DNA from: Bacteroidota bacterium
GTDB taxonomy: Bacteria; Bacteroidota; Ignavibacteria; Ignavibacteriales; Ignavibacteriaceae
Length of the DNA: 64,000 bases
NCBI GenBank assembly: GCA_021813585.1
Contig: JAKAJV010000102.1
Location: 62,001-126,000, forward strand
Direction of reading: 5' to 3'
Shown: one piece after another, positions 1 to 64,000 of the stretch
Position numbering within the stretch: position 1 is the first letter of the stretch
Layout: every line of letters starts with the position of its first letter
Notes under the pieces: generated by a model
What the model was told of the DNA's origin: nothing
Databases searched by the model: none
What the model saw: the letters and a program-made list of their open reading frames with translations, nothing else
Position numbers and translations under genes: made by a program

Positions 1-35
1 ATTAACTGGAATAATTCTTAAAAATAGATGAGCTA

Positions 36-953
36 TTACAACAGACCCATTGCTTTTAGCCAATTTTCACAAAGTCTCGTCCAATCGGATTCCGTTCCGC
101 CGTTCTTAGCAAGCCCAAAGCCGTGCCCGCCTTTCTGAAAAATATGAAGCTCCGCAGAAATGTTGAATTTCTTTAAGGATGTAAAATAATTTATACTATT
201 CTCAACTGGTACAACTTTATCGTCCTCAGCCTGAACAATAAAAGCAGGAGGCGTATCCTTATTTACTTGAAGATCACATGAGAAATGTTCCACTTCCGAT
301 GGCGGCGGATTGCTGCCTAATAAATTTCTTCTCGATCCCTTATGTGTAATATTAGGTTCCATAGAAATGACAGGATAAATCAGAATTGAAAAGTCTGGTC
401 TGGCGCTTGTTGTATCCGAATCATATACTTTTTGATTATACAGAGTGCACAGCGAAGCAGCAAGATGCCCTCCGGCAGAAAATCCCATCACTCCGATTTT
501 ATCCGGATCAATATTCCATTGTTTTGCATTCCTTCTAACTATTCTTATTGCCTCCTGGGCATCCTGCAAAGGTCCTATGCTTTTATTCTTCATTATTGAA
601 TCGCTGGGCAGGCGGTACTTCAATACAAAAGCTGCAACACCAATCGAGTTGAGCCACTCAGCTACATTTACACCTTCCTTTTTAAAAGCCAGATGCGAAT
701 ATCCGCCGCCGGGACAAACGATAACAGCAGTACCGTTAGCATTTACCTTAGCAGCAAAAAATACCGTAAGAGTTGGAGTAGTAACTTTTCTAACTTGGTA
801 AATTCCGTCTGCATTGCTAAGGTCTACTTCTTTATAAGAAGTATCTTCAATTGCGCCGGGTACTTTTTCATTCCAGATATTAATTACTCTTTGCTGGGCA
901 GAGGCTTTTAAAATAAAAAGCAGTAAGATTGCAGCAAATAAAATTTTCTTCAT
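36..953 (-). CDS. Secreted alpha/beta-hydrolase (acetyl-xylan-esterase-like)
   Basis: Likely esterase or deacetylase of the BD-FAE / Axe-like alpha/beta-hydrolase group, acting in the periplasm or outside the cell on acylated sugars. A signal peptide (MKKILFAAILLLF, cleavage near ASAQ) is followed by an oxyanion-hole region with PGGGY, the nucleophile elbow G-F-S-A-G-G, an acidic residue in QAEDDKVVP and a C-terminal catalytic His in GGHGFG, so the Ser-Asp-His triad is complete. An in-frame GTG lies nine bases further upstream, but the ATG at 953 directly precedes the signal peptide and is preferred. It is divergent from the DUF5916 gene across a repeat-containing gap. The family is certain; the substrate is inferred from relatives. 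Confidence 0.85.
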   Translation of the reverse strand: MKKILFAAILLLFILKASAQQRVINIWNEKVPGAIEDTSYKEVDLSNADGIYQVRKVTTPTLTVFFAAKVNANGTAVIVCPGGGYSHLAFKKEGVNVAEWLNSIGVAAFVLKYRLPSDSIMKNKSIGPLQDAQEAIRIVRRNAKQWNIDPDKIGVMGFSAGGHLAASLCTLYNQKVYDSDTTSARPDFSILIYPVISMEPNITHKGSRRNLLGSNPPPSEVEHFSCDLQVNKDTPPAFIVQAEDDKVVPVENSINYFTSLKKFNISAELHIFQKGGHGFGLAKNGGTESDWTRLCENWLKAMGLL

Positions 954-1060
954 ATTAATCACCGCCGATTTACTGATGTATTTTTTCGCCTCTTAATATA
1001 AAAATAATTTTTTTATTAAATACCCGCCCAACCCATATCTGTCCGAAATTAAATTTTACT

Positions 1061-1226
1061 ATGTCGTCCCTACAGGACTTTCTTAGTTATTCTTTTTAAT
1101 GATTTATAAATATTTTGTCACTCGGTGACAAATAATGATGAAAAATGCTTTGAGTCCCGATAGGGACGATATATCTATAGAAAAAAATACCCCAATGGAA
1201 ACCAAAGTCCCGTAGGGACGATATAG
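1061..1226. repeat. Cluster of three REP-like palindromes plus a hairpin
   Basis: Three related copies of the core TCGTCCCTA..GGACT occur here: 1061-1079 in one orientation, and 1152-1173 and 1205-1224 in the other. Each is a small palindrome (GTCCC-loop-GGGAC). Between the first two lies a perfect 8-bp hairpin, TTTGTCAC-TCG-GTGACAAA (1114-1132). The first and second copies face each other, so 1061-1173 has the form of a small inverted-repeat (MITE or REP-pair) element. No transposase is present, so mobility is inferred. Confidence 0.75.
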
Positions 1227-1371
1227 TGAATCTGTTTTATTGATCTTCTTGAGAATTAACAAGTTCTTGTAATTTCAAAAAAAATTTTCAAATCTAAATT
1301 TATTTGGGACAGCACCGCCACAACCTTTTAATTGCCAACCGGGTCTAATCTTCAAACTAAACTGAAAAGCT

Positions 1372-4020
1372 ATGAAAACAATTCTTCCATTTATTCTTTT
1401 GATAACTCTCGCTGAACTATCCTATGCAAATTGTTTATTTAAAAAGGACAGCAGTAATACGATTGAGGTAAATGCAATACGTACAAATCAAGCAATAATT
1501 GTTGACGGAATATTGGATGAAGCGGTTTGGCAAAAAGCCGCACCGGTATCGAACTTTATCCAGAGAGACCCGCTTGAAGGAAAGGCGGCTACGGAGAAAA
1601 CAGATGTAAGAATACTTTATGACGACGATGATCTTATTATCGGAGCCAGATTGTATGACACTTCACCCGACTCCATAATTCAAAACCTGGCACGAAGGGA
1701 TGTGCAAATAAATTCCGACCTGTTCCTGGTTTACCTCGATCCCTATAATGATAAGCGCAGCGGATTTTATTTCGGTGTTAACGCTTCGGGTACTCTTTAT
1801 GACGGTACACTTTATAACGATACATGGGATGATAATTCATGGGATGGGGTGTGGGAAGCCAAAGCTCATATCGATGACAAAGGCTGGACTGTTGAAATGA
1901 AGATTCCTTTTTCCCAACTTCGTTTTAAATTGAAAAATATAAATGTCTGGGGAATAGATTTTGAACGCGACATTGCCAGAAGGCACGAGAACGACTATCT
2001 GGTATATATCCCGAAGAACAGCAACGGATTTGTTTCAAGGTTTGCAGAGCTGATAGGCTTAAAAGATATTAAAGCCCCGAATGATTTTGAAATACTGCCT
2101 TACATTACAACTAAAGCCGAATACACACCCCCAGTTTCGGGAAATCCTTTTAACAACGGATCAATTTATACTCCGAACGCAGGTGCAGATTTAAAAATCG
2201 GAATCGGCTCAAACCTTACACTTAATGCAACAATAAATCCCGACTTCGGGCAGGTTGAGATTGATCCGGCTGTAATTAATCTAAGCGATGTTGAAACTTA
2301 CTTTTCTGAAAAGCGCCCATTCTTCATCGAAGGCTCGTCCATTTTTGAATTCGGCAGGGGCGGAGTTACAAACTATTGGAACTTTAACTGGTGGAGCCCA
2401 AACTTTTTTTACAGCAGACGAATCGGAAGAGCACCGCAGGGTTCAATACCGTCAGCAGACTTTGTTGATGAGCCAACTGGCACGCATATTCTCGGCGCAG
2501 CTAAGTTAACTGGAAAGATTGACGGCGACTGGAACATCGGAACTATTCAAGCCTTCACCTCAAGGGAAAATGCAGACTACCAGCTTAACAATCAAAAATA
2601 TTCAGTCGAAGTTGAGCCGCTTACATATTACGGAATCGTTCGTGCCCAAAAAGAAATTAATTCCGGGCACCAGGGATTAGGAATAATTTCTACTTTTGCA
2701 AATCGTTTTTTTAAAGACACCAGATTAAACGATCAATTAAATAAGAATGCATTCGTAGGCGGTCTAGACGGATGGACTTATCTCGACAGTTCAGGAACCT
2801 GGGTAATGAACGGCTGGTTTGGATCGAGTTATATCTCCGGAGATAAAACCGACTTGATAAGCCTGCAAACGAGTTCGAGACATTATTTCCAAAGACCGGA
2901 CTCAAAAATTGTTCATGTTGACAGCAGCGCGGCTTCTTTAAGCGGATATGCAGGCAGAATAGTGTTAAGCAAACAGAAAGGAAACTGGGGAGTAAATTCC
3001 GCATTAGGTTTTATCAGCCCCGGATTTGATATTAACGATCTTGGATTTCTACCGTGGTCGGATATTATCAATATGCACTTTGCATCGTGGTATAAATGGA
3101 CAGACCCCACTGATTTGTTCCGAAGTGCAACGATTGGCGGAGCGGTTTTTAGAAATTATGATTATGAAGGTGATATTACCTGGGAAGGTATATTTCAGAA
3201 TGGGAGCGTGCAGTTGTTAAACTACTTCAGCATAAATTGGGACGCAGCATATAATCCTCAAACCATAGACATCAGAGCCACAAGAGGCGGACCGGCAATG
3301 ATAAATCCGCCCGGTCATCAAATAGACCTTAATCTAAGTTCCGATTATAGAAAAAATTTGGTTCTAAGTGCTGGCAGCGGAACATACTGGACTCAATATT
3401 CACGGCAATGGTATGTGAATACCGAATTAGACTTCAATCCTTCATCAAATATTTCTTTAAGCATTTCTCCTGAGATAGATAAAAATTATGATAATGCTCA
3501 GTGGGTAAATTCTTTTGCAGATCCTTCCGCTTTAGCTACATTTGGAAGGCGGTATGTATTTGCATTATTCCATCAAACTACCCTTTCCGCCGGCATTAGA
3601 TTGAACTGGACATTCACACCGAAGTTAAGTCTTCAATTATATGCCCAGCCATTAATTTCCGCAGGCAATTACCGGAACTTTAAAGAATTAGCCAAGCCGG
3701 GCTCATATTCATTTAATCAATACGGACAAGGTGCTTCAACATTCAATGAGCAAACATATCAAGTCGACCCCGATGGTGCCGGACCGGCTCAGCCATTTAT
3801 AATCGACAACCCGGATTTCAATTTTGTCTCCCTGCGCGGCAATGCAGTATTGCGGTGGGAGTATTCTCCCGGCTCGGTTCTTTATTTAGTCTGGACTCAA
3901 ACAAGATCAGATCAAGAGACTTTAGGCGAATTTCAATTTAATAATTCATTTAGAAGGATGTGGTCGCTTCATCCAGATAATATTTTCATCCTAAAATTTA
4001 CATACTGGATTAATATGTAA
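1372..4020 (+). CDS. DUF5916 outer-membrane protein with CBM9-like N-domain
   Basis: The 882-residue exported protein has an N-terminal signal peptide. A family-9 carbohydrate-binding-like domain follows (about residues 38-235), recognised from VDGILDEAVWQKA and the later acidic DDDDLIIGARLYD. The rest is DUF5916, with the family hallmark around NPDFGQVEIDPAVINLSD then EKRPFFIEGSSIFEFG, and is rich in alternating aromatic strands ending in an aromatic-rich C-terminus, as expected of an outer-membrane beta-barrel. The biochemical role of DUF5916 proteins is not established; sugar or peptide handling at the cell surface is a guess from the CBM9-like domain. The start is the first ATG and lacks a clear Shine-Dalgarno sequence. 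The TPR gene follows after 54 bp, possibly cotranscribed. Confidence 0.85.
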   Translation: MKTILPFILLITLAELSYANCLFKKDSSNTIEVNAIRTNQAIIVDGILDEAVWQKAAPVSNFIQRDPLEGKAATEKTDVRILYDDDDLIIGARLYDTSPDSIIQNLARRDVQINSDLFLVYLDPYNDKRSGFYFGVNASGTLYDGTLYNDTWDDNSWDGVWEAKAHIDDKGWTVEMKIPFSQLRFKLKNINVWGIDFERDIARRHENDYLVYIPKNSNGFVSRFAELIGLKDIKAPNDFEILPYITTKAEYTPPVSGNPFNNGSIYTPNAGADLKIGIGSNLTLNATINPDFGQVEIDPAVINLSDVETYFSEKRPFFIEGSSIFEFGRGGVTNYWNFNWWSPNFFYSRRIGRAPQGSIPSADFVDEPTGTHILGAAKLTGKIDGDWNIGTIQAFTSRENADYQLNNQKYSVEVEPLTYYGIVRAQKEINSGHQGLGIISTFANRFFKDTRLNDQLNKNAFVGGLDGWTYLDSSGTWVMNGWFGSSYISGDKTDLISLQTSSRHYFQRPDSKIVHVDSSAASLSGYAGRIVLSKQKGNWGVNSALGFISPGFDINDLGFLPWSDIINMHFASWYKWTDPTDLFRSATIGGAVFRNYDYEGDITWEGIFQNGSVQLLNYFSINWDAAYNPQTIDIRATRGGPAMINPPGHQIDLNLSSDYRKNLVLSAGSGTYWTQYSRQWYVNTELDFNPSSNISLSISPEIDKNYDNAQWVNSFADPSALATFGRRYVFALFHQTTLSAGIRLNWTFTPKLSLQLYAQPLISAGNYRNFKELAKPGSYSFNQYGQGASTFNEQTYQVDPDGAGPAQPFIIDNPDFNFVSLRGNAVLRWEYSPGSVLYLVWTQTRSDQETLGEFQFNNSFRRMWSLHPDNIFILKFTYWINM

Positions 4021-4074
4021 TTGGATGTAAAGTGATTTATTATTAATATTGTAAAAATTAAATGGGAGTTAATT

Positions 4075-4956
4075 ATGAAGCGTTACTTCTTTGCTGCAGT
4101 GCTGATTATTATTTCCGCTATTAGTCTCTTTTGCCAGGACGATCTTTCAAAAGCAAAGGAATTAATCAACGAGAAAAAATATTCCGAGTCCAAATCAATA
4201 GTCAAAAAGATAATTGAAAAGAACGGGAAGATAGCAGAGGCTCATTATCTGCTGTCAAAGTTATATTATGTAGAAAAAAATATTGACGATGCGGAAGAAG
4301 AAGCCGAAACTGCCGTTGATATTAACGGGAACGTAGCTGAATATCATTACTGGCTTGGAGCCTGTTATGGAAGGGACGCGCAGAGTGCAAGTATTTTCCG
4401 CCAGCCTTTTCTTGCATCCAAAACCAAGAACGAATTCTTAAAAGCCATTCAGCTCGATCCTAATCATGCTAATGCCCGCGCTGCATTAGCACAATACTAT
4501 TTGATGGCGCCGGGAATAATGGGCGGGGACATAAATAAAGCTATTGAGCAGGCGAAGATATTAACCAGGCTCGATGAAGTGCGCGGAAAGTCTTTGCTCA
4601 TTCAGATTTTTACAAAACAAAATAACTTTAAGGACGCCGAGAATGAGTTTATCAGCCTCGAGAAAAAAATCGGCAATGATAAAAAATATTTTACATTCTA
4701 TAACTCATACGGATATTTTCTGCTAAGCAGGGGCAGAGTAGATGAAGCAATTCAAAAATTTAAAAGACAAATTGAATTAGCACCGGAAAATGCAAATGCC
4801 CATGATAGTTTTGGTGAAGCCCTGTTGAAGAAAGGAATGCTTCATGAATCATTAGCCGAGTATAACAAAGCTCTTCAACTAGATCCGGATTTAAAAAATT
4901 CTAAGGATAAAGTTGAAGAAATTAAAAAGCTGATTGCGGAAAAAGGGGGAAGATAG
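4075..4956 (+). CDS. Exported TPR-repeat protein
   Basis: A protein of 293 residues with a cleavable signal peptide (MKRYFFAAVLIIISA, processed near LFCQ). It is almost entirely tetratricopeptide repeats: successive helix pairs such as AEAHYLLSKLYYVEKN, AEYHYWLGACYGRDA, ANARAALAQYYLMAP and ANAHDSFGEALLKKG carry the TPR W/L-G-Y-A-P pattern. Such proteins scaffold protein complexes in the periplasm; no enzymatic motif is visible. GGGAG sits about 6 bases before the ATG. It lies downstream of the DUF5916 gene and runs tail-to-tail into the DNA methyltransferase with only five bases between the stops. The precise partner is unknown. Confidence 0.85.
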   Translation: MKRYFFAAVLIIISAISLFCQDDLSKAKELINEKKYSESKSIVKKIIEKNGKIAEAHYLLSKLYYVEKNIDDAEEEAETAVDINGNVAEYHYWLGACYGRDAQSASIFRQPFLASKTKNEFLKAIQLDPNHANARAALAQYYLMAPGIMGGDINKAIEQAKILTRLDEVRGKSLLIQIFTKQNNFKDAENEFISLEKKIGNDKKYFTFYNSYGYFLLSRGRVDEAIQKFKRQIELAPENANAHDSFGEALLKKGMLHESLAEYNKALQLDPDLKNSKDKVEEIKKLIAEKGGR

Positions 4957-4961
4957 CGCTA

Positions 4962-6014
4962 CTAAAGATTAGTTTTATCAGAGTCGTCAAAGTTGATCTT
5001 ATATTGTTTTATCTTTCCTTGATAAGGAACTTGCTGGTGCTTCGGTTTATCATTCTTATTATTTTTTTTCTGTTCGCTTAGTGTGTTCCTTTCCCAAAAA
5101 ATTTTGCCGTCATAGCCCTGAATTGATTTATCTTCTTCGGCAAGCGCTAATCTTTTTGCGGCATAGATACAGTACAACTCATCGATATCAATTCCGGAAA
5201 ATCTCCTTCCGAGTTTTTTAGCAGTTACCAGAGTAGACCCCGAACCCATGAACGGATCGAAGACAAAATCACCTTTGTTGGAACTTGCCAGGATTAATTT
5301 TGCCAGCAGCTTTTCCGGCTTCTGCGTTGGATGATCCGTATTTTCCGGCATAGACCAGAAAGGCACGGTAATGTCCGTCCACATGTTTGAAGGATGCGTT
5401 ATCCTATAGTTTTCCTCACCTTCGCTTTGCCAGTCTTTCGGGTTGCCTTCTTCAGACCGGTAAGGTGCGAGCACTTTTCTTTTCATCTTTACTTCATCAA
5501 TATTAAAGATGTAGTTGCTAGACATTGTAAAGAACCAAATATCCTCCGTGCAGTTTTTCCAGTTTTTCTTTGCGCCCCTGCCTTTTTCTCTTTCCCAAGT
5601 AATTCTATTTTGAACTTTGAAAAATTTTCTGCCTGCATTAAAAATTGAAGATGAAGATTTCCAGTCGCCGCAAATATAAATTGAAGCCTCCGGCTTAAGC
5701 AGCCTTACCATCTTTTCCAGCCATGATTCAATCCATTGCTGGTAGGACTCCGGATTCATTTCCTTAAATGATGCCGTATTAAATTTTTTCGAAAGGTTAT
5801 ACGGCGGATCGATAAAGAGGAGATCGATAAAATTATCCGGCAGATAATCCAGCGCTTCAAATAAATTCCCGAGGATTATTTTACCATCCAGTTCTTTCGC
5901 AGAAAGTTTTCTGCCGGCTTTTAGTAAATCTTTTTTATAATGTTCTATCTCTTTTTGAGTGACTGAAATTGTCCTGTTGTAAGGAGCTCTTTCGGAAAGT
6001 GAAGCGTTATTCAT
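4962..6014 (-). CDS. Orphan beta-class site-specific DNA methyltransferase
   Basis: An S-adenosylmethionine-dependent DNA amino-methyltransferase of 350 residues. The catalytic motif IV D-P-P-Y-N-L (residues 69-74) precedes the SAM-binding motif I region D-P-F-M-G-S-G-S (253-260), followed by the acidic motif II GIDID. This IV-before-I order defines the beta class, and DPPY favours N6-adenine methylation. THPTQKP-like residues (HPTQKPEKLL, 228-237) are also typical. No restriction endonuclase or Mrr-like gene is adjacent, so it is probably a solitary regulatory or protective methylase, or a remnant of a type II system. The recognition site cannot be read from sequence. The C-terminal tail (from about 305) is Lys/Asn-rich and low in complexity. 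Confidence 0.9.
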   Translation of the reverse strand: MNNASLSERAPYNRTISVTQKEIEHYKKDLLKAGRKLSAKELDGKIILGNLFEALDYLPDNFIDLLFIDPPYNLSKKFNTASFKEMNPESYQQWIESWLEKMVRLLKPEASIYICGDWKSSSSIFNAGRKFFKVQNRITWEREKGRGAKKNWKNCTEDIWFFTMSSNYIFNIDEVKMKRKVLAPYRSEEGNPKDWQSEGEENYRITHPSNMWTDITVPFWSMPENTDHPTQKPEKLLAKLILASSNKGDFVFDPFMGSGSTLVTAKKLGRRFSGIDIDELYCIYAAKRLALAEEDKSIQGYDGKIFWERNTLSEQKKNNKNDKPKHQQVPYQGKIKQYKINFDDSDKTNL

Positions 6015-6122
6015 AAATAAAACTGTTTAGTAATGGTTATTTAAATTTATAAAATTTACGGTAGAAATATTAATGAAGCCCGGCGGTAAAATTAGTCTCC
6101 CCGTACCAAAGCCAGCTTAAAC

Positions 6123-9100
6123 TTATTGATAGGATATATGACTGTACTTCTCTTTAAGATGCTCAAGCTCTTTTATTATGATCTCAAAATTGTTAACAAG
6201 CTTCTCGATAAGCAGCTCTGTATGGCTGTTGAAATTATTTGCCTTAGCCTGAGTCTCCATATCTATGCATATTTCGGATATTACATCTATGCCCAGAGTA
6301 ACACTGCTGCCTTTTAGCTTGTGGGAATAAAACTGAAGCTGGGCGGCATCCTTTTTCTCGATACTATTTTTAATATTGGTGATAATATTCGGAAAATCGT
6401 TAATATAAATATCAATCAGTTCTATGAAGAAGGACAGGTCTTCTTCGGACTGGATATCCTGCATTAATGCCATAGCTACCCGCGCTTCGTCAATGAGCTT
6501 CGGCTTTGCCTTGGACAATTCTTCCTCTTCCAGCTCGCGGTTTTTTTCTTCGTAGATTACTTCCGCCCATCTCTTAAGCGTCTCCTGTATCTCTTCCACT
6601 CTTATCGGCTTGCTAATATAATCATCCATTCCGGCTTCAATACATTTCTCTCTGTCGCCCTGCATTGCGTTGGCAGTCATAGCTATAATTTTAGGCTGAA
6701 CGAAATCTTTAAATTTATTGTGGATAACCGCAGTCGCTTCATATCCGTCCATCTCGGGCATAAGGATATCCATAAATATGATATCATAATTTATTTTTCT
6801 CAGGGCATTTATTACTTCGTAACCGTTAGCAGCAACATCAGCCCTGAATCCGAACTTGTTCAATATCCTTAATGCAACTTTTTGATTAACCACATTATCT
6901 TCCGCTAAAAGAATTTTTAACGGGTATCTGTGCCCGAGCTCGCTGTCAAGTTTATGATCGCGTTCTCCCCTATCTACCTTAACCCTGCCGCTGCCTGTAA
7001 TTACTGATGACAGGGCTTCATATAACTGAACATGCTTTACCGGCTTATAAATAAATGCCGCAATATTTAAATGCTTATACTCTTTTAGGCTTTCCTTAGT
7101 ACCTATGGAAGTAAGAATAACAATAGGAACATTCTTGCCTTTTTCATACTTTCTAATTTCCGATGCCAGGGTTATACCATCCATTACCGGCATCTGAAAA
7201 TCGAGTATGGCAATATCAAACTCCTCGCCGTGGTCGAACAATTTGATGGCCTCATAAGGAGATTCCACAACAGCTGAATTCATCCCCCAGTTCTCCACTT
7301 GAACTTTGAGAATTCTTCTGTTTGTTTTATTGTCGTCAACAATAAGAACTTTCTTGCCTTTCAGCTGCTGGGTTTGCCCCTTCAGAAACAGCTTCGATTT
7401 TGAAGGCGCCGCTTCCGCAACAATTGTAAAATAGAAAGTGGAGCCCTCACCCACTTCGCTTTCGACCCACATCCGCCCGCCCATCAGCTCGGCTAAATTC
7501 TTGCTTATGACGAGTCCAAGTCCCGTTCCGCCGTGTGTGCGTGTTGTAGATGCATCTACCTGGCTGAAGGCTTTAAACAGTCTGTCCATTCTGTCTGCAG
7601 GTATTCCGATACCGGTATCCTTAACTCTGAAGAAAATCTCGTACTTGTTGTCTTTTAAAAGATTTGCCGAGGCAGCAATAAAGACCTCACCTTGCTCGGT
7701 AAACTTAAGAGCATTGTTAAGCAGGTTGGTTAAAATTTGTCTAAGACGGGTAACGTCGCCGGTAATTGTCTGCGGAGTATTGCCTTCGATAAGATAAGCC
7801 AGGTCAAGGCCTTTCTCGCTTGCTTTGGAAGCAAGAAGGTCGAGCGAATCCTCAATGCAGTCCCTAAGGTCGAACGGCTGCATTTCGAGTTCCAGCTTTT
7901 CGGATTCAATCTTGGAGAAATCCAGTATGTCATTTATGATAACCAGAAGCTGGTCTCCGCTCAACCGAATGGTCTCCACGAACTCCCTCTGCTCATCTGT
8001 CAAATCTGTATCTAGCAGAAGTCCCGTCATCCCGATTACTCCGTTCATCGGCGTGCGTATCTCGTGGCTCATCAATGCAAGGAATTCGCTTTTAGCTTTG
8101 GCTGCCGCCTGCGCATCGATGACCGCTTTGTCCAATTCCTCGTTCTTTGCAATCAGTTCCTCACGCATATTATTTCTTTTAATTGCGGCACCTAGCGCAG
8201 AGGACATTGAGATTAATAAAGCTTCCTCATTGTCCGTCCAAATCCTGTCGGTCTTGCACTCGTCAAATCCTATAAAGCCCCAATAGGTGCTGTCAACCAT
8301 AATTGGGACAAGGATAATAGACTTAATATTGCCGTCGATAAAAACTTTTTGTTCGCCGGCAGGCAAATCTTTAATAAGGAATTTAAGTGTGTTGCCCTTA
8401 GAAAAGTTTTTGTAAAAGTTCAGCGACTCGAATCTTGAATATGACAGCTTTTGAAATGCGGGATTTAAAATTTGCTTCTCGGTAGATTCTGCTGCCCATT
8501 CGTACAGAAGGCTTACGTACATTTCGCCGGTCTCTTCAACCTTTTTATGCTGATAGATATAAACCCTGTTTATTTCTGCAGCCGTTCCCAAAAGCTTAAG
8601 CGCGTTCTGAAATTCCTTTTCCATATTGCTGTTGGAAATTAATGCGCGTGTGGCCTCGGCAATACCCTGTAGCAGCTTATCTTTTTTCTGGATTATTGCT
8701 TCCGCATTCTTTTGCTCGGTAATGTCTTTAAAGATGCTTAATAAAAGCTTCCTTCCATCAACGCTCTCAAGCTTGGAATTAGTTATTTCCAGATGAATCA
8801 ATTTATTATTCCACAGCGGAACAACTTTTTCGTCATGTGCGCTGAAATTATCCTTATAAAAATTCAGTCTGTACGATCGCAGCGCCTTGTTACCGTAGTC
8901 AGATTCAAACACTGTAGAAAACGGTTTGCCTTCTATTTGGTTCTTAGGCATTCCCACCAATTCGGAATATGCCTGGCTGCACATTACAATTATTCCGTCT
9001 TTATCAGTCAGCCTCATTCCGGCAGGCGACTTTTCCCAGATTGCTCTGAAAGTATTTTCGGAGGATCTTAATTTCTCTTCCGATTTAAGCCTTGACTGTA

Positions 9101-9593
9101 TGTCGTGCAGTGTTCCCTGGCCTATATACCCGCTGCTTGTTTCAATTATGCTGGCGTTTAGCTCTACCGGTATTAAAGAACCGTTTTTATGAAGCGTCTT
9201 GGTATAAACGTTTCTAACTCTTTTTTCTTTGAATAACTTTGAAAGGATTGAAAAGACATTTTTAATTTCGGACCTGGGTACGAACTTCATAACGGACTGT
9301 CCGAGCACCTCGCTTACTTGGTAGCCGAACAGATCCTTACAAGAATCGCTGATGAAAATTATCTTGCCGGTCTTGGAAATTCTGAATATGGTATCCAGCG
9401 AGGCTTGGGAAATAAGCTTGTAGTCATTGAACGAAGCCGATAAACGCGTGATAAGTTCTTCGAAGCTGTTCTCAATTTTTTTTAAACTAGCGGCAGGTTT
9501 GTCTATAGGATAAGATTCTTTTATGATCTTTACGAGGTCATCGAATTCTTTATTTATTCCTGAGATTATATCTTGTTCTTCTGTCCGGCTCAA
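6123..9593 (-). CDS. Soluble BarA-like hybrid sensor histidine kinase (PAS-PAS-GAF-HK-REC-REC-HPt)
   Basis: The 1156-residue protein carries a complete phosphorelay. Domains in order: N-terminal helical region, PAS (about 60-165), PAS with PAC (about 178-295), GAF (about 310-470), short coiled coil, HisKA with phospho-accepting His510 in [11 protein letters not shown], HATPase with N-box NLLNNALKF (623-631) and G-boxes DTGIGIP and GGTGLGL, a first receiver with acceptor Asp798, a second receiver with Asp942 in [11 protein letters not shown], and an HPt domain with His1091 in SHKLKGS. No transmembrane segment is visible, so it should sense cytoplasmic signals through PAS/GAF. No DNA-binding response regulator is next to it, so the output partner is encoded elsewhere. 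It is transcribed alone. Confidence 0.95.
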
Positions 9594-10108
9594 ACCTGCA
9601 AGCCTTTATGTTAAAAATTTTGAATGAGAAAATAACTAAGTTGATTTGTATTTGCAATCATAATTTCACATAATTTGTATCCACCGCATAGGGTGAACAA
9701 TCTCATCTAATATAATCGAATATTTTAGTTTAAATTTTAGCCGGAGATAAATAACTATGCACTTTATTACATACAACCACCGCAGGATGAATTCTATACA
9801 GCATTTCATTCTATCAGCACGTTAAAAACATATTCGTCTTTTAACGCTTTTACTAGCTTAACTCATGTTACGCAGGAATACATTTTGATGTCCGCATTGT
9901 CATTCCCACGAAAGTGGGAATCCATTTTTTATCATATCTTCGCATCTTGGATACCCGCTTTCGCGGGTATGACACTCAAGCTTTATAATTTTGCGTAACA
10001 TGAGTAACTTAACCTTAATTTCCAAACCGCCTTCTCCTTGCTTGGATAATTTATATTATTTAATTTTGGTCAGTTATTTTTATATTAATCATTATTGGGG
10101 ATCCAATC
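9594..10108. other. Intergenic gap with one MITE-like element
   Basis: Between the divergent kinase and isocitrate dehydrogenase genes. The left part (9594-9860) is AT-rich and I see no gene or clear RNA in it. 9861-10005 is the MITE-like element described separately. 10006-10108 must hold the promoter of the dehydrogenase; GGGGA lies about 7 bases before its ATG. Confidence 0.6.
9861..10005. mobile_element. 145-bp MITE-like element with 14-bp perfect terminal inverted repeats
   Basis: The ends ACTCATGTTACGCA (9861-9874) and TGCGTAACATGAGT (9992-10005) are perfect inverted repeats. Inside are two strong hairpins: CATTCCCACgaaaGTGGGAAT (9901-9921), and ATACCCGCtttcGCGGGTAT (9951-9970). There is no coding capacity. 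TTA/TAA flanks are compatible with a short target duplication but do not prove it. The structure fits a non-autonomous miniature inverted-repeat element; the mobilising transposase is not in the window. Confidence 0.75.
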
Positions 10109-11284
10109 ATGACGACAATTGTAACAATGCCCGGAGACGGGATTGGTAAGACTGTACTGCCGGAAGCCGTAAAAGTTTTAAAAGCTTCCGGGTTTAAAGC
10201 TGATTATGTTCATGCCGATATCGGATGGGACTTTTGGTGTAAAGAAGGCAACGCTTTGCCTCAAAGAACTATTGACCTGCTTGAGAAACATAAGATAGGA
10301 TTATTCGGTGCTATTACCAGCAAGCCGAAAGATGCCGCAGCAAAAGAGCTAGAGCCGTCTCTCCGCGATAAGGGATTTGTTTATTTCAGCCCTATCGTAG
10401 GGCTAAGGCAACTCTTCAACCTCGATCTATGTATAAGACCATGTAAATCTTTTAAAGGCAATCCCTTAAACTTTATCCGCCGTTCGGGAAATGGATTTGA
10501 AGAACCGATGGTTGACACTGTAATTTTCCGCCAGAACACCGAAGGCTTGTATGCAGGTGTGGAATGGACCAATCCTCCAAAACAAGTTAGAGATGCCCTT
10601 GAAACTCACCCTAAGATGAAAGCATTTAAGGAAGTGCCCGGTGAAGACCTGGCAGTATCCACAAGGATTATGTCTAGAAACGCCTGCCGTAGAATTATTC
10701 GAGAAGCATTTGAATATGCAAAGAAGTTCGGATATTCAAACGTAACTGTTTGCGAGAAACCAAATGTTCTGAGGGAAACTTCCGGTATGATGCTGAAGGA
10801 AGCCAAGCTTATTGCACGGGAGTATCCGGGAATCCAATTGTGGGATACCAACATCGATGCTCAGATGATGTGGCTTACAAAGAATCCTGAAATATACGGA
10901 GTTATTGTTGCTGAAAATATGTTCGGCGATATTATCTCCGATGGATTCGCAGGCTTAATCGGCGGACTAGGATTTGCTTGCAGTGCAAACATTGGAGAAA
11001 ACGTTTCAATATTCGAACCGACACACGGCTCGGCTCCTAAATATCAGGAACTAAACCCGTCGATTGTCAACCCGATCGCTATGATATTAAGCGCCTGCAT
11101 GATGCTCGACCACTTGGGGGAAAACACCCGCGCCGATAAAATAAGGACTGCTATTGCAAAAGTAGTGGAAGATGGCAAAGTGAAGACTTATGATATGATG
11201 AAGCTGAAAGGCGGTCCCGATGTTTTTGCCAAAGGCGCCTGCACAACTCAGGAAATGACGGATGAAATAATTAAAAACCTTTAA
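10109..11284 (+). CDS. icd: Isocitrate dehydrogenase, NADP-type signature
   Basis: A 391-residue beta-decarboxylating dehydrogenase interconverting isocitrate and 2-oxoglutarate + CO2. N-T-E-G (143-146) in RQNTEGLYAG is the isocitrate-type substrate motif; isopropylmalate enzymes have a different sequence here. Lys217 in CEKPN and the metal-binding acidic residues in WDTNIDA and NMFGDIISDG are present. H-G-S-A-P-K-Y (306-312) carries the Lys-Tyr pair that binds the NADP 2'-phosphate in E. coli Icd, so NADP preference is inferred. It is about 25 residues shorter than E. coli Icd and resembles the shorter Icd/LeuB-like enzymes. It is followed at once by a rho-independent terminator and starts the citrate cluster. 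Confidence 0.88.
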   Translation: MTTIVTMPGDGIGKTVLPEAVKVLKASGFKADYVHADIGWDFWCKEGNALPQRTIDLLEKHKIGLFGAITSKPKDAAAKELEPSLRDKGFVYFSPIVGLRQLFNLDLCIRPCKSFKGNPLNFIRRSGNGFEEPMVDTVIFRQNTEGLYAGVEWTNPPKQVRDALETHPKMKAFKEVPGEDLAVSTRIMSRNACRRIIREAFEYAKKFGYSNVTVCEKPNVLRETSGMMLKEAKLIAREYPGIQLWDTNIDAQMMWLTKNPEIYGVIVAENMFGDIISDGFAGLIGGLGFACSANIGENVSIFEPTHGSAPKYQELNPSIVNPIAMILSACMMLDHLGENTRADKIRTAIAKVVEDGKVKTYDMMKLKGGPDVFAKGACTTQEMTDEIIKNL

Positions 11285-11295
11285 TTGAAAATATG

Positions 11296-11329
11296 AAATC
11301 CCCTCGCTGTTTGAGGGGATTTGTTTTTT
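11296..11329 (+). terminator. Rho-independent terminator after isocitrate dehydrogenase
   Basis: A 10-bp perfect stem AAATCCCCTC / GAGGGGATTT (11296-11305 and 11313-11322) with a 7-base loop is followed by G and six T. It separates the dehydrogenase from the HD-domain gene, so the downstream genes need read-through or their own promoter. Confidence 0.9.
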
Positions 11330-11341
11330 AGCGAGGAAATA

Positions 11342-11875
11342 ATGCGCGATAAAGTTTTAGATATATGGCCGGAAATTAACTGGATAAAAAACGTAGAGCT
11401 TAAAGAGAAGGTGCTGAACTGCTGGATTTATGCGGTTGAGAACAGCGTTCTTTCTATTGATGACCTAAAAGTTATTCCCTTCTCGTTGCTGCTGAAGGAT
11501 TGTAAAATTTCATTTATGACTCACAAGAGAACCGCAGTGCATCTTTCGGTGGAAATGGCTAAGATAATGATGAAAAATTTCGGCGACGAGATTAAAATTG
11601 ATATGGATACGCTTATTGCAGGGGCAATTTTAATAGACGTAGGCAAGCTTCTTGAATATGAATTAAAAGACGGCAAGCTTACTACCAGTGCTGCCGGTAA
11701 TTTAGTTAGGCACCCCTTCAGCGGGATGGCAATTGCAGACCGCTTTAACCTGCCGGCCGAAGTACAGCATATTATCGCTACGCATTCAAAAGAGGGCGAC
11801 CTGGGAAAGCGCACAGTTGAATCCATCATTGTTCATCATGCGGACTTCGTTAGCTTTGATCCGTTTAAAGCGTAA
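11342..11875 (+). CDS. HD-domain protein with a degenerate metal dyad
   Basis: A 177-residue protein of the HD phosphohydrolase superfamily. Conserved histidines are visible: His68 (TAVHLS), His124 in RHPFSG, His148 in IATHSKEGD, and HHADFV (165-170). At the defining His-Asp doublet, however, the sequence reads A-I-L-I-D-V-G-K, so the metal-ligand His is Ile98 (codon ATA). Metal-dependent hydrolysis may therefore be lost or altered. The start is the ATG at 11342, with GAGGA seven bases upstream; an upstream TTG would place the start inside the terminator. It lies between isocitrate dehydrogenase and the first four-helix-bundle element. The role is unknown; nucleotide binding or sensing is plausible. 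Confidence 0.8.
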   Translation: MRDKVLDIWPEINWIKNVELKEKVLNCWIYAVENSVLSIDDLKVIPFSLLLKDCKISFMTHKRTAVHLSVEMAKIMMKNFGDEIKIDMDTLIAGAILIDVGKLLEYELKDGKLTTSAAGNLVRHPFSGMAIADRFNLPAEVQHIIATHSKEGDLGKRTVESIIVHHADFVSFDPFKA

Positions 11876-11888
11876 ACGGGAAGACGGG

Positions 11889-11919
11889 AAACGTGGAGAC
11901 GGAAGACGGGAAGACGAGA
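11889..11919. repeat. Left complementary arm of four-helix-bundle element 1
   Basis: A purine-rich segment built from GGAAGACG-like subrepeats. It is complementary at 26 of 31 positions to 12418-12448 on the far side of the four-helix-bundle gene. Transcribed RNA could therefore form a long imperfect stem enclosing the gene. This is direct sequence comparison by eye; folding energy was not computed. Confidence 0.7.
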
Positions 11920-12015
11920 AGATGCACAGATGAAAGATTTTGGTGAAAATTATAAAATTGGAATTGAGGGTTTAAACAAATATTAACCTAAAAATATATT
12001 TTAAAGGAGAAAAAA

Positions 12016-12375
12016 ATGTTAAACCTCAATCACAAAAGCTTAGATGTTTGGAAGAAGGGAATGGATATTGTAGTTGAAATATATAAACTAACAAGGCTAT
12101 TTCCCAAGGAGGAATTATTTATACTTACTTCTCAATTAAGAAGGGCAGCTGTATCAATTCCGTCTAATGTAGCAGAGGGCTTTGCACGAATCTCTGAGCC
12201 GGAAACTAAAAGATTTTTAGATATTGCTAGAGCCTCGTTAGTTGAGATTGATACTCAAATAGATGTTTCATTATCATTAAAATATTTAAGAGAAGACCAA
12301 ATAACAAATTTATCAGAAATTGCAAATCATGAATTTGCAATGCTGACGAACCTAATTAAAAAATATTCAAAGTGA
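12016..12375 (+). CDS. Four-helix-bundle protein, 23S intervening-sequence-protein family (copy 1)
   Basis: 119 residues with the hallmarks of the IVP / four-helix-bundle family (TIGR02436 type): an N-terminal L-D-V-W motif, F-P-K-E-E-L-F, then QLRRAAVSIPSNVAEGFAR and a C-terminal helical stretch. The family is found inside 23S rRNA intervening sequences and as stand-alone genes; its bAvd relatives assist diversity-generating retroelements by binding nucleic acid. The function here is unknown. AAGGAG is a strong ribosome site seven bases before the ATG, unlike the weak sites of neighbouring metabolic genes. It lies between the HD-domain and aconitase genes and is bracketed by complementary sequence, with a five-copy tandem array on its right. 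Confidence 0.92.
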   Translation: MLNLNHKSLDVWKKGMDIVVEIYKLTRLFPKEELFILTSQLRRAAVSIPSNVAEGFARISEPETKRFLDIARASLVEIDTQIDVSLSLKYLREDQITNLSEIANHEFAMLTNLIKKYSK

Positions 12376-12420
12376 GAATAGAAAAAAGAAATAAGAGCAA
12401 ATACATTTTTGAACCTCTCT

Positions 12421-12495
12421 CGTCTACACGTCTTACGTCTACACGTCTTACGTCTACACGTTTTTCGTCTACACGTTTTTCGTCTACACGTCTTA
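12421..12495. repeat. Five-copy 15-bp tandem array (right arm of element 1)
   Basis: Five consecutive 15-bp units of the form CGTCTACACGTCTTA, the third and fourth ending in TTTTT instead. The first two units and the three bases before them pair with the purine-rich left arm at 11889-11919. There are no spacers, so it is not CRISPR. It ends 31 bp before the aconitase start. Confidence 0.9.
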
Positions 12496-12526
12496 ACTTT
12501 CTACAACTCACTCCACCGGAGGTAGG

Positions 12527-14494
12527 ATGTCACAAACATTAATCGAAAAAATAGCACAGAAGTCTGCTGTAGGGCTGGACAAAAACCACGAGGTCCGCAG
12601 CGGCGATTATTTATCTATTAAGCCTGCTTATGTAATGACCCACGATAATACCGGGGCTGTAATTCCGAAATTTAAAAGCATCGGTGCAGCCAAACTGGCT
12701 AACCCGAGGCAGGTAGTCCACACGCTCGATCATAACGTGCAGGACACAAGCGAGAAGAACCTTGAAAAGTATAGGAAGATAGAAGAATTTTCTAAAAAGA
12801 TGGGTGCCGATTTCTATCCCGCAGGCCGGGGCATCGGTCACCAGATAATGTGCGAGGAAGGCTATGCATTCCCCGGCACTCTGGTTGTAGCATCAGACAG
12901 TCATTCAAATATTTACGGAGGCCTAGGCTGCCTTGGTACACCCATTGTAAGAACCGACGCCGCAGCTATCTGGGCTACCGGCAGAACCTGGTGGCAAGTT
13001 CCGCCGATTGCCAAGGTTGAGCTTAAAGGTAAATTGAGACCCGGCGTAACAGGCAAGGATCTTATTATCGCTTTGTGCGGCTACTTTAACAACGATGAGG
13101 TTCTGAACTTTGCAATTGAATTTACCGGAGAAGGCGTAAAAAACTTGCCGGTGGATGAGAGATTGACCGTAGCAAACATGACAACCGAATGGGGCGCGCT
13201 CGCAGGAGTCTTTCCGATTGACGAAGTTACAATTAAATGGCTTAAAGATAGAGCGGATAAAATTCATACCCGCGGGCTCGCAGGCGTTCCTTCCGATGAG
13301 GACGGCAAAGGCTCTCACCCCAGGCTTAATTTAAAAAGAATTTCAAAGATCGAGCAGAATATCTGTAAAGCAGACGAGGGAGCGTTCTACGCCAAAGAAA
13401 TTATAATCGATCTATCATCGGTTCAGCCGTTTGTATCCGGGCCTAACACGGTTAAGACCATTACATCCCTTTCCGAAATAAAAGCCAAACAGATAAAGAT
13501 AAACAAGGCCTATCTGGTTTCTTGCGTCAACAGCCGGGTAAACGATCTATCCGAGGCGGCTTCAATCGTACGCGGTAAAAAAGTAGCGGAGGGAGTTAAG
13601 TTTTATATTGCCGCAGCTTCCAGCGAAGTTCAGGAAGAAAGCGAAAAGCGCGGCGACTGGCAGACACTTATTCACGCAGGCGCAATCCCTCTGCCTCCCG
13701 GCTGCGGGCCCTGCATCGGGCTTGGCACCGGTCTTCTTGAAGATGGTGAAGTAGGCATATCAGCAACCAATAGAAATTTTAAGGGCAGAATGGGATCACC
13801 TAATGCTCAGGCTTATCTGGCCTCACCGGCAGTGGTTGCCGCTTCGGCTATTGCCGGCAAAATAGATTACTCGTGGGAATACAGCCCGGATAATATCTAC
13901 GCCGATATAAGAGTAAATAAAAAATCTCAGGACCAGTCAAAGAAAGTTGAGATCATAAAAGGCTTTCCGGCAGCTGTTGAGGGCGAGATTATTTTTTGCC
14001 ACCAGGATAACCTTAACACCGACGGTATTTATCCCGGCAAGTATACTTATATTGACGACTACACTCCCGAGCAGCAGGCAAAAGTGGTTATGGAGAACTA
14101 CGACCCCGAGTTCGTAAAGATTGCTAAGGAAGGAGACATACTGGCCGGCGGTTTTAACTTCGGTACTGGCAGCTCGCGCGAACAGGCTGCAACCGCACTA
14201 AAGTATAAAGGAATTAAACTTGTTGTTGCGGGTTCGTTAAATGAAACATACAAGCGCAATGCGCTGAACAACGGCTTCTTACTAATTGAGTGCCCCGAGC
14301 TGATTGTGGATTTAAAGAAAAAGGTAGGAAAAGATAAGTTGACGGTAAAGACCGGAATGATTGCGAAAATAGATTTCTCAAGCTCGCAAATTTCGGTTAA
14401 TAAGAAAAAATATTCATTCGACCCGGTGGGCAAAGCAGCGCAAGAATTAATTGTGGACGGCGGACTTGAAAGCTGGGTAAGAAAAAATTTATAA
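12527..14494 (+). CDS. Aconitase-family hydratase, LYS4-like branch
   Basis: Iron-sulfur hydro-lyase of 655 residues, expected to interconvert citrate, cis-aconitate and isocitrate. Cluster ligands are Cys333 (VSCVNSR) and Cys393/Cys396 (GCGPC). The swivel domain carries the catalytic-Ser motif GSSREQA near residue 545. Stretches such as FYPAGRGIGHQIM, VASDSHSN and TEWGALAGVFP match what I know of fungal homoaconitase (LYS4) better than AcnA or AcnB. Partner genes for isocitrate and citrate argue for aconitase activity rather than lysine biosynthesis; a homocitrate substrate cannot be excluded. CCGGAGG lies 7 bases before the ATG. PrpD follows after 18 bp. Confidence 0.88.
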   Translation: MSQTLIEKIAQKSAVGLDKNHEVRSGDYLSIKPAYVMTHDNTGAVIPKFKSIGAAKLANPRQVVHTLDHNVQDTSEKNLEKYRKIEEFSKKMGADFYPAGRGIGHQIMCEEGYAFPGTLVVASDSHSNIYGGLGCLGTPIVRTDAAAIWATGRTWWQVPPIAKVELKGKLRPGVTGKDLIIALCGYFNNDEVLNFAIEFTGEGVKNLPVDERLTVANMTTEWGALAGVFPIDEVTIKWLKDRADKIHTRGLAGVPSDEDGKGSHPRLNLKRISKIEQNICKADEGAFYAKEIIIDLSSVQPFVSGPNTVKTITSLSEIKAKQIKINKAYLVSCVNSRVNDLSEAASIVRGKKVAEGVKFYIAAASSEVQEESEKRGDWQTLIHAGAIPLPPGCGPCIGLGTGLLEDGEVGISATNRNFKGRMGSPNAQAYLASPAVVAASAIAGKIDYSWEYSPDNIYADIRVNKKSQDQSKKVEIIKGFPAAVEGEIIFCHQDNLNTDGIYPGKYTYIDDYTPEQQAKVVMENYDPEFVKIAKEGDILAGGFNFGTGSSREQAATALKYKGIKLVVAGSLNETYKRNALNNGFLLIECPELIVDLKKKVGKDKLTVKTGMIAKIDFSSSQISVNKKKYSFDPVGKAAQELIVDGGLESWVRKNL

Positions 14495-14512
14495 TTAACG
14501 GAAACAGATAGA

Positions 14513-15946
14513 ATGGACAAATCAATATCAAGACAAATAGCGGAATTTGCGGTAAATCTTAAATACGAAGATTTACCTGAAAATGTAGTTAACGAAGTTA
14601 AAAGATTTCTGTACGATTCAGTCGGCTGTGCATACGGCGGCTACCATACAAAGGATGTAAACATCCTGCGGGATATTTATAATGAGATGGGCGGCAAGCC
14701 GGAAGCTACGTTGTTCGGGTTTGGCGATAAGATACCGGCGGTAAATGCATCGCTTGTAAACTCTCTTATGATAAGGTCGCTGGATTTTAACGATATCTAC
14801 TGGAAAGAAGATCCATCGCATCCATCCGATTTAATCCCTGCCGCTCTTGCCGCCGGCGAGCTAAGCGGCGCTTCAATGAAAGAAGTGATTACGGCTATTG
14901 TCCTTGCATATGAATTTGAGCAGCGTCTCTGCGAGTTTGCAGTGCCGGGCGTACGTGAAAGGAAATGGCACCATGCAACCTTAACGCAGTTTGTTTCACC
15001 GGTGGTTGCCGGAAAACTATTGGGATTAACAGTTGATCAAATGGTAAATGCAATCGGCATAAGCGGAAGTCATAACCATACTATCGGCTGTCCTACTGCC
15101 GGAAAACTTACGATGATGAAGAATACTGTAGACCCGATGGCTGTGCAATCCGGCGTGTTTGCCGCTCTAATGGCAAAGAAAGGATACACAGGTACTGAAG
15201 CAGTATTTGAAGGTAAAGAAGGTTTTATGGATTGCTTCTTCGGCTGGGATGTAAAAGAAAATAAAGTAAGTCCTGTGCAAATGAAAGGAAGGGATGCCCT
15301 GGGAGAATGGAAGTGGAATATAGGGAAATTGGTTGACGGGCTCGGCGAAAATTATAAAATTCTTGAATGCGGAATGAAGGCTTTCCCGACCGAGGCACTA
15401 ACACACACGCATATTACTGCAACTCTTAAAGCGGTAACAAAAAACAATATCGGCTATGAACAAATCGACTCGGTTACCGTAACCACTATTGCCCGTGCCT
15501 GCGATATCCTTTTTGATCCCCACAAGTACCGCCCGGAATCGAGGGAGACTGCGGACCACTCCCTGCCCTACTGCATAGCAGCTGCACTGGTCGATCATAA
15601 AATAACAACCCAGTCTTTTTCAGATGAGAAATTAAAGGACCCGAGGATATGGGAAGTTATCGACCGTATTAAAGGCGAAGCGTCGATTGAATTTGAAAAA
15701 ATGTTTCCCGAAAAGCAGCCGTCGAAAGTTGTGGTAAGAACGAAAGAAGGCAAAGAGTTCTCGGAGTATCTGGAGTATCCCAAAGGCGACCCTAGAGAGC
15801 CAATGAGGGTTGAAGACATTGAGAATAAATTTAATGCACTTTCGAGTGATCTGCTATCTTCCGAAAGACAAAAAAACATTAAATCAATGATCTTTAACTG
15901 CGAGCAAATGAACGTACGCCAGTTTATGGATAGATTAATTGTATAA
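14513..15946 (+). CDS. MmgE/PrpD-family dehydratase
   Basis: 477 residues of the MmgE/PrpD family: iron-sulfur-independent dehydratases (2-methylcitrate dehydratase, which also acts on citrate) and the related cis-aconitate decarboxylases. Diagnostic segments are FLYDSVGCAYGG, NSLMIRSLDFND, DPSHPSDLIPAALAAGE and, in the C-domain, KAFPTEALTH and DHSLPYCIAAAL. It is 18 bp after aconitase and probably cotranslated from the same message. Two unrelated aconitate-forming enzymes side by side could mean dual substrates, oxidative-stress backup, or a branch to itaconate or methylcitrate. Sequence alone does not decide between dehydratase and decarboxylase. Confidence 0.88.
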   Translation: MDKSISRQIAEFAVNLKYEDLPENVVNEVKRFLYDSVGCAYGGYHTKDVNILRDIYNEMGGKPEATLFGFGDKIPAVNASLVNSLMIRSLDFNDIYWKEDPSHPSDLIPAALAAGELSGASMKEVITAIVLAYEFEQRLCEFAVPGVRERKWHHATLTQFVSPVVAGKLLGLTVDQMVNAIGISGSHNHTIGCPTAGKLTMMKNTVDPMAVQSGVFAALMAKKGYTGTEAVFEGKEGFMDCFFGWDVKENKVSPVQMKGRDALGEWKWNIGKLVDGLGENYKILECGMKAFPTEALTHTHITATLKAVTKNNIGYEQIDSVTVTTIARACDILFDPHKYRPESRETADHSLPYCIAAALVDHKITTQSFSDEKLKDPRIWEVIDRIKGEASIEFEKMFPEKQPSKVVVRTKEGKEFSEYLEYPKGDPREPMRVEDIENKFNALSSDLLSSERQKNIKSMIFNCEQMNVRQFMDRLIV

Positions 15947-16005
15947 TGGTTTTAATTATTCATTTATTTGGCTTTAATGTAGTTCATTTGGGATTAGCTT
16001 TCTGC

Positions 16006-16041
16006 TTGACTAATTTTAAAATGTTATTATAATGTCATTAT
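16006..16041 (+). promoter_or_regulatory. Sigma70-like promoter with overlapping palindrome before the antitoxin gene
   Basis: TTGACT (16006-16011) and TATAAT (16028-16033) are separated by 16 bp, close to the classical consensus. The -10 box overlaps a perfect inverted repeat ATAATG-T-CATTAT (16029-16041) that ends 10 bp before the ATG. Phd/YefM antitoxins commonly repress their own promoters through palindromes placed like this, so autoregulation is inferred. Confidence 0.7.
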
Positions 16042-16051
16042 GAGGTAACTG

Positions 16052-16318
16052 ATGCAGGCATTGATATACACCGAAGCGAGAAATAAACTAAATAAGATTA
16101 TCGATAAGGTAAACGAAAATAATGAGCCGTACCTGGTTGTTGGGAGTAAGGGAAGAAAAGATGCCGTTATTATTTCGAAAGAAGATTATGATAACATGGT
16201 TGAAAATTTATATATCCTGGGTAATCCGCGGTGGGTAAAAAGTATAAAAAAGGGATTAAAGGAGTTAGATGAGGAAAAAGGGAAAAGATTAAACTCATTT
16301 GAAGCCTTAGTAATCTGA
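16052..16318 (+). CDS. Orphan Phd/YefM-family antitoxin
   Basis: 88 residues with the Phd/YefM antitoxin fold: an N-terminal DNA-binding part (Y-T-E-A-R-N-K-L-N-K-I-I-D-K-V), then PYLVV, DAVIISKEDYDNMVENLYIL, and a variable C-terminal helical toxin-neutralising tail. GAGGT lies seven bases before the ATG. A RelE/YoeB- or Doc-like toxin would normally follow within a few bases; the next 120 bp have no such gene and then the citrate-lyase fusion begins. It therefore looks like an orphan antitoxin or a transcriptional regulator derived from one. It has its own near-consensus promoter within the cluster. Confidence 0.88.
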   Translation: MQALIYTEARNKLNKIIDKVNENNEPYLVVGSKGRKDAVIISKEDYDNMVENLYILGNPRWVKSIKKGLKELDEEKGKRLNSFEALVI

Positions 16319-16438
16319 AATTGGAAAAGGCTGTTTCAGTTATTTGATCTCCTGAATCTATAAAACAAACAGATTAGTTTACAGAATTAAAAACAAGGAA
16401 ATACAAATAATTTCAATATTAGGACATTACAATTAATT

Positions 16439-17626
16439 ATGAAAACAAATTACAAATCATCAGCCGGAAAACGGGGGGATAATGTCCGCTCCGATTGTTA
16501 CATAGGAATAGCGCCAAAGAAAAGGGGCGGCATTAAGCTGGAGGTTAAAAGTAAAGTAGCTTCTATGTACGGCGATTCTATTAAGCAGCAGCTTTATGAT
16601 ATGTGTGCCTTTTTTGAAATTAAAAACAGCGACATACTGCTTGAAGATAACGGCGCACCTCCATTTGTTATAGCCGCCCGTTTTGAACAAGCCGTTAAAC
16701 GGCTATTCCCGGAAAATCAAAAAGAATTTCTTCTTCCTATTAATAAAAAGAATCTTTACAAAACCACAAAGGACAGGTTAAGAAGAAGCAGGCTGTATCT
16801 TCCCGGCAACGAGCCGAAATTTTTCCTTAACGCCGGGCTTCACAAACCGGACGGAATAATACTCGACCTGGAGGACAGCGTTGCTCATTCGGAAAAAGAG
16901 GCGGCCAGGCTGATAGTAAGAAATGCTCTGCGCAGCGTAGATTTCTACGGTTCGGAAAGGATGGTGAGAATAAACCAGCTGCCGATGGGCCTGGAAGATT
17001 TAAAGTTTATCGTCCCGAATAACGTCCACGTAATATTAATTCCCAAATGCGAATCGGCCCGGCAGGTTGTTGATGTTGAAGAAGAGGTCGGCAGGCTGAA
17101 AGAGATTCATAAGATAAAAAACGAAATTTATTTTATGCCGATAATCGAAAGCGGGCTTGGAATTATTAAAGCCTACGAAATTGCCGCCGCATCAAAAAAC
17201 AACTGCGCACTTACAATCGGACTTGAAGACTATACAGCAGATATCGGCACACAACGGACGTTGGATGGTAGAGAGAGCTTCTTTGCCAGATCGATGATTG
17301 TTAACGCGGCAAAAGCTGCCGGCATTCAAGCAATCGATACGGTGTTCTCCGATGTAAGCGATATGGAAGGATTAAGACAGAGCGTGCTTGAAGCAAAGTC
17401 GCTTGGATTTGAAGGCAAGGGATGCATTCATCCCCGCCAGGTGCAGGTAGTGCACGAAGGCTTTGCACCGACCAAGGATGAAATAGATAAAGCGATGAAG
17501 ATTGTTGCTGCATTCCGCGAAGCAGAAAAGCAAGGTCTAGGTGTTGTATCGCTCGGCAGTAAGATGATTGACGCACCTATTGTTAAAAGAGCTAAGAAGA
17601 CATTGTTTTTATCAGGACTAAAATAG
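16439..17626 (+). CDS. citE: Citrate lyase CitD-CitE fusion (acyl carrier + beta subunit)
   Basis: 395 residues in two parts. Residues 1-100 resemble the CitD acyl-carrier subunit (RSDCYIGIAPKKRGG, MYGDSIKQQ, AARFEQAVKRLF). Residues 110-395 are a CitE/HpcH-HpaI-type TIM barrel (RRSRLYLPGNEPKF, DGIILDLEDSVAHSEK, IIESGLGI, GLEDYTADIG, GKGCIHPRQV). CitE cleaves the citryl-thioester to oxaloacetate. In canonical CitD the cofactor-bearing Ser is in E-S-(G/S)-D; here the stretch is V-R-S-D with Ser18, so the attachment residue may be shifted by one. No CitC, CitX or CitG gene is in the window. No Shine-Dalgarno is seen before the ATG. Confidence 0.88.
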   Translation: MKTNYKSSAGKRGDNVRSDCYIGIAPKKRGGIKLEVKSKVASMYGDSIKQQLYDMCAFFEIKNSDILLEDNGAPPFVIAARFEQAVKRLFPENQKEFLLPINKKNLYKTTKDRLRRSRLYLPGNEPKFFLNAGLHKPDGIILDLEDSVAHSEKEAARLIVRNALRSVDFYGSERMVRINQLPMGLEDLKFIVPNNVHVILIPKCESARQVVDVEEEVGRLKEIHKIKNEIYFMPIIESGLGIIKAYEIAAASKNNCALTIGLEDYTADIGTQRTLDGRESFFARSMIVNAAKAAGIQAIDTVFSDVSDMEGLRQSVLEAKSLGFEGKGCIHPRQVQVVHEGFAPTKDEIDKAMKIVAAFREAEKQGLGVVSLGSKMIDAPIVKRAKKTLFLSGLK

Positions 17627-17664
17627 TTATGAAATATTTATTTGATAAAAATAATGATATGAAT

Positions 17665-17685
17665 GCTGTCATTCGGTTGTCATTC
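17665..17685. repeat. Left complementary arm of four-helix-bundle element 2
   Basis: A 21-base segment containing GCTGTCATTC and GTTGTCATTC. It is the reverse complement, at 20 of 21 positions, of 18139-18159 in the tandem array on the other side of the four-helix-bundle gene. The one difference would be a G-U pair in RNA. The array offers four identical partner sites for it. Confidence 0.85.
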
Positions 17686-17746
17686 TGTAGTTAATGAGAT
17701 GTAAAGATTAAAAATTATTTTGATAATTATAAAGTAGGAGGGGTGT

Positions 17747-18151
17747 ATGAAGCTTGAAGAACTAAACGTTTATCAGTTATCAATGTCGATAGCAGAAGAA
17801 ATTTGGGATATTGTAAAAAAGTGGGATTATTTTACAAAAGATACTGTCGGCAAGCAACTTGTTCGAGCGGCTGATTCGATTGCTGAAAATCTAAGTGAAG
17901 GCTTTGGAAGGTTTTTTTACAAGGAAGAAAGACAATTCTGTTATTATTCAAGAGGCTCTTTGTATGAAACGAAAACCTGGTTAACAAAAGCTTCAAATAG
18001 AGGACTTATTAATACAAAGGATTTTGAAAAATTTAAAAAAGAGATAAATAACATTGGAGTAAAATTAAATAATTACATTAAATCGATTGGAAAAAAGAAA
18101 CAATCTTGGGATAAAATACAACTGAATGACAGCGAAGCGAATGACAACTGA
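17747..18151 (+). CDS. Four-helix-bundle protein, 23S intervening-sequence-protein family (copy 2)
   Basis: 134 residues of the same IVP-like family as the copy near 12.0 kb but clearly diverged. Family features are L-N-V-Y-Q-L-S-M near the start, GKQLVRAADSIAENLSEGFG, then helical RGSLYETKTWLTKA. AGGAGG lies seven bases before the ATG. The coding region runs into the 26-bp tandem array: the last nine residues (LNDSEANDN) and the stop codon are written by repeat DNA, suggesting that the gene end and array were joined secondarily or travel together. It sits between the citrate-lyase fusion and CitF, and is bracketed by complementary sequence like copy 1. The function is unknown; RNA binding is an inference from the family. 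Confidence 0.92.
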   Translation: MKLEELNVYQLSMSIAEEIWDIVKKWDYFTKDTVGKQLVRAADSIAENLSEGFGRFFYKEERQFCYYSRGSLYETKTWLTKASNRGLINTKDFEKFKKEINNIGVKLNNYIKSIGKKKQSWDKIQLNDSEANDN

Positions 18152-18250
18152 ATGACAGCGAAGCGAATGACAACTGAATGACAGCGAAGCGAATGACAAC
18201 TGAATGACAGCGAAGCGAATGACAACTGAATGACAGCGAAGCGAATGACA
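18121..18250. repeat. Five-copy 26-bp tandem array (right arm of element 2)
   Basis: Five identical head-to-tail 26-bp units, starting at 18121, 18147, 18173, 18199 and 18225. Each contains ACTGAATGACAGCGAAGCG followed by AATGACA. There are no spacers, so it is not CRISPR. The first unit encodes the C-terminus and stop codon of the preceding gene. Unit boundaries are complementary to 17665-17685. Identity between copies implies recent expansion. Confidence 0.95.
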
Positions 18251-18309
18251 ATAGTAAATCAATCAAAACTAAATTATTTCAGAATAATAAACTTTTAAAT
18301 AATCAAACA

Positions 18310-19866
18310 ATGAAACTAGTAAAAAATGCAGCAGGCAGGTTAGTACCGGATGAAGTTAATGGACAAAAACAGATTCCATTTAAAGGCGTAAATAAATATA
18401 AGCCGACTGGAAATAAAGCAAAGCCCGCAATTAAATCGTGCATAGATTTTCCACCGGATGGGAACAAAGTTGTTAAAAATTTAAAAGAAGCTCTTAAGAA
18501 AGCCGGAATAAAAGACGGGATGACGGTTTCAACGCATCATCATCTTAGAAACGGCGACGTACTTACAAATATTTTGTTCGATACTATCCATGCAATGGGT
18601 GTAAAAAATATTCGCTGGTTCCCTAGTGCATCCTTCCCCGTTCACGAGCACTTAATAAAATATCTGGAAGACGGTACAATCCATCATATTGAAGGCAGTA
18701 TGAACGGACCTCTGGGAAAGTTTACAACTCAAGGTAAAATGAAGGGCGTCGGAGTTTTAAGATCTCACGGCGGAAGATACCAGGCGGTGCAGGACGGCGA
18801 GGTGCATATAGATATAGCAGTAATAGCTGCGCCCACGGCAGATACGTTCGGGAATGCTAACGGAGTTAACGGAAAATCTGCTTCGGGCTTAATCGGATTT
18901 GCGCTTGCAGATTCTGAGTATGCCGATAAAGTAATTGTTGTTACCGATAACTTGGTCCCTTTCCCCTGCGTGCCCTGGCAAATACAGGGCAACAATGTTG
19001 ACTACATTGTGGAAATCGATTCTTTGGGCGATCCGGCTAAAATTGTTTCCGGTACTACCGAGGTAACAAAATCGCCGGACAGACTTTTAATTGCCGAGTA
19101 CGTTGCCCGTTTTATAGACGAAGCCGGTATTATGAAAAACGGCTTTTCGTTCCAAGCTGGCTCCGGCGGAACTAATCTGGCTTTCGTACTTTACCTTAAA
19201 GAAAGAATGAAAGCTAAAGGAGTAAAGGCAAGGTTCGTAAGAGGCGGCAGTACAAAATATCTTGTTCAGATGCTTGAAGAAGGACTGACCGATTATATTC
19301 TTGACGGCCAGACCTTTGACCTTGAAGGCGTAAGAAGCATGAGGGAAAATCCCAGCCATGTTAATACAAGCCCATTTACCAGCTACAACTTCCACGGCAA
19401 AGGAAACTTCGCTTCGATTGTTGATGTTGCAGTTTTAGGCGCAACTGAAGTGGATATTAATTTTAATGCAAACGTCGTCAGCCACTCAGACGGCTATCTA
19501 TTGCACGGAATCGGCGGATGGCAGAACTGCCTTTATTCAAAGTGCACTATACTCGCCGTTCCTTCTTTTAGAGACAGAATACCTGTAATAATTGATGAGG
19601 TTACAACTCTGTGCGGACCTGGCGAGCTGATCGATGTAATAATCACTGAAAGAGGAATAGCAATAAACCCAAAAAGGAAAGATTTATTGAGCGCAGTAAA
19701 GAATTCCGGCCTGCCGATAAAAACGATTAAGCAGCTTAGAGACGAAGTGTATGAAATTTGCGGCGGCGCCCCGGCTAAACCGAAAGTAAATAAGAATAAA
19801 GTTGTTGCAGTAATAAAATGGGTGGACGGAACTGTTATCGATTCGGTTTTCCAGATTAAGGAATAA
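18310..19866 (+). CDS. citF: Citrate lyase alpha subunit (CitF)
   Basis: 518 residues, the usual CitF length. The alpha subunit is the acetyl-ACP:citrate ACP-transferase half of citrate lyase and belongs to the CoA-transferase superfamily. Recognisable stretches are DGMTVSTHHHLRNGD, GKFTTQGKMKGVGVLRSHGGR, GNANGVNGKSA, FSFQAGSGG, VVSHSDGYLLHGIGGWQNC and CGPGELIDVIITERGIAINP. Together with the CitD-CitE fusion it gives all three catalytic functions of the enzyme. It is separated from citDE by the second four-helix-bundle element, about 680 bp. No Shine-Dalgarno is visible. A citramalate-lyase specificity cannot be ruled out. Confidence 0.93.
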   Translation: MKLVKNAAGRLVPDEVNGQKQIPFKGVNKYKPTGNKAKPAIKSCIDFPPDGNKVVKNLKEALKKAGIKDGMTVSTHHHLRNGDVLTNILFDTIHAMGVKNIRWFPSASFPVHEHLIKYLEDGTIHHIEGSMNGPLGKFTTQGKMKGVGVLRSHGGRYQAVQDGEVHIDIAVIAAPTADTFGNANGVNGKSASGLIGFALADSEYADKVIVVTDNLVPFPCVPWQIQGNNVDYIVEIDSLGDPAKIVSGTTEVTKSPDRLLIAEYVARFIDEAGIMKNGFSFQAGSGGTNLAFVLYLKERMKAKGVKARFVRGGSTKYLVQMLEEGLTDYILDGQTFDLEGVRSMRENPSHVNTSPFTSYNFHGKGNFASIVDVAVLGATEVDINFNANVVSHSDGYLLHGIGGWQNCLYSKCTILAVPSFRDRIPVIIDEVTTLCGPGELIDVIITERGIAINPKRKDLLSAVKNSGLPIKTIKQLRDEVYEICGGAPAKPKVNKNKVVAVIKWVDGTVIDSVFQIKE

Positions 19867-19880
19867 AAATTTAGGAATGC

Positions 19881-20738
19881 ATGGTTAAAATAGGAATTGC
19901 GTTCGGAAGCGGAGGGGCGCGAGGGATTGCCCACCTGCTGATGATTGAAGCGCTTGAGGAACTGGGCTTGAAACCTTATATGATCTCGGGATCAAGCATC
20001 GGGGCTATAGTCGGTGCTTTTTATGCCGCCGGATTTTCTTCAAAGGAAATGAAGGAAATACTGTCCAGCATGCTTTATCCGAACAACGGCAGGCTGTCGG
20101 ATTTTTTCCGGCGGTCGGATATAGTTAAAGTGCTGACGATGTTCGATCTTCAGCTTTTAAAATCCGGATTTATTAAAGGCGATAAGCTTGAGTCTTATCT
20201 TCAATCATATTTAAAGATAAATACCTTTGAAGAGCTGAAGACGAGATTAAAAATAATTGCAACCGATTACTGGAAAAAAGAAGAGGTTGTACTGGACAAA
20301 GGCAAGCTTATTCCGGCAATAAGAGCCAGCTATTCTCTGCCCGGCTTATTTACGCCTGTAAAAATTCACAATAGATTTTTAATAGACGGCGGTGCTGTTA
20401 ATCCCCTGCCCTTTGATGTACTTTTAAAAGACTGCAGCTTAACCATTGCTGTTGACGTAACGGCTTTTAAAACAAGCAGCGATAAAGACTACCCACCGAC
20501 TTTTGAATCCGTATTTACAACTTACCAGATAATGCAGAATTCCATAAGCATGCAGAAGCTTAAATTTATACAACCGGATATTTATATACGGCCGGAGATA
20601 AAGGATGTGCGGGTCTTTGATTTTACAAAACTAGATTCGATTATTAAACAGGCCAAACCGGCTAAGGAACAACTGAAGAGAAAATTGGAGAAATTACTGG
20701 AACATAAGGCTCAATGCACCCTGCCTGGTAAATTTTAG
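19881..20738 (+). CDS. Patatin-like phospholipase
   Basis: 285 residues of the bacterial patatin family (RssA-like). The oxyanion hole is G-S-G-G-A-R-G (9-15), the nucleophile elbow G-S-S-I-G holds Ser39, and the D-G-G motif places the catalytic Asp at 169, so the Ser-Asp dyad is intact. No signal peptide is present, so it should be a cytoplasmic or membrane-associated lipid acyl hydrolase. The start 15 bp after citF with AGGA before the ATG suggests cotranscription. A link with citrate metabolism (for example acetate or fatty-acid turnover) is speculative. Confidence 0.9.
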   Translation: MVKIGIAFGSGGARGIAHLLMIEALEELGLKPYMISGSSIGAIVGAFYAAGFSSKEMKEILSSMLYPNNGRLSDFFRRSDIVKVLTMFDLQLLKSGFIKGDKLESYLQSYLKINTFEELKTRLKIIATDYWKKEEVVLDKGKLIPAIRASYSLPGLFTPVKIHNRFLIDGGAVNPLPFDVLLKDCSLTIAVDVTAFKTSSDKDYPPTFESVFTTYQIMQNSISMQKLKFIQPDIYIRPEIKDVRVFDFTKLDSIIKQAKPAKEQLKRKLEKLLEHKAQCTLPGKF

Positions 20739-20787
20739 CCAACACATTTAATCCTACAAAAAAAATTCAAGGCTCAGGTTAAAGGAA

Positions 20788-20809
20788 GCCGGATAAGATT
20801 ATATCCGGC
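20788..20809. terminator. Hairpin between convergent genes (possible bidirectional terminator)
   Basis: A perfect 8-bp stem GCCGGATA / TATCCGGC with a 6-base loop lies between the patatin gene and the convergent membrane-protein gene. Neither side has a long T tract, so termination is only probable. Confidence 0.55.
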
Positions 20810-20824
20810 ATCTGGAATTATTGT

Positions 20825-22078
20825 CTAATTATCACGTGAATAATTTTCGAGCTCTAATTTTTTCTTTTTATCTGAATTGGTTTTAAGAAGAATAACAATT
20901 AATAGAATTATAATAACGGGGATAATTACAAACAGCCAGTTAAATTGTCCCGGCAGAACAGCCTTTTTCCACTCAGTAAGCTTGGAATTGATTTTGTCCT
21001 TATCGGAAACTGAAAGCATATTATTGTCTGTTAAATATGGAATCCACTCCGGCTCAACCTTGGGCAGCCAAATACTGTCGATAAATGTATGGTAATCCGA
21101 GACAGCGTTCTGAGCATTCAAGTCGGCGTTTTTTATTTCATCATTCACGTACGATGAAATTGAATTGGAGAACTCGCCGCCGCTGCTGAACTTTTCGAGC
21201 ATTATTCCCCTGTCGCTGAACGTCTGCCGTATCGAGTTCCATGCTTCCCTGCTTAGAGCGGTGTTCCACAAATCGAAGTCCGAATTTATTTCGTTTATAT
21301 CTTTTTCGCTTTGCTTCTTGGAAGAATAAATCTTTATAATCTCGGGCCCTACATTCTTCCAGATTTTTTCGAACTGAGCTTTCTGGTTTTTAATCGAGTT
21401 TAGATCTTCGGGAGTAAGAGCGGTAACATCAAGGAACTGTATGTTGTCGCTGATTGCTTTTTTAATGTTGGTAATTATATCCATACTGCGCGCTTTAGAA
21501 TAGATTTTCTGCTTTTCACTAGACGAAAGACTGCCGCTCTGCGAATATGAAGACGGAAGCAGGCTGTCCAGCATGGTCATTACAAGCAGGTCGCGCTGGC
21601 TAAGTGAAAATCTCAATTCACGCAGATTCCTTTGAAGGACTAAAATTGTGTGGCGGTCTTTGTCGCCTTGAATAACCAGCTCCTGCACACGGTTTAACAA
21701 CATTGCATTCCGTGCATTTAAGGAGTCTAGTTGAACCTGCATTTGCGATACTTTAGTCTGAAGCGTGGTGATTTGTGTAAAGTCTCCTTTTCTCAAGTTA
21801 AGGGCGTCGTTCAATTTCCCGATTGAAGAATTAAAGTCGTCCGGGTAAAGGCTCTTATCCAAAAGTTTCTTGTTAGGTTCGAAGTCGCTCTTAAGCTGAT
21901 CTATTTGCGGCCGGATCGAGTTCAACTCGTCCAGCGAAGATGCGTTTGCTATAGATGTTTTGATTGTTGAGCATTGTGCTTTGAATTTTTGCACAATCTG
22001 GTAATCCTGCTGGGCATAACTGAATATGCTGAAAATAAAAATTAGGATTATAACGGAGAAAATATTTTGTCGTTTCAT
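20825..22078 (-). CDS. Exported coiled-coil protein with C-terminal membrane anchor
   Basis: I do not recognise a named family. The 417-residue protein has a signal peptide (MKRQNIFSVIILIFIFS, processed near SYAQ), long helical and coiled-coil segments (about 60-170, e.g. TTLQTKVSQMQVQLDSLNAR), a helical middle, and one strongly hydrophobic segment near the end (LFVIIPVIIILLIVILL) followed by a Lys-rich tail. It should be mostly periplasmic with its C-terminus anchored in the inner membrane. Its start overlaps the stop of the upstream lipoprotein gene by four bases (ATGA), indicating translational coupling and a shared role. Confidence 0.8.
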   Translation of the reverse strand: MKRQNIFSVIILIFIFSIFSYAQQDYQIVQKFKAQCSTIKTSIANASSLDELNSIRPQIDQLKSDFEPNKKLLDKSLYPDDFNSSIGKLNDALNLRKGDFTQITTLQTKVSQMQVQLDSLNARNAMLLNRVQELVIQGDKDRHTILVLQRNLRELRFSLSQRDLLVMTMLDSLLPSSYSQSGSLSSSEKQKIYSKARSMDIITNIKKAISDNIQFLDVTALTPEDLNSIKNQKAQFEKIWKNVGPEIIKIYSSKKQSEKDINEINSDFDLWNTALSREAWNSIRQTFSDRGIMLEKFSSGGEFSNSISSYVNDEIKNADLNAQNAVSDYHTFIDSIWLPKVEPEWIPYLTDNNMLSVSDKDKINSKLTEWKKAVLPGQFNWLFVIIPVIIILLIVILLKTNSDKKKKLELENYSRDN

Positions 22079-22545
22079 TTCTTATCCTCCAGATTGGTTA
22101 TGCCTTTTTCGCTTAGATATAGTTTCGTATTGTTGTCTTTGCCGAACGTAAGCTCAATAAGCGGCGGCCTTTGGTTAAACGCCGGATTAGTTACTCCTGT
22201 TGAGTCGGAGATTTTAATTTTCTTTTCTAGCTGCAATTCGCCTCCGTTGTTCTTAAAGACGTAGACATTTTTAAAATTGTCGGCAGCCATAAAGTAGTAG
22301 CCCTTAACATCCCTTATAACTCTTAGCTGCTGGTTTTGGTAGCCAAGGGAATCCCCGGTTTCTTTAAAGAACAGATCCTTGGTATTGAAAGAAGTAGAGT
22401 ATCTCTGTATCTGCACATTACCGTTATTATCAATATTTAACACCGCTTCTACCGGCCATGAAAAATCGGCCGGCTTTAATACTAAAGTAGAGCACGCGGA
22501 AAATAAAGCAAGAAGCGATATTGCAAGAAACTTAAATACTTTCAT
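22075..22545 (-). CDS. Small lipoprotein of unknown function
   Basis: 156 residues starting MKVFKFLAISLLAL, with the lipobox L-F-S-A-C, so it should be lipidated at Cys. The body is predicted beta-rich (VEAVLNIDNNGNVQIQRYS, YYFMAADNFKNVYVF, KLYLSEKGI), reminiscent of a small propeller or sandwich, but no family is recognised. A perfect GGAGG six bases before the ATG at 22545 fixes the start; a longer in-frame reading begins further upstream but lacks a signal-peptide context. It is coupled by ATGA overlap to the downstream coiled-coil membrane protein. Confidence 0.82.
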   Translation of the reverse strand: MKVFKFLAISLLALFSACSTLVLKPADFSWPVEAVLNIDNNGNVQIQRYSTSFNTKDLFFKETGDSLGYQNQQLRVIRDVKGYYFMAADNFKNVYVFKNNGGELQLEKKIKISDSTGVTNPAFNQRPPLIELTFGKDNNTKLYLSEKGITNLEDKK

Positions 22546-23195
22546 ATAACCTCCGTTCAAAGATTTATTGATCATTAAAACATTCCGGCCCCGCATAGCA
22601 GAACCGGAATTAAGCTAACACATTAGTCCCATAAATAATATTATCTGGCGCACAGGCCCTTGTTCTTCAATTATCATGCTAATAAAGGATTTATAATAAT
22701 TAAGCTTACTCTGAATGCGTCAAAAAATCTTAAATGCGCTTAATTAGGCTTCAATTGTAATTATCCGGAAAGTAATTGGAGGTAATAATTTTTATATGCT
22801 TTTCAACATTCTAACTCGAACCTTCCCCTTTAACGAAAAATATTCGCATATGAATCATAATTTTTTCTCACGTCAGGTTATGGCAGGCAACTATTTTACT
22901 TTAATTTTTAAAATGATGTTGAGTTTATCCGGCAAACTTTGAGGCTGACCAGGAAGTAATTTTCAATGAATAAATAATAACTTTTATGAATATTGGAATA
23001 TCTAAACCTCACTCTAATCTCTTTCCTGCCAAGAGAGAGACTTATTGTCAACAAAACGATTTATGATAATATTCTGTCAGAATTATTAACATTAAGTCAC
23101 TAGCTTTTATAAGCCTTTCTCCTTTTAGGAGAAGGGTTGGGATGAGGTTAAGGATAATCTCCAATTTTAATGTTTGAATATTTGTTCATTCAGTT
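22546..23195. other. 650-bp non-coding gap with degenerate palindromic repeat
   Basis: No open reading frame with family features is visible. 23001-23156 contains a pair of imperfectly inverted segments: AACCTCACTCTAATCTC near the left and its degenerate reverse complement around GGGTTGGGATGAGGTTAAGG on the right. Beside the right end is a local hairpin, CTTTCTCCTTTTAGGAGAAG (23115-23134). It looks like a decayed repeat element. The promoter of the lipoprotein operon should lie near 22550-22700 but I could not place it. Confidence 0.45.
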
Positions 23196-23666
23196 TTACT
23201 TTTTAGTCAACTTCAAAGCCCGGTTAGAGACGTAGCTCCCGGCTTCCGTTCTGAAGCCGACAGCTAATCTGTTCCAGGTATTAATTGTAACAATCGCAAT
23301 TGTCAATTCAACTATTTCTTCACCGGAAAAATTATTTTCAAGCTCGGAATACACGCTGTCGGGCGCGCCGGACTGCGGCAGGAGTGTCAAAGCTTCGCAC
23401 CACGCTAAAGCCGCACGCTCTTTACTTGAATAGTAAGATGCTTCCCTCCATGCCGGTAATAAATAAATCCGCTGTTCGCTTTCGCCGATTGCACGCGCAT
23501 CCTTGGTATGCATATCCAGACAGTATGCACAGCCGTTTAACTGGGATGCTCTTATCTTAACCAGTTCCAGCAGTTTATGATCAAGGCTGCTTTTGTCTAC
23601 TACGTCCTGCAGCCCGCGTACTGCTTTGTATGCTTCTTCATTTATCTTTGCCCACCTTAAGCGCAT
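23196..23666 (-). CDS. AhpD-like carboxymuconolactone-decarboxylase-family protein
   Basis: 156 residues, the normal size for AhpD-like peroxidase-associated proteins. The signature C-x-x-C-x3-H is present as Cys46, Cys49 and His53 in NGCAYCLDMHTKDAR, with the preceding conserved Glu in LLELVKIRASQLNGC. These proteins act as thiol-dependent alkylhydroperoxidases or reductants in the cytoplasm. No AhpC or reductase gene is adjacent, so the partner is unknown. It stands alone between two non-coding stretches. Family assignment is firm; activity is inferred. Confidence 0.9.
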   Translation of the reverse strand: MRLRWAKINEEAYKAVRGLQDVVDKSSLDHKLLELVKIRASQLNGCAYCLDMHTKDARAIGESEQRIYLLPAWREASYYSSKERAALAWCEALTLLPQSGAPDSVYSELENNFSGEEIVELTIAIVTINTWNRLAVGFRTEAGSYVSNRALKLTKK

Positions 23667-23796
23667 AATATTTCCTTTCCAATTTCATATGCAGGAATAA
23701 GCCTTTGGTCCATTGTTCTTCCTTAATAAATTTGCACAAGCCAAAAGATATAGTATAAATTAATTTTTCAGTTCGAGAAATGGTGTAATCCCGGTC

Positions 23797-26367
23797 TCAC
23801 AAAAAATTCAGAACCACATTCATGTCGCTGCTTTTATGATTGAGCTGCAAAATAATTTTATAGATACCGTTTTCATTTTCCGCCGTCCAACCCTTGGTCA
23901 ATTCGGTTTTATCGACATATATCGATTTAGGTTTTACTGACGAAATGATAACCGTTTTATTCCGGTGCCCGCGGAAAGCTATTAGTGAAAACGACAATTT
24001 ATTTTTAGCGTAAGAGCTTGAAGTTAATATTGAATTTGTATTTTCAATATAAGGGCTTTCCGGTTTCCCCAGTTCAAAATGAATTTTCTTTATACCATCA
24101 ATATTCTGCGGCAGTACCGCGGAAGGATATCCTTTTCCGTTATATAAAATCTTTTTCAGGTATCTGCCCTTGCCGGAGATATCTACTTCTATTACTCTTC
24201 CGCCGGCAGTAATTGTAAAGGAAGATGACTTTTCATTATCCGGCAGGAAAGGATTGAACACGATATTCCAGTTATTTTCTCCAATGCCATATAGATGATA
24301 AATGCTGTAAATATACCATGCAGCGGCCCACATAAATTCAGGCTTGTCCACTTTACCGTAAACAGATGCGTCATGGTAATTCCCGTTGCGCACTTCGTAC
24401 ATTGCCGGCTGACCGTTAGGGCCGCTCATCAAGCCTTCGAGAGTCATTACATTCTTAATGAACTCAAACGCTTTCTCCTTCTTACCGTCGGCCATGAGTG
24501 CAAGCGAATACCATGCATTGGCATGAGGCCAGATACCGCCGTTAAGATAAAGAAATTGATCCCCTTCCTCGTTACCTGCAAACTTCCACAGCCTACTAAG
24601 CTGCTGAAAGTCCATTGGGTAGACATCATATATTCCTACTTTCGGATCCAATAATTTTTCCTGCACTGTTTTCACTAGCTCGTTTCTCATCTCTTTATCC
24701 AGTAAATTATAATGAACTGCCAGTAGTGAGCCCATATAGTAATGAGGATCCATTGTGCCGTCGTTTAAATAGTTCATCAAGTACTTATCATGTTTATTCC
24801 AAAGTTTGGAAACCAGGCCTTCCTGCAGCTGATATGAAGTGTTTTCATATCCCGTTAAGTCCTTAGGATTTTTATCCAGGACAGTAGAGATATAGACAAA
24901 ATCCCTTAGAGCTTTAATTTCCAGAATAGTCATATAAGCTCTAGGTCCAAAGTTATGCCCTATGTCCCACCAATCCGGGCGGTAAGCCCAGATTAAGTCG
25001 TCTTTCTTATTTAACAGGGTTTGCTCGATGCACTTTTGCACGTAGGGATATAATTTACCCGCAAGCTTAACATCTCCCGAGTGCCTTAAGTATGCCGCCG
25101 AAGCGATAACAAACCAGAAGTTGTTCCAGTTGTCGGCGTCTGCGTACTCGGTAACATATGTGCTGTCCTTCCAGTAATATGCGTGAGGAATTATTTTATT
25201 TTTATCCGCAAGCTCAATCGTATATTCAAGGTCCGTCTTCACGCGGTTCAAATCAAAATTAACAGCAGCCAAGTCGGTCAGCAGAACATCGTGTGTAAAA
25301 TAAAAATTATATTCGGCGGGACAAGGCATCGGGCGTATCTGCCCATGTATGTAGTGCCGGTCTACCGCCAGCACTGCCTTTGCCCAATCATAAGTATGGT
25401 TTATTGAATGATCGTTCGTTTCAAATCTTCCCTGCTTTATTTTTTTGAATACGTAGTCTTTATATTTCTTTATTTGAGCTTTATAATTTTTCAGGAGATA
25501 ATTAACAATCTCCCTGCCTTCGTTTTGCTTGCTCGACCCGATTATTTGTACTATTACCATTTTGCCCTTAGGCGGAAGTTTTTTCTTATAAATAAATTCT
25601 GCGGCAGGTATGCCTGGCTTTTGCATCGTTAATATTTTTTCCCCTAAGCCGTTTACGCTTACCGAATCAAGATTAATATTTTCGTAGCCTTTGTCTTCCA
25701 GATTGCCGACGGTGTTAAAGCTGGCCGGTGCCAGGCCGGCATTTGCAACAAATACCTGTGCAAACTGAGTGCCGATATCGTTAAAATTTGCATATATGGT
25801 TGAGCCTGTTTTATCGTAAGCCGTCCATGCTTTATCGATAAGCGCATAAGTATGGCAGGTTTTTAACGAAGTCTCCAGGTGAGTATACAGCTCGAATTCT
25901 TTTGTTGAACTGCCCTCGTTGGTAATTTCCATTGTAAGAATCATCGCCGGCTTGTCCTTACAAAACTGGTAAGAAACTGTAATCGATTTATCACCATCTC
26001 TTTTCATAAACTTTATGCTGTACGGCGTCCAAGTAAAGCTGAAAGGCTTTAGCCCCAGCCATTGGAAAGGTTTGCTGCCGTCTTTAATTGCCGCTGCCAT
26101 AATATACGTTGTATCCCTTTTGAAATAATCGGTACTTAAGTCGATACTGTTCGCAACGGGGTAATAAAAGCTAATCCTCTGCGGAAGTAAGGAGCTGTGG
26201 TGCATCTCTACTCCTACGTACGGGCTGCCGGCCGATACTTCAGCCTCCTTATCAAAGTGAACAGCTAAGGAATTATTCTGCAAATTATTTTTGCTCTGAG
26301 CAAAGGAGCTGAAATTTGCGGCGATGCATAGAATTATAAAGACAATGATTGAATTTTTTGTTTTCAT
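23797..26367 (-). CDS. Large secreted (alpha/alpha)6-type glycosidase, family uncertain
   Basis: 856 residues with a signal peptide (MKTKNSIIVFIILCIAANFS, processed near SFAQ). The N-terminal 300 residues look like a beta-sandwich; the middle (about 330-720) resembles a six-hairpin barrel, with RYIHGQIRPMPCPAEYNFYFTHD-type aromatic substrate residues, YRPDWWDIG, GGIWPHANAWYSLALM and PEFMWAAAWYIYSIYHLYGI. This order and the W-P-H-x-N-A motif are like amylo-1,6-glucosidase- or GH94-like enzymes, but I cannot name the GH family. It is the last gene of the glycan locus, 34 bp after the cytoplasmic GH2. The predicted location is the periplasm. Confidence 0.72.
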   Translation of the reverse strand: MKTKNSIIVFIILCIAANFSSFAQSKNNLQNNSLAVHFDKEAEVSAGSPYVGVEMHHSSLLPQRISFYYPVANSIDLSTDYFKRDTTYIMAAAIKDGSKPFQWLGLKPFSFTWTPYSIKFMKRDGDKSITVSYQFCKDKPAMILTMEITNEGSSTKEFELYTHLETSLKTCHTYALIDKAWTAYDKTGSTIYANFNDIGTQFAQVFVANAGLAPASFNTVGNLEDKGYENINLDSVSVNGLGEKILTMQKPGIPAAEFIYKKKLPPKGKMVIVQIIGSSKQNEGREIVNYLLKNYKAQIKKYKDYVFKKIKQGRFETNDHSINHTYDWAKAVLAVDRHYIHGQIRPMPCPAEYNFYFTHDVLLTDLAAVNFDLNRVKTDLEYTIELADKNKIIPHAYYWKDSTYVTEYADADNWNNFWFVIASAAYLRHSGDVKLAGKLYPYVQKCIEQTLLNKKDDLIWAYRPDWWDIGHNFGPRAYMTILEIKALRDFVYISTVLDKNPKDLTGYENTSYQLQEGLVSKLWNKHDKYLMNYLNDGTMDPHYYMGSLLAVHYNLLDKEMRNELVKTVQEKLLDPKVGIYDVYPMDFQQLSRLWKFAGNEEGDQFLYLNGGIWPHANAWYSLALMADGKKEKAFEFIKNVMTLEGLMSGPNGQPAMYEVRNGNYHDASVYGKVDKPEFMWAAAWYIYSIYHLYGIGENNWNIVFNPFLPDNEKSSSFTITAGGRVIEVDISGKGRYLKKILYNGKGYPSAVLPQNIDGIKKIHFELGKPESPYIENTNSILTSSSYAKNKLSFSLIAFRGHRNKTVIISSVKPKSIYVDKTELTKGWTAENENGIYKIILQLNHKSSDMNVVLNFL

Positions 26368-26401
26368 CGGGCTCTCCGGATAAAGATATTTGGTTACTAG
26401 G

Positions 26402-28861
26402 CTACTCTAAATATTGATTTAACGTTGTGCAGGTTATTTCGGGTTCTTTTTTAAAATACTTCGCTTTGCCGGAATACTTAACGGTTATTTTTTCATCCGG
26501 CAGAATAATCAGGCCGTTCCTTTCAAACTTCAATCCTGCGCTTTCCAGGTGAACAAAAAACGCCGGCTTATCGGTAGATACCTTAACAGAATTTTGATTC
26601 TTTACCTGCTTAATTTTGATGTTGGCTCCCGGCATCTTAATATATTTAAATTCTGTACCGACTAAGAAACTCCTATTTACTAAATTGTTTTCATTATCGA
26701 AGATAGACATTACACAAACATATTCCCCGTTTTCCATTCCGGCAGACATAGGTAGTGGATAAATTTCCTTCTTTGCCGATTGATCTATGATAACTTTCTT
26801 CTTTACCGGACTTGCAATTTTCCCGGATGGAAGTGAAACCGAATTAAGCATGAGCGTGCAGGTAAAACTGTAAGGTGAACTGTTTACAATTACTATTTTA
26901 TATCCACTCTCATCTTTAACCGCAGTAATAAGAATTTTTGAAAATGATTCCTTAACCATGTAATAGGAGAGCTTCGGAATCAAATCCGAATCAACTAAAG
27001 CCCAGCTCGAAACAGGCCAGCAGTCGTTCAGCTGCCAGATAATCGACCCGTTCGATTCCGGAAACCTTGACTGCCAATGCTCTACGCATTCCTTCAAGGC
27101 AAGTCCCTGGTTAAGCTGTGCAAGATAAATGAAATCCTTCAGCTTCGTCCTTACCGGCAGATGTGCCGACAAGAATTTAAAAAGCCTCTCCGGTCCTTCA
27201 ACCTGTTTGTTATGGTACTCAAATATCCGGCTCTGCGGGCTGTGGTGTTCAGGCGGCAGTGCTTTTGTTATCGTAGAATAATTGGCGGCGCTTTGGAATC
27301 CGAACTCGGTTACAAAAAGGCTATCATCTTTTCTTACTTCCTTATAATCTGCCCACCAGCTCCATATCGCCCACTGATGCCTGTTGCCGGATAAAGGCGA
27401 GTTGGGATCTTCTTCAAAGCTGAATGGAGTAGACGGCCAGTAAGGCCTTACCGGATCGAGCCGCTTCAAAATGCCTGGGATAATTTCGTGATAAATTTTA
27501 TAGCCTGACATTTCTTTGAACGATCTTTTCTGCTCTTGATAAAATATCCATTCGTTCTCGTTGTTGCCGCACCATATCGCAATTGAAGGATGGTACTGAA
27601 GCCTGGCAACATTCTGCTCCACTTCCTCTCTAACGCTGTTAAGGAATTCATCGTACTCGGGGTACGAGGCGCAGGCGAACATAAAATCCTGCCAGACAAG
27701 CAGGCCAAGCTCATCGCATAAGTTATAAAAGACATCATTCTCATAAATGCCTCCGCCCCAAACTCTAACTACATTCATGTTCCCGTCTTTTGCCAGGGTA
27801 AGCAGCTCTCTATATTTACTCTCATCAACTCTGGGAAGGAACGAATCGGCGGGAATCCAATTAACTCCTTTTAAAAATACAGGCTTGCCGTTAACCTCAA
27901 ATCTGAATGTGTTCTTGCCGCCGTCTTTTAATAACAGCTCAACTGTACGTATGCCGACTCTTCTTTTTATCTCATCTATCGTTCTTTCATTATGCCTAAC
28001 TTGAATCTCGAGGTCGTAAAGGTTTTGTTCTCCAAATCCGTTTGGCCACCAGAGCGCGGGTTCCGGTACGGAGAGCTCAATACCGGTTTCTAATTCATTC
28101 TTAACTGCATTTTCATTTAAGACGGTTTTTCCCTCACCGTGCCGAAGACTTATTTTATAGCTCACTTCATCTTCCGCAGGCTTGTTCAATTTTATCTTAA
28201 GGCCTACAATAGCTGCTCTATCCTCAATTCGCAGAGTATTAAAGGTTAAGCTTTCAACTGCATACTCATCTTGCTGAAGAAGGTAAGCGTCTTTCCAGAT
28301 ACCCATTGTTACAAACGACGGCCCCCAGTCCCAGCCGAATGAATATTGCGCCTTCCTTATATAAACTCTTTCAGAGTTTAACGCAACCGGCAGCCTACCC
28401 TTTTCTGCTTCAAGCGCACGCGCATATTTTACGGGCGAAATAAAATTAATTTCCAGCGAATTGTTTTTCGGCTTAATCATGCCGGACAAATCAAATTTAA
28501 GCCGGAGAAACATATTGCATGCAGAGCCGATTTTTTCTCCATTTAAATAAATTTCCGATGCAGTATCTAATCCGTCGAAAACCAGAAATGTCTTCTCGCT
28601 TTTGTCAAATTCCTTGGGATAATCAAAACTAGTTTTATAAGTCCAGTCGCACTCCCCTATCCATTGAAGTCTTTTTTCATTATCCGAATAAAATGGCTGT
28701 TCGATTAATTTCAGATTAAGCAGGTCTGTGTGAATAGTTCCGGGGACAGAACCATTAAACCATCTGCCCGGCTTAACGGTTATTCCGCCGTCTTTTGCCG
28801 ATGAATTTTTGTTCGAGAGTTTAAATTGCCACTTAGTATTTAATAAATATTTCTTTTCCAA
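26402..28861 (-). CDS. Cytoplasmic GH2 beta-mannosidase
   Basis: 819 residues with the GH2 sandwich, immunoglobulin-like and TIM-barrel order. W-x-P-G-T-I-H-T-D-L near residue 40, RKAQYSFGWDWGP (169-181) and VRVWGGGIYE (365-374) are typical of beta-mannosidases. The acid/base is Glu435 in GNNENE and the nucleophile Glu519 in FVTEFGFQS. There is no signal peptide, so it acts in the cytoplasm on imported manno-oligosaccharides, which fits the ABC importer and GH130 enzymes upstream. Specificity for mannose is inferred from motif resemblance and context. Confidence 0.92.
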   Translation of the reverse strand: MEKKYLLNTKWQFKLSNKNSSAKDGGITVKPGRWFNGSVPGTIHTDLLNLKLIEQPFYSDNEKRLQWIGECDWTYKTSFDYPKEFDKSEKTFLVFDGLDTASEIYLNGEKIGSACNMFLRLKFDLSGMIKPKNNSLEINFISPVKYARALEAEKGRLPVALNSERVYIRKAQYSFGWDWGPSFVTMGIWKDAYLLQQDEYAVESLTFNTLRIEDRAAIVGLKIKLNKPAEDEVSYKISLRHGEGKTVLNENAVKNELETGIELSVPEPALWWPNGFGEQNLYDLEIQVRHNERTIDEIKRRVGIRTVELLLKDGGKNTFRFEVNGKPVFLKGVNWIPADSFLPRVDESKYRELLTLAKDGNMNVVRVWGGGIYENDVFYNLCDELGLLVWQDFMFACASYPEYDEFLNSVREEVEQNVARLQYHPSIAIWCGNNENEWIFYQEQKRSFKEMSGYKIYHEIIPGILKRLDPVRPYWPSTPFSFEEDPNSPLSGNRHQWAIWSWWADYKEVRKDDSLFVTEFGFQSAANYSTITKALPPEHHSPQSRIFEYHNKQVEGPERLFKFLSAHLPVRTKLKDFIYLAQLNQGLALKECVEHWQSRFPESNGSIIWQLNDCWPVSSWALVDSDLIPKLSYYMVKESFSKILITAVKDESGYKIVIVNSSPYSFTCTLMLNSVSLPSGKIASPVKKKVIIDQSAKKEIYPLPMSAGMENGEYVCVMSIFDNENNLVNRSFLVGTEFKYIKMPGANIKIKQVKNQNSVKVSTDKPAFFVHLESAGLKFERNGLIILPDEKITVKYSGKAKYFKKEPEITCTTLNQYLE

Positions 28862-28945
28862 TTTTCTTCCCTTAATAAAGTCTTAAAATAAAATCCGGGA
28901 TCTGCCTAATCCAATTACGGGAGTACCACGAACTGCAGCCGAAAA

Positions 28946-31900
28946 TCATTTCAATAAAATCATTTTTCTAATTGCACTGTAGCTCCCGGCTTTTAGCCGG
29001 TAAAAATATATTCCGCTTGCAATGCCAGAAGCGTTAAAGCTTAAACTATAATCCCCCTTGGTTTGATATTGATTTACCAGAGTCTTAACCAAGTTGCCGA
29101 GTATATCGTAAACCTTAAGCGTAACATAGCTGTCTGCCGAAAGCTGATAGCCGATAGCTGTTTCCGGATTAAACGGGTTGGGATAATTTTGGTAAAGCAT
29201 ATCCGTATCGGGCAAATGTGAATTCTTCGAATCATTCACATATGTACTTATATTAGCCAGGCTTTCAATTTCTGAAACAGGTAAAGCGTAATTGTATATC
29301 CGGATATCATCCAGAACCCCCCTGAAGTTGTAGTTGTTATCGCTCGGCAGCATCTGGCCGATGGTTAAAGGAATACTCGTCTGCAGCAGCTGTCCCGACC
29401 ACGAAGAGAAAGCATCGAGATTGCCGTTGATATAAATTTCGTAATCCGATCCGCTGTAAAGAACTGTAACGTTGTAAAGACTGTCCTGCACTATCTTCGT
29501 TTCCGAATCGAGATCGATTATGCCGCCGTTCTTAGCGGAGTTCGTCTTTATAGTCCACCTCAAGCTCTGGTCGGGTATAATCGAAATCTTCAATCTGTTG
29601 TCATAGCTTCCCTGCGACAGCACATACTGCTCGCGGCTGTATAAAGTGCTCACCTTCATCCAGAAATTTATTGTAATAGAATTCTGGAAATTGAGGCTGG
29701 AGCTGCTCGGTATCTGGATGTAGCTGTTCTGGCCGTTAAAGAAATATGCGCTGTTTGGATTCCCTAACCTGTCGGTTGTAAGAGTTGCACCGTATACTGT
29801 GCCGTTATTGTTATTCCCGCTTGCATCGTAGGCGTTACCGTTAAAAGGATAATATGCAGCAAGCTCGCCGGTCTGAACGATTGAGAAATCTCTAACTTCA
29901 ACACCGATGCTGTCGGTAACAATCGAGCCTTGTCCGTCGTTAACCGAGCATGAGATAAAATAATTGCCCGCGGTAGCAGGTGCAGTCCAAATTATTTTTG
30001 ATCCGCTTCCGCTAATATCCCCGGACGAAGACGACCAGCTGTATTGAAGGGAATCGTTGTCGGTATCGCTTGCATAGCATATTAAGGTTGAAGCCGAGCC
30101 AAGATTTATTTTTCTAGGAGTTGCCGTTATCCGGGTAATAACCGGGGTCTGGTTAATATGTTTAACGACCAGAAGCGTATCCGCCGCAGAAACCTGATTG
30201 CCGTTATTATCACTAACTGTACAGCTTACAGTAAATTTTCCGGTTGAATCCGGCGCCGCCCATGTAACGCTGGAGCCGGCTCCTATTAACATGCCGCCGG
30301 ATGAGCGCCAGTTGTACGATAACTGGTCACCATCTTTATCTACTGCCGTACAATAAACCTTAACCGAATCCTTTGTTAAAACCGTGTCGCTAACCGAAGA
30401 TAGGCTTTTTATCCTCGGCGGATAGTTGGATGCATATTTACCTGAATGGTAATCCACTACTACATTATTTATAAGAAATTTATCCTGATCAAAACTCTGA
30501 GTTCCGCCTGCCGGCGCCAACACTGCAAGCACTGCCGAGTTTGCAGGTATGGTTATAACCGTCTGCCCCGTTATCGACTTTTGCAAAAAAGCCTTGCTTA
30601 CAACGTCGTAGATATCGGTTGATGAATTGCCTGCATTTATATTTACGGTCTTGGCAGAAACGTAAGGATTGAAATACAGATAAGTAGGATATGCTTTATC
30701 ATGTAAGTAATCTGTCTTAAGCAAGTCGAGCTGAAGTATTCCCTTCACGTTTGTCGTGTCGATTATACCGCCTAATATTCCAACATGCGAAGCACCGTAC
30801 AATGCCAGATTAGTAAGTCCCCAGCCCCCTCTTTCCGCATCACCGGTTGCATAAGGACTAATTGAACTGTTATTGGGATAATATTGATGCATCGACTCGT
30901 GGGCAATATAGGAATTAGCATCGTATTTATCGGCCCATTGTTTGCTTGCGGGGTCCTGGTTTGCCGCCGGCAGAAAACCCGGATAGAAAAGCCTTGCCGC
31001 ATTCGCAGCATTAAGTACTAGCTTGCCTATCGCACGGGCGAACCTCTCATCATACCGCACCATCGGAACCAGCGTACCGATTTGCTCGAAGGTGTTCATT
31101 GTAAAAGGATAATCGCCGCCATATCCTAGACTGGAATTTATTTCGCCGATTAAGCCGTCAACATCATAGCCTCCCCAGCTGCCGGTCATTACTCCCCAGT
31201 TCCTAATATTATCCGAATTGAAGCACCAGTTCAGCATTTTCGTAACGTTGTAATCAGTACCTAATTCTGCATTCATTCTTGCGGCCATGTAAACGCCGTA
31301 ATAAAGCTGAAGCTCGTACGCCGGATTGCTGTTCAAGCCGTTTAAGAATTCCATTGCAAGCTCTGCACCTACACGGTACTTTGGTTGACCGGTTACTTTG
31401 TAAGCGTTATATAAAATCCATGCAGTTGCGCCTGCAGCTTCGGGCTCGTTATGGTCGTGCAGCGTAGACGGAGTCATTGAAGAAAAATCGAATCCCTGGT
31501 AATTCATATTTGGAATCTGCCAGGGAGTCGTGCTTCCTCCCATAACATAAACTGATTTTAAGAATTGATCGGCGACGCTGATAAACTGGCTTTTGAAATC
31601 GCCTGTGTTTGGATATAAAGAATACAATTGATAAAAGAAAACATTGGGCATGGTTTCGTACCACCAGTCGTCGCTTGTCTGGTCGTCGGCATTGTTCTTA
31701 TAAACCATCAGCCCGTTCTTCTTATTGAACCACTCCTGGCACATCTCTACCCAGTTGTATCCGTTCTGGTTGCTCTTATCTGCGCCGGCAAGAGTAGCCC
31801 CAACAACCGCCGGAATACAATTTATAGCCTCGGCGGAAGTAGGTACTGTTGTACCTACAACGGTATGAAGGCCGAACCTTTGACCGGAATAATTAGTCGC

Positions 31901-32128
31901 GTTGTTATCAACCCAGACAAGCGGAAGATATTGACCAGTAAGATTAAGGTTAAAAACCAGGGAATCGTATCCAAGCGCTACCTGTTTCCAATCACGCATC
32001 AGGTAAGGCGCCGGCATATTCGGCATCTGATCGATCTTAGGTATGCTTATTTGCTGAGGGAAATTCTGAGAAGCCATAATCAAAAAAATTGCGAATGTGG
32101 AAAAAATAAATTTTATCTTGGTATTCAT
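28946..32128 (-). CDS. T9SS-secreted multidomain protein (helical N-domain, two Ig/PKD-like, LamG, sorting domain)
   Basis: 1060 residues with a signal peptide ending near FPQQ. Residues about 25-520 form a Trp- and Tyr-rich, helix-rich domain (DDWWYETMPNVFFYQLY, WGVMTGSWGGYDVDGL) that could be a six-hairpin enzyme but matches no family I can name. Two Ig/PKD-like domains follow (about 570-745, with DKDGDQLSYNWRSSGG and DTDNDSLQYSWSSSSGD), then a LamG/concanavalin-like domain (about 750-935, GELAAYYPFNGNAYDASGNN). The C-terminal type A sorting domain begins NYPNPFNPETAIGYQL. It is probably released or surface-attached by the type IX system and binds or cuts the locus substrate. Confidence 0.85.
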   Translation of the reverse strand: MNTKIKFIFSTFAIFLIMASQNFPQQISIPKIDQMPNMPAPYLMRDWKQVALGYDSLVFNLNLTGQYLPLVWVDNNATNYSGQRFGLHTVVGTTVPTSAEAINCIPAVVGATLAGADKSNQNGYNWVEMCQEWFNKKNGLMVYKNNADDQTSDDWWYETMPNVFFYQLYSLYPNTGDFKSQFISVADQFLKSVYVMGGSTTPWQIPNMNYQGFDFSSMTPSTLHDHNEPEAAGATAWILYNAYKVTGQPKYRVGAELAMEFLNGLNSNPAYELQLYYGVYMAARMNAELGTDYNVTKMLNWCFNSDNIRNWGVMTGSWGGYDVDGLIGEINSSLGYGGDYPFTMNTFEQIGTLVPMVRYDERFARAIGKLVLNAANAARLFYPGFLPAANQDPASKQWADKYDANSYIAHESMHQYYPNNSSISPYATGDAERGGWGLTNLALYGASHVGILGGIIDTTNVKGILQLDLLKTDYLHDKAYPTYLYFNPYVSAKTVNINAGNSSTDIYDVVSKAFLQKSITGQTVITIPANSAVLAVLAPAGGTQSFDQDKFLINNVVVDYHSGKYASNYPPRIKSLSSVSDTVLTKDSVKVYCTAVDKDGDQLSYNWRSSGGMLIGAGSSVTWAAPDSTGKFTVSCTVSDNNGNQVSAADTLLVVKHINQTPVITRITATPRKINLGSASTLICYASDTDNDSLQYSWSSSSGDISGSGSKIIWTAPATAGNYFISCSVNDGQGSIVTDSIGVEVRDFSIVQTGELAAYYPFNGNAYDASGNNNNGTVYGATLTTDRLGNPNSAYFFNGQNSYIQIPSSSSLNFQNSITINFWMKVSTLYSREQYVLSQGSYDNRLKISIIPDQSLRWTIKTNSAKNGGIIDLDSETKIVQDSLYNVTVLYSGSDYEIYINGNLDAFSSWSGQLLQTSIPLTIGQMLPSDNNYNFRGVLDDIRIYNYALPVSEIESLANISTYVNDSKNSHLPDTDMLYQNYPNPFNPETAIGYQLSADSYVTLKVYDILGNLVKTLVNQYQTKGDYSLSFNASGIASGIYFYRLKAGSYSAIRKMILLK

Positions 32129-32141
32129 TAATGTCTGAGAC

Positions 32142-33449
32142 TTAATTATTCTTATAAAACTTCATAATCTCTTTTTTCGCCTCCGGGTTCAGCTCAATTT
32201 CGAGCATAGTGAATAAAGCTTCTATGGTAGACTCGGCGCCGGAGTTTTTATTTATCTCAGTTCCGCTGATTATGCCGTCAAAACAAACGCCGGTCTTTGG
32301 ATTGTACATTTTCTTTCCCGCCGGATTCTTACCGAAGAACCACGCACCTAGTCTGCCGGCAAGCCTTGCATAGGAAATTTCATGTACAGTATTATAAGCC
32401 CTAATTGAAGACATAACCATCGGGCTTATTCCGTATGCTATTTGGGAAAACTTCGCGCTGTCTTTCATTTCAATTTTGTCTGCCGTCTTTATCACCGAAA
32501 AATTGTTTATAAAATCTTTCTTGATTAAGAAAGGATAGAAATATTTTATTTCCTTTAGCGCGCTTTTAATGTAAGATTTTTTACCCAGCAGTCCGCCCGC
32601 TTGTATTAATGCATCGGCTTGACTGTTGCCCCACATATGCCATGTATTTTCCCAGCTAAGGAATGCATAATGAGGCAGCAGCTTTTTATTTCCTGCCTGC
32701 ATCAGCATTATGCCGCTGCAGAGATGCTCTATCTCTTTACGAACGACTTCACTTTTATCAGTCTTATAATATTCATAGAGCCCTTTCACCAAAACGGCAG
32801 CCTGATCGGCAGCAGTATTGTATGGCAGCCAGGTAGGTATATTAAATCCGCCGTAATTAGATGTCGAATCCGATTTATTTTCATTCAGCCATTTTATTGT
32901 TACATCAACAGCTTTATCCAGCCCGGGCTTAATTACGCCGGCATACTGTCCATCTATATTTAGGAAAAAATTCCGTGCTTCGGCCAAAGCCCAAACGGCA
33001 CGCCAGCTCCACCAGTTGGGCTCGGCAACGCTAGTTCTATAAGTCGTGTCTTTGGTAAAATCTTTCCAGATAAAATTATTGAAGAAGCCGTTCCACGACT
33101 GCATGTGCAAAAGGAAGTTCGTAAGCATTTTAATCTTTTCGAGCACTGCGGGGTCGCGGTTCAGCGAATAATATTTCATATAAAAAATATCTGCCCTCGC
33201 TACGTCATCTACGCACGCAATACCCTCACCCTTCGCCTCTACATATTTATAATCAGGGTAGTCGGCATAAATGTGGATTATCCCCATGTCCCTGCCGTCT
33301 ACTTTTATTTTTTGGTATAGATAATCGAGGTGAGAAGTATTGACCAGCGGCAGTTTCTCCTTTGCCTGGGCTCTTGGAATTATTGCTGTACTTAAGACTA
33401 AACCGAGAACGAGAAGAATAAATTTTAAATAGCCGCTCTTACATCTCAT
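32142..33449 (-). CDS. Secreted six-hairpin-like protein of unknown activity
   Basis: 435 residues with a signal peptide cleaved near PRAQA. The mature part is alternating helices rich in aromatics (GFFNNFIWKDF, AEPNWWSWRAVWALAEA, SWENTWHMWGNSQADAL) and ends with NKNSGAESTIEALFTMLEI. That ending resembles the E-x-A-S-E-S substrate-end motifs of (alpha/alpha)6 glycosidases such as GH9 and GH88-like proteins. No family assignment is secure. It lies between GH130 and the T9SS protein in the same orientation with short gaps, so a role in glycan breakdown is inferred from context. Confidence 0.7.
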   Translation of the reverse strand: MRCKSGYLKFILLVLGLVLSTAIIPRAQAKEKLPLVNTSHLDYLYQKIKVDGRDMGIIHIYADYPDYKYVEAKGEGIACVDDVARADIFYMKYYSLNRDPAVLEKIKMLTNFLLHMQSWNGFFNNFIWKDFTKDTTYRTSVAEPNWWSWRAVWALAEARNFFLNIDGQYAGVIKPGLDKAVDVTIKWLNENKSDSTSNYGGFNIPTWLPYNTAADQAAVLVKGLYEYYKTDKSEVVRKEIEHLCSGIMLMQAGNKKLLPHYAFLSWENTWHMWGNSQADALIQAGGLLGKKSYIKSALKEIKYFYPFLIKKDFINNFSVIKTADKIEMKDSAKFSQIAYGISPMVMSSIRAYNTVHEISYARLAGRLGAWFFGKNPAGKKMYNPKTGVCFDGIISGTEINKNSGAESTIEALFTMLEIELNPEAKKEIMKFYKNN

Positions 33450-33491
33450 TACAATATTTTTCTTCCTAAATTTTTTATTACTATAGTTTTT

Positions 33492-34394
33492 CTATTTGCA
33501 TACCGAGAGCAGATAATCCACAGTAGTGGTAGCCAGACAAATATTTGTATCGGCGCCGGAATAATAGATATTTACTTTCCCATCCGGCTCTATAGTCCAG
33601 CCGTTCGAGAAGACCACGTTGCCCACGTCTCCTATTCTTTCGTAATCGAGATCCGGTGAGATTATCGGCTCTTTGCTTCTTCCCAAAATTATCCAGGGCT
33701 TTTTAAGATCTAACAGCATTACGCCGATCTTATAAAGATAGCTGATTCCGAATCCTCTTACTCCGTGGTATAAAACCAGCCACCCGTCTTTAGTTTTAAC
33801 CGGCTGAGTTGATATGCCTATTTTATCGGCTTCCCATGTGCCTGCAATCGGTTCGGTTAAAAACTCAAATCCGCCCCAATGCAGAAGGTCGGGACTTCTG
33901 GAAATCCATATATCATGTCTGTTCTCTGCCGAGGGCCTGTCTATCTTCCAATAATTGCCGTTTATTTTCTCGGGGAATAAAGCGCAGTCTTTATTTGAAG
34001 GCTCGGTAATTGGGCCGAGCACGTTAAAGTTTTTAAAGTCCTTTGTCTCCGCCAAAATTACCAAAGGCATATACCGCGAGTAGCCGGTGTATGTTAAATA
34101 AAACTTATCTTGTATTTGGGTTACCCGTGCATCTTCAATACCCCACTCTGCATACTTATAATAGATGTTATGTCCTTCCGGCGTAAGGCAGGGGGTGTTC
34201 TCCAAGCTGAAGTTAATTCCGTCTTTGCTTCTTGCAAGCAGGAATGACGACCTGCCGGTCGGCATTTCTATTCTGCAAACCAGAAGATATTCATTTTTAT
34301 ATTTAACAGCGCCGGCATTAAAGATGCTGTTAACCGGAAAAGGGACTTGTTCTTTAGTGATAATAGGGTTCTTGCTGTATTTAATAACGCTCAT
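33492..34394 (-). CDS. GH130 beta-mannoside phosphorylase (short form)
   Basis: 300 residues, a five-bladed-propeller GH130 enzyme. These phosphorolyse beta-mannosidic bonds to alpha-mannose-1-phosphate. The general acid is Asp88 in WGIEDARV, followed by GWLVLYHGV (propeller signature, substrate and phosphate pocket) and RIGDVGNVVFSNGW. There is no signal peptide, so it is cytoplasmic. It is one of two GH130 genes directly downstream of the ABC importer genes, implying intracellular energy-saving breakdown of imported oligosaccharides. Whether it acts on Man-Man, Man-Glc or Man-GlcNAc cannot be decided by eye. Confidence 0.9.
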   Translation of the reverse strand: MSVIKYSKNPIITKEQVPFPVNSIFNAGAVKYKNEYLLVCRIEMPTGRSSFLLARSKDGINFSLENTPCLTPEGHNIYYKYAEWGIEDARVTQIQDKFYLTYTGYSRYMPLVILAETKDFKNFNVLGPITEPSNKDCALFPEKINGNYWKIDRPSAENRHDIWISRSPDLLHWGGFEFLTEPIAGTWEADKIGISTQPVKTKDGWLVLYHGVRGFGISYLYKIGVMLLDLKKPWIILGRSKEPIISPDLDYERIGDVGNVVFSNGWTIEPDGKVNIYYSGADTNICLATTTVDYLLSVCK

Positions 34395-34449
34395 TTAGTC
34401 ATCCATATTTTTTTATACAATAATAATTTTCAAAACAGTATTTTTAGTT

Positions 34450-35883
34450 TCATAAAGTCATTTTCATTAGAAGCTCTTCTAACGGTACCTTTGCAAAGCC
34501 GGTGCATGAATCCGACATCGCATACGGAATTAACAGCTCACCGTTATGAACCAGCGATCCGCATGAATAAACCACATTCGGTACATATCCTTCCCTCTCA
34601 TCTTCATCCGGCTCTATAAGAGGATATCTTAAAGTGCCGATTACTTTCGAAGGATCGTGCAAATCCAATAAGCATGCGCCGATTGAATATTTTCTAAATG
34701 GTCCTACCGCATGCGTAACAAGCAGCCAGCCTTTTTCGGTTTCGATAGGAGAGCCGCAGTTGCCAAGCTGGATATATTCCCACGGCAATGCGGGTATCTT
34801 AAGCAGCTTGAAATCATCCCATCGGTAAAGGTCGTCCGAAAACATTACATAAAGGTTTTCGCCGCCCTGCCTGGAGGTGATTACGTACTTCCCGCTTACT
34901 TTCCTTGGAAAGATGGCCATACCTTTATCCTGCACTCCGGGCCCGTGAAGCGTGCTTATGTTAAATGTTAAAAAATCTTTCGTCTCTATCAGTTGGGTTC
35001 CGAATGTCTTTCCGTTGTAAGCCGTGTAAGTTGCAAAGTAAGTTGATGAGCCGTCTTCATCATGAAACTTTACAAACCTTGCGTCTTCCATACCTACCGA
35101 TTCGTTTACAGAGTTAGGGAAAATTATCCTTTCGGAAAATGACGAGCTCTCATGGAATTTTATCTGGTAATTCGAATCTGCCAGGCCTAAAATCCTGCCG
35201 ACGAAATCTTCCATCCGGCTAGAGCCGTCTTCGAAAGAAGTTTTATCTGCAATTTTTTTTAATTCGCCCAGGTTAAAATTATCGGGCAAATCATCCACAA
35301 ACTTTTTTTGCCCGGCGTCTTCAAGTTGGACCCTTTTCTTAATAAACTCCCTGGTGAATAATTTGTTTTCATTCCTTACCGGCAATTCAAGATGCGCGGA
35401 TGGGGTATCTAAAAATACATCGTTATCCTGGTCGATTATTCCGGTTCTAAACTCAATCGAAGAGAGGTGGCCCTCCCCGGTTGCACGCAGACTTAAGACA
35501 AACCTGAGCATTCCGGGCTTTAAATTTTTCTGGTCGGGATGCGGAACGATTGACGGGTTGAACAATGACGCTGCTTCAATTGAATATTCCTTGGAGAAGT
35601 AAGCGCCTATAAGATACTTCCTCTCAAGCGTTAATGCACCGGGATTGTTAATATACTTATAGACTTTGTTGAAGTTTTCCAGCAGCTTATGCTTTATGTT
35701 CAGATGCCTGCCGGAGAAGTCATTCAAAATATTTTCAATCAGACTGCAGGCTTCTTTTTCGCTTAAGCTTAGAACCCGGTTAATAACGTTATTTATCCTG
35801 GCCTCTCCGCCCGGATTAAAAAACTGGAAGATAACCCTTGTCTTGTCGGGCAATATTTTCTTTTGCAACTTTAACGCGTACAT
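34450..35883 (-). CDS. GH130-family phosphorylase with N-terminal extension
   Basis: 477 residues. The C-terminal 300 are a GH130 propeller, with the general acid Asp267 in VGMEDARF, SRQGGENLY, GNCGSPIETEKGWLLVTHAVG and VPNVVYSCGS. The N-terminal 200 residues are helical then beta and are not found in the short GH130 next door, so this belongs to the longer GH130 subgroup. It is cytoplasmic. The gene begins 22 bp after the stop of the upstream permease gene and precedes the short GH130 by 55 bp. Two different phosphorylases suggest two linkages or chain lengths are handled in sequence. Confidence 0.9.
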   Translation of the reverse strand: MYALKLQKKILPDKTRVIFQFFNPGGEARINNVINRVLSLSEKEACSLIENILNDFSGRHLNIKHKLLENFNKVYKYINNPGALTLERKYLIGAYFSKEYSIEAASLFNPSIVPHPDQKNLKPGMLRFVLSLRATGEGHLSSIEFRTGIIDQDNDVFLDTPSAHLELPVRNENKLFTREFIKKRVQLEDAGQKKFVDDLPDNFNLGELKKIADKTSFEDGSSRMEDFVGRILGLADSNYQIKFHESSSFSERIIFPNSVNESVGMEDARFVKFHDEDGSSTYFATYTAYNGKTFGTQLIETKDFLTFNISTLHGPGVQDKGMAIFPRKVSGKYVITSRQGGENLYVMFSDDLYRWDDFKLLKIPALPWEYIQLGNCGSPIETEKGWLLVTHAVGPFRKYSIGACLLDLHDPSKVIGTLRYPLIEPDEDEREGYVPNVVYSCGSLVHNGELLIPYAMSDSCTGFAKVPLEELLMKMTL

Positions 35884-35905
35884 AATCTATTATTCATCTT
35901 TTTAT

Positions 35906-36715
35906 TTATTCTTTAATTCCAGACGACGCCATGCTTTGAATGAAATACTTTTGGAAAAACAAATAGGCGATAACTATTGGCAGAGCCAGCAAAGTTGCGG
36001 CGGCCAGCTTTACTCCAAGCTGGGATTCGGCAGCACCGCCGACCGCAAACAAAGTAACAAGCTGGGGCATAGTCATCAGCTTATCGTTCCTTATTACAAT
36101 TAACGGCCAGAGTACATCGTTCCAGGAAGTCATAAATGTAAGTATGCCGACTGTTATAAGTGACGGGATTGAATTAGGCCAGAGTATTCTGAATATAATC
36201 CGTATGTCGCCGCAGCCGTCTATCCTGGCTGCGTCTATCAAATCCTGCGGTATGCTTTTAAAGTACTGCCTGAATAAAATTATTCCCAGCGCATTCATCA
36301 GATACGGAACGATTAAAGCCCAGTATGTATCAACCCATCCGAACTTAACCATTAAGATATACTGCGGTATCAAAGTTATCTGGAAAGGTAGAGTCATCGT
36401 AAAAATTATTACGTAAAAAATCAAATCCCGCCCCTTAAACTCAAGGCGGGAGAGCGCATAGCCCACCATTGATCCGAACACAAGCACGCCGGCTGTTACA
36501 GCCGAAGATACGAACAAGCTGTTTAAAAACGACCTAGTAATCGGAATTTTACCCAGCATCTGCTTATAGCTGCTCAATGTAAGCGAGGTCGGAAGAAAGG
36601 TAAGGTTGCCGATCTGATTTTCCGGTGAAAGAGAAGCGAGCAGCATCCAGATAAACGGATACAGAAAAACTACAGCCCCGGCTGCAAGAAATATGTAGAA
36701 TAAAATTCTTTTCAT
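35906..36715 (-). CDS. Carbohydrate ABC transporter permease (MalG type)
   Basis: 269 residues with six predicted membrane helices. The EAA-loop signature is DAARIDGCGDIRIIFRILWP, the site that contacts the ATPase. The N-terminal MalG-type segment (FLYPFIWMLLASLSPENQI) is present. Its start overlaps the MalF-type permease stop by four bases (ATGA), so the two subunits are translationally coupled. It forms the inner-membrane channel with that partner and the lipoprotein binding protein. No ATPase gene follows; a shared MsmK-like ATPase encoded elsewhere is expected. Confidence 0.93.
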   Translation of the reverse strand: MKRILFYIFLAAGAVVFLYPFIWMLLASLSPENQIGNLTFLPTSLTLSSYKQMLGKIPITRSFLNSLFVSSAVTAGVLVFGSMVGYALSRLEFKGRDLIFYVIIFTMTLPFQITLIPQYILMVKFGWVDTYWALIVPYLMNALGIILFRQYFKSIPQDLIDAARIDGCGDIRIIFRILWPNSIPSLITVGILTFMTSWNDVLWPLIVIRNDKLMTMPQLVTLFAVGGAAESQLGVKLAAATLLALPIVIAYLFFQKYFIQSMASSGIKE

Positions 36716-37584
36716 TTTTCTTTTTCAATAAATTTCTTCTGAATCATAACCACACCCAGGATGAGCAGCGCAAAGAACAATCCCAGTGTTGCCGAATAAC
36801 CCATATGATAATAAAAGAAGCCCTGCTTGTAAATGTACAGCACTGCCGAAAGAGTGCTGTTAAGCGGCCCGCCGCCCGTCATTATATACGGCTCAATGAA
36901 TAAGGAAAATCCTCCGATAGTGGAAAGGACTACCACCATAAAAATTGTAGGATTTATCATCGGCAAGGTAATGCTTCTGAATTTCTGCCAATGAGTAGCG
37001 CCTTCAAGATCGGCTGCCTCGTAATAATTCTGAGGAACTGTCTGTAGCCCTACCATGAATAATATGATATATAGCCCTACATTCTTCCACGTGGCCATAA
37101 TCGCAATAGAAGGCATAGCCCAGGAAGGATCGATAAGCCAACCGATACGACCTATGCCGACGGCGGTTAGTACCCTGTTAAGCAGTCCGGTATCGAAGCC
37201 GTAAAGCTGCTGCCAAAGAATAGTAACTACCACTCCCGATACTATTACCGGCAGGAAGAATGCCGCCCTGAAAAATCCTCTGAACTTGATTTTTTGATTC
37301 AACATCTCCGCCAGGAAGAGAGCGATTATTATTTGCAGAGGTATGTGTATTGCCAGAAAGATTAATGTGTTGCCGAGTGACTTTAAGAAAAACTCATCGT
37401 GGATTAGATGGATGTAATTCGTCAGACCTGCGTACTGCATCGGCGAGATGATATTCCATTTATTAAAGGTTAGAATGACTGAAAAAATTACCGGGTATGC
37501 AACAAACATCAAAAAGTATATGATATAAGGAAGCACTAACAAATACGGTACTATTTTCTTATTCTTAAAATTCATCGGAAACAT
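36712..37584 (-). CDS. Carbohydrate ABC transporter permease (MalF/UgpA type)
   Basis: 290 residues with six predicted membrane helices and the EAA-loop EAADLEGATHWQKFRSITLP. Typical MalF-type features are the N-terminal PYLLVLPYIIYFLMFVAYP and SVILTFNKWN. There are two in-frame ATGs three codons apart and no clear ribosome site; coupling to the binding-protein gene three bases upstream may supply ribosomes. It pairs with the MalG-type subunit. Confidence 0.93.
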   Translation of the reverse strand: MFPMNFKNKKIVPYLLVLPYIIYFLMFVAYPVIFSVILTFNKWNIISPMQYAGLTNYIHLIHDEFFLKSLGNTLIFLAIHIPLQIIIALFLAEMLNQKIKFRGFFRAAFFLPVIVSGVVVTILWQQLYGFDTGLLNRVLTAVGIGRIGWLIDPSWAMPSIAIMATWKNVGLYIILFMVGLQTVPQNYYEAADLEGATHWQKFRSITLPMINPTIFMVVVLSTIGGFSLFIEPYIMTGGGPLNSTLSAVLYIYKQGFFYYHMGYSATLGLFFALLILGVVMIQKKFIEKEK

Positions 37585-37587
37585 TTT

Positions 37588-38886
37588 TTATTTTAAATAC
37601 AACAAGTTAACCTGCTTGGCCGCGTCGTCAATAGCCTCCTGCGGAGTTTTCTTTCCGTAGATTACGCAAGCCTCATACTCCTGGGAAATAATGTCGAACA
37701 CTTCCGTTAGATTCGGATACGGGTCGGTTCCCTTAACGTACTTTGCCTGCTTCGCAAACTCAACCATCTTGGGATTATCTTTAAAATAGCCAGCAAAGAC
37801 GGAATCAGTTTCGAGGTTCTTCCGGCGTGGAATCTGGTTTGTCATTTTCAAAAACATCAGGTCGTTTTTCTTATCTATCATAAACCTGATGAAATCCCAG
37901 GCGAGCTGGGCATTCGGACAGGTTTTAAATATCACTATATTTTTAGGATCACAGTAAGTATAAACCGGCCCTTGATGATTATCCGGCACGGGCATATGAG
38001 TAAACCCGTATTTGAAGCCCTTCGGCTTGAACTTATCTGCATGAGAAATTTCCCAAGGACCTGTAAACCTAGTAGCAATAACACCGGCCAGAAAAACATC
38101 CTGCCTTACCGAAAGCCTCTCCTTCGCGAAATAGTTGTGCGCGTAAAGGTTCCTTAGGAAAGAAAAAACTTCTACTGCATACTTGTTATCGAACGCAGCC
38201 TTGTTGTCTTTTACCAGCGGGGCTCCGCCGGATGCTGCAAGGTATAAAGGATAAAAATCAAAAAACCTCTGCCACCATGTAACCAGCACCTCGGAATAAC
38301 CGAACCACTTTTCTACATAGCCGTGGCTGTCAATATTTTCATCCTTAAATTTTTCCGAGGCTGAATCGAATTGGCTGTAGGTTTCCGGCGGACCGCTTAG
38401 TCCCAACTGCTCTATTATTCTTTTATTGTACATAAGCATTATGGGATTTATTTTCCACGGCACCTGGTAAATATGCCCGTCGGGGCTGGTTACCTCCTTT
38501 ACTACACTGCTGTCGCACCTTGAGTAAATAAAGCTCTTAAATCCTTTCAATGTATCTAGTGCAACAAGTACGCCTGCGCGCGCATAATCTTCAACATCAC
38601 CCTGCCACATGTTTGAATAGATATCCGGCGTGGTCTTCCCGACTACGGCAGCCAAAATTATTTCCTCGCTCGATTGACCTTCGGGCACAGGCTGAAATGA
38701 GATTTGCCTCTGCGGATTTTCCTTATTCCATTCCGCTACCATTACTCTGGCAAAATCAATTTCCTGTGTGTTATTGCTTGACCAATAGATGAGATGGTCG
38801 GGGTTCCTTTCAGACTTTGAGCTGCAGGAAAGCTGAGCCAAAACAAACGGGATTATAATGAATATCTTTAGTAACTTTTTTATCAT
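37588..38886 (-). CDS. ABC transporter sugar-binding lipoprotein (family 1)
   Basis: 432 residues with a lipobox (AQLSC, Cys at about 21), so it is tethered to the outer face of the inner membrane. The body is a family-1 extracellular solute-binding fold: HLIYWSSNNTQEIDFARVMV, GKTTPDIYSNMWQGDVEDYA, VPWKINPIMLMYNKRIIEQLG, and a C-terminal DPYPNLTEVFDIISQEYEACV segment with VIYGKKTPQEAIDDAAKQV. It delivers oligosaccharides to the two permeases downstream. Its adjacency to GH130 enzymes suggests beta-mannosides or related sugars as cargo, but that is inference. Confidence 0.92.
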   Translation of the reverse strand: MIKKLLKIFIIIPFVLAQLSCSSKSERNPDHLIYWSSNNTQEIDFARVMVAEWNKENPQRQISFQPVPEGQSSEEIILAAVVGKTTPDIYSNMWQGDVEDYARAGVLVALDTLKGFKSFIYSRCDSSVVKEVTSPDGHIYQVPWKINPIMLMYNKRIIEQLGLSGPPETYSQFDSASEKFKDENIDSHGYVEKWFGYSEVLVTWWQRFFDFYPLYLAASGGAPLVKDNKAAFDNKYAVEVFSFLRNLYAHNYFAKERLSVRQDVFLAGVIATRFTGPWEISHADKFKPKGFKYGFTHMPVPDNHQGPVYTYCDPKNIVIFKTCPNAQLAWDFIRFMIDKKNDLMFLKMTNQIPRRKNLETDSVFAGYFKDNPKMVEFAKQAKYVKGTDPYPNLTEVFDIISQEYEACVIYGKKTPQEAIDDAAKQVNLLYLK

Positions 38887-38936
38887 TCGCTTATTTAATT
38901 ATACAACCTTCAACGTCCAATGCAGCGATGTTGAAG

Positions 38937-38956
38937 CTTGCCTGCGGCAGGCAGGG
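38937..38956. repeat. GC-rich palindrome TGCCTG-CGG-CAGGCA
   Basis: TGCCTG (38939-38944) and CAGGCA (38948-38953) form a 6-bp hairpin with a 3-base loop in an otherwise AT-rich gap. The same CTGCCTGC / GCAGGCAG arms occur inside the GH2 gene at 62729-62765, so both may belong to one dispersed palindromic family. It could also act as a weak terminator before the ABC genes. Confidence 0.55.
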
Positions 38957-39018
38957 TTTAATATGTAACTTCAGTTAGTTAGTTAAAACTACCCGGGCAA
39001 TTTCCTTCAAAAAAAGCT

Positions 39019-40572
39019 TTACTCCCACGCTTGCCATGAAAAATCAATCGATGGATAAGCTGGGTGAGGAAATGTACCTCCTTTTTTAACAATATAAAAA
39101 TCTACTGCGCGCGGGTCATCGGAGTCCTGCACTTCAATTTCCTTCAGAACCTTTTCATTAACCTGCACCTTGTATTTCTTCCTAAGCTGCTGGAGCTTCC
39201 GGAAAGTCTTTTCGATCAGTTCCTGGTTTTTATCGTTATTCTTGCTTTTTACAGAAGTCGGCATCTCCACATCCAGGCCAATCGACTTTGCAAGATTATC
39301 CCGGACTACCGCATATACAATTTTATCCCTCCACCAGTCTACCTGCTGCTTAACCAGAGGAACGTCCTGGAAGCCGCGTGAATAAGCTTCCCTGATTAAT
39401 AAATTGTCCCTAACCATCTGCCAGATCAACCGCTCGAGCGATGCGGAAAAATTATCAAAGCTAGTCTCATCAAACTTTAAGTATTCGTCCCTCATCCTGT
39501 ACCAGTTCATAAAATCATCCAGCGTAAGACTCCTATCATTCAACTCAACCAGGTCCATCTTACCGAATTGTTTCGGCGATAGAGAATCCATGCTTTTTAA
39601 TTCCTTCTGCATCCTGTCGTCTAGCTTCCATGCATCAAATTTATTTTTAGGAAGAATAAAGTTGCCCATATAAGAGCGGAGTATGTCGAAAGCCTTTCCT
39701 TGAATTACCGGGTTATTCGCCAGCATAAGCTTTCTCACGTATATATCGGATTCTATATCCGACTTGTTCAGCTTAAGAGCTTTTACTGCATCGTACCTTT
39801 CTTTTTCAAATTCGGTCTGCGTAGTTATTGCATTCTTCCAAACATCTACAAGCTTAACAATATACCAGCCGTCGGGCCCGTGAACCGGCTTGGAAATTTC
39901 TCCAGGCTTAAGAGTATCTACCACAGCAAGCATTTCCGGGTTCCTCATCCTCAGTTTGAACTTATCCATCTGCATGGAACGCTGGTCCTTGTAAACCGAA
40001 TCTTTTATCTGGTCATTAAATAGCGAATCGAAGGAAAGCCCGTTCTTAAGACAGGCCAGATAAAAATCCAGACTGTCTTTGCCGGGCGCGTAAAGCCACT
40101 TTAACTGGTAAGTAATCTGTTTATCGGCAATCGCCGTATCAACTTGGCCGTTAGGAATTTTTATTTTATCAAATATATCCTTATAAAACATTTGATTGGT
40201 CGCCAGGTCGCCTTCAATTGCAGAAAGCAGGTCTTTAACTCTGGACGAATCGGCGTAGCCGTGAGAATAACCGTCTAGAGCCAGCAGTTTCTCATCAATC
40301 ATATACTTCAAATATTTCTGCTTCGAGTCCTTTTCCCTTTTAGTAAAAGAAGGACCGAACTCGTAGCTGGCAAGAAATTCTCTCACGGTTATTTTTTTAT
40401 TGCCAACCTTTGCCAGAACAATATCGCCCTTGGATGTATGGTAGGCGGTATCAAAATCAATTCGTGAAGAAGAATTTTTTTTGGCTCCGGGGCCTGCGGA
40501 AAACCCAGTAGTAAAAAAAGCTTCCAGCACAAATAAAACAGTCAATATAATTTTAATATAACGGCGCATCAT
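39019..40572 (-). CDS. Exported parvulin-like peptidyl-prolyl isomerase
   Basis: 517 residues with a signal peptide (ILTVLFVLEAFFTTGFSA). An N-terminal SurA-like chaperone segment (KYLKYMIDEKLLALDGYSHGY) leads into a PpiC-type rotamase core (ITYQLKWLYAPGKDSLDFY to LKPGEISKPVHGPDGWYIVKLVDV, about 160-265), then a second helical chaperone-like half. Key rotamase residues were not verified, so it may be mainly a periplasmic chaperone. It ends the four-gene TonB-receptor module, 9 bp after the PorV-like gene, suggesting it helps fold the large outer-membrane or secreted products made just upstream. Confidence 0.8.
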   Translation of the reverse strand: MMRRYIKIILTVLFVLEAFFTTGFSAGPGAKKNSSSRIDFDTAYHTSKGDIVLAKVGNKKITVREFLASYEFGPSFTKREKDSKQKYLKYMIDEKLLALDGYSHGYADSSRVKDLLSAIEGDLATNQMFYKDIFDKIKIPNGQVDTAIADKQITYQLKWLYAPGKDSLDFYLACLKNGLSFDSLFNDQIKDSVYKDQRSMQMDKFKLRMRNPEMLAVVDTLKPGEISKPVHGPDGWYIVKLVDVWKNAITTQTEFEKERYDAVKALKLNKSDIESDIYVRKLMLANNPVIQGKAFDILRSYMGNFILPKNKFDAWKLDDRMQKELKSMDSLSPKQFGKMDLVELNDRSLTLDDFMNWYRMRDEYLKFDETSFDNFSASLERLIWQMVRDNLLIREAYSRGFQDVPLVKQQVDWWRDKIVYAVVRDNLAKSIGLDVEMPTSVKSKNNDKNQELIEKTFRKLQQLRKKYKVQVNEKVLKEIEVQDSDDPRAVDFYIVKKGGTFPHPAYPSIDFSWQAWE

Positions 40573-40581
40573 TCATCTGCT

Positions 40582-41619
40582 TTAGAATTTTATGCCGACC
40601 GAAAAGACATTAACGCTCTTCAGCCTGCCGAAGTCCCTGTAGGCATAGTCAAACTTTACTACGTCGGAGCTAAAAAGCATTTTGGAATTTAGTCCTACTC
40701 CGAATGAAAGCCCGCCTTCGCCGTCAGGTAAGAACAACGACTGGTAGCCGGCACGCAAAAATAAAAATTCCTTAAATGCAAACTCCGAGCCTACATTAAC
40801 GCTTTCGTAATTATCGTTGGGATGCAGCGCATCCACCGCAACAGTCCACCTGTAATTATCTGTTTTAACGGCATTGGTCGAAACTCCTATTCTGAACAAC
40901 AGGGGCAGGCTCCATGAATCTAGATCGATGCTGTAAGGAATTTGATCGTTTGTTCCAAGCTGGGCGGGATCGACGCTGCTGTAAGTTCTGGTATCTATTC
41001 CGGAAAGTTTCATCGACGATCCGAAGTTTGAGATTGACGCGCCTATAACCATTCCGCCGAACAAATCTGTTCTAAATTCAGTACCGGCATCAACCGCAAA
41101 AGCGCTGCTAGACATATGCCAGATACTCTCCTGAATAAACTTTGCAGTGAGGCCGACCGAGAACCTGTCGGTAAAATTTCTTGCGTAGGAAACGCCGACA
41201 GCAATATCGCCTGCGCTGAAATACTCACCCGTACCTTCCGGCTGATCAACTGTTCTAACCTTCATATCGGGCATGGAAAGTGAAGTGAAGCTGAATCCTA
41301 TAGTACCGAACTCATCAAGCGGTAAAACTAAAGCGGCGTAATCCAGGCTAGTCTGCGCCAGCCATTCCGTATGCACAACATCAACCTCATACTGGGTTAA
41401 CCGGGCGGCGCCTGCAACATTCCAGTAAAGCGATGTTGCATCGTTGGCCATGCTTACAAAGGCTCCGCCCATGCCGTTTGCAGTTGCGCCTACGCCTATT
41501 TCCAAAAATGTAGCCGCGGTAGTTCCAACTTTCGAAACATTCTTGCTCGTCTGCGCGTAAACCGCCGCCATTGATATTAGAAAAATAAAGCAAAGCTTCG
41601 GTAAAATTTTCATTTTCAT
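40582..41619 (-). CDS. PorV/PorQ-family outer-membrane beta-barrel
   Basis: 345 residues starting MKMKILPKLCFIFLISMAAVYAQ; the ATG at 41619 has AGGT upstream, and a longer in-frame extension upstream has no signal peptide. The mature part carries the family motif FLEIGVGATANGMGGAFVS then NDATSLYWNVAGAA, and continues with barrel strands such as EYFSAGDIAVGVSYARNF to a terminal aromatic-containing strand. PorV is the T9SS shuttle that passes cargo to the sortase, so this copy may serve the secreted proteins encoded beside it. It could also be a general FadL-like porin of the same superfamily. Confidence 0.85.
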   Translation of the reverse strand: MKMKILPKLCFIFLISMAAVYAQTSKNVSKVGTTAATFLEIGVGATANGMGGAFVSMANDATSLYWNVAGAARLTQYEVDVVHTEWLAQTSLDYAALVLPLDEFGTIGFSFTSLSMPDMKVRTVDQPEGTGEYFSAGDIAVGVSYARNFTDRFSVGLTAKFIQESIWHMSSSAFAVDAGTEFRTDLFGGMVIGASISNFGSSMKLSGIDTRTYSSVDPAQLGTNDQIPYSIDLDSWSLPLLFRIGVSTNAVKTDNYRWTVAVDALHPNDNYESVNVGSEFAFKEFLFLRAGYQSLFLPDGEGGLSFGVGLNSKMLFSSDVVKFDYAYRDFGRLKSVNVFSVGIKF

Positions 41620-41656
41620 AAATACCTCTAAATCCATTCTTATTCGCATTGGTTAA

Positions 41657-44600
41657 TCATTTAATAATTGCGAATCTTCCTATTTTTTGTCCAAGCTGTC
41701 CAGCATCTACCTGGAAGATGTAAACACCAAACGAAATATCCATTCCGTCTTTCGAGACGAGATTCCACGGTTCCTGCCCGTTGGATAAGGTGCTGTTATG
41801 GTATATAGTCTGCACCAGGTTGCCGCTGATTGTGTAAATCCTGATTGTACAGACAGCAGGCAAATGGATAAAATAAACTCTCCGCTCGCCTCTTCCTACT
41901 TCCTGCGAGGTCGGCTCCCACGATGCCGCCGCCGGATAAGGATTTGGTACCACAGCCACATCATTCAGGTCCTGATTAAATTTCGATTTATCAAAATATG
42001 ATGACTTGGTGGTAAACTGGAAATACTCGCCGTTCCTGAACGGCTTTTTAGTTGCGATCTTGAAAACATCACCCGGCTGAGGCGGCTTCTGCTTGTCGGC
42101 TGAGATGGTAGTATCCTGGAACAAGGAAAACGACCAGCCTACGTGGCGGTTTGCATTGCTTGTTACTCTTGCGCCTAGCGAGTCGCCTGCTATAATAAAC
42201 AAAGCATCGCCCGCATCGAATATACCGTTGCTGTTCAAATCCTGGAAGATGAACTGCATGTGCGGAATATTATCGGTAACATCCTTTACGATTACGTCTG
42301 TTACTTCCGGCTGAGAGAAAACCGTAGCAGGATAAGAAGTATCTCCTTTGCCGGGATCGGTAAATTGGATTTCAAAATCAGCCGGGAAATTTACCCGCTG
42401 ACCCTGGTAGGAAGCAGCGTACCTTGAATCGAAACCGACTACGGGAAGATAATTACTGCTGCCTTTCTCCCATCCGGTATTTGCCAAATCGATCGATACG
42501 GAAGTGTCGTTCGTTAGTCCTACGCTTAAGCCCTGCAGTACCGATGTCTGAACATGGTTCCCGATAAACTGTGTGTACGGAACAAGTGTATCGCCGCTTG
42601 TATAATTTATAATCGAATAAGAAGGAGCGGGATCGTCGTGGAACGGAGTATTCTCCTTGAAAGCCACCCTGTACGTATTAAAGTTTTTAACCGAATCGGG
42701 ATTCAATATATCTATCGTTGCTGTACCGGTACCCGGACCGCTTGCATTGAACGAGCTTACTTCGGGCGGAACGTAACCAGCACTTGGGGCAGTAGGAGTT
42801 ACAACGGCGGTGTTAACGTCTGTTTTCACTTTCCCGTTCACATCAACTTTAATTATCGCAGTTGTTTCCGAAGGCGGAATGCCCTCTTGCTGTCCTTCGA
42901 TATTTGTAGTTAAGAATCCCTTGTCATAAGCTACAACGGCATAATAGTAAGTCTGCCCGTTAACAACATTCGTATCTATAAACGAATGCTGAAGTCCGGT
43001 ATCGTTTCCCAGATCGAACATAGCGCCGTTAACCGAAATGGGGAATAAGCCTGTAACGCCGTCTTTAAGATCGAACTGCGCAATAGGCTTTCTGAAAGTA
43101 GGCTTGCCGTATGCATCCGTAATAACCTGGTCTTCAATAAAGTTCGGCTCGGTAGACCTGTAAATACGGTAGCCTTCGAAGTTAACGCGCTGATAGAACG
43201 CATCGAACGTATGCTCTGCCCGGCTGTCCCAGTAAAGGATAACCTTATGGTCGCCGGCAACAGCTGTTACAAGCGGCTTTGCCGGGGGCTTGGCAAAATT
43301 ATATGTAGCGTTGTAAATAGATTGTATTGTCTTCTTCCTTCTGAATAAATCGTTCTGATCTATTCCGAACAGAAGCGACATTGAGAATCTCTGGGTAGCG
43401 CCGGTTTCTTCAACTTTACCCTGCTGCGCGGAATAAGTATTCCTGCCGTCCATGTGGAATAAATAGCTTGAGAAGAAATTGCCCAGGTTAACACCAACCA
43501 GGCTCTGGCCGTGCGGAGAAGGAAGCGCCGAAAGTGCATTCCAGTTTCTCTCGTCGTTATTCAAATCGTATGTATGCACTGCAAAAATTGCAAAGCCCGT
43601 TAGTCCCAACTGGTCGGATTCATCTTTATCTAGAATGCCGAAGTTCGGCTCACCCTGGTCAGGTCTTAAATTTCCCTCGGTGCCGTCTGCGTCCGGCCCC
43701 GGATAATTGGGGCTGTAAGGTCCTAGCCCGTCGCTGCCTACATCGTCTGTCTCCGGGTCCCAGTTGCCGTTTTCATCGCCGGGCCACCAGAGCTTGTTTT
43801 TAATTGCGGGTACATCATCCAGCGTTTGGTAATTAAAGTAACTTAAAAATAAGGTAGTATCGTGAGTAGCAATAAAGGCTGCTTTAACACCGCCCGGAGC
43901 TACAGGAGGAACTCCGTAAAGCTTTTGCAGTTTTTCTGCATAAGGAGATGATGCTTCGTAAATTGGTCCGTGATATTGCGTGTAGCGCGGCCAGGTTTCC
44001 GCAGGGTCGTCTCTGCTTTCATCAACCATGCCGTCGTGGTCGTTATCTATATAGTCGTAAGATATGCCGGGGCTTTCTAGGAAGGCGTACCCCGCATACC
44101 CAACTGGGCTCCAGTGTCCGGGACTTCCGTAAGAAACCGTAGACCATGCATAAGAAATATTAAGTACCTGATCATAGTCTCCGGCATTATTGGATGAATT
44201 GTCATGGCCGCCTATTCCCCAGTCTACATACTGCGCGAAAAGAGTCTTGGGGTAATCGGTTGTACCCATGTTTGTAATTTCATAATACCAGAAAATTACA
44301 TCCTCTGCCAGAACCTGAGACCACTGGAAGCCCCTGCCGTGAACCTGCATGCCCAGCCCGCCCCTTGTAGAATCATCCGCATCCGGATGGAAGCCGTATT
44401 TATTTATATAATCGCGGTCCATGTTGTCATCAAAAACAAAATAAGATTCCAGATCGGCATTTGTAACACCTTTTCCGAAGAAGCCGTCCCACTGCCCGTT
44501 CCAGTCGGCAGGTCTATCCGGCCAGGTTGAAGGCCAGGTACTTGGGTCGTCGCTTCTGGCTACACTGGATTGGTTCGGATTAGCATAACCCGGAAGCGGC

Positions 44601-44974
44601 CACCACCCGTAAGTAATGCCGGTTGCAGGATTATACCTTGTATACTCGTAGTAGTTTGTTTCAAGCGGATGAAAGACGTTGCCTTTGTTATCCTTTACCT
44701 CCGCCTGCACAATTACTGCTACACCGTCTACATAAGTATGGTTAGTACCTTTAGGCCAAACCCCGCTAAGCGTCGGCTGATTCTGCCAATCGGCAATTTC
44801 ACCGAAGTTATAGAATACTGTTTGAACCAAATTCCCGTCCATCAATCCCATCTTTGTGTAAATATAGTTGCCCTTGTTTTTATCTACTATTATCTGGGCA
44901 AAAATATTCGAGTAGCATATCAGAAATATTCCGGTAAAAATATAAGCGTATTTTAGTAACCAATTATTTTTCAC
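41657..44974 (-). CDS. Giant secreted surface protein with Fn3-like and T9SS C-terminal domain
   Basis: 1105 residues with a signal peptide ending near NIFAQ. Trp/Tyr/Gly-rich N-terminal half with a calcium-loop-like stretch YDYIDNDHDGMVDESRDDP, then a fibronectin-III-like domain beginning near PPAKPLVTAVAGDHKVILYW. The C-terminal region VVPNPYPAAASWEPTSQ to RFAIIK is the FlgD-like T9SS sorting domain. No enzymatic motif is recognised. It is encoded between the TonB receptor and the PorV-like protein with short gaps (27 bp and 37 bp), so it is probably the secreted, surface-exposed partner of the receptor, perhaps taking the place of SusD. That role is inferred. Confidence 0.8.
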   Translation of the reverse strand: MKNNWLLKYAYIFTGIFLICYSNIFAQIIVDKNKGNYIYTKMGLMDGNLVQTVFYNFGEIADWQNQPTLSGVWPKGTNHTYVDGVAVIVQAEVKDNKGNVFHPLETNYYEYTRYNPATGITYGWWPLPGYANPNQSSVARSDDPSTWPSTWPDRPADWNGQWDGFFGKGVTNADLESYFVFDDNMDRDYINKYGFHPDADDSTRGGLGMQVHGRGFQWSQVLAEDVIFWYYEITNMGTTDYPKTLFAQYVDWGIGGHDNSSNNAGDYDQVLNISYAWSTVSYGSPGHWSPVGYAGYAFLESPGISYDYIDNDHDGMVDESRDDPAETWPRYTQYHGPIYEASSPYAEKLQKLYGVPPVAPGGVKAAFIATHDTTLFLSYFNYQTLDDVPAIKNKLWWPGDENGNWDPETDDVGSDGLGPYSPNYPGPDADGTEGNLRPDQGEPNFGILDKDESDQLGLTGFAIFAVHTYDLNNDERNWNALSALPSPHGQSLVGVNLGNFFSSYLFHMDGRNTYSAQQGKVEETGATQRFSMSLLFGIDQNDLFRRKKTIQSIYNATYNFAKPPAKPLVTAVAGDHKVILYWDSRAEHTFDAFYQRVNFEGYRIYRSTEPNFIEDQVITDAYGKPTFRKPIAQFDLKDGVTGLFPISVNGAMFDLGNDTGLQHSFIDTNVVNGQTYYYAVVAYDKGFLTTNIEGQQEGIPPSETTAIIKVDVNGKVKTDVNTAVVTPTAPSAGYVPPEVSSFNASGPGTGTATIDILNPDSVKNFNTYRVAFKENTPFHDDPAPSYSIINYTSGDTLVPYTQFIGNHVQTSVLQGLSVGLTNDTSVSIDLANTGWEKGSSNYLPVVGFDSRYAASYQGQRVNFPADFEIQFTDPGKGDTSYPATVFSQPEVTDVIVKDVTDNIPHMQFIFQDLNSNGIFDAGDALFIIAGDSLGARVTSNANRHVGWSFSLFQDTTISADKQKPPQPGDVFKIATKKPFRNGEYFQFTTKSSYFDKSKFNQDLNDVAVVPNPYPAAASWEPTSQEVGRGERRVYFIHLPAVCTIRIYTISGNLVQTIYHNSTLSNGQEPWNLVSKDGMDISFGVYIFQVDAGQLGQKIGRFAIIK

Positions 44975-45001
44975 GACAGTATGCCTTATTAAATTCTTTT
45001 A

Positions 45002-47686
45002 TTAAAAATCTACCGAAGCGCCGACAAGTATTTGTCTTGGTGCGGAATAAAAATCCGGCCTGGTAAAGAACTGCTGAATAGTATTAACACCGTGCGGCGG
45101 CGCCTGAGGTCTTGTTTCTTCCAAGGTGTAGCCTGCTCTGCCGGTATCGGTAAAAACATCAATCTCGTTGGGTGTATCGAACAAATTATAAATTTTTGCA
45201 AAGATAGATAAGTTTGTGCCGAGCAGTTTGAAATATTTGGTAATATAGAGGTCGACATTAAAGAATGTAGGCTTGTTGGCGCTGTTTTCCAAACCGGTTC
45301 TTTGGTTTTGATAAGACGGAGTATACGGCAGTCCCGAACCAAGCTGTCCTACTGCACTAACAATAAAATCATCCGGCACTCCACCGGTAATTGTAAAATT
45401 AAGCGAATGACGCCTATCCCAATCCAGAGGCACAAGCTGTTTGTTCGGCTCAATAGGCGGAGTGGCCTGGGATAAATTGTAGGCTGCGTTCGGATCCGAC
45501 GCATCGCCCTTTGCTACCTGGTAAGTATAATCCACACTGGCGCCTAACCCGTTAACAAACCTTTTATCAAAAGAAATGGTAAACCCGGTTACGGCGCCGT
45601 AATCCGTATTTATATATTCGGCAAACTTTTTAAAATTATTTTTAACGTGAAGAGCAACTCCGAGAAGATTCCTTATATCTTTATAGTATGCGGTAACATT
45701 CACACCAATTTCCGGAGTAACTTCCTGCTGCAGACCGATTTCGTACATAACGGTCTCCTGCGGCTTAAGGTCTGCGTTGCCTATTGTGCTGCCTACAAAA
45801 TCGGGATAGTTTCCGGTAAGAGGAATTCTGAAGTTCGGATTAGTATACAAATATTGGAAAGGCGGCACCTGGAAAAAATGTCCGTAAGAAATATGAACCG
45901 CGCCTCTAGCACTTATCGGATAAGATATGCCTATCCTTGGGCTAATCTGGGATTTTGCAGAAGCCTTATGGAAATAACCTGCCGGGAAAGGCGGCGAAAG
46001 CGAATCGAGCTCGGAGATGTTGTCCGGGTCGTTCAGAACCTCGCCGTCTGGCTGGAAGTAATCAAACCTTACTCCTACATTAACTATAAGATAATCCAGC
46101 TCAATCTTATCCTGTAAATATGCTGCTAATTGGTAAGGATGGTTTGTATAAACGTTGAAGTCAAAATCGCCCGGATTAGGAAGCTGCGGCTTATATCCGG
46201 TAGAAGCATCAACAAGCACCTGGTAGTCTTCGTAAGAAAGAGTATTAAGATCGACTTCGACCCCTCCCTTCAGTTCATGAACATCGGTTACCTGGTCGGT
46301 AAGGTCTGCTTTAAAGGTGTATGTTCCGGTATTGTGTGTAAAATGCCAGTTCTGTGTTCCGCCGGTGTACAGCGCATTGCCGCCTACCTGAGAGAACCTG
46401 TCTATTGAGACATAGCGCGGATCGAGCGGATTGGCGTAAACATATTCCTTTGCATCCGTAGTAAAAGATGAGGCCAACAAATCCAAATACGCCGATGGGC
46501 TGAAAACATGCGTGTAGCTTAAGCTGCCGAGAAGGCTGTAATCATGGTTAGTATAATTGCCGTCAGGATTCAGAATAAACATATGATCATAATTTTCATA
46601 GTCGTGCTTCTGGTATAAGCCTTCTGCAACAATACCTTTGCCCTGCCCTACTTTAAATACTAGTTTGCCCTGCAGTGTTAATTGCCTGGAGTAGTTCATC
46701 GGCACATCCTTGTTATCTCCGGTAGAATCTATAAACCAGTTTGCGGGGTTATCGGAAGAAAAGTTTGACGAGTCCTGCGGGGTGAACATACGCTTTCCGT
46801 AAAGATAGCCGTCGTCACTTAAATACCTGGCAGAAGAAAAAAACTTTACGAATTCGTTCGTGTACGGCACCGGTCCGCTTAAGCTCCCTTGAACGTTATA
46901 AGTCCTAAGCGGATTGAACCCGCCCATATATTGAAAGAGATTCGTCCTGGGAGTTGCATAATCACCCGTATAAGTTGAGAAGCTTCCGCTGTAATGGTTT
47001 CCGGGAATCTTGGTAATCTGATTTACAACTCCCGACATAGCCTGTCCGTATTCCGCATTAAACGTACCGGTAATAACCTGCAGTTCCTGAATGCTGTTTG
47101 TGGAAGCTTCCATTGTAGCTTGACCAGAATAAACATCGTTAACGGAAACGCCGTCAATTAAATACTTAACTTCTCCAAGTCTGCCTCCTCTAAAATGTCC
47201 GTCAACCACACCGGCCTGTAAATTAACAACGGACTGCACATCTTCAACAGGCAGCATCGAAATGTTACTTCCGCTGATGTTTGCTTGAGTTGAAGTCAGG
47301 TCCTTCTGAACAATCGGCTTCTGCGCTGTAACAACAACGCTCTTTATTTCCACAGCCTGCTCGCCCATATTAAAGTCTAATCTTGTGGTCTGGTCTGCCG
47401 ATACGCGTACGTTTTTAACAATCGATGCTGCGTATCCAATTTCCGTGGCTTTAACTTCGTAAACCCCGGGCGGAATATTCAGGATAAAATAATTCCCGTC
47501 TACATCCGTAGCTGCACCCATAGATGTTCCGACTATAACTACATTAACTCCGATTAACGGTTCCCTGGTTTTAACATCCAAAACTCTGCCGGCAATCTTA
47601 CCGGTTGTTCCGGCAAACAAAAGCTGCGGCAGGAACAGTGCAACAGCGATTAAGATAAATTTAAATTGATAGTAAAATTTTTTCAT
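45002..47686 (-). CDS. TonB-dependent receptor with CarboxypepD-regulatory-like domain
   Basis: 894 residues. The signal peptide (residues 1-25) is followed by a carboxypeptidase-regulatory-like beta-sandwich (GKIAGRVLDVKTREPLIGVNV, about 29-110), then a plug domain (VKYLIDGVSVNDVYSG, QELQVITGTFNAEYGQAMSG, about 130-240) and a 22-strand barrel ending with an aromatic residue (GASVDF). This is the outer-membrane active importer of the locus, energised by TonB. The N-domain is as in SusC, but no SusD gene is adjacent, so it is not a standard SusCD pair. It begins a four-gene run (receptor, T9SS protein, PorV-like, PPIase). Confidence 0.93.
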   Translation of the reverse strand: MKKFYYQFKFILIAVALFLPQLLFAGTTGKIAGRVLDVKTREPLIGVNVVIVGTSMGAATDVDGNYFILNIPPGVYEVKATEIGYAASIVKNVRVSADQTTRLDFNMGEQAVEIKSVVVTAQKPIVQKDLTSTQANISGSNISMLPVEDVQSVVNLQAGVVDGHFRGGRLGEVKYLIDGVSVNDVYSGQATMEASTNSIQELQVITGTFNAEYGQAMSGVVNQITKIPGNHYSGSFSTYTGDYATPRTNLFQYMGGFNPLRTYNVQGSLSGPVPYTNEFVKFFSSARYLSDDGYLYGKRMFTPQDSSNFSSDNPANWFIDSTGDNKDVPMNYSRQLTLQGKLVFKVGQGKGIVAEGLYQKHDYENYDHMFILNPDGNYTNHDYSLLGSLSYTHVFSPSAYLDLLASSFTTDAKEYVYANPLDPRYVSIDRFSQVGGNALYTGGTQNWHFTHNTGTYTFKADLTDQVTDVHELKGGVEVDLNTLSYEDYQVLVDASTGYKPQLPNPGDFDFNVYTNHPYQLAAYLQDKIELDYLIVNVGVRFDYFQPDGEVLNDPDNISELDSLSPPFPAGYFHKASAKSQISPRIGISYPISARGAVHISYGHFFQVPPFQYLYTNPNFRIPLTGNYPDFVGSTIGNADLKPQETVMYEIGLQQEVTPEIGVNVTAYYKDIRNLLGVALHVKNNFKKFAEYINTDYGAVTGFTISFDKRFVNGLGASVDYTYQVAKGDASDPNAAYNLSQATPPIEPNKQLVPLDWDRRHSLNFTITGGVPDDFIVSAVGQLGSGLPYTPSYQNQRTGLENSANKPTFFNVDLYITKYFKLLGTNLSIFAKIYNLFDTPNEIDVFTDTGRAGYTLEETRPQAPPHGVNTIQQFFTRPDFYSAPRQILVGASVDF

Positions 47687-47815
47687 AACAAATACCCTTG
47701 CCGGTTTTCGTTAATAAAAGCAAGAGGTTTACCCTAACAAAACTTTTAACAATTAATAATTTTATTTGAACTTTAGTTTTTCCGACCAGGTTATAAAAGC
47801 TTTAGCCGGAAAATA

Positions 47816-47841
47816 CGGGGCGCTGTTTTTCAAGCGCCCCG
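47816..47841 (-). terminator. GC-rich hairpin terminating the carbohydrate-binding T9SS gene
   Basis: A perfect 9-bp stem CGGGGCGCT / AGCGCCCCG with an 8-base loop lies about 70 bp downstream of the carbohydrate-binding T9SS gene and upstream of the TonB-receptor gene. On the transcribed strand it is followed only by TATTTTCC, a weak T tract. It probably attenuates between the two transcription units. Confidence 0.65.
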
Positions 47842-47912
47842 GTTAGAAACATTGCGGATTAAGACGACACCTTAATGAAATTTAAGACTGCATAACGCCG
47901 TCATTATCCTAA

Positions 47913-50543
47913 TTATTTTAAGAACACCATTTTCTTAACCTGAACATTTTCGCCCGCGGTTATCCGGTAAATATAAGAGCCGCTGGCAACCTGCTGGCCA
48001 AAGCTGTTCCTGCCGTCCCAAACAACCTGGTGTACGCCGGCCTGCTGATCTGAATTTAGAAGTGTTGCTACTTGGCGGCCGAGCATATCGTAAACAACAA
48101 TCTTAACCTGAGTCGAGTTGGGAATTTCGTAGCTGATAGTTGTTGTCGGGTTGAACGGATTAGGATAATTCTGGTAAACCATAAACTTGCCGGGGACAAA
48201 TTTATTCCAGTCGGTTATTCCGGTAACACCGGAAAGCTTTTGAATCGTCAGGTCGTCAAAATAAACAGTTCCGGCAAATGTTGAATAGACATGCAGACGA
48301 ACTTCGATCGCCTTCGCATTGGTATCCTGAGGAACCTGGATATCCAAATGGAAAGGAGTCCAATCAAACGAAGTTGCATTCGGGAAAGTGAACTGGTAAT
48401 CGTTCTGCTGACCGACCGGATTATAGCCGATATTATTTCCAGTGCCTGCAAAGAAGCCGGGTGTTAATCCTACAGCCCATGTGGAAGGATATTTGGCGGC
48501 AGAATCCGGGTACAAGCCGCTTGCCTTAATCCAAACATTAATTCTTATCGAATCTCCCGGAAGGATATTGGTAAGATGAGCAATGTCCTGCTGACCGTTT
48601 GCCGATACTTTACCCATTGTAAAATCACTGCCGTTCAAAAGGAATCTTTTTGTACCGACAAATCCATCATGAACCTGACGGGTAATAGGAAGATTGAATT
48701 TAAGCGAGTAGATTCCGGAATGCGCTGCTTCGCTGGTTACCTCAGTATTTTCGAAACCTGAGTTTAACAAGCCGTCGTTGCCTCCGTTCGGCGGCAGCCA
48801 GTAATACCAGCCGGTTGGAACTCCTAACTGAGTGTTCCAATCCTGACCAGCCCAGCCTCCTCTTCCTGTAAAGATGAAATTATCTGCCCATACGGTTCCG
48901 GTTGCGTTCTTGCCGCCTACAAAACTGATGATCATTTTCCACGCATCCTTCGGCAGCGATACCTGTCCTACAGCCGTAGTATCTGCAACCCAACCACTGC
49001 TTGTGGCTACATCTTGTTTAATGGGCAGCTTAATAGTTCCGATTAGAGCACCTGCACTGTCGTAAAATGAATATGATAAGTACCATCTTTGATCGTCGGA
49101 AGTAGGATTGGTATTAACATTTAGTGTTTTTATCCAGGCGCCGAAAAGCAAATCGACATTTGCAGAAATTGTCGGGGACCAAAGGTCGCACATGTTTTGA
49201 GAAATCCATGATGCCGAATCTCCTACTGCCGTTTTAACTATTTTAAGTGAATGACCCATTGACAGAGATTGATCAGTTGCCCATGATAAAGTAGTTCCGA
49301 TAGGCTGATTGCCCATCGTCCAGAACGAAGGCAGAGTTTGTTCAAAGCTTCCTATGTCAGACAGTGCCGGTACTTCAAGCTTGGTAACGGTTAAATCGTC
49401 AAAATAAATTACTCCGGTAAATGTTGAATACACATGCAATCGTACTTCAAGCGCATGCGCAGCAGTATCGTTGGGCACCTGAACATCTAAATAATACTGT
49501 GTCCAATCGAACGATGTAACATGGGGAAAGACCCACTGATAATCGTTTTGCTGACCAACGGGATTGTAGCCGGCATTGTTATCAACTGTAGAGAAGAAAC
49601 CGGGTGTTAATCCTACTGCCCATGTAGAAGGATATTTAGCTGCCGAGTCCGGCTGCAGGCTGTCGGCCTTAATCCATACTGCAATTCTCAAAACGTCTCC
49701 CGGTTTAATTGTCGGGTCAATCTGGCTGAACGGCATTCGTACTGTTCCTACAAAGCCGTCATGCGCATCTCTATTGGCAGGAAGATCAAATTTAAGCGAA
49801 TGCGTACCGGAATGAGCAGCCTCTGTAGTAATTGTAGTATTTTCAAATCCGTCATTTAATAAGCCGTCGTTTCCGCCGTTAGGAGGCAGCCAATAAAACC
49901 AGCCGGTAGGCACACCGAGCTGCGTATCCCAATCCTGACCGGCCCAGCCACCTCTGCCGGTAAAGATAAAATTATCAGCCCAAACAGTACCGGTAGCATT
50001 TTTGCCGGCAACAAAGCTTATAATAAATTTCCATGCTGCTTTGGGAAGAGAGACTTGCCCGACAGCTGTTGTATCAGCTTTCCAGCCGGTACTGGTTGCA
50101 ACAGTTTGATCGATCGGAAGCTGTATAGATCCTATCAGTGAACCGGCGCTGTCGTAAAATGAATATTGAAGCCACCACCTTTGATCGTTGGATGAAGGAT
50201 TGGTGTTTACATTAAGAGTCTTAATCCAAGCGCCGAAGAGTAAATCGACATTCGGCGAAACGGTTGGCGACCAAATATCGCACATATTATCGGAAATCCA
50301 GGAAGCTGAATCCCCGGTAGCGGTTTTTTGAATTTCAATAGAATGCCCCATAGAAAGCGATTGATCGGTTGCCCACGTAAGTGTGGTGCCTGCCGGCTGA
50401 TTTCCCATATGCCAATATGCGGGCAAGGTACCTTCGAACGTCCCGATTTGATTGAACATATTCTGGGCAAAGACAGAATTAAACCCCGTAATTGCCAGGA
50501 AAACTGCCAGAAGACAACCGAACGTTAGTCCAAGTTTTTTCAT
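47913..50543 (-). CDS. T9SS-secreted protein with two near-identical carbohydrate-binding-like modules
   Basis: 876 residues: signal peptide (ending near VFAQ), then two tandem modules (about 33-390 and 397-775), each with paired jelly-roll-like CBM halves. Both copies share WATDQSLSMGHS, CD.WSPT, GAWIKTLNVNTNP, TGRGGWAGQDW, LPPNGGNDGLLN, YPSTWAVGLTPGFF and YFDDLT. The second has an inserted stretch near TMGKVSANGQQDIAHL. The C-terminal sorting domain begins NYPNPFNPTTTISYEI. No catalytic residues are recognised; aromatics suggest polysaccharide binding. It is encoded just below the LacI and dehydrogenase genes. The modules arose by duplication, and the family is not one I can name. Confidence 0.85.
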   Translation of the reverse strand: MKKLGLTFGCLLAVFLAITGFNSVFAQNMFNQIGTFEGTLPAYWHMGNQPAGTTLTWATDQSLSMGHSIEIQKTATGDSASWISDNMCDIWSPTVSPNVDLLFGAWIKTLNVNTNPSSNDQRWWLQYSFYDSAGSLIGSIQLPIDQTVATSTGWKADTTAVGQVSLPKAAWKFIISFVAGKNATGTVWADNFIFTGRGGWAGQDWDTQLGVPTGWFYWLPPNGGNDGLLNDGFENTTITTEAAHSGTHSLKFDLPANRDAHDGFVGTVRMPFSQIDPTIKPGDVLRIAVWIKADSLQPDSAAKYPSTWAVGLTPGFFSTVDNNAGYNPVGQQNDYQWVFPHVTSFDWTQYYLDVQVPNDTAAHALEVRLHVYSTFTGVIYFDDLTVTKLEVPALSDIGSFEQTLPSFWTMGNQPIGTTLSWATDQSLSMGHSLKIVKTAVGDSASWISQNMCDLWSPTISANVDLLFGAWIKTLNVNTNPTSDDQRWYLSYSFYDSAGALIGTIKLPIKQDVATSSGWVADTTAVGQVSLPKDAWKMIISFVGGKNATGTVWADNFIFTGRGGWAGQDWNTQLGVPTGWYYWLPPNGGNDGLLNSGFENTEVTSEAAHSGIYSLKFNLPITRQVHDGFVGTKRFLLNGSDFTMGKVSANGQQDIAHLTNILPGDSIRINVWIKASGLYPDSAAKYPSTWAVGLTPGFFAGTGNNIGYNPVGQQNDYQFTFPNATSFDWTPFHLDIQVPQDTNAKAIEVRLHVYSTFAGTVYFDDLTIQKLSGVTGITDWNKFVPGKFMVYQNYPNPFNPTTTISYEIPNSTQVKIVVYDMLGRQVATLLNSDQQAGVHQVVWDGRNSFGQQVASGSYIYRITAGENVQVKKMVFLK

Positions 50544-50555
50544 AGATTGCTCCTT

Positions 50556-51569
50556 CTAATTTGGTGTTATTTGATATTTAGTTACTTCTAAGTTTCTAGG
50601 AAGAGATAATATCTTTTTAAGCTGATCAAGCTGCGAGATTACCGGCTGTAATTTCTCAACTTGAATTTTTTTCGTTACCAGCAATTCAACAGCACGAGAA
50701 AACGTAAAGGGATTAAGCAGGGAGCCTTTTACCGAAAGTTCCTTTAAAAAGAAATTTTGAAGATTAACGGTAATTGTATCGTCCTTTTCGGCTAGACCAA
50801 AAATAACGATCCTGCTGCCTCTCTTCGAAATATCGAAAGCAAATTTTGCTGCATTGCTTTTGCCTGCACACTCGATTATTACATCCGGCCCGCCGTTGGT
50901 AAGATCGCTAATATCATTAAATATTTTCACGGCGCCGGGATCAAAAACAAAATCGGCACCGCACTGTACGGCAAGATTCCGCTTAAACCCGTTCGGTTCA
51001 ATTAAAATAGTTTTACCAGCACCGGAAATTTTAGCAAGCTGAAGCATCATCAATCCGATAGTACCGCCTCCTATAATGGCAACGCTTTCTCCTACTTTAA
51101 TTGATGCTTGGTCAATTCCTCTAACGCAGCAGGATAAGGGCTCGGCAAAAGCAGCAGATGTGAATGGAAATTCTTTTGGGATAAGATAGGCTTGCGAGGC
51201 CGGTACGATTGAATATTCTGCAAAGCCGCCGTTGAGGCTTACTCCCAAAGCTTTCAGGTTAGTGCAGAAATTAATGTTTCCCGAGCGGCAGTAACTGCAT
51301 TGTCCGCAGTAAATATTCGGGTCGATAACCACATGGTCGCCAATTTTCAGTTCTTTTACATCGCCGCCTTTCTCAACAATTGTCCCGGTGTATTCATGTC
51401 CCGGAATTACAGGCGGTTTGGAATAAGATTCGCCTCGGTAAATATGGAAATCGGTTCCGCATAAACCGCATACTTCAACTTTAATCAGCAGTTCATCCGG
51501 TTTAAGCCCGGGCAAAGGATAATCGATTATTTCGATTTCATAAGGCGCATTAAAAAGTGCAGCATGCAT
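50556..51569 (-). CDS. Zinc-dependent medium-chain alcohol/polyol dehydrogenase
   Basis: 337 residues of the MDR family, sorbitol/threonine-dehydrogenase-like. Catalytic zinc ligands are Cys37 (CGLCGTD) and His58-Glu59 (PGHEY). Structural zinc Cys are at 88, 91, 94 and 102. The Rossmann fold is marked by AIIGGGTIGLMMLQL. It is cytoplasmic, NAD(P)-dependent oxidation of a sugar alcohol or sugar released from the glycan. It is 12 bp above the T9SS binding-protein gene and 18 bp below the LacI gene. The substrate is not identifiable, and the mannose, glucosamine or polyol link is inference. Confidence 0.9.
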   Translation of the reverse strand: MHAALFNAPYEIEIIDYPLPGLKPDELLIKVEVCGLCGTDFHIYRGESYSKPPVIPGHEYTGTIVEKGGDVKELKIGDHVVIDPNIYCGQCSYCRSGNINFCTNLKALGVSLNGGFAEYSIVPASQAYLIPKEFPFTSAAFAEPLSCCVRGIDQASIKVGESVAIIGGGTIGLMMLQLAKISGAGKTILIEPNGFKRNLAVQCGADFVFDPGAVKIFNDISDLTNGGPDVIIECAGKSNAAKFAFDISKRGSRIVIFGLAEKDDTITVNLQNFFLKELSVKGSLLNPFTFSRAVELLVTKKIQVEKLQPVISQLDQLKKILSLPRNLEVTKYQITPN

Positions 51570-51587
51570 ACATAGTAGAAAATAGTT

Positions 51588-52607
51588 TTATATTTTTTGT
51601 GTTGAGTTTCTAATAATTAATTCAACAGGAACTAAGACTTTTTTATTATGGTTAATTCCTTCTTTTAAAAATGAAGACATTAGTTTCATAGCTTCAACGC
51701 CCATTTCCATTTTAGGAACTCTTATAGTACTTAATGAAGGGCCGTTCGAATTTTCTGACACCACATCATCGAATCCGATAACGGAAACATCTTCCGGCAC
51801 TCTCTTACCGTTGTCTTTCAAATAATCGATAATGCCTAATGCCATTGCATCGTTACAAGCAAATACGGCAGTTATATCTTTATTGTTTTTAAATAACCTG
51901 CTTGCAGCCTGGAATCCGTTTGTTCGGGCAGGATAATCCTCGACAAAATCAATAAAATTTTTATTTAGCGTTAACTTAGCCTGTTCCATTGCTGCTGTGT
52001 ATCCTTTGTATCTTTCGCTAATACTAGGGTGGTCAATGTCTCCGCCGACGAAGCCAATATTTTTGTGCCCGTATTCAATTAAATGATTTGTTGCCATTTT
52101 ACCGCCGAGATTATTATCTACAACAACTACAGGGCAATTTCTCTTAACCGGTTGAAAGTCTACAAATATTAGCGGCAAGTTGAAATCACATAATTTTTCA
52201 GTCAGAATTGAAGGTACCTTACCGGCAATAATAATTCCATCAACGTTTCTTTCTAAAATAAATCTTGGCAACGGGTCGCTATCTTTAAAGTTTGAGTCAA
52301 CAGTTGTCAGCAGAACATATAATTCATTTTCCCTTGCCTCAAACTCAGTCCCGATAAAAATATTTGTGTAGAAAGGTTCTGTCCTTAAAAAGTGATCGTT
52401 GGTTAGAATGAATCCGATATTGCCGGTTTTTTGTGAGACTAATCCTCTTGCAGATCTTGAAGGATAGTAATTCAGCCTTTCAATTGCCTCTAGTACTTTC
52501 TGCTTAGTTACTCTAGAAATCCTCTTATGGTCGTGGATAACCAAAGAAACAGTGGCAATTGAAACATTGGCCATTTTAGCGACGTCTTTTATTGTTGGAT
52601 TAGCCAT
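51588..52607 (-). CDS. LacI-family transcriptional regulator
   Basis: 339 residues. The N-terminal helix-turn-helix is TIKDVAKMANVSIATVS with hinge YYPSRSARGL, followed by a periplasmic-binding-protein-like sugar sensor (TGNIGFILTNDHFL, VDNNLGGKMATNHLIEYGHKNIGFVGGD, DVSVIGFDD). It should bind operator DNA and respond to a sugar derived from the glycan. A perfect 20-bp palindrome lies 2 bp upstream of its start codon, pointing to autorepression. It is placed between the symporter gene and the dehydrogenase and is likely the local regulator of at least part of the locus. Confidence 0.92.
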   Translation of the reverse strand: MANPTIKDVAKMANVSIATVSLVIHDHKRISRVTKQKVLEAIERLNYYPSRSARGLVSQKTGNIGFILTNDHFLRTEPFYTNIFIGTEFEARENELYVLLTTVDSNFKDSDPLPRFILERNVDGIIIAGKVPSILTEKLCDFNLPLIFVDFQPVKRNCPVVVVDNNLGGKMATNHLIEYGHKNIGFVGGDIDHPSISERYKGYTAAMEQAKLTLNKNFIDFVEDYPARTNGFQAASRLFKNNKDITAVFACNDAMALGIIDYLKDNGKRVPEDVSVIGFDDVVSENSNGPSLSTIRVPKMEMGVEAMKLMSSFLKEGINHNKKVLVPVELIIRNSTQKI

Positions 52608-52609
52608 AA

Positions 52610-52629
52610 TTAGTTAAACGTTTAACTAA
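52610..52629. promoter_or_regulatory. Perfect 20-bp LacI-type operator
   Basis: TTAGTTAAACGTTTAACTAA is a perfect palindrome with a central CpG, typical of LacI/GalR operators. It ends two bases before the start codon of the LacI gene, where it would overlap the start of transcription and translation. Only a half-match (ACGTTTAAC, 63871-63879) was noticed elsewhere, about 80 bp upstream of the GH2 exo-glucosaminidase gene at the head of the locus. Confidence 0.85.
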
Positions 52630-52636
52630 GGACAAA

Positions 52637-52663
52637 CATATAAATTATTTTTTTTTAAGTCAA
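52637..52663 (-). promoter_or_regulatory. Promoter of the LacI gene
   Basis: On the minus strand TTGACT (52658-52663) and TATATG (52637-52642) are separated by 15 bp, so transcription should begin near 52630, at the edge of the operator. The -10 region also reads TATGTTTG, a match to the Bacteroidetes-type -7 box, so either sigma preference could apply. Confidence 0.55.
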
Positions 52664-52891
52664 GGGTAATACATGATTATTTTTTTTTGATTATTTTTTT
52701 TGTGTAATTCCGAATGGACGACTATGCAAGGGGATTTGAGCGTCACAAAAATTAATTCTCATTTGCAAAGTCAGAATTTTAAAGATGCCGTAAATCTTCT
52801 TTAATCCAACGGGAAATATGATCGACTGCAGTTCAGTATGTTCTTCATATTACAATTATGAATTCATATACCGAAGTGTTATGCGAATGCA

Positions 52892-54640
52892 CTACAAAGC
52901 CGAATTTCCATTACTAACTTCAGATAGATTTTTATAAATGATTACAACCGAAATAATACCAGCAGCAAGATAGACTAAAGCTGTCTTATAATCGCCAAAA
53001 ATTATTTTACCTGTTCCAAACAGAAATGAATATACAAGCACGACTCCGAAGAACCAGTTCACAAACATTTTACCGAACCCGGTATCACTAATTACGTCCG
53101 GCAGCTTGTCCGAAATTCTTTTCCATAATTTACCACCCGGATGTACCTTTCTATAAAAAGAAATCAAAGTACTTTCATCGGTTGGCTTTGTAATAAATGT
53201 AACAAGAAGCCAGACAATTGTTGTGGCGCTTACCAGGTAGTAAAGTGAAATTGGAAATTCAATTTTATAGATCATGATAAACGGGAGAATAATAAAGGGA
53301 GTAATGAGGGCAGATATTTCGGACCAAGCATTTATCCTCCACCAGAACCATCTTAGAATCAGTACAAGACCAACACCGGCTCCGGTCTCTAATATGAATT
53401 CCCACGCTCCTGAGATACTTTGAATAAATACTGAGACTATTATTGATGCAACCATTAAAAGTATGGTCAATATTCTGGAAGCTTTAACATAATGCTTTTC
53501 GCTGCATCCGGGTTTCATAAACCTTCTGTAAAAATCATTTAGTACATAAGAGCTTCCCCAATTAAGCTGGGAAGCTATGCAGCTCATATATGCAGCAAAG
53601 AAGGCAGCTACGAGTAAGCCTTTTAATCCGATAGGCAAAAAATCTCTCATCGTATAAATATAACCCATACGTTTTGCTTCCGGTCCAAGGTGCGGATATA
53701 ATACAAGCGTACTTAATCCAACCAAAATCCATGGCCATGGTCTTATTCCGTAATGCGCAATCTGGAAGAAGAGAGTTGCAAACAAAGAATGCTTTTCGTT
53801 CTTTGCAGACATCATTCGCTGCGCAATATATCCGCCTCCGCCTGGTTCGGCACCCGGATACCATGATGCCCACCATTGAATTCCGACATAAGCTAGAAAA
53901 GCAGCTAACGTTAAAGCAAATGCACTTCCGGCAGAAGATACGCTTGAGATTGTCGGGAAAAAATTAAAAACAAAATGAGGTAGCTTTTGTTGCAGGCCGG
54001 TTATACCCCCTACCTGTTTAGAATTAACAACAATCACCGCTAAAATGATAGTACTTCCCATCGCTAAAACAAATTGGAAAGCATCGGTAACAACTACGCC
54101 CCACAAACCCGACAGCGCAGAATAAAAAGCAACCAACGCCATACAAGCAAACACATAGAACATTACTTGCGTTTGAGAAATGCCGAACATACCCATAAGA
54201 ATAGATTCCATTGCAACATTTACCCAACCCATAATAATGATGTTCATGAATATGCCGAGATAAAGAGATCTGAATCCCCGTAAAAAACGAGCAGGTTTAC
54301 CGGAATACCTTAATTCAACAAATTCGACTTCGGTCATAATTCCTGCACGCCTCCAGAGCTTTGCGAAAAAGAATACAGTAAGCAAACCGCCGAAAGCAAA
54401 GTTCCACCATATCCAGTTGCCGGCTATACCATTCTTGGCAACAAGCTCGGTAACAGCAAGCGGAGTATCGGCTGCAAATGTTGTAGCAACCATTGAAAGT
54501 CCGGCCAAATACCACGGCAGGTTTCTCCCTGAAAGAAAAAATTCTTCTGTATTTTTGCTTGCACGCTTTGAAAAATAAAATGCAATGCTCAATGAAATGA
54601 CAAAGTAAGCCAGGATAATTAGATAATCTAATAAGTACAT
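52892..54640 (-). CDS. Sodium/solute symporter (SSS family)
   Basis: 582 residues with about 13 predicted membrane helices. The N-terminal helix Y-F-V-I-S-L-S-I-A-F-Y precedes EEFFLSGRNLPWYLAGLSMVATTFAADTPLAVTELV, a typical SSS TM1-TM2 motif with a conserved loop, and SALSGLWGVVVTDAFQF matches the family. It takes up a small monosaccharide, sugar acid or sialic-acid-like molecule with Na+. It neighbours the GH89, GH3 and LacI genes, so a sugar substrate is likely. It would complement the ABC importer by moving monosaccharides. Confidence 0.9.
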   Translation of the reverse strand: MYLLDYLIILAYFVISLSIAFYFSKRASKNTEEFFLSGRNLPWYLAGLSMVATTFAADTPLAVTELVAKNGIAGNWIWWNFAFGGLLTVFFFAKLWRRAGIMTEVEFVELRYSGKPARFLRGFRSLYLGIFMNIIIMGWVNVAMESILMGMFGISQTQVMFYVFACMALVAFYSALSGLWGVVVTDAFQFVLAMGSTIILAVIVVNSKQVGGITGLQQKLPHFVFNFFPTISSVSSAGSAFALTLAAFLAYVGIQWWASWYPGAEPGGGGYIAQRMMSAKNEKHSLFATLFFQIAHYGIRPWPWILVGLSTLVLYPHLGPEAKRMGYIYTMRDFLPIGLKGLLVAAFFAAYMSCIASQLNWGSSYVLNDFYRRFMKPGCSEKHYVKASRILTILLMVASIIVSVFIQSISGAWEFILETGAGVGLVLILRWFWWRINAWSEISALITPFIILPFIMIYKIEFPISLYYLVSATTIVWLLVTFITKPTDESTLISFYRKVHPGGKLWKRISDKLPDVISDTGFGKMFVNWFFGVVLVYSFLFGTGKIIFGDYKTALVYLAAGIISVVIIYKNLSEVSNGNSAL

Positions 54641-54732
54641 AATACCTTTCTAATGTTCAGATGAAGATGTTATTTATTCACTAATCGCACACATTTACCA
54701 CTCTTGGATTATTGTCCAATATTCCTATTTGG

Positions 54733-54797
54733 GAGTAATGGAGAAATGGAGTATTGGAATTGACCTATTTCCACACTGTTCCAGAATTCCATTACTC
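54733..54797. repeat. Intergenic inverted repeat sharing a 16-bp core with 60957-61032
   Basis: GAGTAATGG (54733-54741) faces CCATTACTC (54789-54797). Inside is ATGGAGTATTGGAATT (54746-54761), identical to 60957-60972. It sits in the gap between the symporter and GH89 genes, a region with no other recognisable feature. Confidence 0.7.
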
Positions 54798-54865
54798 TAA
54801 AGTTCATTGTTGTGTAAGATTACTTACGAATTAAATTTTAAAATGCTCTCCGCTTTCAGTGTTTA

Positions 54866-57148
54866 TTATTCCGCTTTCATACCAGAAGTTGAATACGCTG
54901 CCTTAATGACCTTGAAATATTTCCGGTACATTTCTTTGGAACTCAAGATTGGATTGCCTGCCGGGACTCCGGTATAAGCTTCGTGCCCGTTTATCCATTT
55001 CCATTCCAGGTTTTTTAATTTTTCAGTTATTGCAATCTTATTTATTTTTTTCTTGTACTTCATATCCCTTATTACAGAATTAAAAAATAGTATCCAGCGT
55101 TTTTTGTAGAACCCTTTTAATAAGCCCGACCATTGCTTCTGAGCGTAGTCATACAGCCTGCTGTCTTTATCTCCCCAAAGAGTGATTATATCTCTTGCAT
55201 TTTTCTCGTACAGAATTTTTTCTTTCTTGTCTGTTGCCCATCCCTTTGCCGCATCCAGCCATCTACCAAGCAGGAAATCTTTTCTTGTTGCAAGAAGCTT
55301 ATCCAGGTCATCAATAAGACTTATATATCGTCTACTGTATTTTCTAAAATTGTTTAGGTTCTGCTGCTCATAAGCTTCGGAAAATTTTTGATACAAATAA
55401 TCTCCGTAGTCAGCAAGTACCTGTCTTGACACATCTACAAGATCGTATTGAAACCCACCGCTGTTCTTTAATTCATCTGCAGAAGAAATCAAATCGCTCC
55501 ATGCCGGCAAGAGGTCATTTGCATTGTATGATGGAGGCAGCGTTTCAAAAGTTACGTTTGTTTTCATATCGAATGTCGGGCGTTCGGTGATTGTAGGTTC
55601 CCTTCCTTGCGATGCATTTGTATCGTAAACAGTTTGCAGCAGTATTTCCCATGCTTTTTCTGCCATTACATTCTGCTTGCCGTACCTGCTAAAAGTATAT
55701 TGCTTCAACCAATTACTTAGATCAGCAGGACCATCACGCCATACATTATCCAGCATCAATTCATACACAGCAGGGTTCTGTTCAATCCCTTCGGCAGTAA
55801 TTCCAATGCCGACCATCTTACCAGCCTTTGAGCTATGCAATGCTTGCAAAGGTCCTTCGGCAATCTCCTTCATGTTGCCGAACATATCTATCCTTCCGCC
55901 AAAGTTATGAAGCATACACCAGATCCACGGCTTTCCGTAGTATGCTTCGGTTCTGTTCCATACTGGATTAACCTCGCTCCATAAATCCAGAATAATCATC
56001 TTATCATCAGGGACTGAGCTCAATAATGCCTTAATTTGAGTCGGCTGCCAAAAATCAGATTGATTATAAAACAACCAGCCCTGCATTACCCAAACAGCCT
56101 TTGGATCGGCGTCAGCCATCGACAGATACACCTTTTTCCCGATATTGTTTAAGAAAGTTGAGTCATTGGTCGGAGGGCGGTTTTCATTGAAAGTATCCGA
56201 TGAATAGAGATGGTTTGTTCCGTATACTTTTATCTGTTCAGTCATGAACTTTTTCCCAATATATGTAAACATTGTATCTGTAGGATCAATGCTGTAAACA
56301 TCATTGAAGCCGCCAACCCAATGAGTCTTAATTAATTTTGTCTGAGGAAGCTTTTCTTTGAAAGCCGGCGGGACATGACCTGTAAAAGAAGGAAGTACCG
56401 GAGTCATTCCGAATTCTCTCTCACGCTTAAGAATTTTCTTTTGTAATTCTTCATGACTCTTTATCCAGCTTTCCGGCAAAGGTCCGCCGTAGCCGTCAAG
56501 GTTTCCCATCCAGAACCAGCTAAAGTATGCCGGACCACTAAAAAAGCTTTCAAGATCTTTTTCGGTAAATCCCATGCTCTTATAAACCTGCTGCCAGATT
56601 GCATTTTGTCCGACAAGTGCCAGCGGCATATTTATTCCATTGAGAGCCATAAAATCAATCTCTTTTTGCCAGCGCTGCCAATCCCACCATGAAGCCGTAT
56701 AATTGAACGTGCAGTAATTAAAGTAGTAGCGGTATTTGTAAGGAGAAATTTTTTGAATTTTCCCCGGCACAATCGGCAGAGGGTGAGGAATGTTCAGATT
56801 GTTTCCGTTCCAGCTTATCTGGCAGTGAGCAAATTTTTTAAGATAATAATTCAATGCGCTGGCAATTGAAACTCCATCGCTGCCTTTCAATATTATATAA
56901 CCATCCCGGCTTTCAATTTCAAAAACGTCTTTGTCTTTTATTTTAGGAATGACCTCAATTCTAAAATGCTGAACATCGTTTGGCAGGATACGCTTTATTA
57001 AGCCGTAAGCAGCTTCCCGGCTTGTCGAAGCTTCATCATTCTGCTTAATGAATTTCTTCTGAGCAAAATCAAAATGGCAAAGTGTTAGAAATATAATAAT
57101 AAAAAACAAAGTGCTTTTATAAAAAATACCTTTTTGTTTAGTTGCCAT
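54866..57148 (-). CDS. GH89 alpha-N-acetylglucosaminidase
   Basis: 760 residues from the ATG at 57148, which precedes a signal peptide (LFFIIIFLTLCHFDFAQ); an earlier ATG would overlap the upstream gene. GH89 hallmarks are strong: YYFNYCTFNYTASWWDWQRW, ALNGINMPLALVGQNAIW, the acid/base Glu in SSDTFNENRPP, FWQPTQ, LWSEVNPVWNRT, WIWCMLHNFGG and the nucleophile Glu in GITAEGIEQNPAVYELM. It cleaves terminal alpha-N-acetylglucosamine from glycans, in the periplasm. The animal homologue is NAGLU. Presence with an exo-glucosaminidase suggests a GlcNAc- or GlcN-bearing substrate. Confidence 0.94.
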   Translation of the reverse strand: MATKQKGIFYKSTLFFIIIFLTLCHFDFAQKKFIKQNDEASTSREAAYGLIKRILPNDVQHFRIEVIPKIKDKDVFEIESRDGYIILKGSDGVSIASALNYYLKKFAHCQISWNGNNLNIPHPLPIVPGKIQKISPYKYRYYFNYCTFNYTASWWDWQRWQKEIDFMALNGINMPLALVGQNAIWQQVYKSMGFTEKDLESFFSGPAYFSWFWMGNLDGYGGPLPESWIKSHEELQKKILKREREFGMTPVLPSFTGHVPPAFKEKLPQTKLIKTHWVGGFNDVYSIDPTDTMFTYIGKKFMTEQIKVYGTNHLYSSDTFNENRPPTNDSTFLNNIGKKVYLSMADADPKAVWVMQGWLFYNQSDFWQPTQIKALLSSVPDDKMIILDLWSEVNPVWNRTEAYYGKPWIWCMLHNFGGRIDMFGNMKEIAEGPLQALHSSKAGKMVGIGITAEGIEQNPAVYELMLDNVWRDGPADLSNWLKQYTFSRYGKQNVMAEKAWEILLQTVYDTNASQGREPTITERPTFDMKTNVTFETLPPSYNANDLLPAWSDLISSADELKNSGGFQYDLVDVSRQVLADYGDYLYQKFSEAYEQQNLNNFRKYSRRYISLIDDLDKLLATRKDFLLGRWLDAAKGWATDKKEKILYEKNARDIITLWGDKDSRLYDYAQKQWSGLLKGFYKKRWILFFNSVIRDMKYKKKINKIAITEKLKNLEWKWINGHEAYTGVPAGNPILSSKEMYRKYFKVIKAAYSTSGMKAE

Positions 57149-57167
57149 AAAACATTTACTCCTTTGG

Positions 57168-59432
57168 TTATTCAAGCACAAATTCTTGCGATAAATTTGA
57201 AATCATTACTTTAAACTTCCCCGGCTCAATAATTCTTTTATTGTCTCTCCCTATAAAGGAAAGCTGCCCGGGCTTTATTACAAACTTTACCTGCTTTGTT
57301 TCACCCGGCTCAAGAAATATTTTATCGAATCCTTCAAGTCTCTTTTCCGGCAGTTCAATTGAAGCATATAAGTCTCTGATATAAAGCTGAACAACTTCTT
57401 TACCGGCAGCCTTCCCGGTGTTGGTTACTTTTACCGAAGCAGTGATACTTTCTCTTCTATTGATTTTTCCTTTATCCAAAGTCAAATCGCTGTAGTTGAA
57501 AGTCGTGTAGCTTAACCCGAAGCCGAAATCCCATTGAGGATTGTAGGAATTTCCATCTTCATCTTCCATCGGTGTATAATCATAATGGTAAAGGGCATTT
57601 GGAAATCTCGGATATGTAACTGGCAGCTTTGCGCTTGGGTTAGCATCCCCGAAAATAATGTTTGCAAATGCTCGCCCTCCTTCCATTCCCGGCAGAAAGC
57701 CTATCAATATAGCTTTTGACCCTTCAACTATTTTGTTTATTACCCGCGGTCTGCCCTCAAGCATTACTAGAACAACCGGCTTGCCTGCAGGCATCACTGC
57801 CCTTGCAAGCTTAATCTGTGCATCATCTAATGAAAGATCATCTATATTACCCGGCGTTTCGGCGTAAGCCTTTTCGCCAAGGCAAAGCACAACAGCATCA
57901 GCTTTTTCAGCCGCAGCTACTGCCGCGTTAACGTCAAGTAGAGAATCGAAAGTTGCACCGGGGATAAACATAACATTATCTTCCCCGATTTTTTGCTGAA
58001 TTGCTTCAAGCACCGTTGGTTTATCTTTGGGGTAAACTGAATCGTCATCTCCCTGCCAGGTTATTGTCCATCCGCCGTTTAAGCAAGAAAGTTTATCTGC
58101 TGCAGGTCCCGTTACCAGTACCTTGATATTTCTTTTCAGTGGTAAAATATTCCCGTCATTTTTTACAAGCGTGATTGATTCTTCGGAAGCCTGTAAATTT
58201 GTTTTTTCAGAGGAAGGAGATGCAAACCGGGATTCAAGCTTTTCATCGGGATAAGAATTATCGAACAAGCCAAGCTCATATTTTACTTTCAATATTCTGC
58301 CGACTGCATCATTAATTCTTCGCATCGGTACTTGCCCTTCTTTTACAAGCTTTAGAAGAATATTATAAAAGCTGAAATCCGACGGTACCATACTCATATC
58401 AACACCAGCAATAACCGCCATCTTAACTGCTTCTTCGGGAGATGATGCTACTTTATCCCGTGTATAAAGTCGTTCGATGTCCTGCCAATCCGAAACAACA
58501 AATCCTTTAAACTTCCATTTATTCTTCAAGACTTCCGTTAGAAGATGATAATTTGAATGACCTGGAATCCCATTCACTTCGGATGAATTTACCATTACAG
58601 TCATAGCTCCTGCCTTAACACCTTCATGAAACGGCGGTAGGAAATATTCTTTCATCATTCTTTCGGGAATCCATGCAGGCGTCCGGTCTTTTCCATCAAG
58701 AGGAAAGCTGTATCCCGCAAAATGCTTTAAGCATACGGCAACTTTATCCGGAGAGCCGATATCGTTTCCTTGAACTCCTTCAATATATTCTTTTCCCATT
58801 GTGCTTGCCAGATAGACATCCTCACCAAAGGTTTCATACAGTCTAGGCCATAAAGGCTGCCTACCTAAATCCATAACGGGATAAAATATCCACGGCATTC
58901 CGGAAGCTCTTACTTCAAGCGCAGTAATTTCACCTTCTCTCTTCACTAATTCCGGATTGAACGTAGCAGCCATGTTGATAGGCTGTGGAAAAACTGTAGC
59001 ATCTTTAGTGTAATTAGCACCGTGAATGGCATCGATACCGTATATAACCGGTATCTTTAAACGCGTTTGTTTTGTAGCAACGTCTTCAATCTCTTTAATT
59101 ACGCTATGCCAGTAGTTAATTGAATAAGCAGTATCGTTAACATTTAAAATTGAGCCTACATGATATTTTACAATTGCCTCCCTCAGCTTTTCGGCATTAA
59201 GCTGGTTTCTTTGCGAGCTTGTCTTATTCGAAACTACCAGTATATTTATCTGGGTCATCTGGCCAATCTTCTCTTCAAGAGTCATCTTTGATAATAGCTG
59301 CCTGACTTTTCCATCAATAGCTTTTTCATCTCCTCGCTTAGCATAAGCTCTATTTGAAAAACCAAAGAGAAAATTGGAAGCCAGACAAAGAATTATTAAA
59401 CAGCGGGTTTTGTTCAATACTTGCATCAACAT
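57168..59432 (-). CDS. Secreted GH3 beta-glycosidase
   Basis: 754 residues. The ATG at 59432 (AGGT upstream) is followed by a signal peptide that ends near NRAYA; an earlier in-frame start adds 12 residues. Standard GH3 order: (alpha/beta)8 barrel with nucleophile Asp in GFVVSDWQDIERL, alpha/beta sandwich with RNIKVLVTGPAADKLSCLNGG and LCLGEKAYAETPGN, and C-terminal Fn3-like domain (VKVTNTGKAAGKEVVQLYI). Similarity is to periplasmic beta-glucosidase/xylosidase-type enzymes rather than NagZ. It is 19 bp upstream of GH89, so the two are probably cotranscribed. Confidence 0.93.
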   Translation of the reverse strand: MLMQVLNKTRCLIILCLASNFLFGFSNRAYAKRGDEKAIDGKVRQLLSKMTLEEKIGQMTQINILVVSNKTSSQRNQLNAEKLREAIVKYHVGSILNVNDTAYSINYWHSVIKEIEDVATKQTRLKIPVIYGIDAIHGANYTKDATVFPQPINMAATFNPELVKREGEITALEVRASGMPWIFYPVMDLGRQPLWPRLYETFGEDVYLASTMGKEYIEGVQGNDIGSPDKVAVCLKHFAGYSFPLDGKDRTPAWIPERMMKEYFLPPFHEGVKAGAMTVMVNSSEVNGIPGHSNYHLLTEVLKNKWKFKGFVVSDWQDIERLYTRDKVASSPEEAVKMAVIAGVDMSMVPSDFSFYNILLKLVKEGQVPMRRINDAVGRILKVKYELGLFDNSYPDEKLESRFASPSSEKTNLQASEESITLVKNDGNILPLKRNIKVLVTGPAADKLSCLNGGWTITWQGDDDSVYPKDKPTVLEAIQQKIGEDNVMFIPGATFDSLLDVNAAVAAAEKADAVVLCLGEKAYAETPGNIDDLSLDDAQIKLARAVMPAGKPVVLVMLEGRPRVINKIVEGSKAILIGFLPGMEGGRAFANIIFGDANPSAKLPVTYPRFPNALYHYDYTPMEDEDGNSYNPQWDFGFGLSYTTFNYSDLTLDKGKINRRESITASVKVTNTGKAAGKEVVQLYIRDLYASIELPEKRLEGFDKIFLEPGETKQVKFVIKPGQLSFIGRDNKRIIEPGKFKVMISNLSQEFVLE

Positions 59433-59666
59433 AATAGACCTTGTAATTTGTTTAAAGCATATAGTCAATATATCTTAAAAATTTCTAATCCGAAGCAGGC
59501 TCAATTTCAATTATTCTTAAAGATTGCCTTCAAGCAGCTCATTTAATTTAATAGCGTACGACTCTTCGCCGGGACGAGTATTCCTTCTGGATTATTACCC
59601 TTGAAGAATACATTCCCCAGAACTCTTCCCACGGAAAATAGACATAAGATTTCGCCAATTGTTTTT

Positions 59667-60854
59667 TCAATAAATTTCCAATTCTTTCTTGCCGGGCAGC
59701 TTAGGAAAAGGCGTATGCGGTTCTGTTTGATACCAGAAAGCAACCGAAGAAATTTTATCCTGTCTTAGGCGGTAAGCGTCGTCGCCCCAGCCTAAATCTT
59801 GAATTGTAACCACAAGATTTTTTTTGAAGCGGATAGGATCGGTTATATGCCAGCGGTACATGCCGAACCTCTGCATTACATTATAATGGCCGTCGCCCCG
59901 GATTACCTGCGGCAGCCCGCTATAAGGACTGCTGAACTCTGTGTATTCTTCCGCTCCGGTTCCAGAAGAATTTTTTATCTTAGAATCAAAATCATACGAG
60001 CCGCCAAAGTAATCTTCGGTTCCGGTTCCGCATATTGTAGGAAATTGTTTGTCGCCGTCAATATAAAATTTTATTTCACCTTCGCCCCACCAGCCGTTGC
60101 TGCGGGCTTCCAAAGCAATGTACGTTCCTACGTATTGTCCTTCGCCGCGGATGCTGTCCACAAGAACATACGGCTTTCCGTAAGGGACCGGGTCTTCCGT
60201 TCTAAATTGAGCATGGAAATATGCGGCATCTTTGGGAACCCCAGTTAGAACATAGTCAACTTGATAATACAAAGTAGCTTCAATGCTGCCGATGTTCTCT
60301 ATTGTAATCCTGCAGTGTTTATGGAAAGGCATTCGCCAGTAACAGTTGAATCCGCTGCCGGGATTTACTGCTACAGCTAAAGATTGTAAGGACGAATACT
60401 TCCCCCAGCCCATACAGAAGAAGTCGCCGACGGGACATTCAACAGACGGTTCTTTTTCATCATCCCAATAAATCCTAAGGATCAAAAATCTCCAGTTGCC
60501 GGTCGGAGTCATCCAGATATGCTGTATTGAGCCCGGTCCCTTGATATCTGCAATTGTGAATGTTGTTCCCGGTTTTATTTTTATACTTGGACTCACCTTC
60601 CATCCCCGTCCAAGTGCTTCAGCAAACTTTGCACCTGTTCCTTCAGTCGCTATTCCTCCCTTCCCTTTTTCACCGGTAAAATTCTCCGGACTAATTGAAC
60701 GGCTTTCGGCATTTGATAGTCTGTATAAGTTTCCCAGGTTAACGTCTATGCCGTTAAAATTATTTTGAGCATAGCCCGTTAGAGAAATAAAGATTACAAA
60801 CGTAAATAAGAACAGAAAGCGCTTGTTCAGTAATTCTTTAACCGGCACAGGCAT
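59667..60854 (-). CDS. GH172 (DUF2961) glycosidase
   Basis: 395 residues from the ATG at 60854, followed by a signal peptide (FLFLFTFVIFISLTGYAQ). DUF2961 is now known as GH172, whose characterised members cleave alpha-D-fructofuranosyl and D-arabinofuranosyl bonds. Family signatures are PGSIQHIWMTPTGNWRFLILRIYWD, EKEPSVECPVGDFF, YWRMPFHKHCRITIENIG, FPTICGTGTEDYFGGS and GMYRWHITDPIRF. An upstream 78-residue in-frame extension runs through repeat DNA and is not considered coding. It is 235 bp before the GH3 gene, with no recognisable gene in that gap. Confidence 0.88.
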   Translation of the reverse strand: MPVPVKELLNKRFLFLFTFVIFISLTGYAQNNFNGIDVNLGNLYRLSNAESRSISPENFTGEKGKGGIATEGTGAKFAEALGRGWKVSPSIKIKPGTTFTIADIKGPGSIQHIWMTPTGNWRFLILRIYWDDEKEPSVECPVGDFFCMGWGKYSSLQSLAVAVNPGSGFNCYWRMPFHKHCRITIENIGSIEATLYYQVDYVLTGVPKDAAYFHAQFRTEDPVPYGKPYVLVDSIRGEGQYVGTYIALEARSNGWWGEGEIKFYIDGDKQFPTICGTGTEDYFGGSYDFDSKIKNSSGTGAEEYTEFSSPYSGLPQVIRGDGHYNVMQRFGMYRWHITDPIRFKKNLVVTIQDLGWGDDAYRLRQDKISSVAFWYQTEPHTPFPKLPGKKELEIY

Positions 60855-60956
60855 AAGGTTCAGATTATTATTACCATTCGCGAAAAGAGAAATTGATAAT
60901 AACAAAACATCAGCGGCAGTTATGATCACGTTTCCTTTTTTATGCAAACATACTTC

Positions 60957-61032
60957 ATGGAGTATTGGAATTTTGCCCGAAGCACTCCTTTGGGAGGAAT
61001 GATGGAGTAGATTGTTCAATTCCATTACTCCA
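60957..61032. repeat. Inverted repeat with internal hairpin upstream of GH172
   Basis: ATGGAGTATTGGAATT (60957-60972) pairs imperfectly with CAATTCCATTACTCCAT (61017-61033). An internal stem ACTCC-TTTG-GGAG lies near 60984. The left arm is identical to 54746-54761. No gene is present in 60855-61109. Confidence 0.7.
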
Positions 61033-61109
61033 TTACTCCAATGTTCCAATTGATTGCATAACTTTAGAAGACAATTAAAATGTTTCATTTGAAATTCCTA
61101 AACTATACT

Positions 61110-63788
61110 TTAATTTAAATTCCATCCGGATACCTTTAGAGCAGGCTCTTCTCCGTTCAAATATTTTCGATCGAAGTATCCTTTAATAGTTCTTTTTTCG
61201 CCGGGCAGCAGCGAGAAATAATTATCGCCCCAAAAAATAGGCAGCACAGATTTCCCGCTTTGCTTCCCGTACACATCGAGGACGATCTGAAACGCTAATC
61301 TGCCGGTATCGTTTGTTAATTCAACTTCAACCTCCTCTCGATTGCTTGAGTTGAAAAATTTCGAGTTAATTTTCAAATGAACTTTATTAAGATTACTTAG
61401 CTCCTCTAATCCTGCATACTGCTTTGTCGGCGTTATAAACCAATTTGTCTTTGCAGTATCAAGTAAATCAGGCTTTGTTGATAAACAATAGAAATTTGTA
61501 CTCACAGTTCTCCCCCCGCTGAAAAGTTTTAAGACCAAAAAATAAGTCTTGCTTAACCCGTCAATGCGCGGCAGCTTCAAAATTGAAATTGCAGTATCCG
61601 GATAAAGATTAAGCGAAAAGCTTTTTGAATACTTGATAGTTAAATCAAAATTAAGCACCCTTACTTTTGCTGTAAGACCGTTTTGGCGGCTGTAAGTATT
61701 GTTAACTACAACTATGGAACTATCCCCATAATTGTAAAGAACATGAAACGGCTCGCAGGCTTTTTTAACTCCGAAAAACGCTCCGCCGGGCATAAGGTAA
61801 TAATCATACAACTGCCACCACAACTTTGGCCATGCAGCGTTAAGCATCCAATGGATTAAGCCTGTTGCCTTGTATTTGTTGGCTTCAACCGCCTCAAACA
61901 TCGCGCGCGTATTTTCATAATTTATAAACTGGCTCTTCCTCGAAAAGTCATTCAAGTCTTGAATGTTTCCAAGCCGGTTGTTTATGGCTTTTATGTAGCC
62001 GTTAAGATTGCCGAATAAATTTTTCGCACAATGAAAATTCCATACGCTGTCAACCGGCCAAAGATCTTTCTTGGGAATCATCTTCTTTATGCTTTCCAGC
62101 GGAGGCACTTCAGCGCCGGGTCCCACTTCAGTATTAAAACCGAACCTGCCTGCCGATGCGCCTCCGGCTTTCTTATCAATCCACCAGTAAACCGGAGGCA
62201 CATAATCGTACGGACCGTGTTTCATAGCTGCTCTTCCGGTTAAAGAACTAGTAGTGTTTTCCGATGAAGCAAGAAAAGGTCTCGCCGGATCGTCTTTACG
62301 AAGAATCTCTAAATACTTTTTTTCAAGTTCAGGGCGCGGAATCCTATCGCTGCCGTAAAGCCAAACAAAAATACTCGGATGGTTCCTCAACCATTTAATC
62401 TGATCTTCCCAGGACTTCGAAACTAATTCCATATCCTCAGGAGATTTAATTGAACCGTACTCATCATCAGGCTTGCCAATATATTCTTTCCACTCCCATT
62501 GGCAGCTCCATCCAGCCATGATTAAAATTCCGTTTTCGTCGCAAAGATTATAAAGGTCGCTGCTTGTTCCCCAAAAGCCTTCCAGCCGGATCGCATTCAA
62601 TCCCATCGACTTAACATATTCAATCTGGTTTTTAATATTTTCATAATTATTGTTTAGGAAAATATCATCCGCCCATCCGCCGCCAAGTACAAGAATTTTT
62701 TTGCCGTTCAATTTATAGCCGCGCCATACTGCCTGCTCTCGACAAAGTCGGGATTCGGCAGGCAGGCCTTCTTTATTTATGTAATCTGATACTTCACGGA
62801 TTCCAAATTTTGTTTTGCTGATATCGGACAGCTTGCCGTTAATTCTGAATGTCAATTCAAGATTGTAAAGAAAAGGCTTGCCAAGATTATAAGTCCACCA
62901 TAACCGAGGATTATGAATCTTCAGTTGATCAAAGTCTTGAGGAGAAAATGAAACTAATTTCTTTTCCGTAGGCTTAAGGGTAACTTCTTCCGAGAATCTT
63001 ATCTCTCCAATTTTTCCGGAAAGAATTCCGGATACTTTATGATTGCTGTTGTTCGTCAGTTCTGCCGAAACTGTCAGCTCTGCGCTATCCAATGTTTTTA
63101 AATTTATTTTACTCTGCACAAAGGGAAAATCGATTGAGACTCCTCCGCTGATTTTTAATTTGACAGGCCGCCAGACTCCCATATTCTTATCTGGCGATTC
63201 GGGATTCCAATCTACAAATCCAATGGTCGGATCGCCTGTTTTTGGAGGACACACTTCAATAGCAAGAGCATTTGTTTTACCGGGCTTTATAAAATTTGTA
63301 ACATTTATTTCAAACATCCTGAACGCGCCTTTTATGCTGTCCTTACTTGCAACAAGCTTTCCGTTGAGCCAGATATCTGCGCTGTAGTTGATGCCTTCAA
63401 ATTTTAATTTAATAAATTTTCCATCAGCTTCTTTGGGAATGTTAAATTCGGTCCGGTACCACCAGGGCATATCAAATTGCTTTGCCGGAATATTTTTTAA
63501 ATTTTCCCCCAAGAAAATATTCTTGAATATTCCGTCATTAACCAGTGTGCCCAAGACAGTCGATGGAACGGAAGCCGGGAACCAATCTTTTACAGGATAT
63601 TTATGTGTGGAGATTGCGACACCATCTTCGCCGGCTTTTTCAGATGAACAAATCATCCACCCGTTATTCAGCGAAAGTTCATACTTATCTTCGCTTGCCG
63701 CATATCGGTCAGTTTTGGTTCGGGCATAAGAAGACGACGCTAACATTGTCAAAATTAAAACCGGTATTACTTTAATTATGAAGTTCAT
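61110..63788 (-). CDS. Secreted GH2 exo-beta-D-glucosaminidase-like enzyme with palindrome-derived insert
   Basis: 892 residues with a signal peptide (ending near SSYA). The GH2 sugar-binding domain (FEGINYSADIWLNGKLVASKD), Ig-like domains and barrel are all present. The acid/base position reads G-S-D (Asp481) in FVWLYGSDRIP, as in the exo-beta-glucosaminidase CsxA, and the nucleophile is Glu554 in FNTEVGPGAE. It likely releases GlcN (or mannose) from the non-reducing end, in the periplasm. An in-frame palindrome adds the peptide LPAESRLCREQAV (about 342-354) between FGIREVSDY and GYKLNGKKILVLGGGW, segments usually closer in relatives. It is the most upstream gene of the locus. Confidence 0.88.
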   Translation of the reverse strand: MNFIIKVIPVLILTMLASSSYARTKTDRYAASEDKYELSLNNGWMICSSEKAGEDGVAISTHKYPVKDWFPASVPSTVLGTLVNDGIFKNIFLGENLKNIPAKQFDMPWWYRTEFNIPKEADGKFIKLKFEGINYSADIWLNGKLVASKDSIKGAFRMFEINVTNFIKPGKTNALAIEVCPPKTGDPTIGFVDWNPESPDKNMGVWRPVKLKISGGVSIDFPFVQSKINLKTLDSAELTVSAELTNNSNHKVSGILSGKIGEIRFSEEVTLKPTEKKLVSFSPQDFDQLKIHNPRLWWTYNLGKPFLYNLELTFRINGKLSDISKTKFGIREVSDYINKEGLPAESRLCREQAVWRGYKLNGKKILVLGGGWADDIFLNNNYENIKNQIEYVKSMGLNAIRLEGFWGTSSDLYNLCDENGILIMAGWSCQWEWKEYIGKPDDEYGSIKSPEDMELVSKSWEDQIKWLRNHPSIFVWLYGSDRIPRPELEKKYLEILRKDDPARPFLASSENTTSSLTGRAAMKHGPYDYVPPVYWWIDKKAGGASAGRFGFNTEVGPGAEVPPLESIKKMIPKKDLWPVDSVWNFHCAKNLFGNLNGYIKAINNRLGNIQDLNDFSRKSQFINYENTRAMFEAVEANKYKATGLIHWMLNAAWPKLWWQLYDYYLMPGGAFFGVKKACEPFHVLYNYGDSSIVVVNNTYSRQNGLTAKVRVLNFDLTIKYSKSFSLNLYPDTAISILKLPRIDGLSKTYFLVLKLFSGGRTVSTNFYCLSTKPDLLDTAKTNWFITPTKQYAGLEELSNLNKVHLKINSKFFNSSNREEVEVELTNDTGRLAFQIVLDVYGKQSGKSVLPIFWGDNYFSLLPGEKRTIKGYFDRKYLNGEEPALKVSGWNLN
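62729..62765. repeat. In-frame palindromic repeat inside the GH2 exo-glucosaminidase gene
   Basis: The arms CTGCCTGC (62729-62736) and GCAGGCAG (62758-62765), with an inner CGAC/GTCG stem, form a 37-bp palindrome. It encodes the extra peptide at about residues 342-354 of the GH2 protein without breaking the frame. The arms match the palindrome at 38937-38956. Confidence 0.7.
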
Positions 63789-64000
63789 ACGGCTGACTTA
63801 TTGGAGCTGTTAAATCTTAATAAAAATTTTTTTTGCATAAAGTATCCAGAATATTCCAAGCCAAAATAGTACGTTTAACAGAGCCCAGGCAAGCGAACTG
63901 ATTTTTCTGTTTGCATATTTTATCACTTAAATGAAATCAAAAAATAAAAAATCATTTTACCATTACAACTTTTGTCGTCCGGTTACGCTCACTCCCGGCA
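63789..64000. other. Window end without recognisable gene
   Basis: AT-rich and without a recognisable reading frame. It should contain the promoter of the GH2 gene. A half operator-like ACGTTTAAC occurs at 63871-63879. The final 33 bases (GTCGTCCGGTTACGC...) may start a repeat that continues beyond the window. Confidence 0.4.

Follow-up and report, generated by a model that had tools for sequence, protein, structure and literature searches.

The window, by which we mean the whole 64-kb stretch of DNA analysed, contains a co-directional run of genes read in order as isocitrate dehydrogenase-like, HD-domain, IVP, aconitase, MmgE/PrpD-like, antitoxin-like, citE-like, a second IVP and citF-like (names other than IVP were assigned from the translations by eye, without profile searches). 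Each IVP gene is flanked by repeat arms, and we refer to a gene together with its arms as an element; all features listed below are on the forward strand.

Element 1 and its neighbours
11321–11875, + strand: HD-domain protein gene, the 5' neighbour (ATG at 11343; stop codon adjoins the left arm)
11876–11919, + strand: left arm, degenerate repeat ACGGGAAGACGGGAAACGTGGAGACGG..., complementary at 35 of 44 positions to 12418–12461
12004–12009, + strand: ribosome-binding site AAGGAG, read directly, six bases ahead of the ATG
12016–12375, + strand: IVP gene, 119 aa, PF05635/TIGR02436 four-helix-bundle protein
12421–12495, + strand: right arm, CGTCTACACGTCTTA repeated five times in tandem; pairs best with the left arm over 12418–12461
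12527–14494, + strand: aconitase gene, the 3' neighbour, starting 31 bases past the right arm

Element 2
17665–17685, + strand: left arm, GCTGTCATTCGGTTGTCATTC, complementary at 20 of 21 positions to 18217–18237
17747–18151, + strand: IVP gene, 134 aa, PF05635 (E 1.2e-28); its last codons overlap the first array unit
18118–18251, + strand: right arm, 5.2 perfect copies of ACAACTGAATGACAGCGAAGCGAATG

The product of the gene at 12016–12375 matches the PF05635 profile (Pfam 23S_rRNA_IVP) with an E value of 2.5e-35, above the gathering score, and has a relative of solved structure in PDB 2gsc (E 3.1e-28). An Rfam search of the 64-kb window gave zero matches and hence no rRNA there; element 1 lies outside any rRNA gene, with the HD-domain and aconitase genes on either side. 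A Phd/YefM-like antitoxin ORF is present at 16052–16318 of the window, between the MmgE/PrpD-like and citE-like genes, and no adjoining toxin gene was noticed.

The first-pass annotation had described a five-copy, 15-bp array at 12421–12495 and a strong Shine-Dalgarno sequence before the gene, and both are present as described: the array comprises 5.0 copies of its unit with 93% matches, the period of 15 being composed of 7 + 8. It had also placed a left arm at 11889–11919, complementary to the array at 26 of 31 positions. The complementarity is there, with a count of 25 of 31 that is itself beyond chance (178 random trials over the same search space gave a mean of 16.5 and a maximum of 21), and the extent proposed was too short, as the ungapped match covers the full 44 nt of 11876–11919 and the first base of the arm directly follows the TAA (11873–11875) of the HD-domain gene. 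The flanks of element 1 align with a score of 47, whereas dinucleotide shuffling of these flanks (100 shuffles) gave at most 27 and 991 other positions of the window at most 30. The order of arm, gene and array recurs in element 2, as had been noted for the copy at 17.7 kb, where the repeat unit is 26 nt long and not a plain heptamer. The units of the two elements are unrelated, again as first described, which fits their protein distance: units are common to close IVP relatives and differ between distant ones, so that the unit diverges with the protein.

Flank complementarity across the IVP family

All six IVP genes of the window's genome were judged by eye to be bracketed by arms. A comparison of IVP flanks with control flanks, proposed in the first-pass annotation, was carried out by aligning the roughly 300 bp that precede each IVP gene with the 300 bp that follow it, the latter reverse-complemented; a score of 28, the genomic 99th percentile (reached by about 1% of genomic positions), served as the threshold. 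The 76 IVP genes of the window's genome and related genomes had a median score of 30.5, whereas crossed flanks and genomic positions each had a median of 18; 43 of the genes exceeded 28, and 38/76 exceeded 30, a score passed at 0/991 genomic positions. Extension to 80 IVP genes from named loci, which span many phyla and include an ANME-1 archaeal contig, gave a median of 34 against 18, with 50/80 above 30, a score exceeded by 2.5% of crossed pairs and by 0.5% of the 1361 genomic positions.

When the sets were pooled, 137 of 210 distinct IVP genes (65%), from many phyla, scored above 28; a conserved motif was the basis for choosing the named set and the genes share descent, so that the 210 are not independent trials, although the crossed control is made of the same sequences. 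This breadth upholds the earlier argument that recurrence of the layout speaks against chance, except that the two copies in the window are not strictly independent, since both belong to a single gene family and lie in the same operon, a frequent host of such elements. In roughly one third of IVP genes arms were not detectable. Among non-IVP control genes almost none had bracketed flanks once duplicate IVP entries were removed; the initial control ORF set had contained 8.4% high scorers, mostly identical IVP genes in overlapping loci. One IVP gene of the window's genome is accompanied by three CTTGAA/TAAGTT-type arrays (L004, 765–1410 and 1866–1910), two of which bracket the neighbouring gene, possibly representing two adjacent elements.

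Anatomy of the arms

The arms are mostly degenerate tandem repeats, with self-match values of 0.53, 0.52 and 0.48 at lags of 7, 14 and 21 compared with 0.27. The best lag was 7 in 97 and 8 in 29 of the 137 armed IVP genes, and arrays of period 7 or 8 outnumber those of all other periods in the upstream flanks. On the coding strand the left arms are G-rich and C-poor (G > C in 122/137). Their placement is tight: the median distance from the upstream stop codon to the outer end of the left arm is 2 nt (10 nt or less in 78/125), and the right arm ends a median of 14.5 nt before the next start.

Mismatches between the two arms were of the G-U type in 145 cases and of the A-C type in 159 (p 0.46), and this lack of a G-U excess favours upkeep of the arms in DNA over selection on RNA pairing. 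Selection acting on RNA only was rejected on this basis. We also considered arm-supplied stop codons as the cause of period 7. The share of left arms with a stop in one or more frames is not raised over that of shuffles (81% vs 88%) and the explanation was rejected, a weak hint remaining in that 36% of left arms have stops in all three frames compared with 18% of shuffles.

Occupied and empty junctions in related genomes

The junction between the HD-domain and aconitase genes is empty, at 15 to 46 bp, in six genomes of the family (L077, L078, L082, L087, L092 and L100), of which L077 belongs to the same genus as the window's genome and has an aconitase 87% identical to that in the window. An IVP element occupies this junction in L076, the window's genome, and also in L079, L081, L083, L084, L085, L090, L091 and L094, and the elements found there use several different repeat units among genomes. 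The citF junction is occupied in L106, L118, L122, L126 and L131 and empty elsewhere. At the HD-aconitase junction of L098 there is a gene-less hairpin of AATTGTT repeats.

Divergence of arms and protein

Elements whose proteins are more than 80% identical have highly similar arms, and below 50% identity the similarity is at background. At 65–75% protein identity the two arms within one element score 1.31 per base against each other, a figure inflated by the choice of elements with matching arms, and an arm compared with a related element scores 0.56 against the same arm and 0.56 against the opposite arm. These equal values, together with the fall with distance, indicate at the level of sequence comparison that the arms of one element evolve in concert.

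Arm units are also shared by elements with unrelated neighbours on both sides. At 73–79% protein identity, common units were found in L118 (citF junction) with L079 and L084 (aconitase junction), in L225 (Oryzomonas) with L055 (a relative of the window's genome), in L224 with L233 (Acidobacteria), and in L154 with L155; common units in unrelated contexts are the pattern that moving or transferring a whole element would leave. The median dN/dS of the IVP protein is 0.083 over pairs sharing 72% identity or more, many of which are close to saturated at synonymous sites; on this measure, the protein is under purifying selection.

Dispersed repeats carrying the unit of the resident IVP gene

Rehm et al. 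(2015, PMC4692102) reported 186 GGGAATC arrays in X. campestris, with 70 cases of convergent pairs and an average distance of 28 nt to the neighbouring gene on the 5' side; they gave no cause for the arrays. We found the Xanthomonas IVP gene (L214 and three others) to be bracketed by the same GGGAATC unit. The L214 genome has 455 matches to three tandem GGGANTN units and 1 to the reversed pattern; overlapping matches were counted, so that the loci are fewer than 455. For GTGANTN, five genomes whose IVP gene has that arm unit gave 147, 26, 18, 22 and 17 matches (the figure for G344 is partly low complexity, given its 21 matches to the reversed control), compared with 1, 0, 0, 2, 0, 0, 0, 2, 0 and 1 in ten genomes in which the IVP gene has a different unit or lacks a detected arm. 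Of 14 array loci sampled in Oryzomonas, 12 are convergent pairs, always plus then minus; an IVP gene is present at only one of the sampled loci and the rest are short-loop hairpins.

Dispersed cognate repeats were found in G343–G348. The window's genome has no dispersed family, the arm of element 1 having one weak 37-nt match there and that of element 2 none of note. The dispersed form is limited to some genomes. Noncoding period-7 arrays numbered 7 and 4 in two IVP-rich genomes against 5 (G032) and 0 in two relatives without detected IVP, in a comparison of small, AT-rich samples (257 to 400 kb) for which the detector missed at least one IVP copy (L433). An ORF-less period-7/8 array of ACGAAAA-type units lies directly past a stop codon elsewhere in the window's genome (L274, 1513–1600); its unit is related to the arm of element 1, and it may be a remnant.

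Comparison with known systems

What IVP/S23p proteins do and where rRNA intervening sequences come from are questions dating from the early 1990s (PMC4990558). In the 23S intervening sequence (IVS) of Coxiella burnetii, tandem GACAGAT heptamers stand just upstream of the IVP gene, a repeat-bearing 28-bp terminal stem is cut by RNase III, and the encoded protein appears not to be made (PMC4990558). The elements described here share with it the PF05635 protein, complementary ends with the potential to form a stem, and heptamers. They differ in that the window element stands between protein-coding genes of an operon and not in rRNA, and in that the arms of non-ribosomal elements are long, lineage-specific repeat arrays.

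A second parallel is with RAYT-REPIN systems (PMC2817692), in which, as here, a small single gene is surrounded by inverted repeats that co-diverge with it; in some genomes, gene-less dispersed hairpins likewise carry the unit of the resident gene. Unlike a RAYT, IVP is a four-helix bundle whose matches were confined to IVP and, weakly, the Avd type, with no HUH transposase motif among them; its arms are tandem heptamers and not REP palindromes, and the window's genome has no dispersed repeat family. The GGGAATC heptamers of Xanthomonas resemble our elements in sharing the arm unit of the Xanthomonas IVP gene, and their dispersed copies are often convergent and near the end of the upstream gene; PMC4692102 treats these and the GGGGATT repeats of Nostoc as quadruplex-forming and names no associated gene. 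According to work cited there, heptamer arrays were noted in 2007 as over-represented in bacteria, without an accepted cause, and slippage was proposed. With the Avd and bAvd proteins of diversity-generating retroelements IVP shares a fold family (the NF033474 match is weak, 22.5 bits against a cut-off of 80); unlike in those systems, neither a reverse transcriptase nor a variable or template repeat was noticed next to the IVP gene when the ORF list was read by eye. A search of open-access papers found no description of IVP arms.

Proposed role of the IVP element

The best reading, in our view, is that the non-ribosomal IVP element is a relative of the 23S IVS working like a RAYT-REPIN system. 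We think it fairly probable that an IVP gene between complementary tandem-repeat arms spreads in this way, the mobility and the binding being what we infer. The element, in the spacer between two co-directional operon genes, would move or be copied as one unit and leave short hairpins behind. The IVP protein, by recognising its own lineage's arms in the form of RNA, hairpin DNA or single-stranded DNA, would promote their spread or upkeep; the solved relative 2gsc is a pentamer in which four-helix bundles make up a five-fold ring. The chemistry would be left to host enzymes, as a nuclease, a reverse transcriptase or a transposase domain was not found in IVP. The arms are probably kept alike in DNA, through slippage within an array and arm-to-arm copying during replication or repair. 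Once transcribed they could pair as a long stem, by analogy with the 23S rRNA insertions excised by RNase III, and such a stem may limit damage to the host operon. Mobilisation of IVP elements was not seen, and target-site duplication was not established from the junctions compared. Also counting against this reading are the nearly unique arm sequence in the window's genome, the share of IVP genes in which arms were not detected, the five period-7 arrays of G032 despite its lack of a detected IVP, and the Coxiella protein that seems not to be produced.

A wider proposal, which we make tentatively and hold to be somewhat short of an even chance, is that IVP proteins are the partners of bacteria-wide mobile repeats of the heptamer-hairpin type, each lineage reading its own heptamer and driving the spread of gene-less hairpins. 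This would explain part of the heptamer excess, and the 23S IVS would be copies that landed in rRNA.

Two other accounts were weighed. The arms may be an RNA device, kept for an RNase III-cut stem that separates the IVP message from flanking messages or tunes their decay, with mobility incidental or past. The predicted fold of 11870–12520 does pair the arms (-157.7 kcal/mol, z -4.9, from 20 shuffles only), the upstream gene is co-directional in 95% of IVP elements compared with 89% of control genes (p 0.012), and the Coxiella stem supplies a precedent for RNase III cleavage (PMC4990558). We nevertheless regard this as unlikely, as the missing G-U excess is what would be expected if identity is maintained in DNA, and cognate hairpins are also dispersed without an IVP gene. 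Alternatively, the repeats could be passive, growing by slippage and corrected against their inverted copies, with IVP genes merely resident in such spacers. The slippage proposed for bacterial heptamer arrays in the work cited in PMC4692102 agrees with this, as does the finding of few or many heptamer arrays in two sampled genomes whatever their detected IVP status. It is a distinctly poor prospect when set against the near absence of bracketed non-IVP controls (duplicate IVP entries aside), the divergence of units with the IVP protein and their persistence after relocation to other contexts, and the tracking of the resident IVP unit by GTGANTN arrays in five genomes against ten. An origin in chance or in the low complexity of AT-rich spacers has negligible probability: some weak cases (score < 28) do look like chance, yet the controls already refute such an artefact, given the 38/76 and 50/80 genes above 30 against 0/991 and 0.5% of 1361 genomic positions and the failure of dinucleotide shuffles to reproduce the complementarity.

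On the RAYT-REPIN-like reading, a mystery protein some 30 years old may belong to a repeat-spreading element. The finding links the IVP/S23p-IVS puzzle with the bacterial heptamer excess and renders both testable, as the structure of a relative is solved (2gsc), short oligonucleotides of defined sequence are the predicted targets, and for each lineage its own unit is predicted. By analogy, the IVP genes within cas operons (PMC3936711) may be operon-dwelling elements and not CRISPR components.

Other repeat-bracketed genes

Among GxxExxY genes (PF13366) of relatives, 20/27 have complementary flanks scoring above 28, with other units, so that IVP genes are not alone in having this layout, and some broader process may operate. 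Armed GxxExxY genes occur within L282–L311 (for example L284, L311, L282, L286 and L309), with units such as CACAGAGAA and CGCAGATTT. At the HD-aconitase junction of L086 and L089 there is an ORF read as GIY-YIG-like with inverted repeats of the type GTCATTGCGAG...AAGCAATCT at its ends; among GIY-YIG genes of relatives, an automatic test gave complementary flanks for only 4 of 13. The citF operon of relatives gathers several kinds of repeat-bracketed small genes, including a RAYT-like gene with REP-like palindromes near citF (L116, 3253–3805) and a GxxExxY gene with arms (L124). Finally, a DUF559-like ORF lies between CCTCTTCCCCCTCC inverted repeats in L212 (4168–4612).

What the first reader, a model, noticed from the sequence alone, without database searches (positions are those of the whole stretch)
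17665..18250. A four-helix-bundle (IVP-family) gene enclosed by complementary arms inside a citrate-lyase operon
The gene at 17747-18151 has a 21-base left arm (17665-17685) that is complementary at 20 of 21 positions, the last being a G-U pair, to the boundary of a five-copy 26-bp array (18121-18250) on the right. The array offers four identical partner registers and also encodes the protein's last nine residues and stop. IVP-family genes are known from 23S rRNA intervening sequences, whose ends base-pair into a stem that RNase III removes. The same architecture between citDE and citF suggests an RNA-level or DNA-level element that exists outside rRNA. The family membership is known; the bracketed arrangement is seen directly; excision or mobility is inference.
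Basis: partly seen in the sequence, partly recalled or inferred. Interest (0 to 1): 0.82.

Follow-up and report, generated by a model that had tools for sequence, protein, structure and literature searches.

The report
IVP gene inside paired repeat arms
A small gene of unknown role sits between two mirror-image repeat arrays inside a citrate-lyase operon; it is one copy of a widespread element whose members share this layout across at least a dozen bacterial phyla, usually lie between the genes of an operon and sometimes inside a gene, and look mobile, although how they move or act is not known.

Summary
In detail: a 21-nt left arm (17665-17685) pairs 20/21, plus one G-U, with four registers of a perfect 26-nt array (18118-18251) around a PF05635 (IVP) gene between citDE and citF. 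It is not a one-off. All six IVP genes of this genome, and 73% of 176 IVP loci from many phyla (10 of 10 on plasmids), are bracketed by complementary arrays, against 2.1% of 515 control positions and 1 of 30 Phd/YefM genes. The arms have period 7, and the 5' arm is C-poor. Their words differ between elements but are shared by the two arms of one element and by solo arrays elsewhere in the genome. The element is absent from the same citE-citF junction in seven same-genus genomes. IVP genes point with the host operon (123:7), are under strong purifying selection, and sometimes lie in frame inside genes (leuS, DNA methyltransferases). Best reading: a compact, mobile-type element, relative of the 23S rRNA intervening sequence but living outside rRNA. 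RNase III-style excision is unproven; a wobble test and the in-gene copies speak against it as a rule. No prior description was found in the searched library.

The parts
17665..17685 (+). left arm (GTCATTC words), pairs with the right array
   Evidence: 95% complementary to four registers of the right array; 0 of 5,000 shuffles reach the score
17747..18151 (+). IVP / four-helix-bundle gene, 134 aa
   Evidence: PF05635 E 1.2e-28, TIGR02436 E 4.8e-28, PDB 2gsc E 2.9e-6
18118..18251 (+). right array, 26-nt unit x 5.2, built of GAATGAC words; its start encodes the protein's C-terminus
17627..18309 (+). whole segment between the citDE stop and the citF start that holds the element; the element is absent at this junction in seven same-genus genomes
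11874..11919 (+). left array of a second IVP element in the same operon
   Evidence: I1: 46 nt, 80% complementary to 12418-12463
12016..12375 (+). second IVP gene, 119 aa, between an HD-domain gene and an aconitase gene
   Evidence: PF05635 E 2.5e-35
12418..12495 (+). right array of the second element (CGTCTACACGTCTTA x5)

Best explanation
The finding is one copy of a dispersed, mobile-type element: a period-7 repeat array, a single IVP (four-helix-bundle) gene, and the reverse complement of the array. Shown: the layout and its generality; several copies per genome with different arm words; relatives lacking the copy at the same junction; solo arrays and hairpins reusing an element's words; strong sense orientation relative to the host operon; purifying selection on the IVP protein; in-frame copies inside genes. 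Inferred: the element spreads by insertion into gene junctions or tolerant loops; host read-through transcription expresses the IVP; the IVP binds the arms (as single-stranded RNA or DNA, or as a hairpin) and helps the element to move or persist; arm complementarity is kept by pairing or copying between the arms while words turn over. The transcript can fold into a long stem around the gene, but cleavage is not shown.
For: Complementary arms: 134 loci, 77.6% at score >=13 vs 2.1% of 515 positions and 2.6% of cross-locus pairs; 176 loci, 73%, Fisher p 4e-84; 10/10 plasmid copies; control family 1/30. Period 7 autocorrelation 0.45-0.47 vs 0.28; left-arm GC skew positive in 85/91. Register-specific pairing 0.79 vs 0.52 at a shift of 7. 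citE-citF junction without the element in seven relatives. Aconitase site carries three different IVP elements or is empty. Closest relative of the finding's protein (L022, 70% id) lies at another site with GTCATT arms. Solo arrays and hairpins. Orientation 123:7. dN/dS about 0.1 or less. In-gene copies and empty alleles.
Against: No transposition event, target-site duplication or excised form has been seen. Empty sites could include losses. About a quarter of IVP loci show no arms above threshold; some of these may be decayed copies. Arm words track protein similarity only weakly (r 0.09, 5 of 500 permutations). Most genomes are MAGs. An unselected slippage-prone repeat could look mobile by local expansion.
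Confidence: 0.72

Rival explanations
1. IVS-type RNA element: the arms pair in the operon transcript and RNase III cuts the stem, freeing the IVP message and splitting the polycistronic mRNA, as in 23S rRNA.
For: Arms pair in the folds (z -1.4 and -6.3). Sense orientation 123:7. The 23S IVS of Coxiella has a 28-bp terminal stem cut by RNase III (PMC4990558).
Against: No wobble excess: G-U 91 vs A-C 134. In-gene copies in leuS and methyltransferase genes keep the host frame open, which cleavage would make useless. Weak fold z-score for the finding itself.
Confidence: 0.25
2. Domesticated repeat system like RAYT/REP: IVP is a host protein that acts on heptamer arrays across the genome; the gene simply sits beside its own substrate.
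For: Solo arrays with the same words as the genome's IVP elements, solo hairpins, purifying selection.
Against: Copies per genome and sites vary widely within one genus (1-25), with empty sites; no nuclease motif is known for the family (own knowledge).
Confidence: 0.3
3. Neutral repeats: slippage grows heptamer arrays in loose intergenic DNA, template switching makes them inverted, and IVP genes are bystanders.
For: Heptamers are over-represented in many bacteria (PMC4679880, PMC4692102).
Against: Arms are specific to IVP genes: about 30-fold higher array density near them, 2.1% in control positions, 1/30 for another small gene family.
Confidence: 0.07
4. Non-autonomous retroelement moved in trans by a reverse transcriptase, as Avd works with DGR RT.
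For: PF05635 resembles DGR Avd (PMC10053308; weak NF033474 hit to the second IVP).
Against: Five nearly complete genomes with 11-14 IVP copies have no RVT_1 hit.
Confidence: 0.06

Closest known systems
23S rRNA intervening sequences (IVS) with an IVP/S23 ORF, e.g. Leptospira, Coxiella
   Same: Same protein family; complementary ends that can form a stem round the ORF; patchy, horizontally acquired in Coxiella (PMC4990558)
   Different: Here between or inside protein genes, not in an rRNA helix; arms are period-7 arrays with element-specific words and solo relatives; excision not shown
Cyanobacterial STRR and other heptamer repeats (TAACTGA in Beggiatoaceae, GGGAATC in Xanthomonas)
   Same: Heptamer arrays between genes; the Xanthomonas pairs are convergent, which appears to be the same polarity as IVP arms (PMC4692102)
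   Different: Those papers do not mention IVP genes under the names searched; here the arrays are tied to IVP genes as paired arms
RAYT/REP and IS/MITE pairs
   Same: One gene flanked by inverted repeats, with gene-less repeat copies elsewhere
   Different: No transposase; repeat words differ from element to element
Rickettsia palindromic elements (from memory)
   Same: Palindromic DNA inserted in frame in protein genes
   Different: The in-gene IVP elements also carry an overlapping gene in another frame
DGR Avd
   Same: Homologous four-helix-bundle fold (PMC10053308)
   Different: No adjacent RT here; TR and VR not sought

Membership tests
IVP / PF05635 protein family | Match to the family profile over its length | tested here: met
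   99.9 bits vs cut-off 33.8, profile 1-105/106
23S rRNA IVS | Located in an rRNA gene helix | tested here: not met
   Neighbours are citDE and citF; no Rfam hit in the window
23S rRNA IVS | IVP ORF enclosed by complementary ends | tested here: met
23S rRNA IVS | RNase III processing of the stem | not testable with these tools
   Indirect signs mixed: folds pair, no wobble excess
DGR (Avd) | Adjacent reverse transcriptase | tested here: not met
   The only RT hit of the genome is on contig C122, the window is on C142; no Avd model hit for the finding's protein, weak sub-cut-off hit for the second IVP
DGR (Avd) | Template and variable repeats | not tested
   Not searched for, since no RT is adjacent
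Insertion sequence | Transposase gene and conserved terminal inverted repeats | tested here: not met
   Single IVP ORF; arm words differ from copy to copy
Mobile element (general) | Present/absent alleles at one site | tested here: met
   citE-citF and aconitase junctions; methyltransferase gene
Mobile element (general) | Target-site duplication | not tested
   Junctions too diverged in relatives to define

The most novel reading that the evidence does not exclude
IVP elements are a separate class of minimal mobile element, with no transposase, RT or known nuclease motif, in which a four-helix-bundle protein and paired heptamer arrays with element-specific words suffice, with host factors, for spread into operons and even into genes; the scattered heptamer repeats of many bacteria are their gene-less relics.
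Probability: 0.35. Interest if true: 0.92.

Novelty: new variant of a known kind. Interest (0 to 1): 0.8.

Why it matters
PF05635 is a large family without a known function. Its members turn out to share a non-coding signature that can be tested at once in closed genomes and in the laboratory. It ties together three loose observations: 23S rRNA intervening sequences, heptamer repeats of cyanobacteria and others, and IVP genes reported in cas loci (two plasmid copies here lie between cas6 and cas4). It also shows a gene nested in frame inside essential or restriction-modification genes.

Tried and rejected
Duplex energy of whole 300-nt flanks did not separate IVP loci from controls; local arm alignment did. 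A strict period-5-to-11 scan of the window alone found nothing because the window's arms have periods of 26 and 15. A search for IVP loci in rRNA among contig-edge loci found no rRNA, so 23S copies could not be compared directly. A near-identical IVP pair in two genomes (L034/L198) was set aside: an N-run and near-whole-contig sharing make it uninformative. L101, labelled Limnohabitans, shares its insertion site and neighbouring genes with a Flavobacterium locus and was not counted as horizontal transfer. RT-driven movement was rejected as a requirement. Phages: no hit. The idea that arm words are fixed by protein lineage is only weakly supported.

Full report
Observation. The arms and array are exactly as described. 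The left arm 17665-17685 pairs 20/21 with four registers of the right array, and a fifth shorter register exists. The array is 18118-18251, 5.2 perfect copies of 26 nt, and supplies the last nine residues and stop of the ORF. The score of the arm pair is not reached in 5,000 dinucleotide shuffles. GAATGACA occurs 13 times in the window, twelve of them in this element, against 1.6 expected. The gene is PF05635/TIGR02436, related to the solved Xcc0516, 2gsc, and lies between a CitD-CitE fusion and CitF.

It is a class. The genome has six PF05635 genes. Each is flanked by short tandem words on the left whose reverse complement stands on the right, and each has different words: GACGGGAAG, CAGAGGTCAGAAGTC, GTCATTC, AAGTTTAAGTTC, GATGCTGGATGCTC, AATTAAAAATTC. 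One of them is a second element in the same operon, between an HD-domain gene and aconitase (11874-12495). In 134 loci from the genus, the phylum and 74 named GTDB records, 77.6% reach score 13 against 2.1% of 515 other positions in the same loci and 2.6% of cross-locus pairs; at 15 the figures are 61%, 0% and 0.8%. With further genus copies and ten plasmid copies the total is 176 loci, 73% and 60% (Fisher p 4e-84). A control family of small genes in the same genomes, Phd/YefM, gives 1/30 and 0/30. All ten plasmid-borne copies examined, eight cyanobacterial, one from Gemmatirosa and one from Riemerella, have arms. Arm-positive records come from at least a dozen phyla by their titles, with the usual caution about MAG binning. 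Phage records gave no match.

Anatomy. The arms have period 7: identity at shift 7 is 0.45-0.47 against about 0.28 elsewhere. The 5' arm is poor in C; its GC skew is positive in 85 of 91 loci (p 5e-23), so the G-rich strand points inward on both sides. The two arms match in a definite register: 0.79, against 0.52 when slid by one heptamer and 0.28 off period (the best register was chosen, which inflates it somewhat). The finding's arms are a higher-order 26-nt unit of GAATGAC words.

Gain and loss. At the citE-citF junction G000 has 683 nt between stop and start. Seven same-genus genomes with the same gene pair lack the element: six have the genes abutting or nearly so, and G010 has a gap of some 70 nt with a small imperfect hairpin and no gene; an eighth genome has another gene upstream of citF. 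Upstream of aconitase, three genomes carry IVP genes with three different word sets, at least six have none, and G005 has a heptamer-like array without a gene. The finding's closest relative by protein, 70% identical, lies in G007 in other surroundings and shares GTCATT arms. In flavobacteria, proteins 88% identical sit at different junctions with the same TGTATAATGTA words. At an orthologous site in three species the words persist while array lengths change on either side.

Solo copies. Outside IVP elements, heptamer-armed hairpins occur without the gene, and some reuse the words of the IVP element nearby. In 829 kb of two genomes, 15 of 35 arrays lie within 400 nt of one of 18 IVP genes, about a thirtyfold density, and none appear in shuffled DNA. 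Solo arrays elsewhere reuse the words of that genome's IVP elements.

Orientation and selection. Where both neighbours point the same way, the IVP gene agrees with them 123 times and opposes them 7 times. In the closest pairs dN is 0.04-0.12 with dS about 0.9 or more, so the protein matters. Read-through expression from the host operon follows as the simple reading; it is inference.

Inside genes. Five loci hold the IVP gene within a longer host ORF that stays open in one and the same alternative frame: leuS of a Treponema MAG, interrupted in the editing domain (the contig ends just after); a DNA methyltransferase gene at one site in three genomes of different lineages; and an MmeI/Eco57I-like restriction-modification gene. 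For the methyltransferase the site is a loop between GEPDI and the next conserved strand: four occupied alleles against at least thirteen uninterrupted ones, two of them 84-85% identical to an occupied one in the part compared.

Mechanism. RNA folds place the arms in a stem, but only one of the two window elements folds much better than shuffled sequence. If sense RNA pairing were the main constraint, G-U should exceed A-C among mismatches; the opposite is seen (91 vs 134). The test is not clean, since heptamers vary within arrays. In-gene copies would be harmful if mRNA were cut at the arms. RT is not required: five nearly complete genomes with 11-14 IVP copies have no RVT_1 hit. I therefore favour a DNA-level, mobile-type element whose arms are recognised or paired as single strands, with the IVP protein as the binding partner. 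The last two steps are inference.

Literature. Coxiella's IVS has a 28-bp stem cut by RNase III (PMC4990558). IVP genes were reported in cas loci with cas4 and cas6 (PMC3936711); two plasmid copies here lie exactly between cas6 and cas4 with arms, so these are probably inserted elements. Heptamer repeats are known in Beggiatoaceae, cyanobacteria and Xanthomonas (PMC4679880, PMC4692102), in the last as convergent pairs, but those papers do not mention IVP genes under the names searched. Ten full-text searches found no description of the present link; most subscription papers are not in that library.

Noticed in passing
window 11874-12495: A second IVP element in the same operon, with arms of other words and a strong fold (z -6.3).
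   Followed up: yes
L063 830-2392: IVP element inside leuS of a Treponema MAG with the LeuRS frame open across it; the contig ends shortly after.
   Followed up: partly
L261, L276, L280, L015: IVP elements at one site inside DNA methyltransferase genes, with uninterrupted alleles in relatives.
   Followed up: partly
L254, L255: IVP elements between cas6 and cas4 on cyanobacterial plasmids.
   Followed up: partly
window 9860-10005: A different, longer imperfect hairpin (GTCATTCCCACGAAAGTGGGAA...) upstream of the isocitrate dehydrogenase-like gene, with one GAATGACA word.
   Followed up: no
window 16052-16318: Phd/YefM-type antitoxin gene in the same operon; a toxin partner was not looked for.
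   Followed up: no
L034 851-1560: Tandem copies of a left arm plus the first part of an IVP gene, next to an assembly gap.
   Followed up: partly
L101: MAG labelled Limnohabitans whose contig shares site and neighbours with a Flavobacterium locus; likely misbinned.
   Followed up: partly
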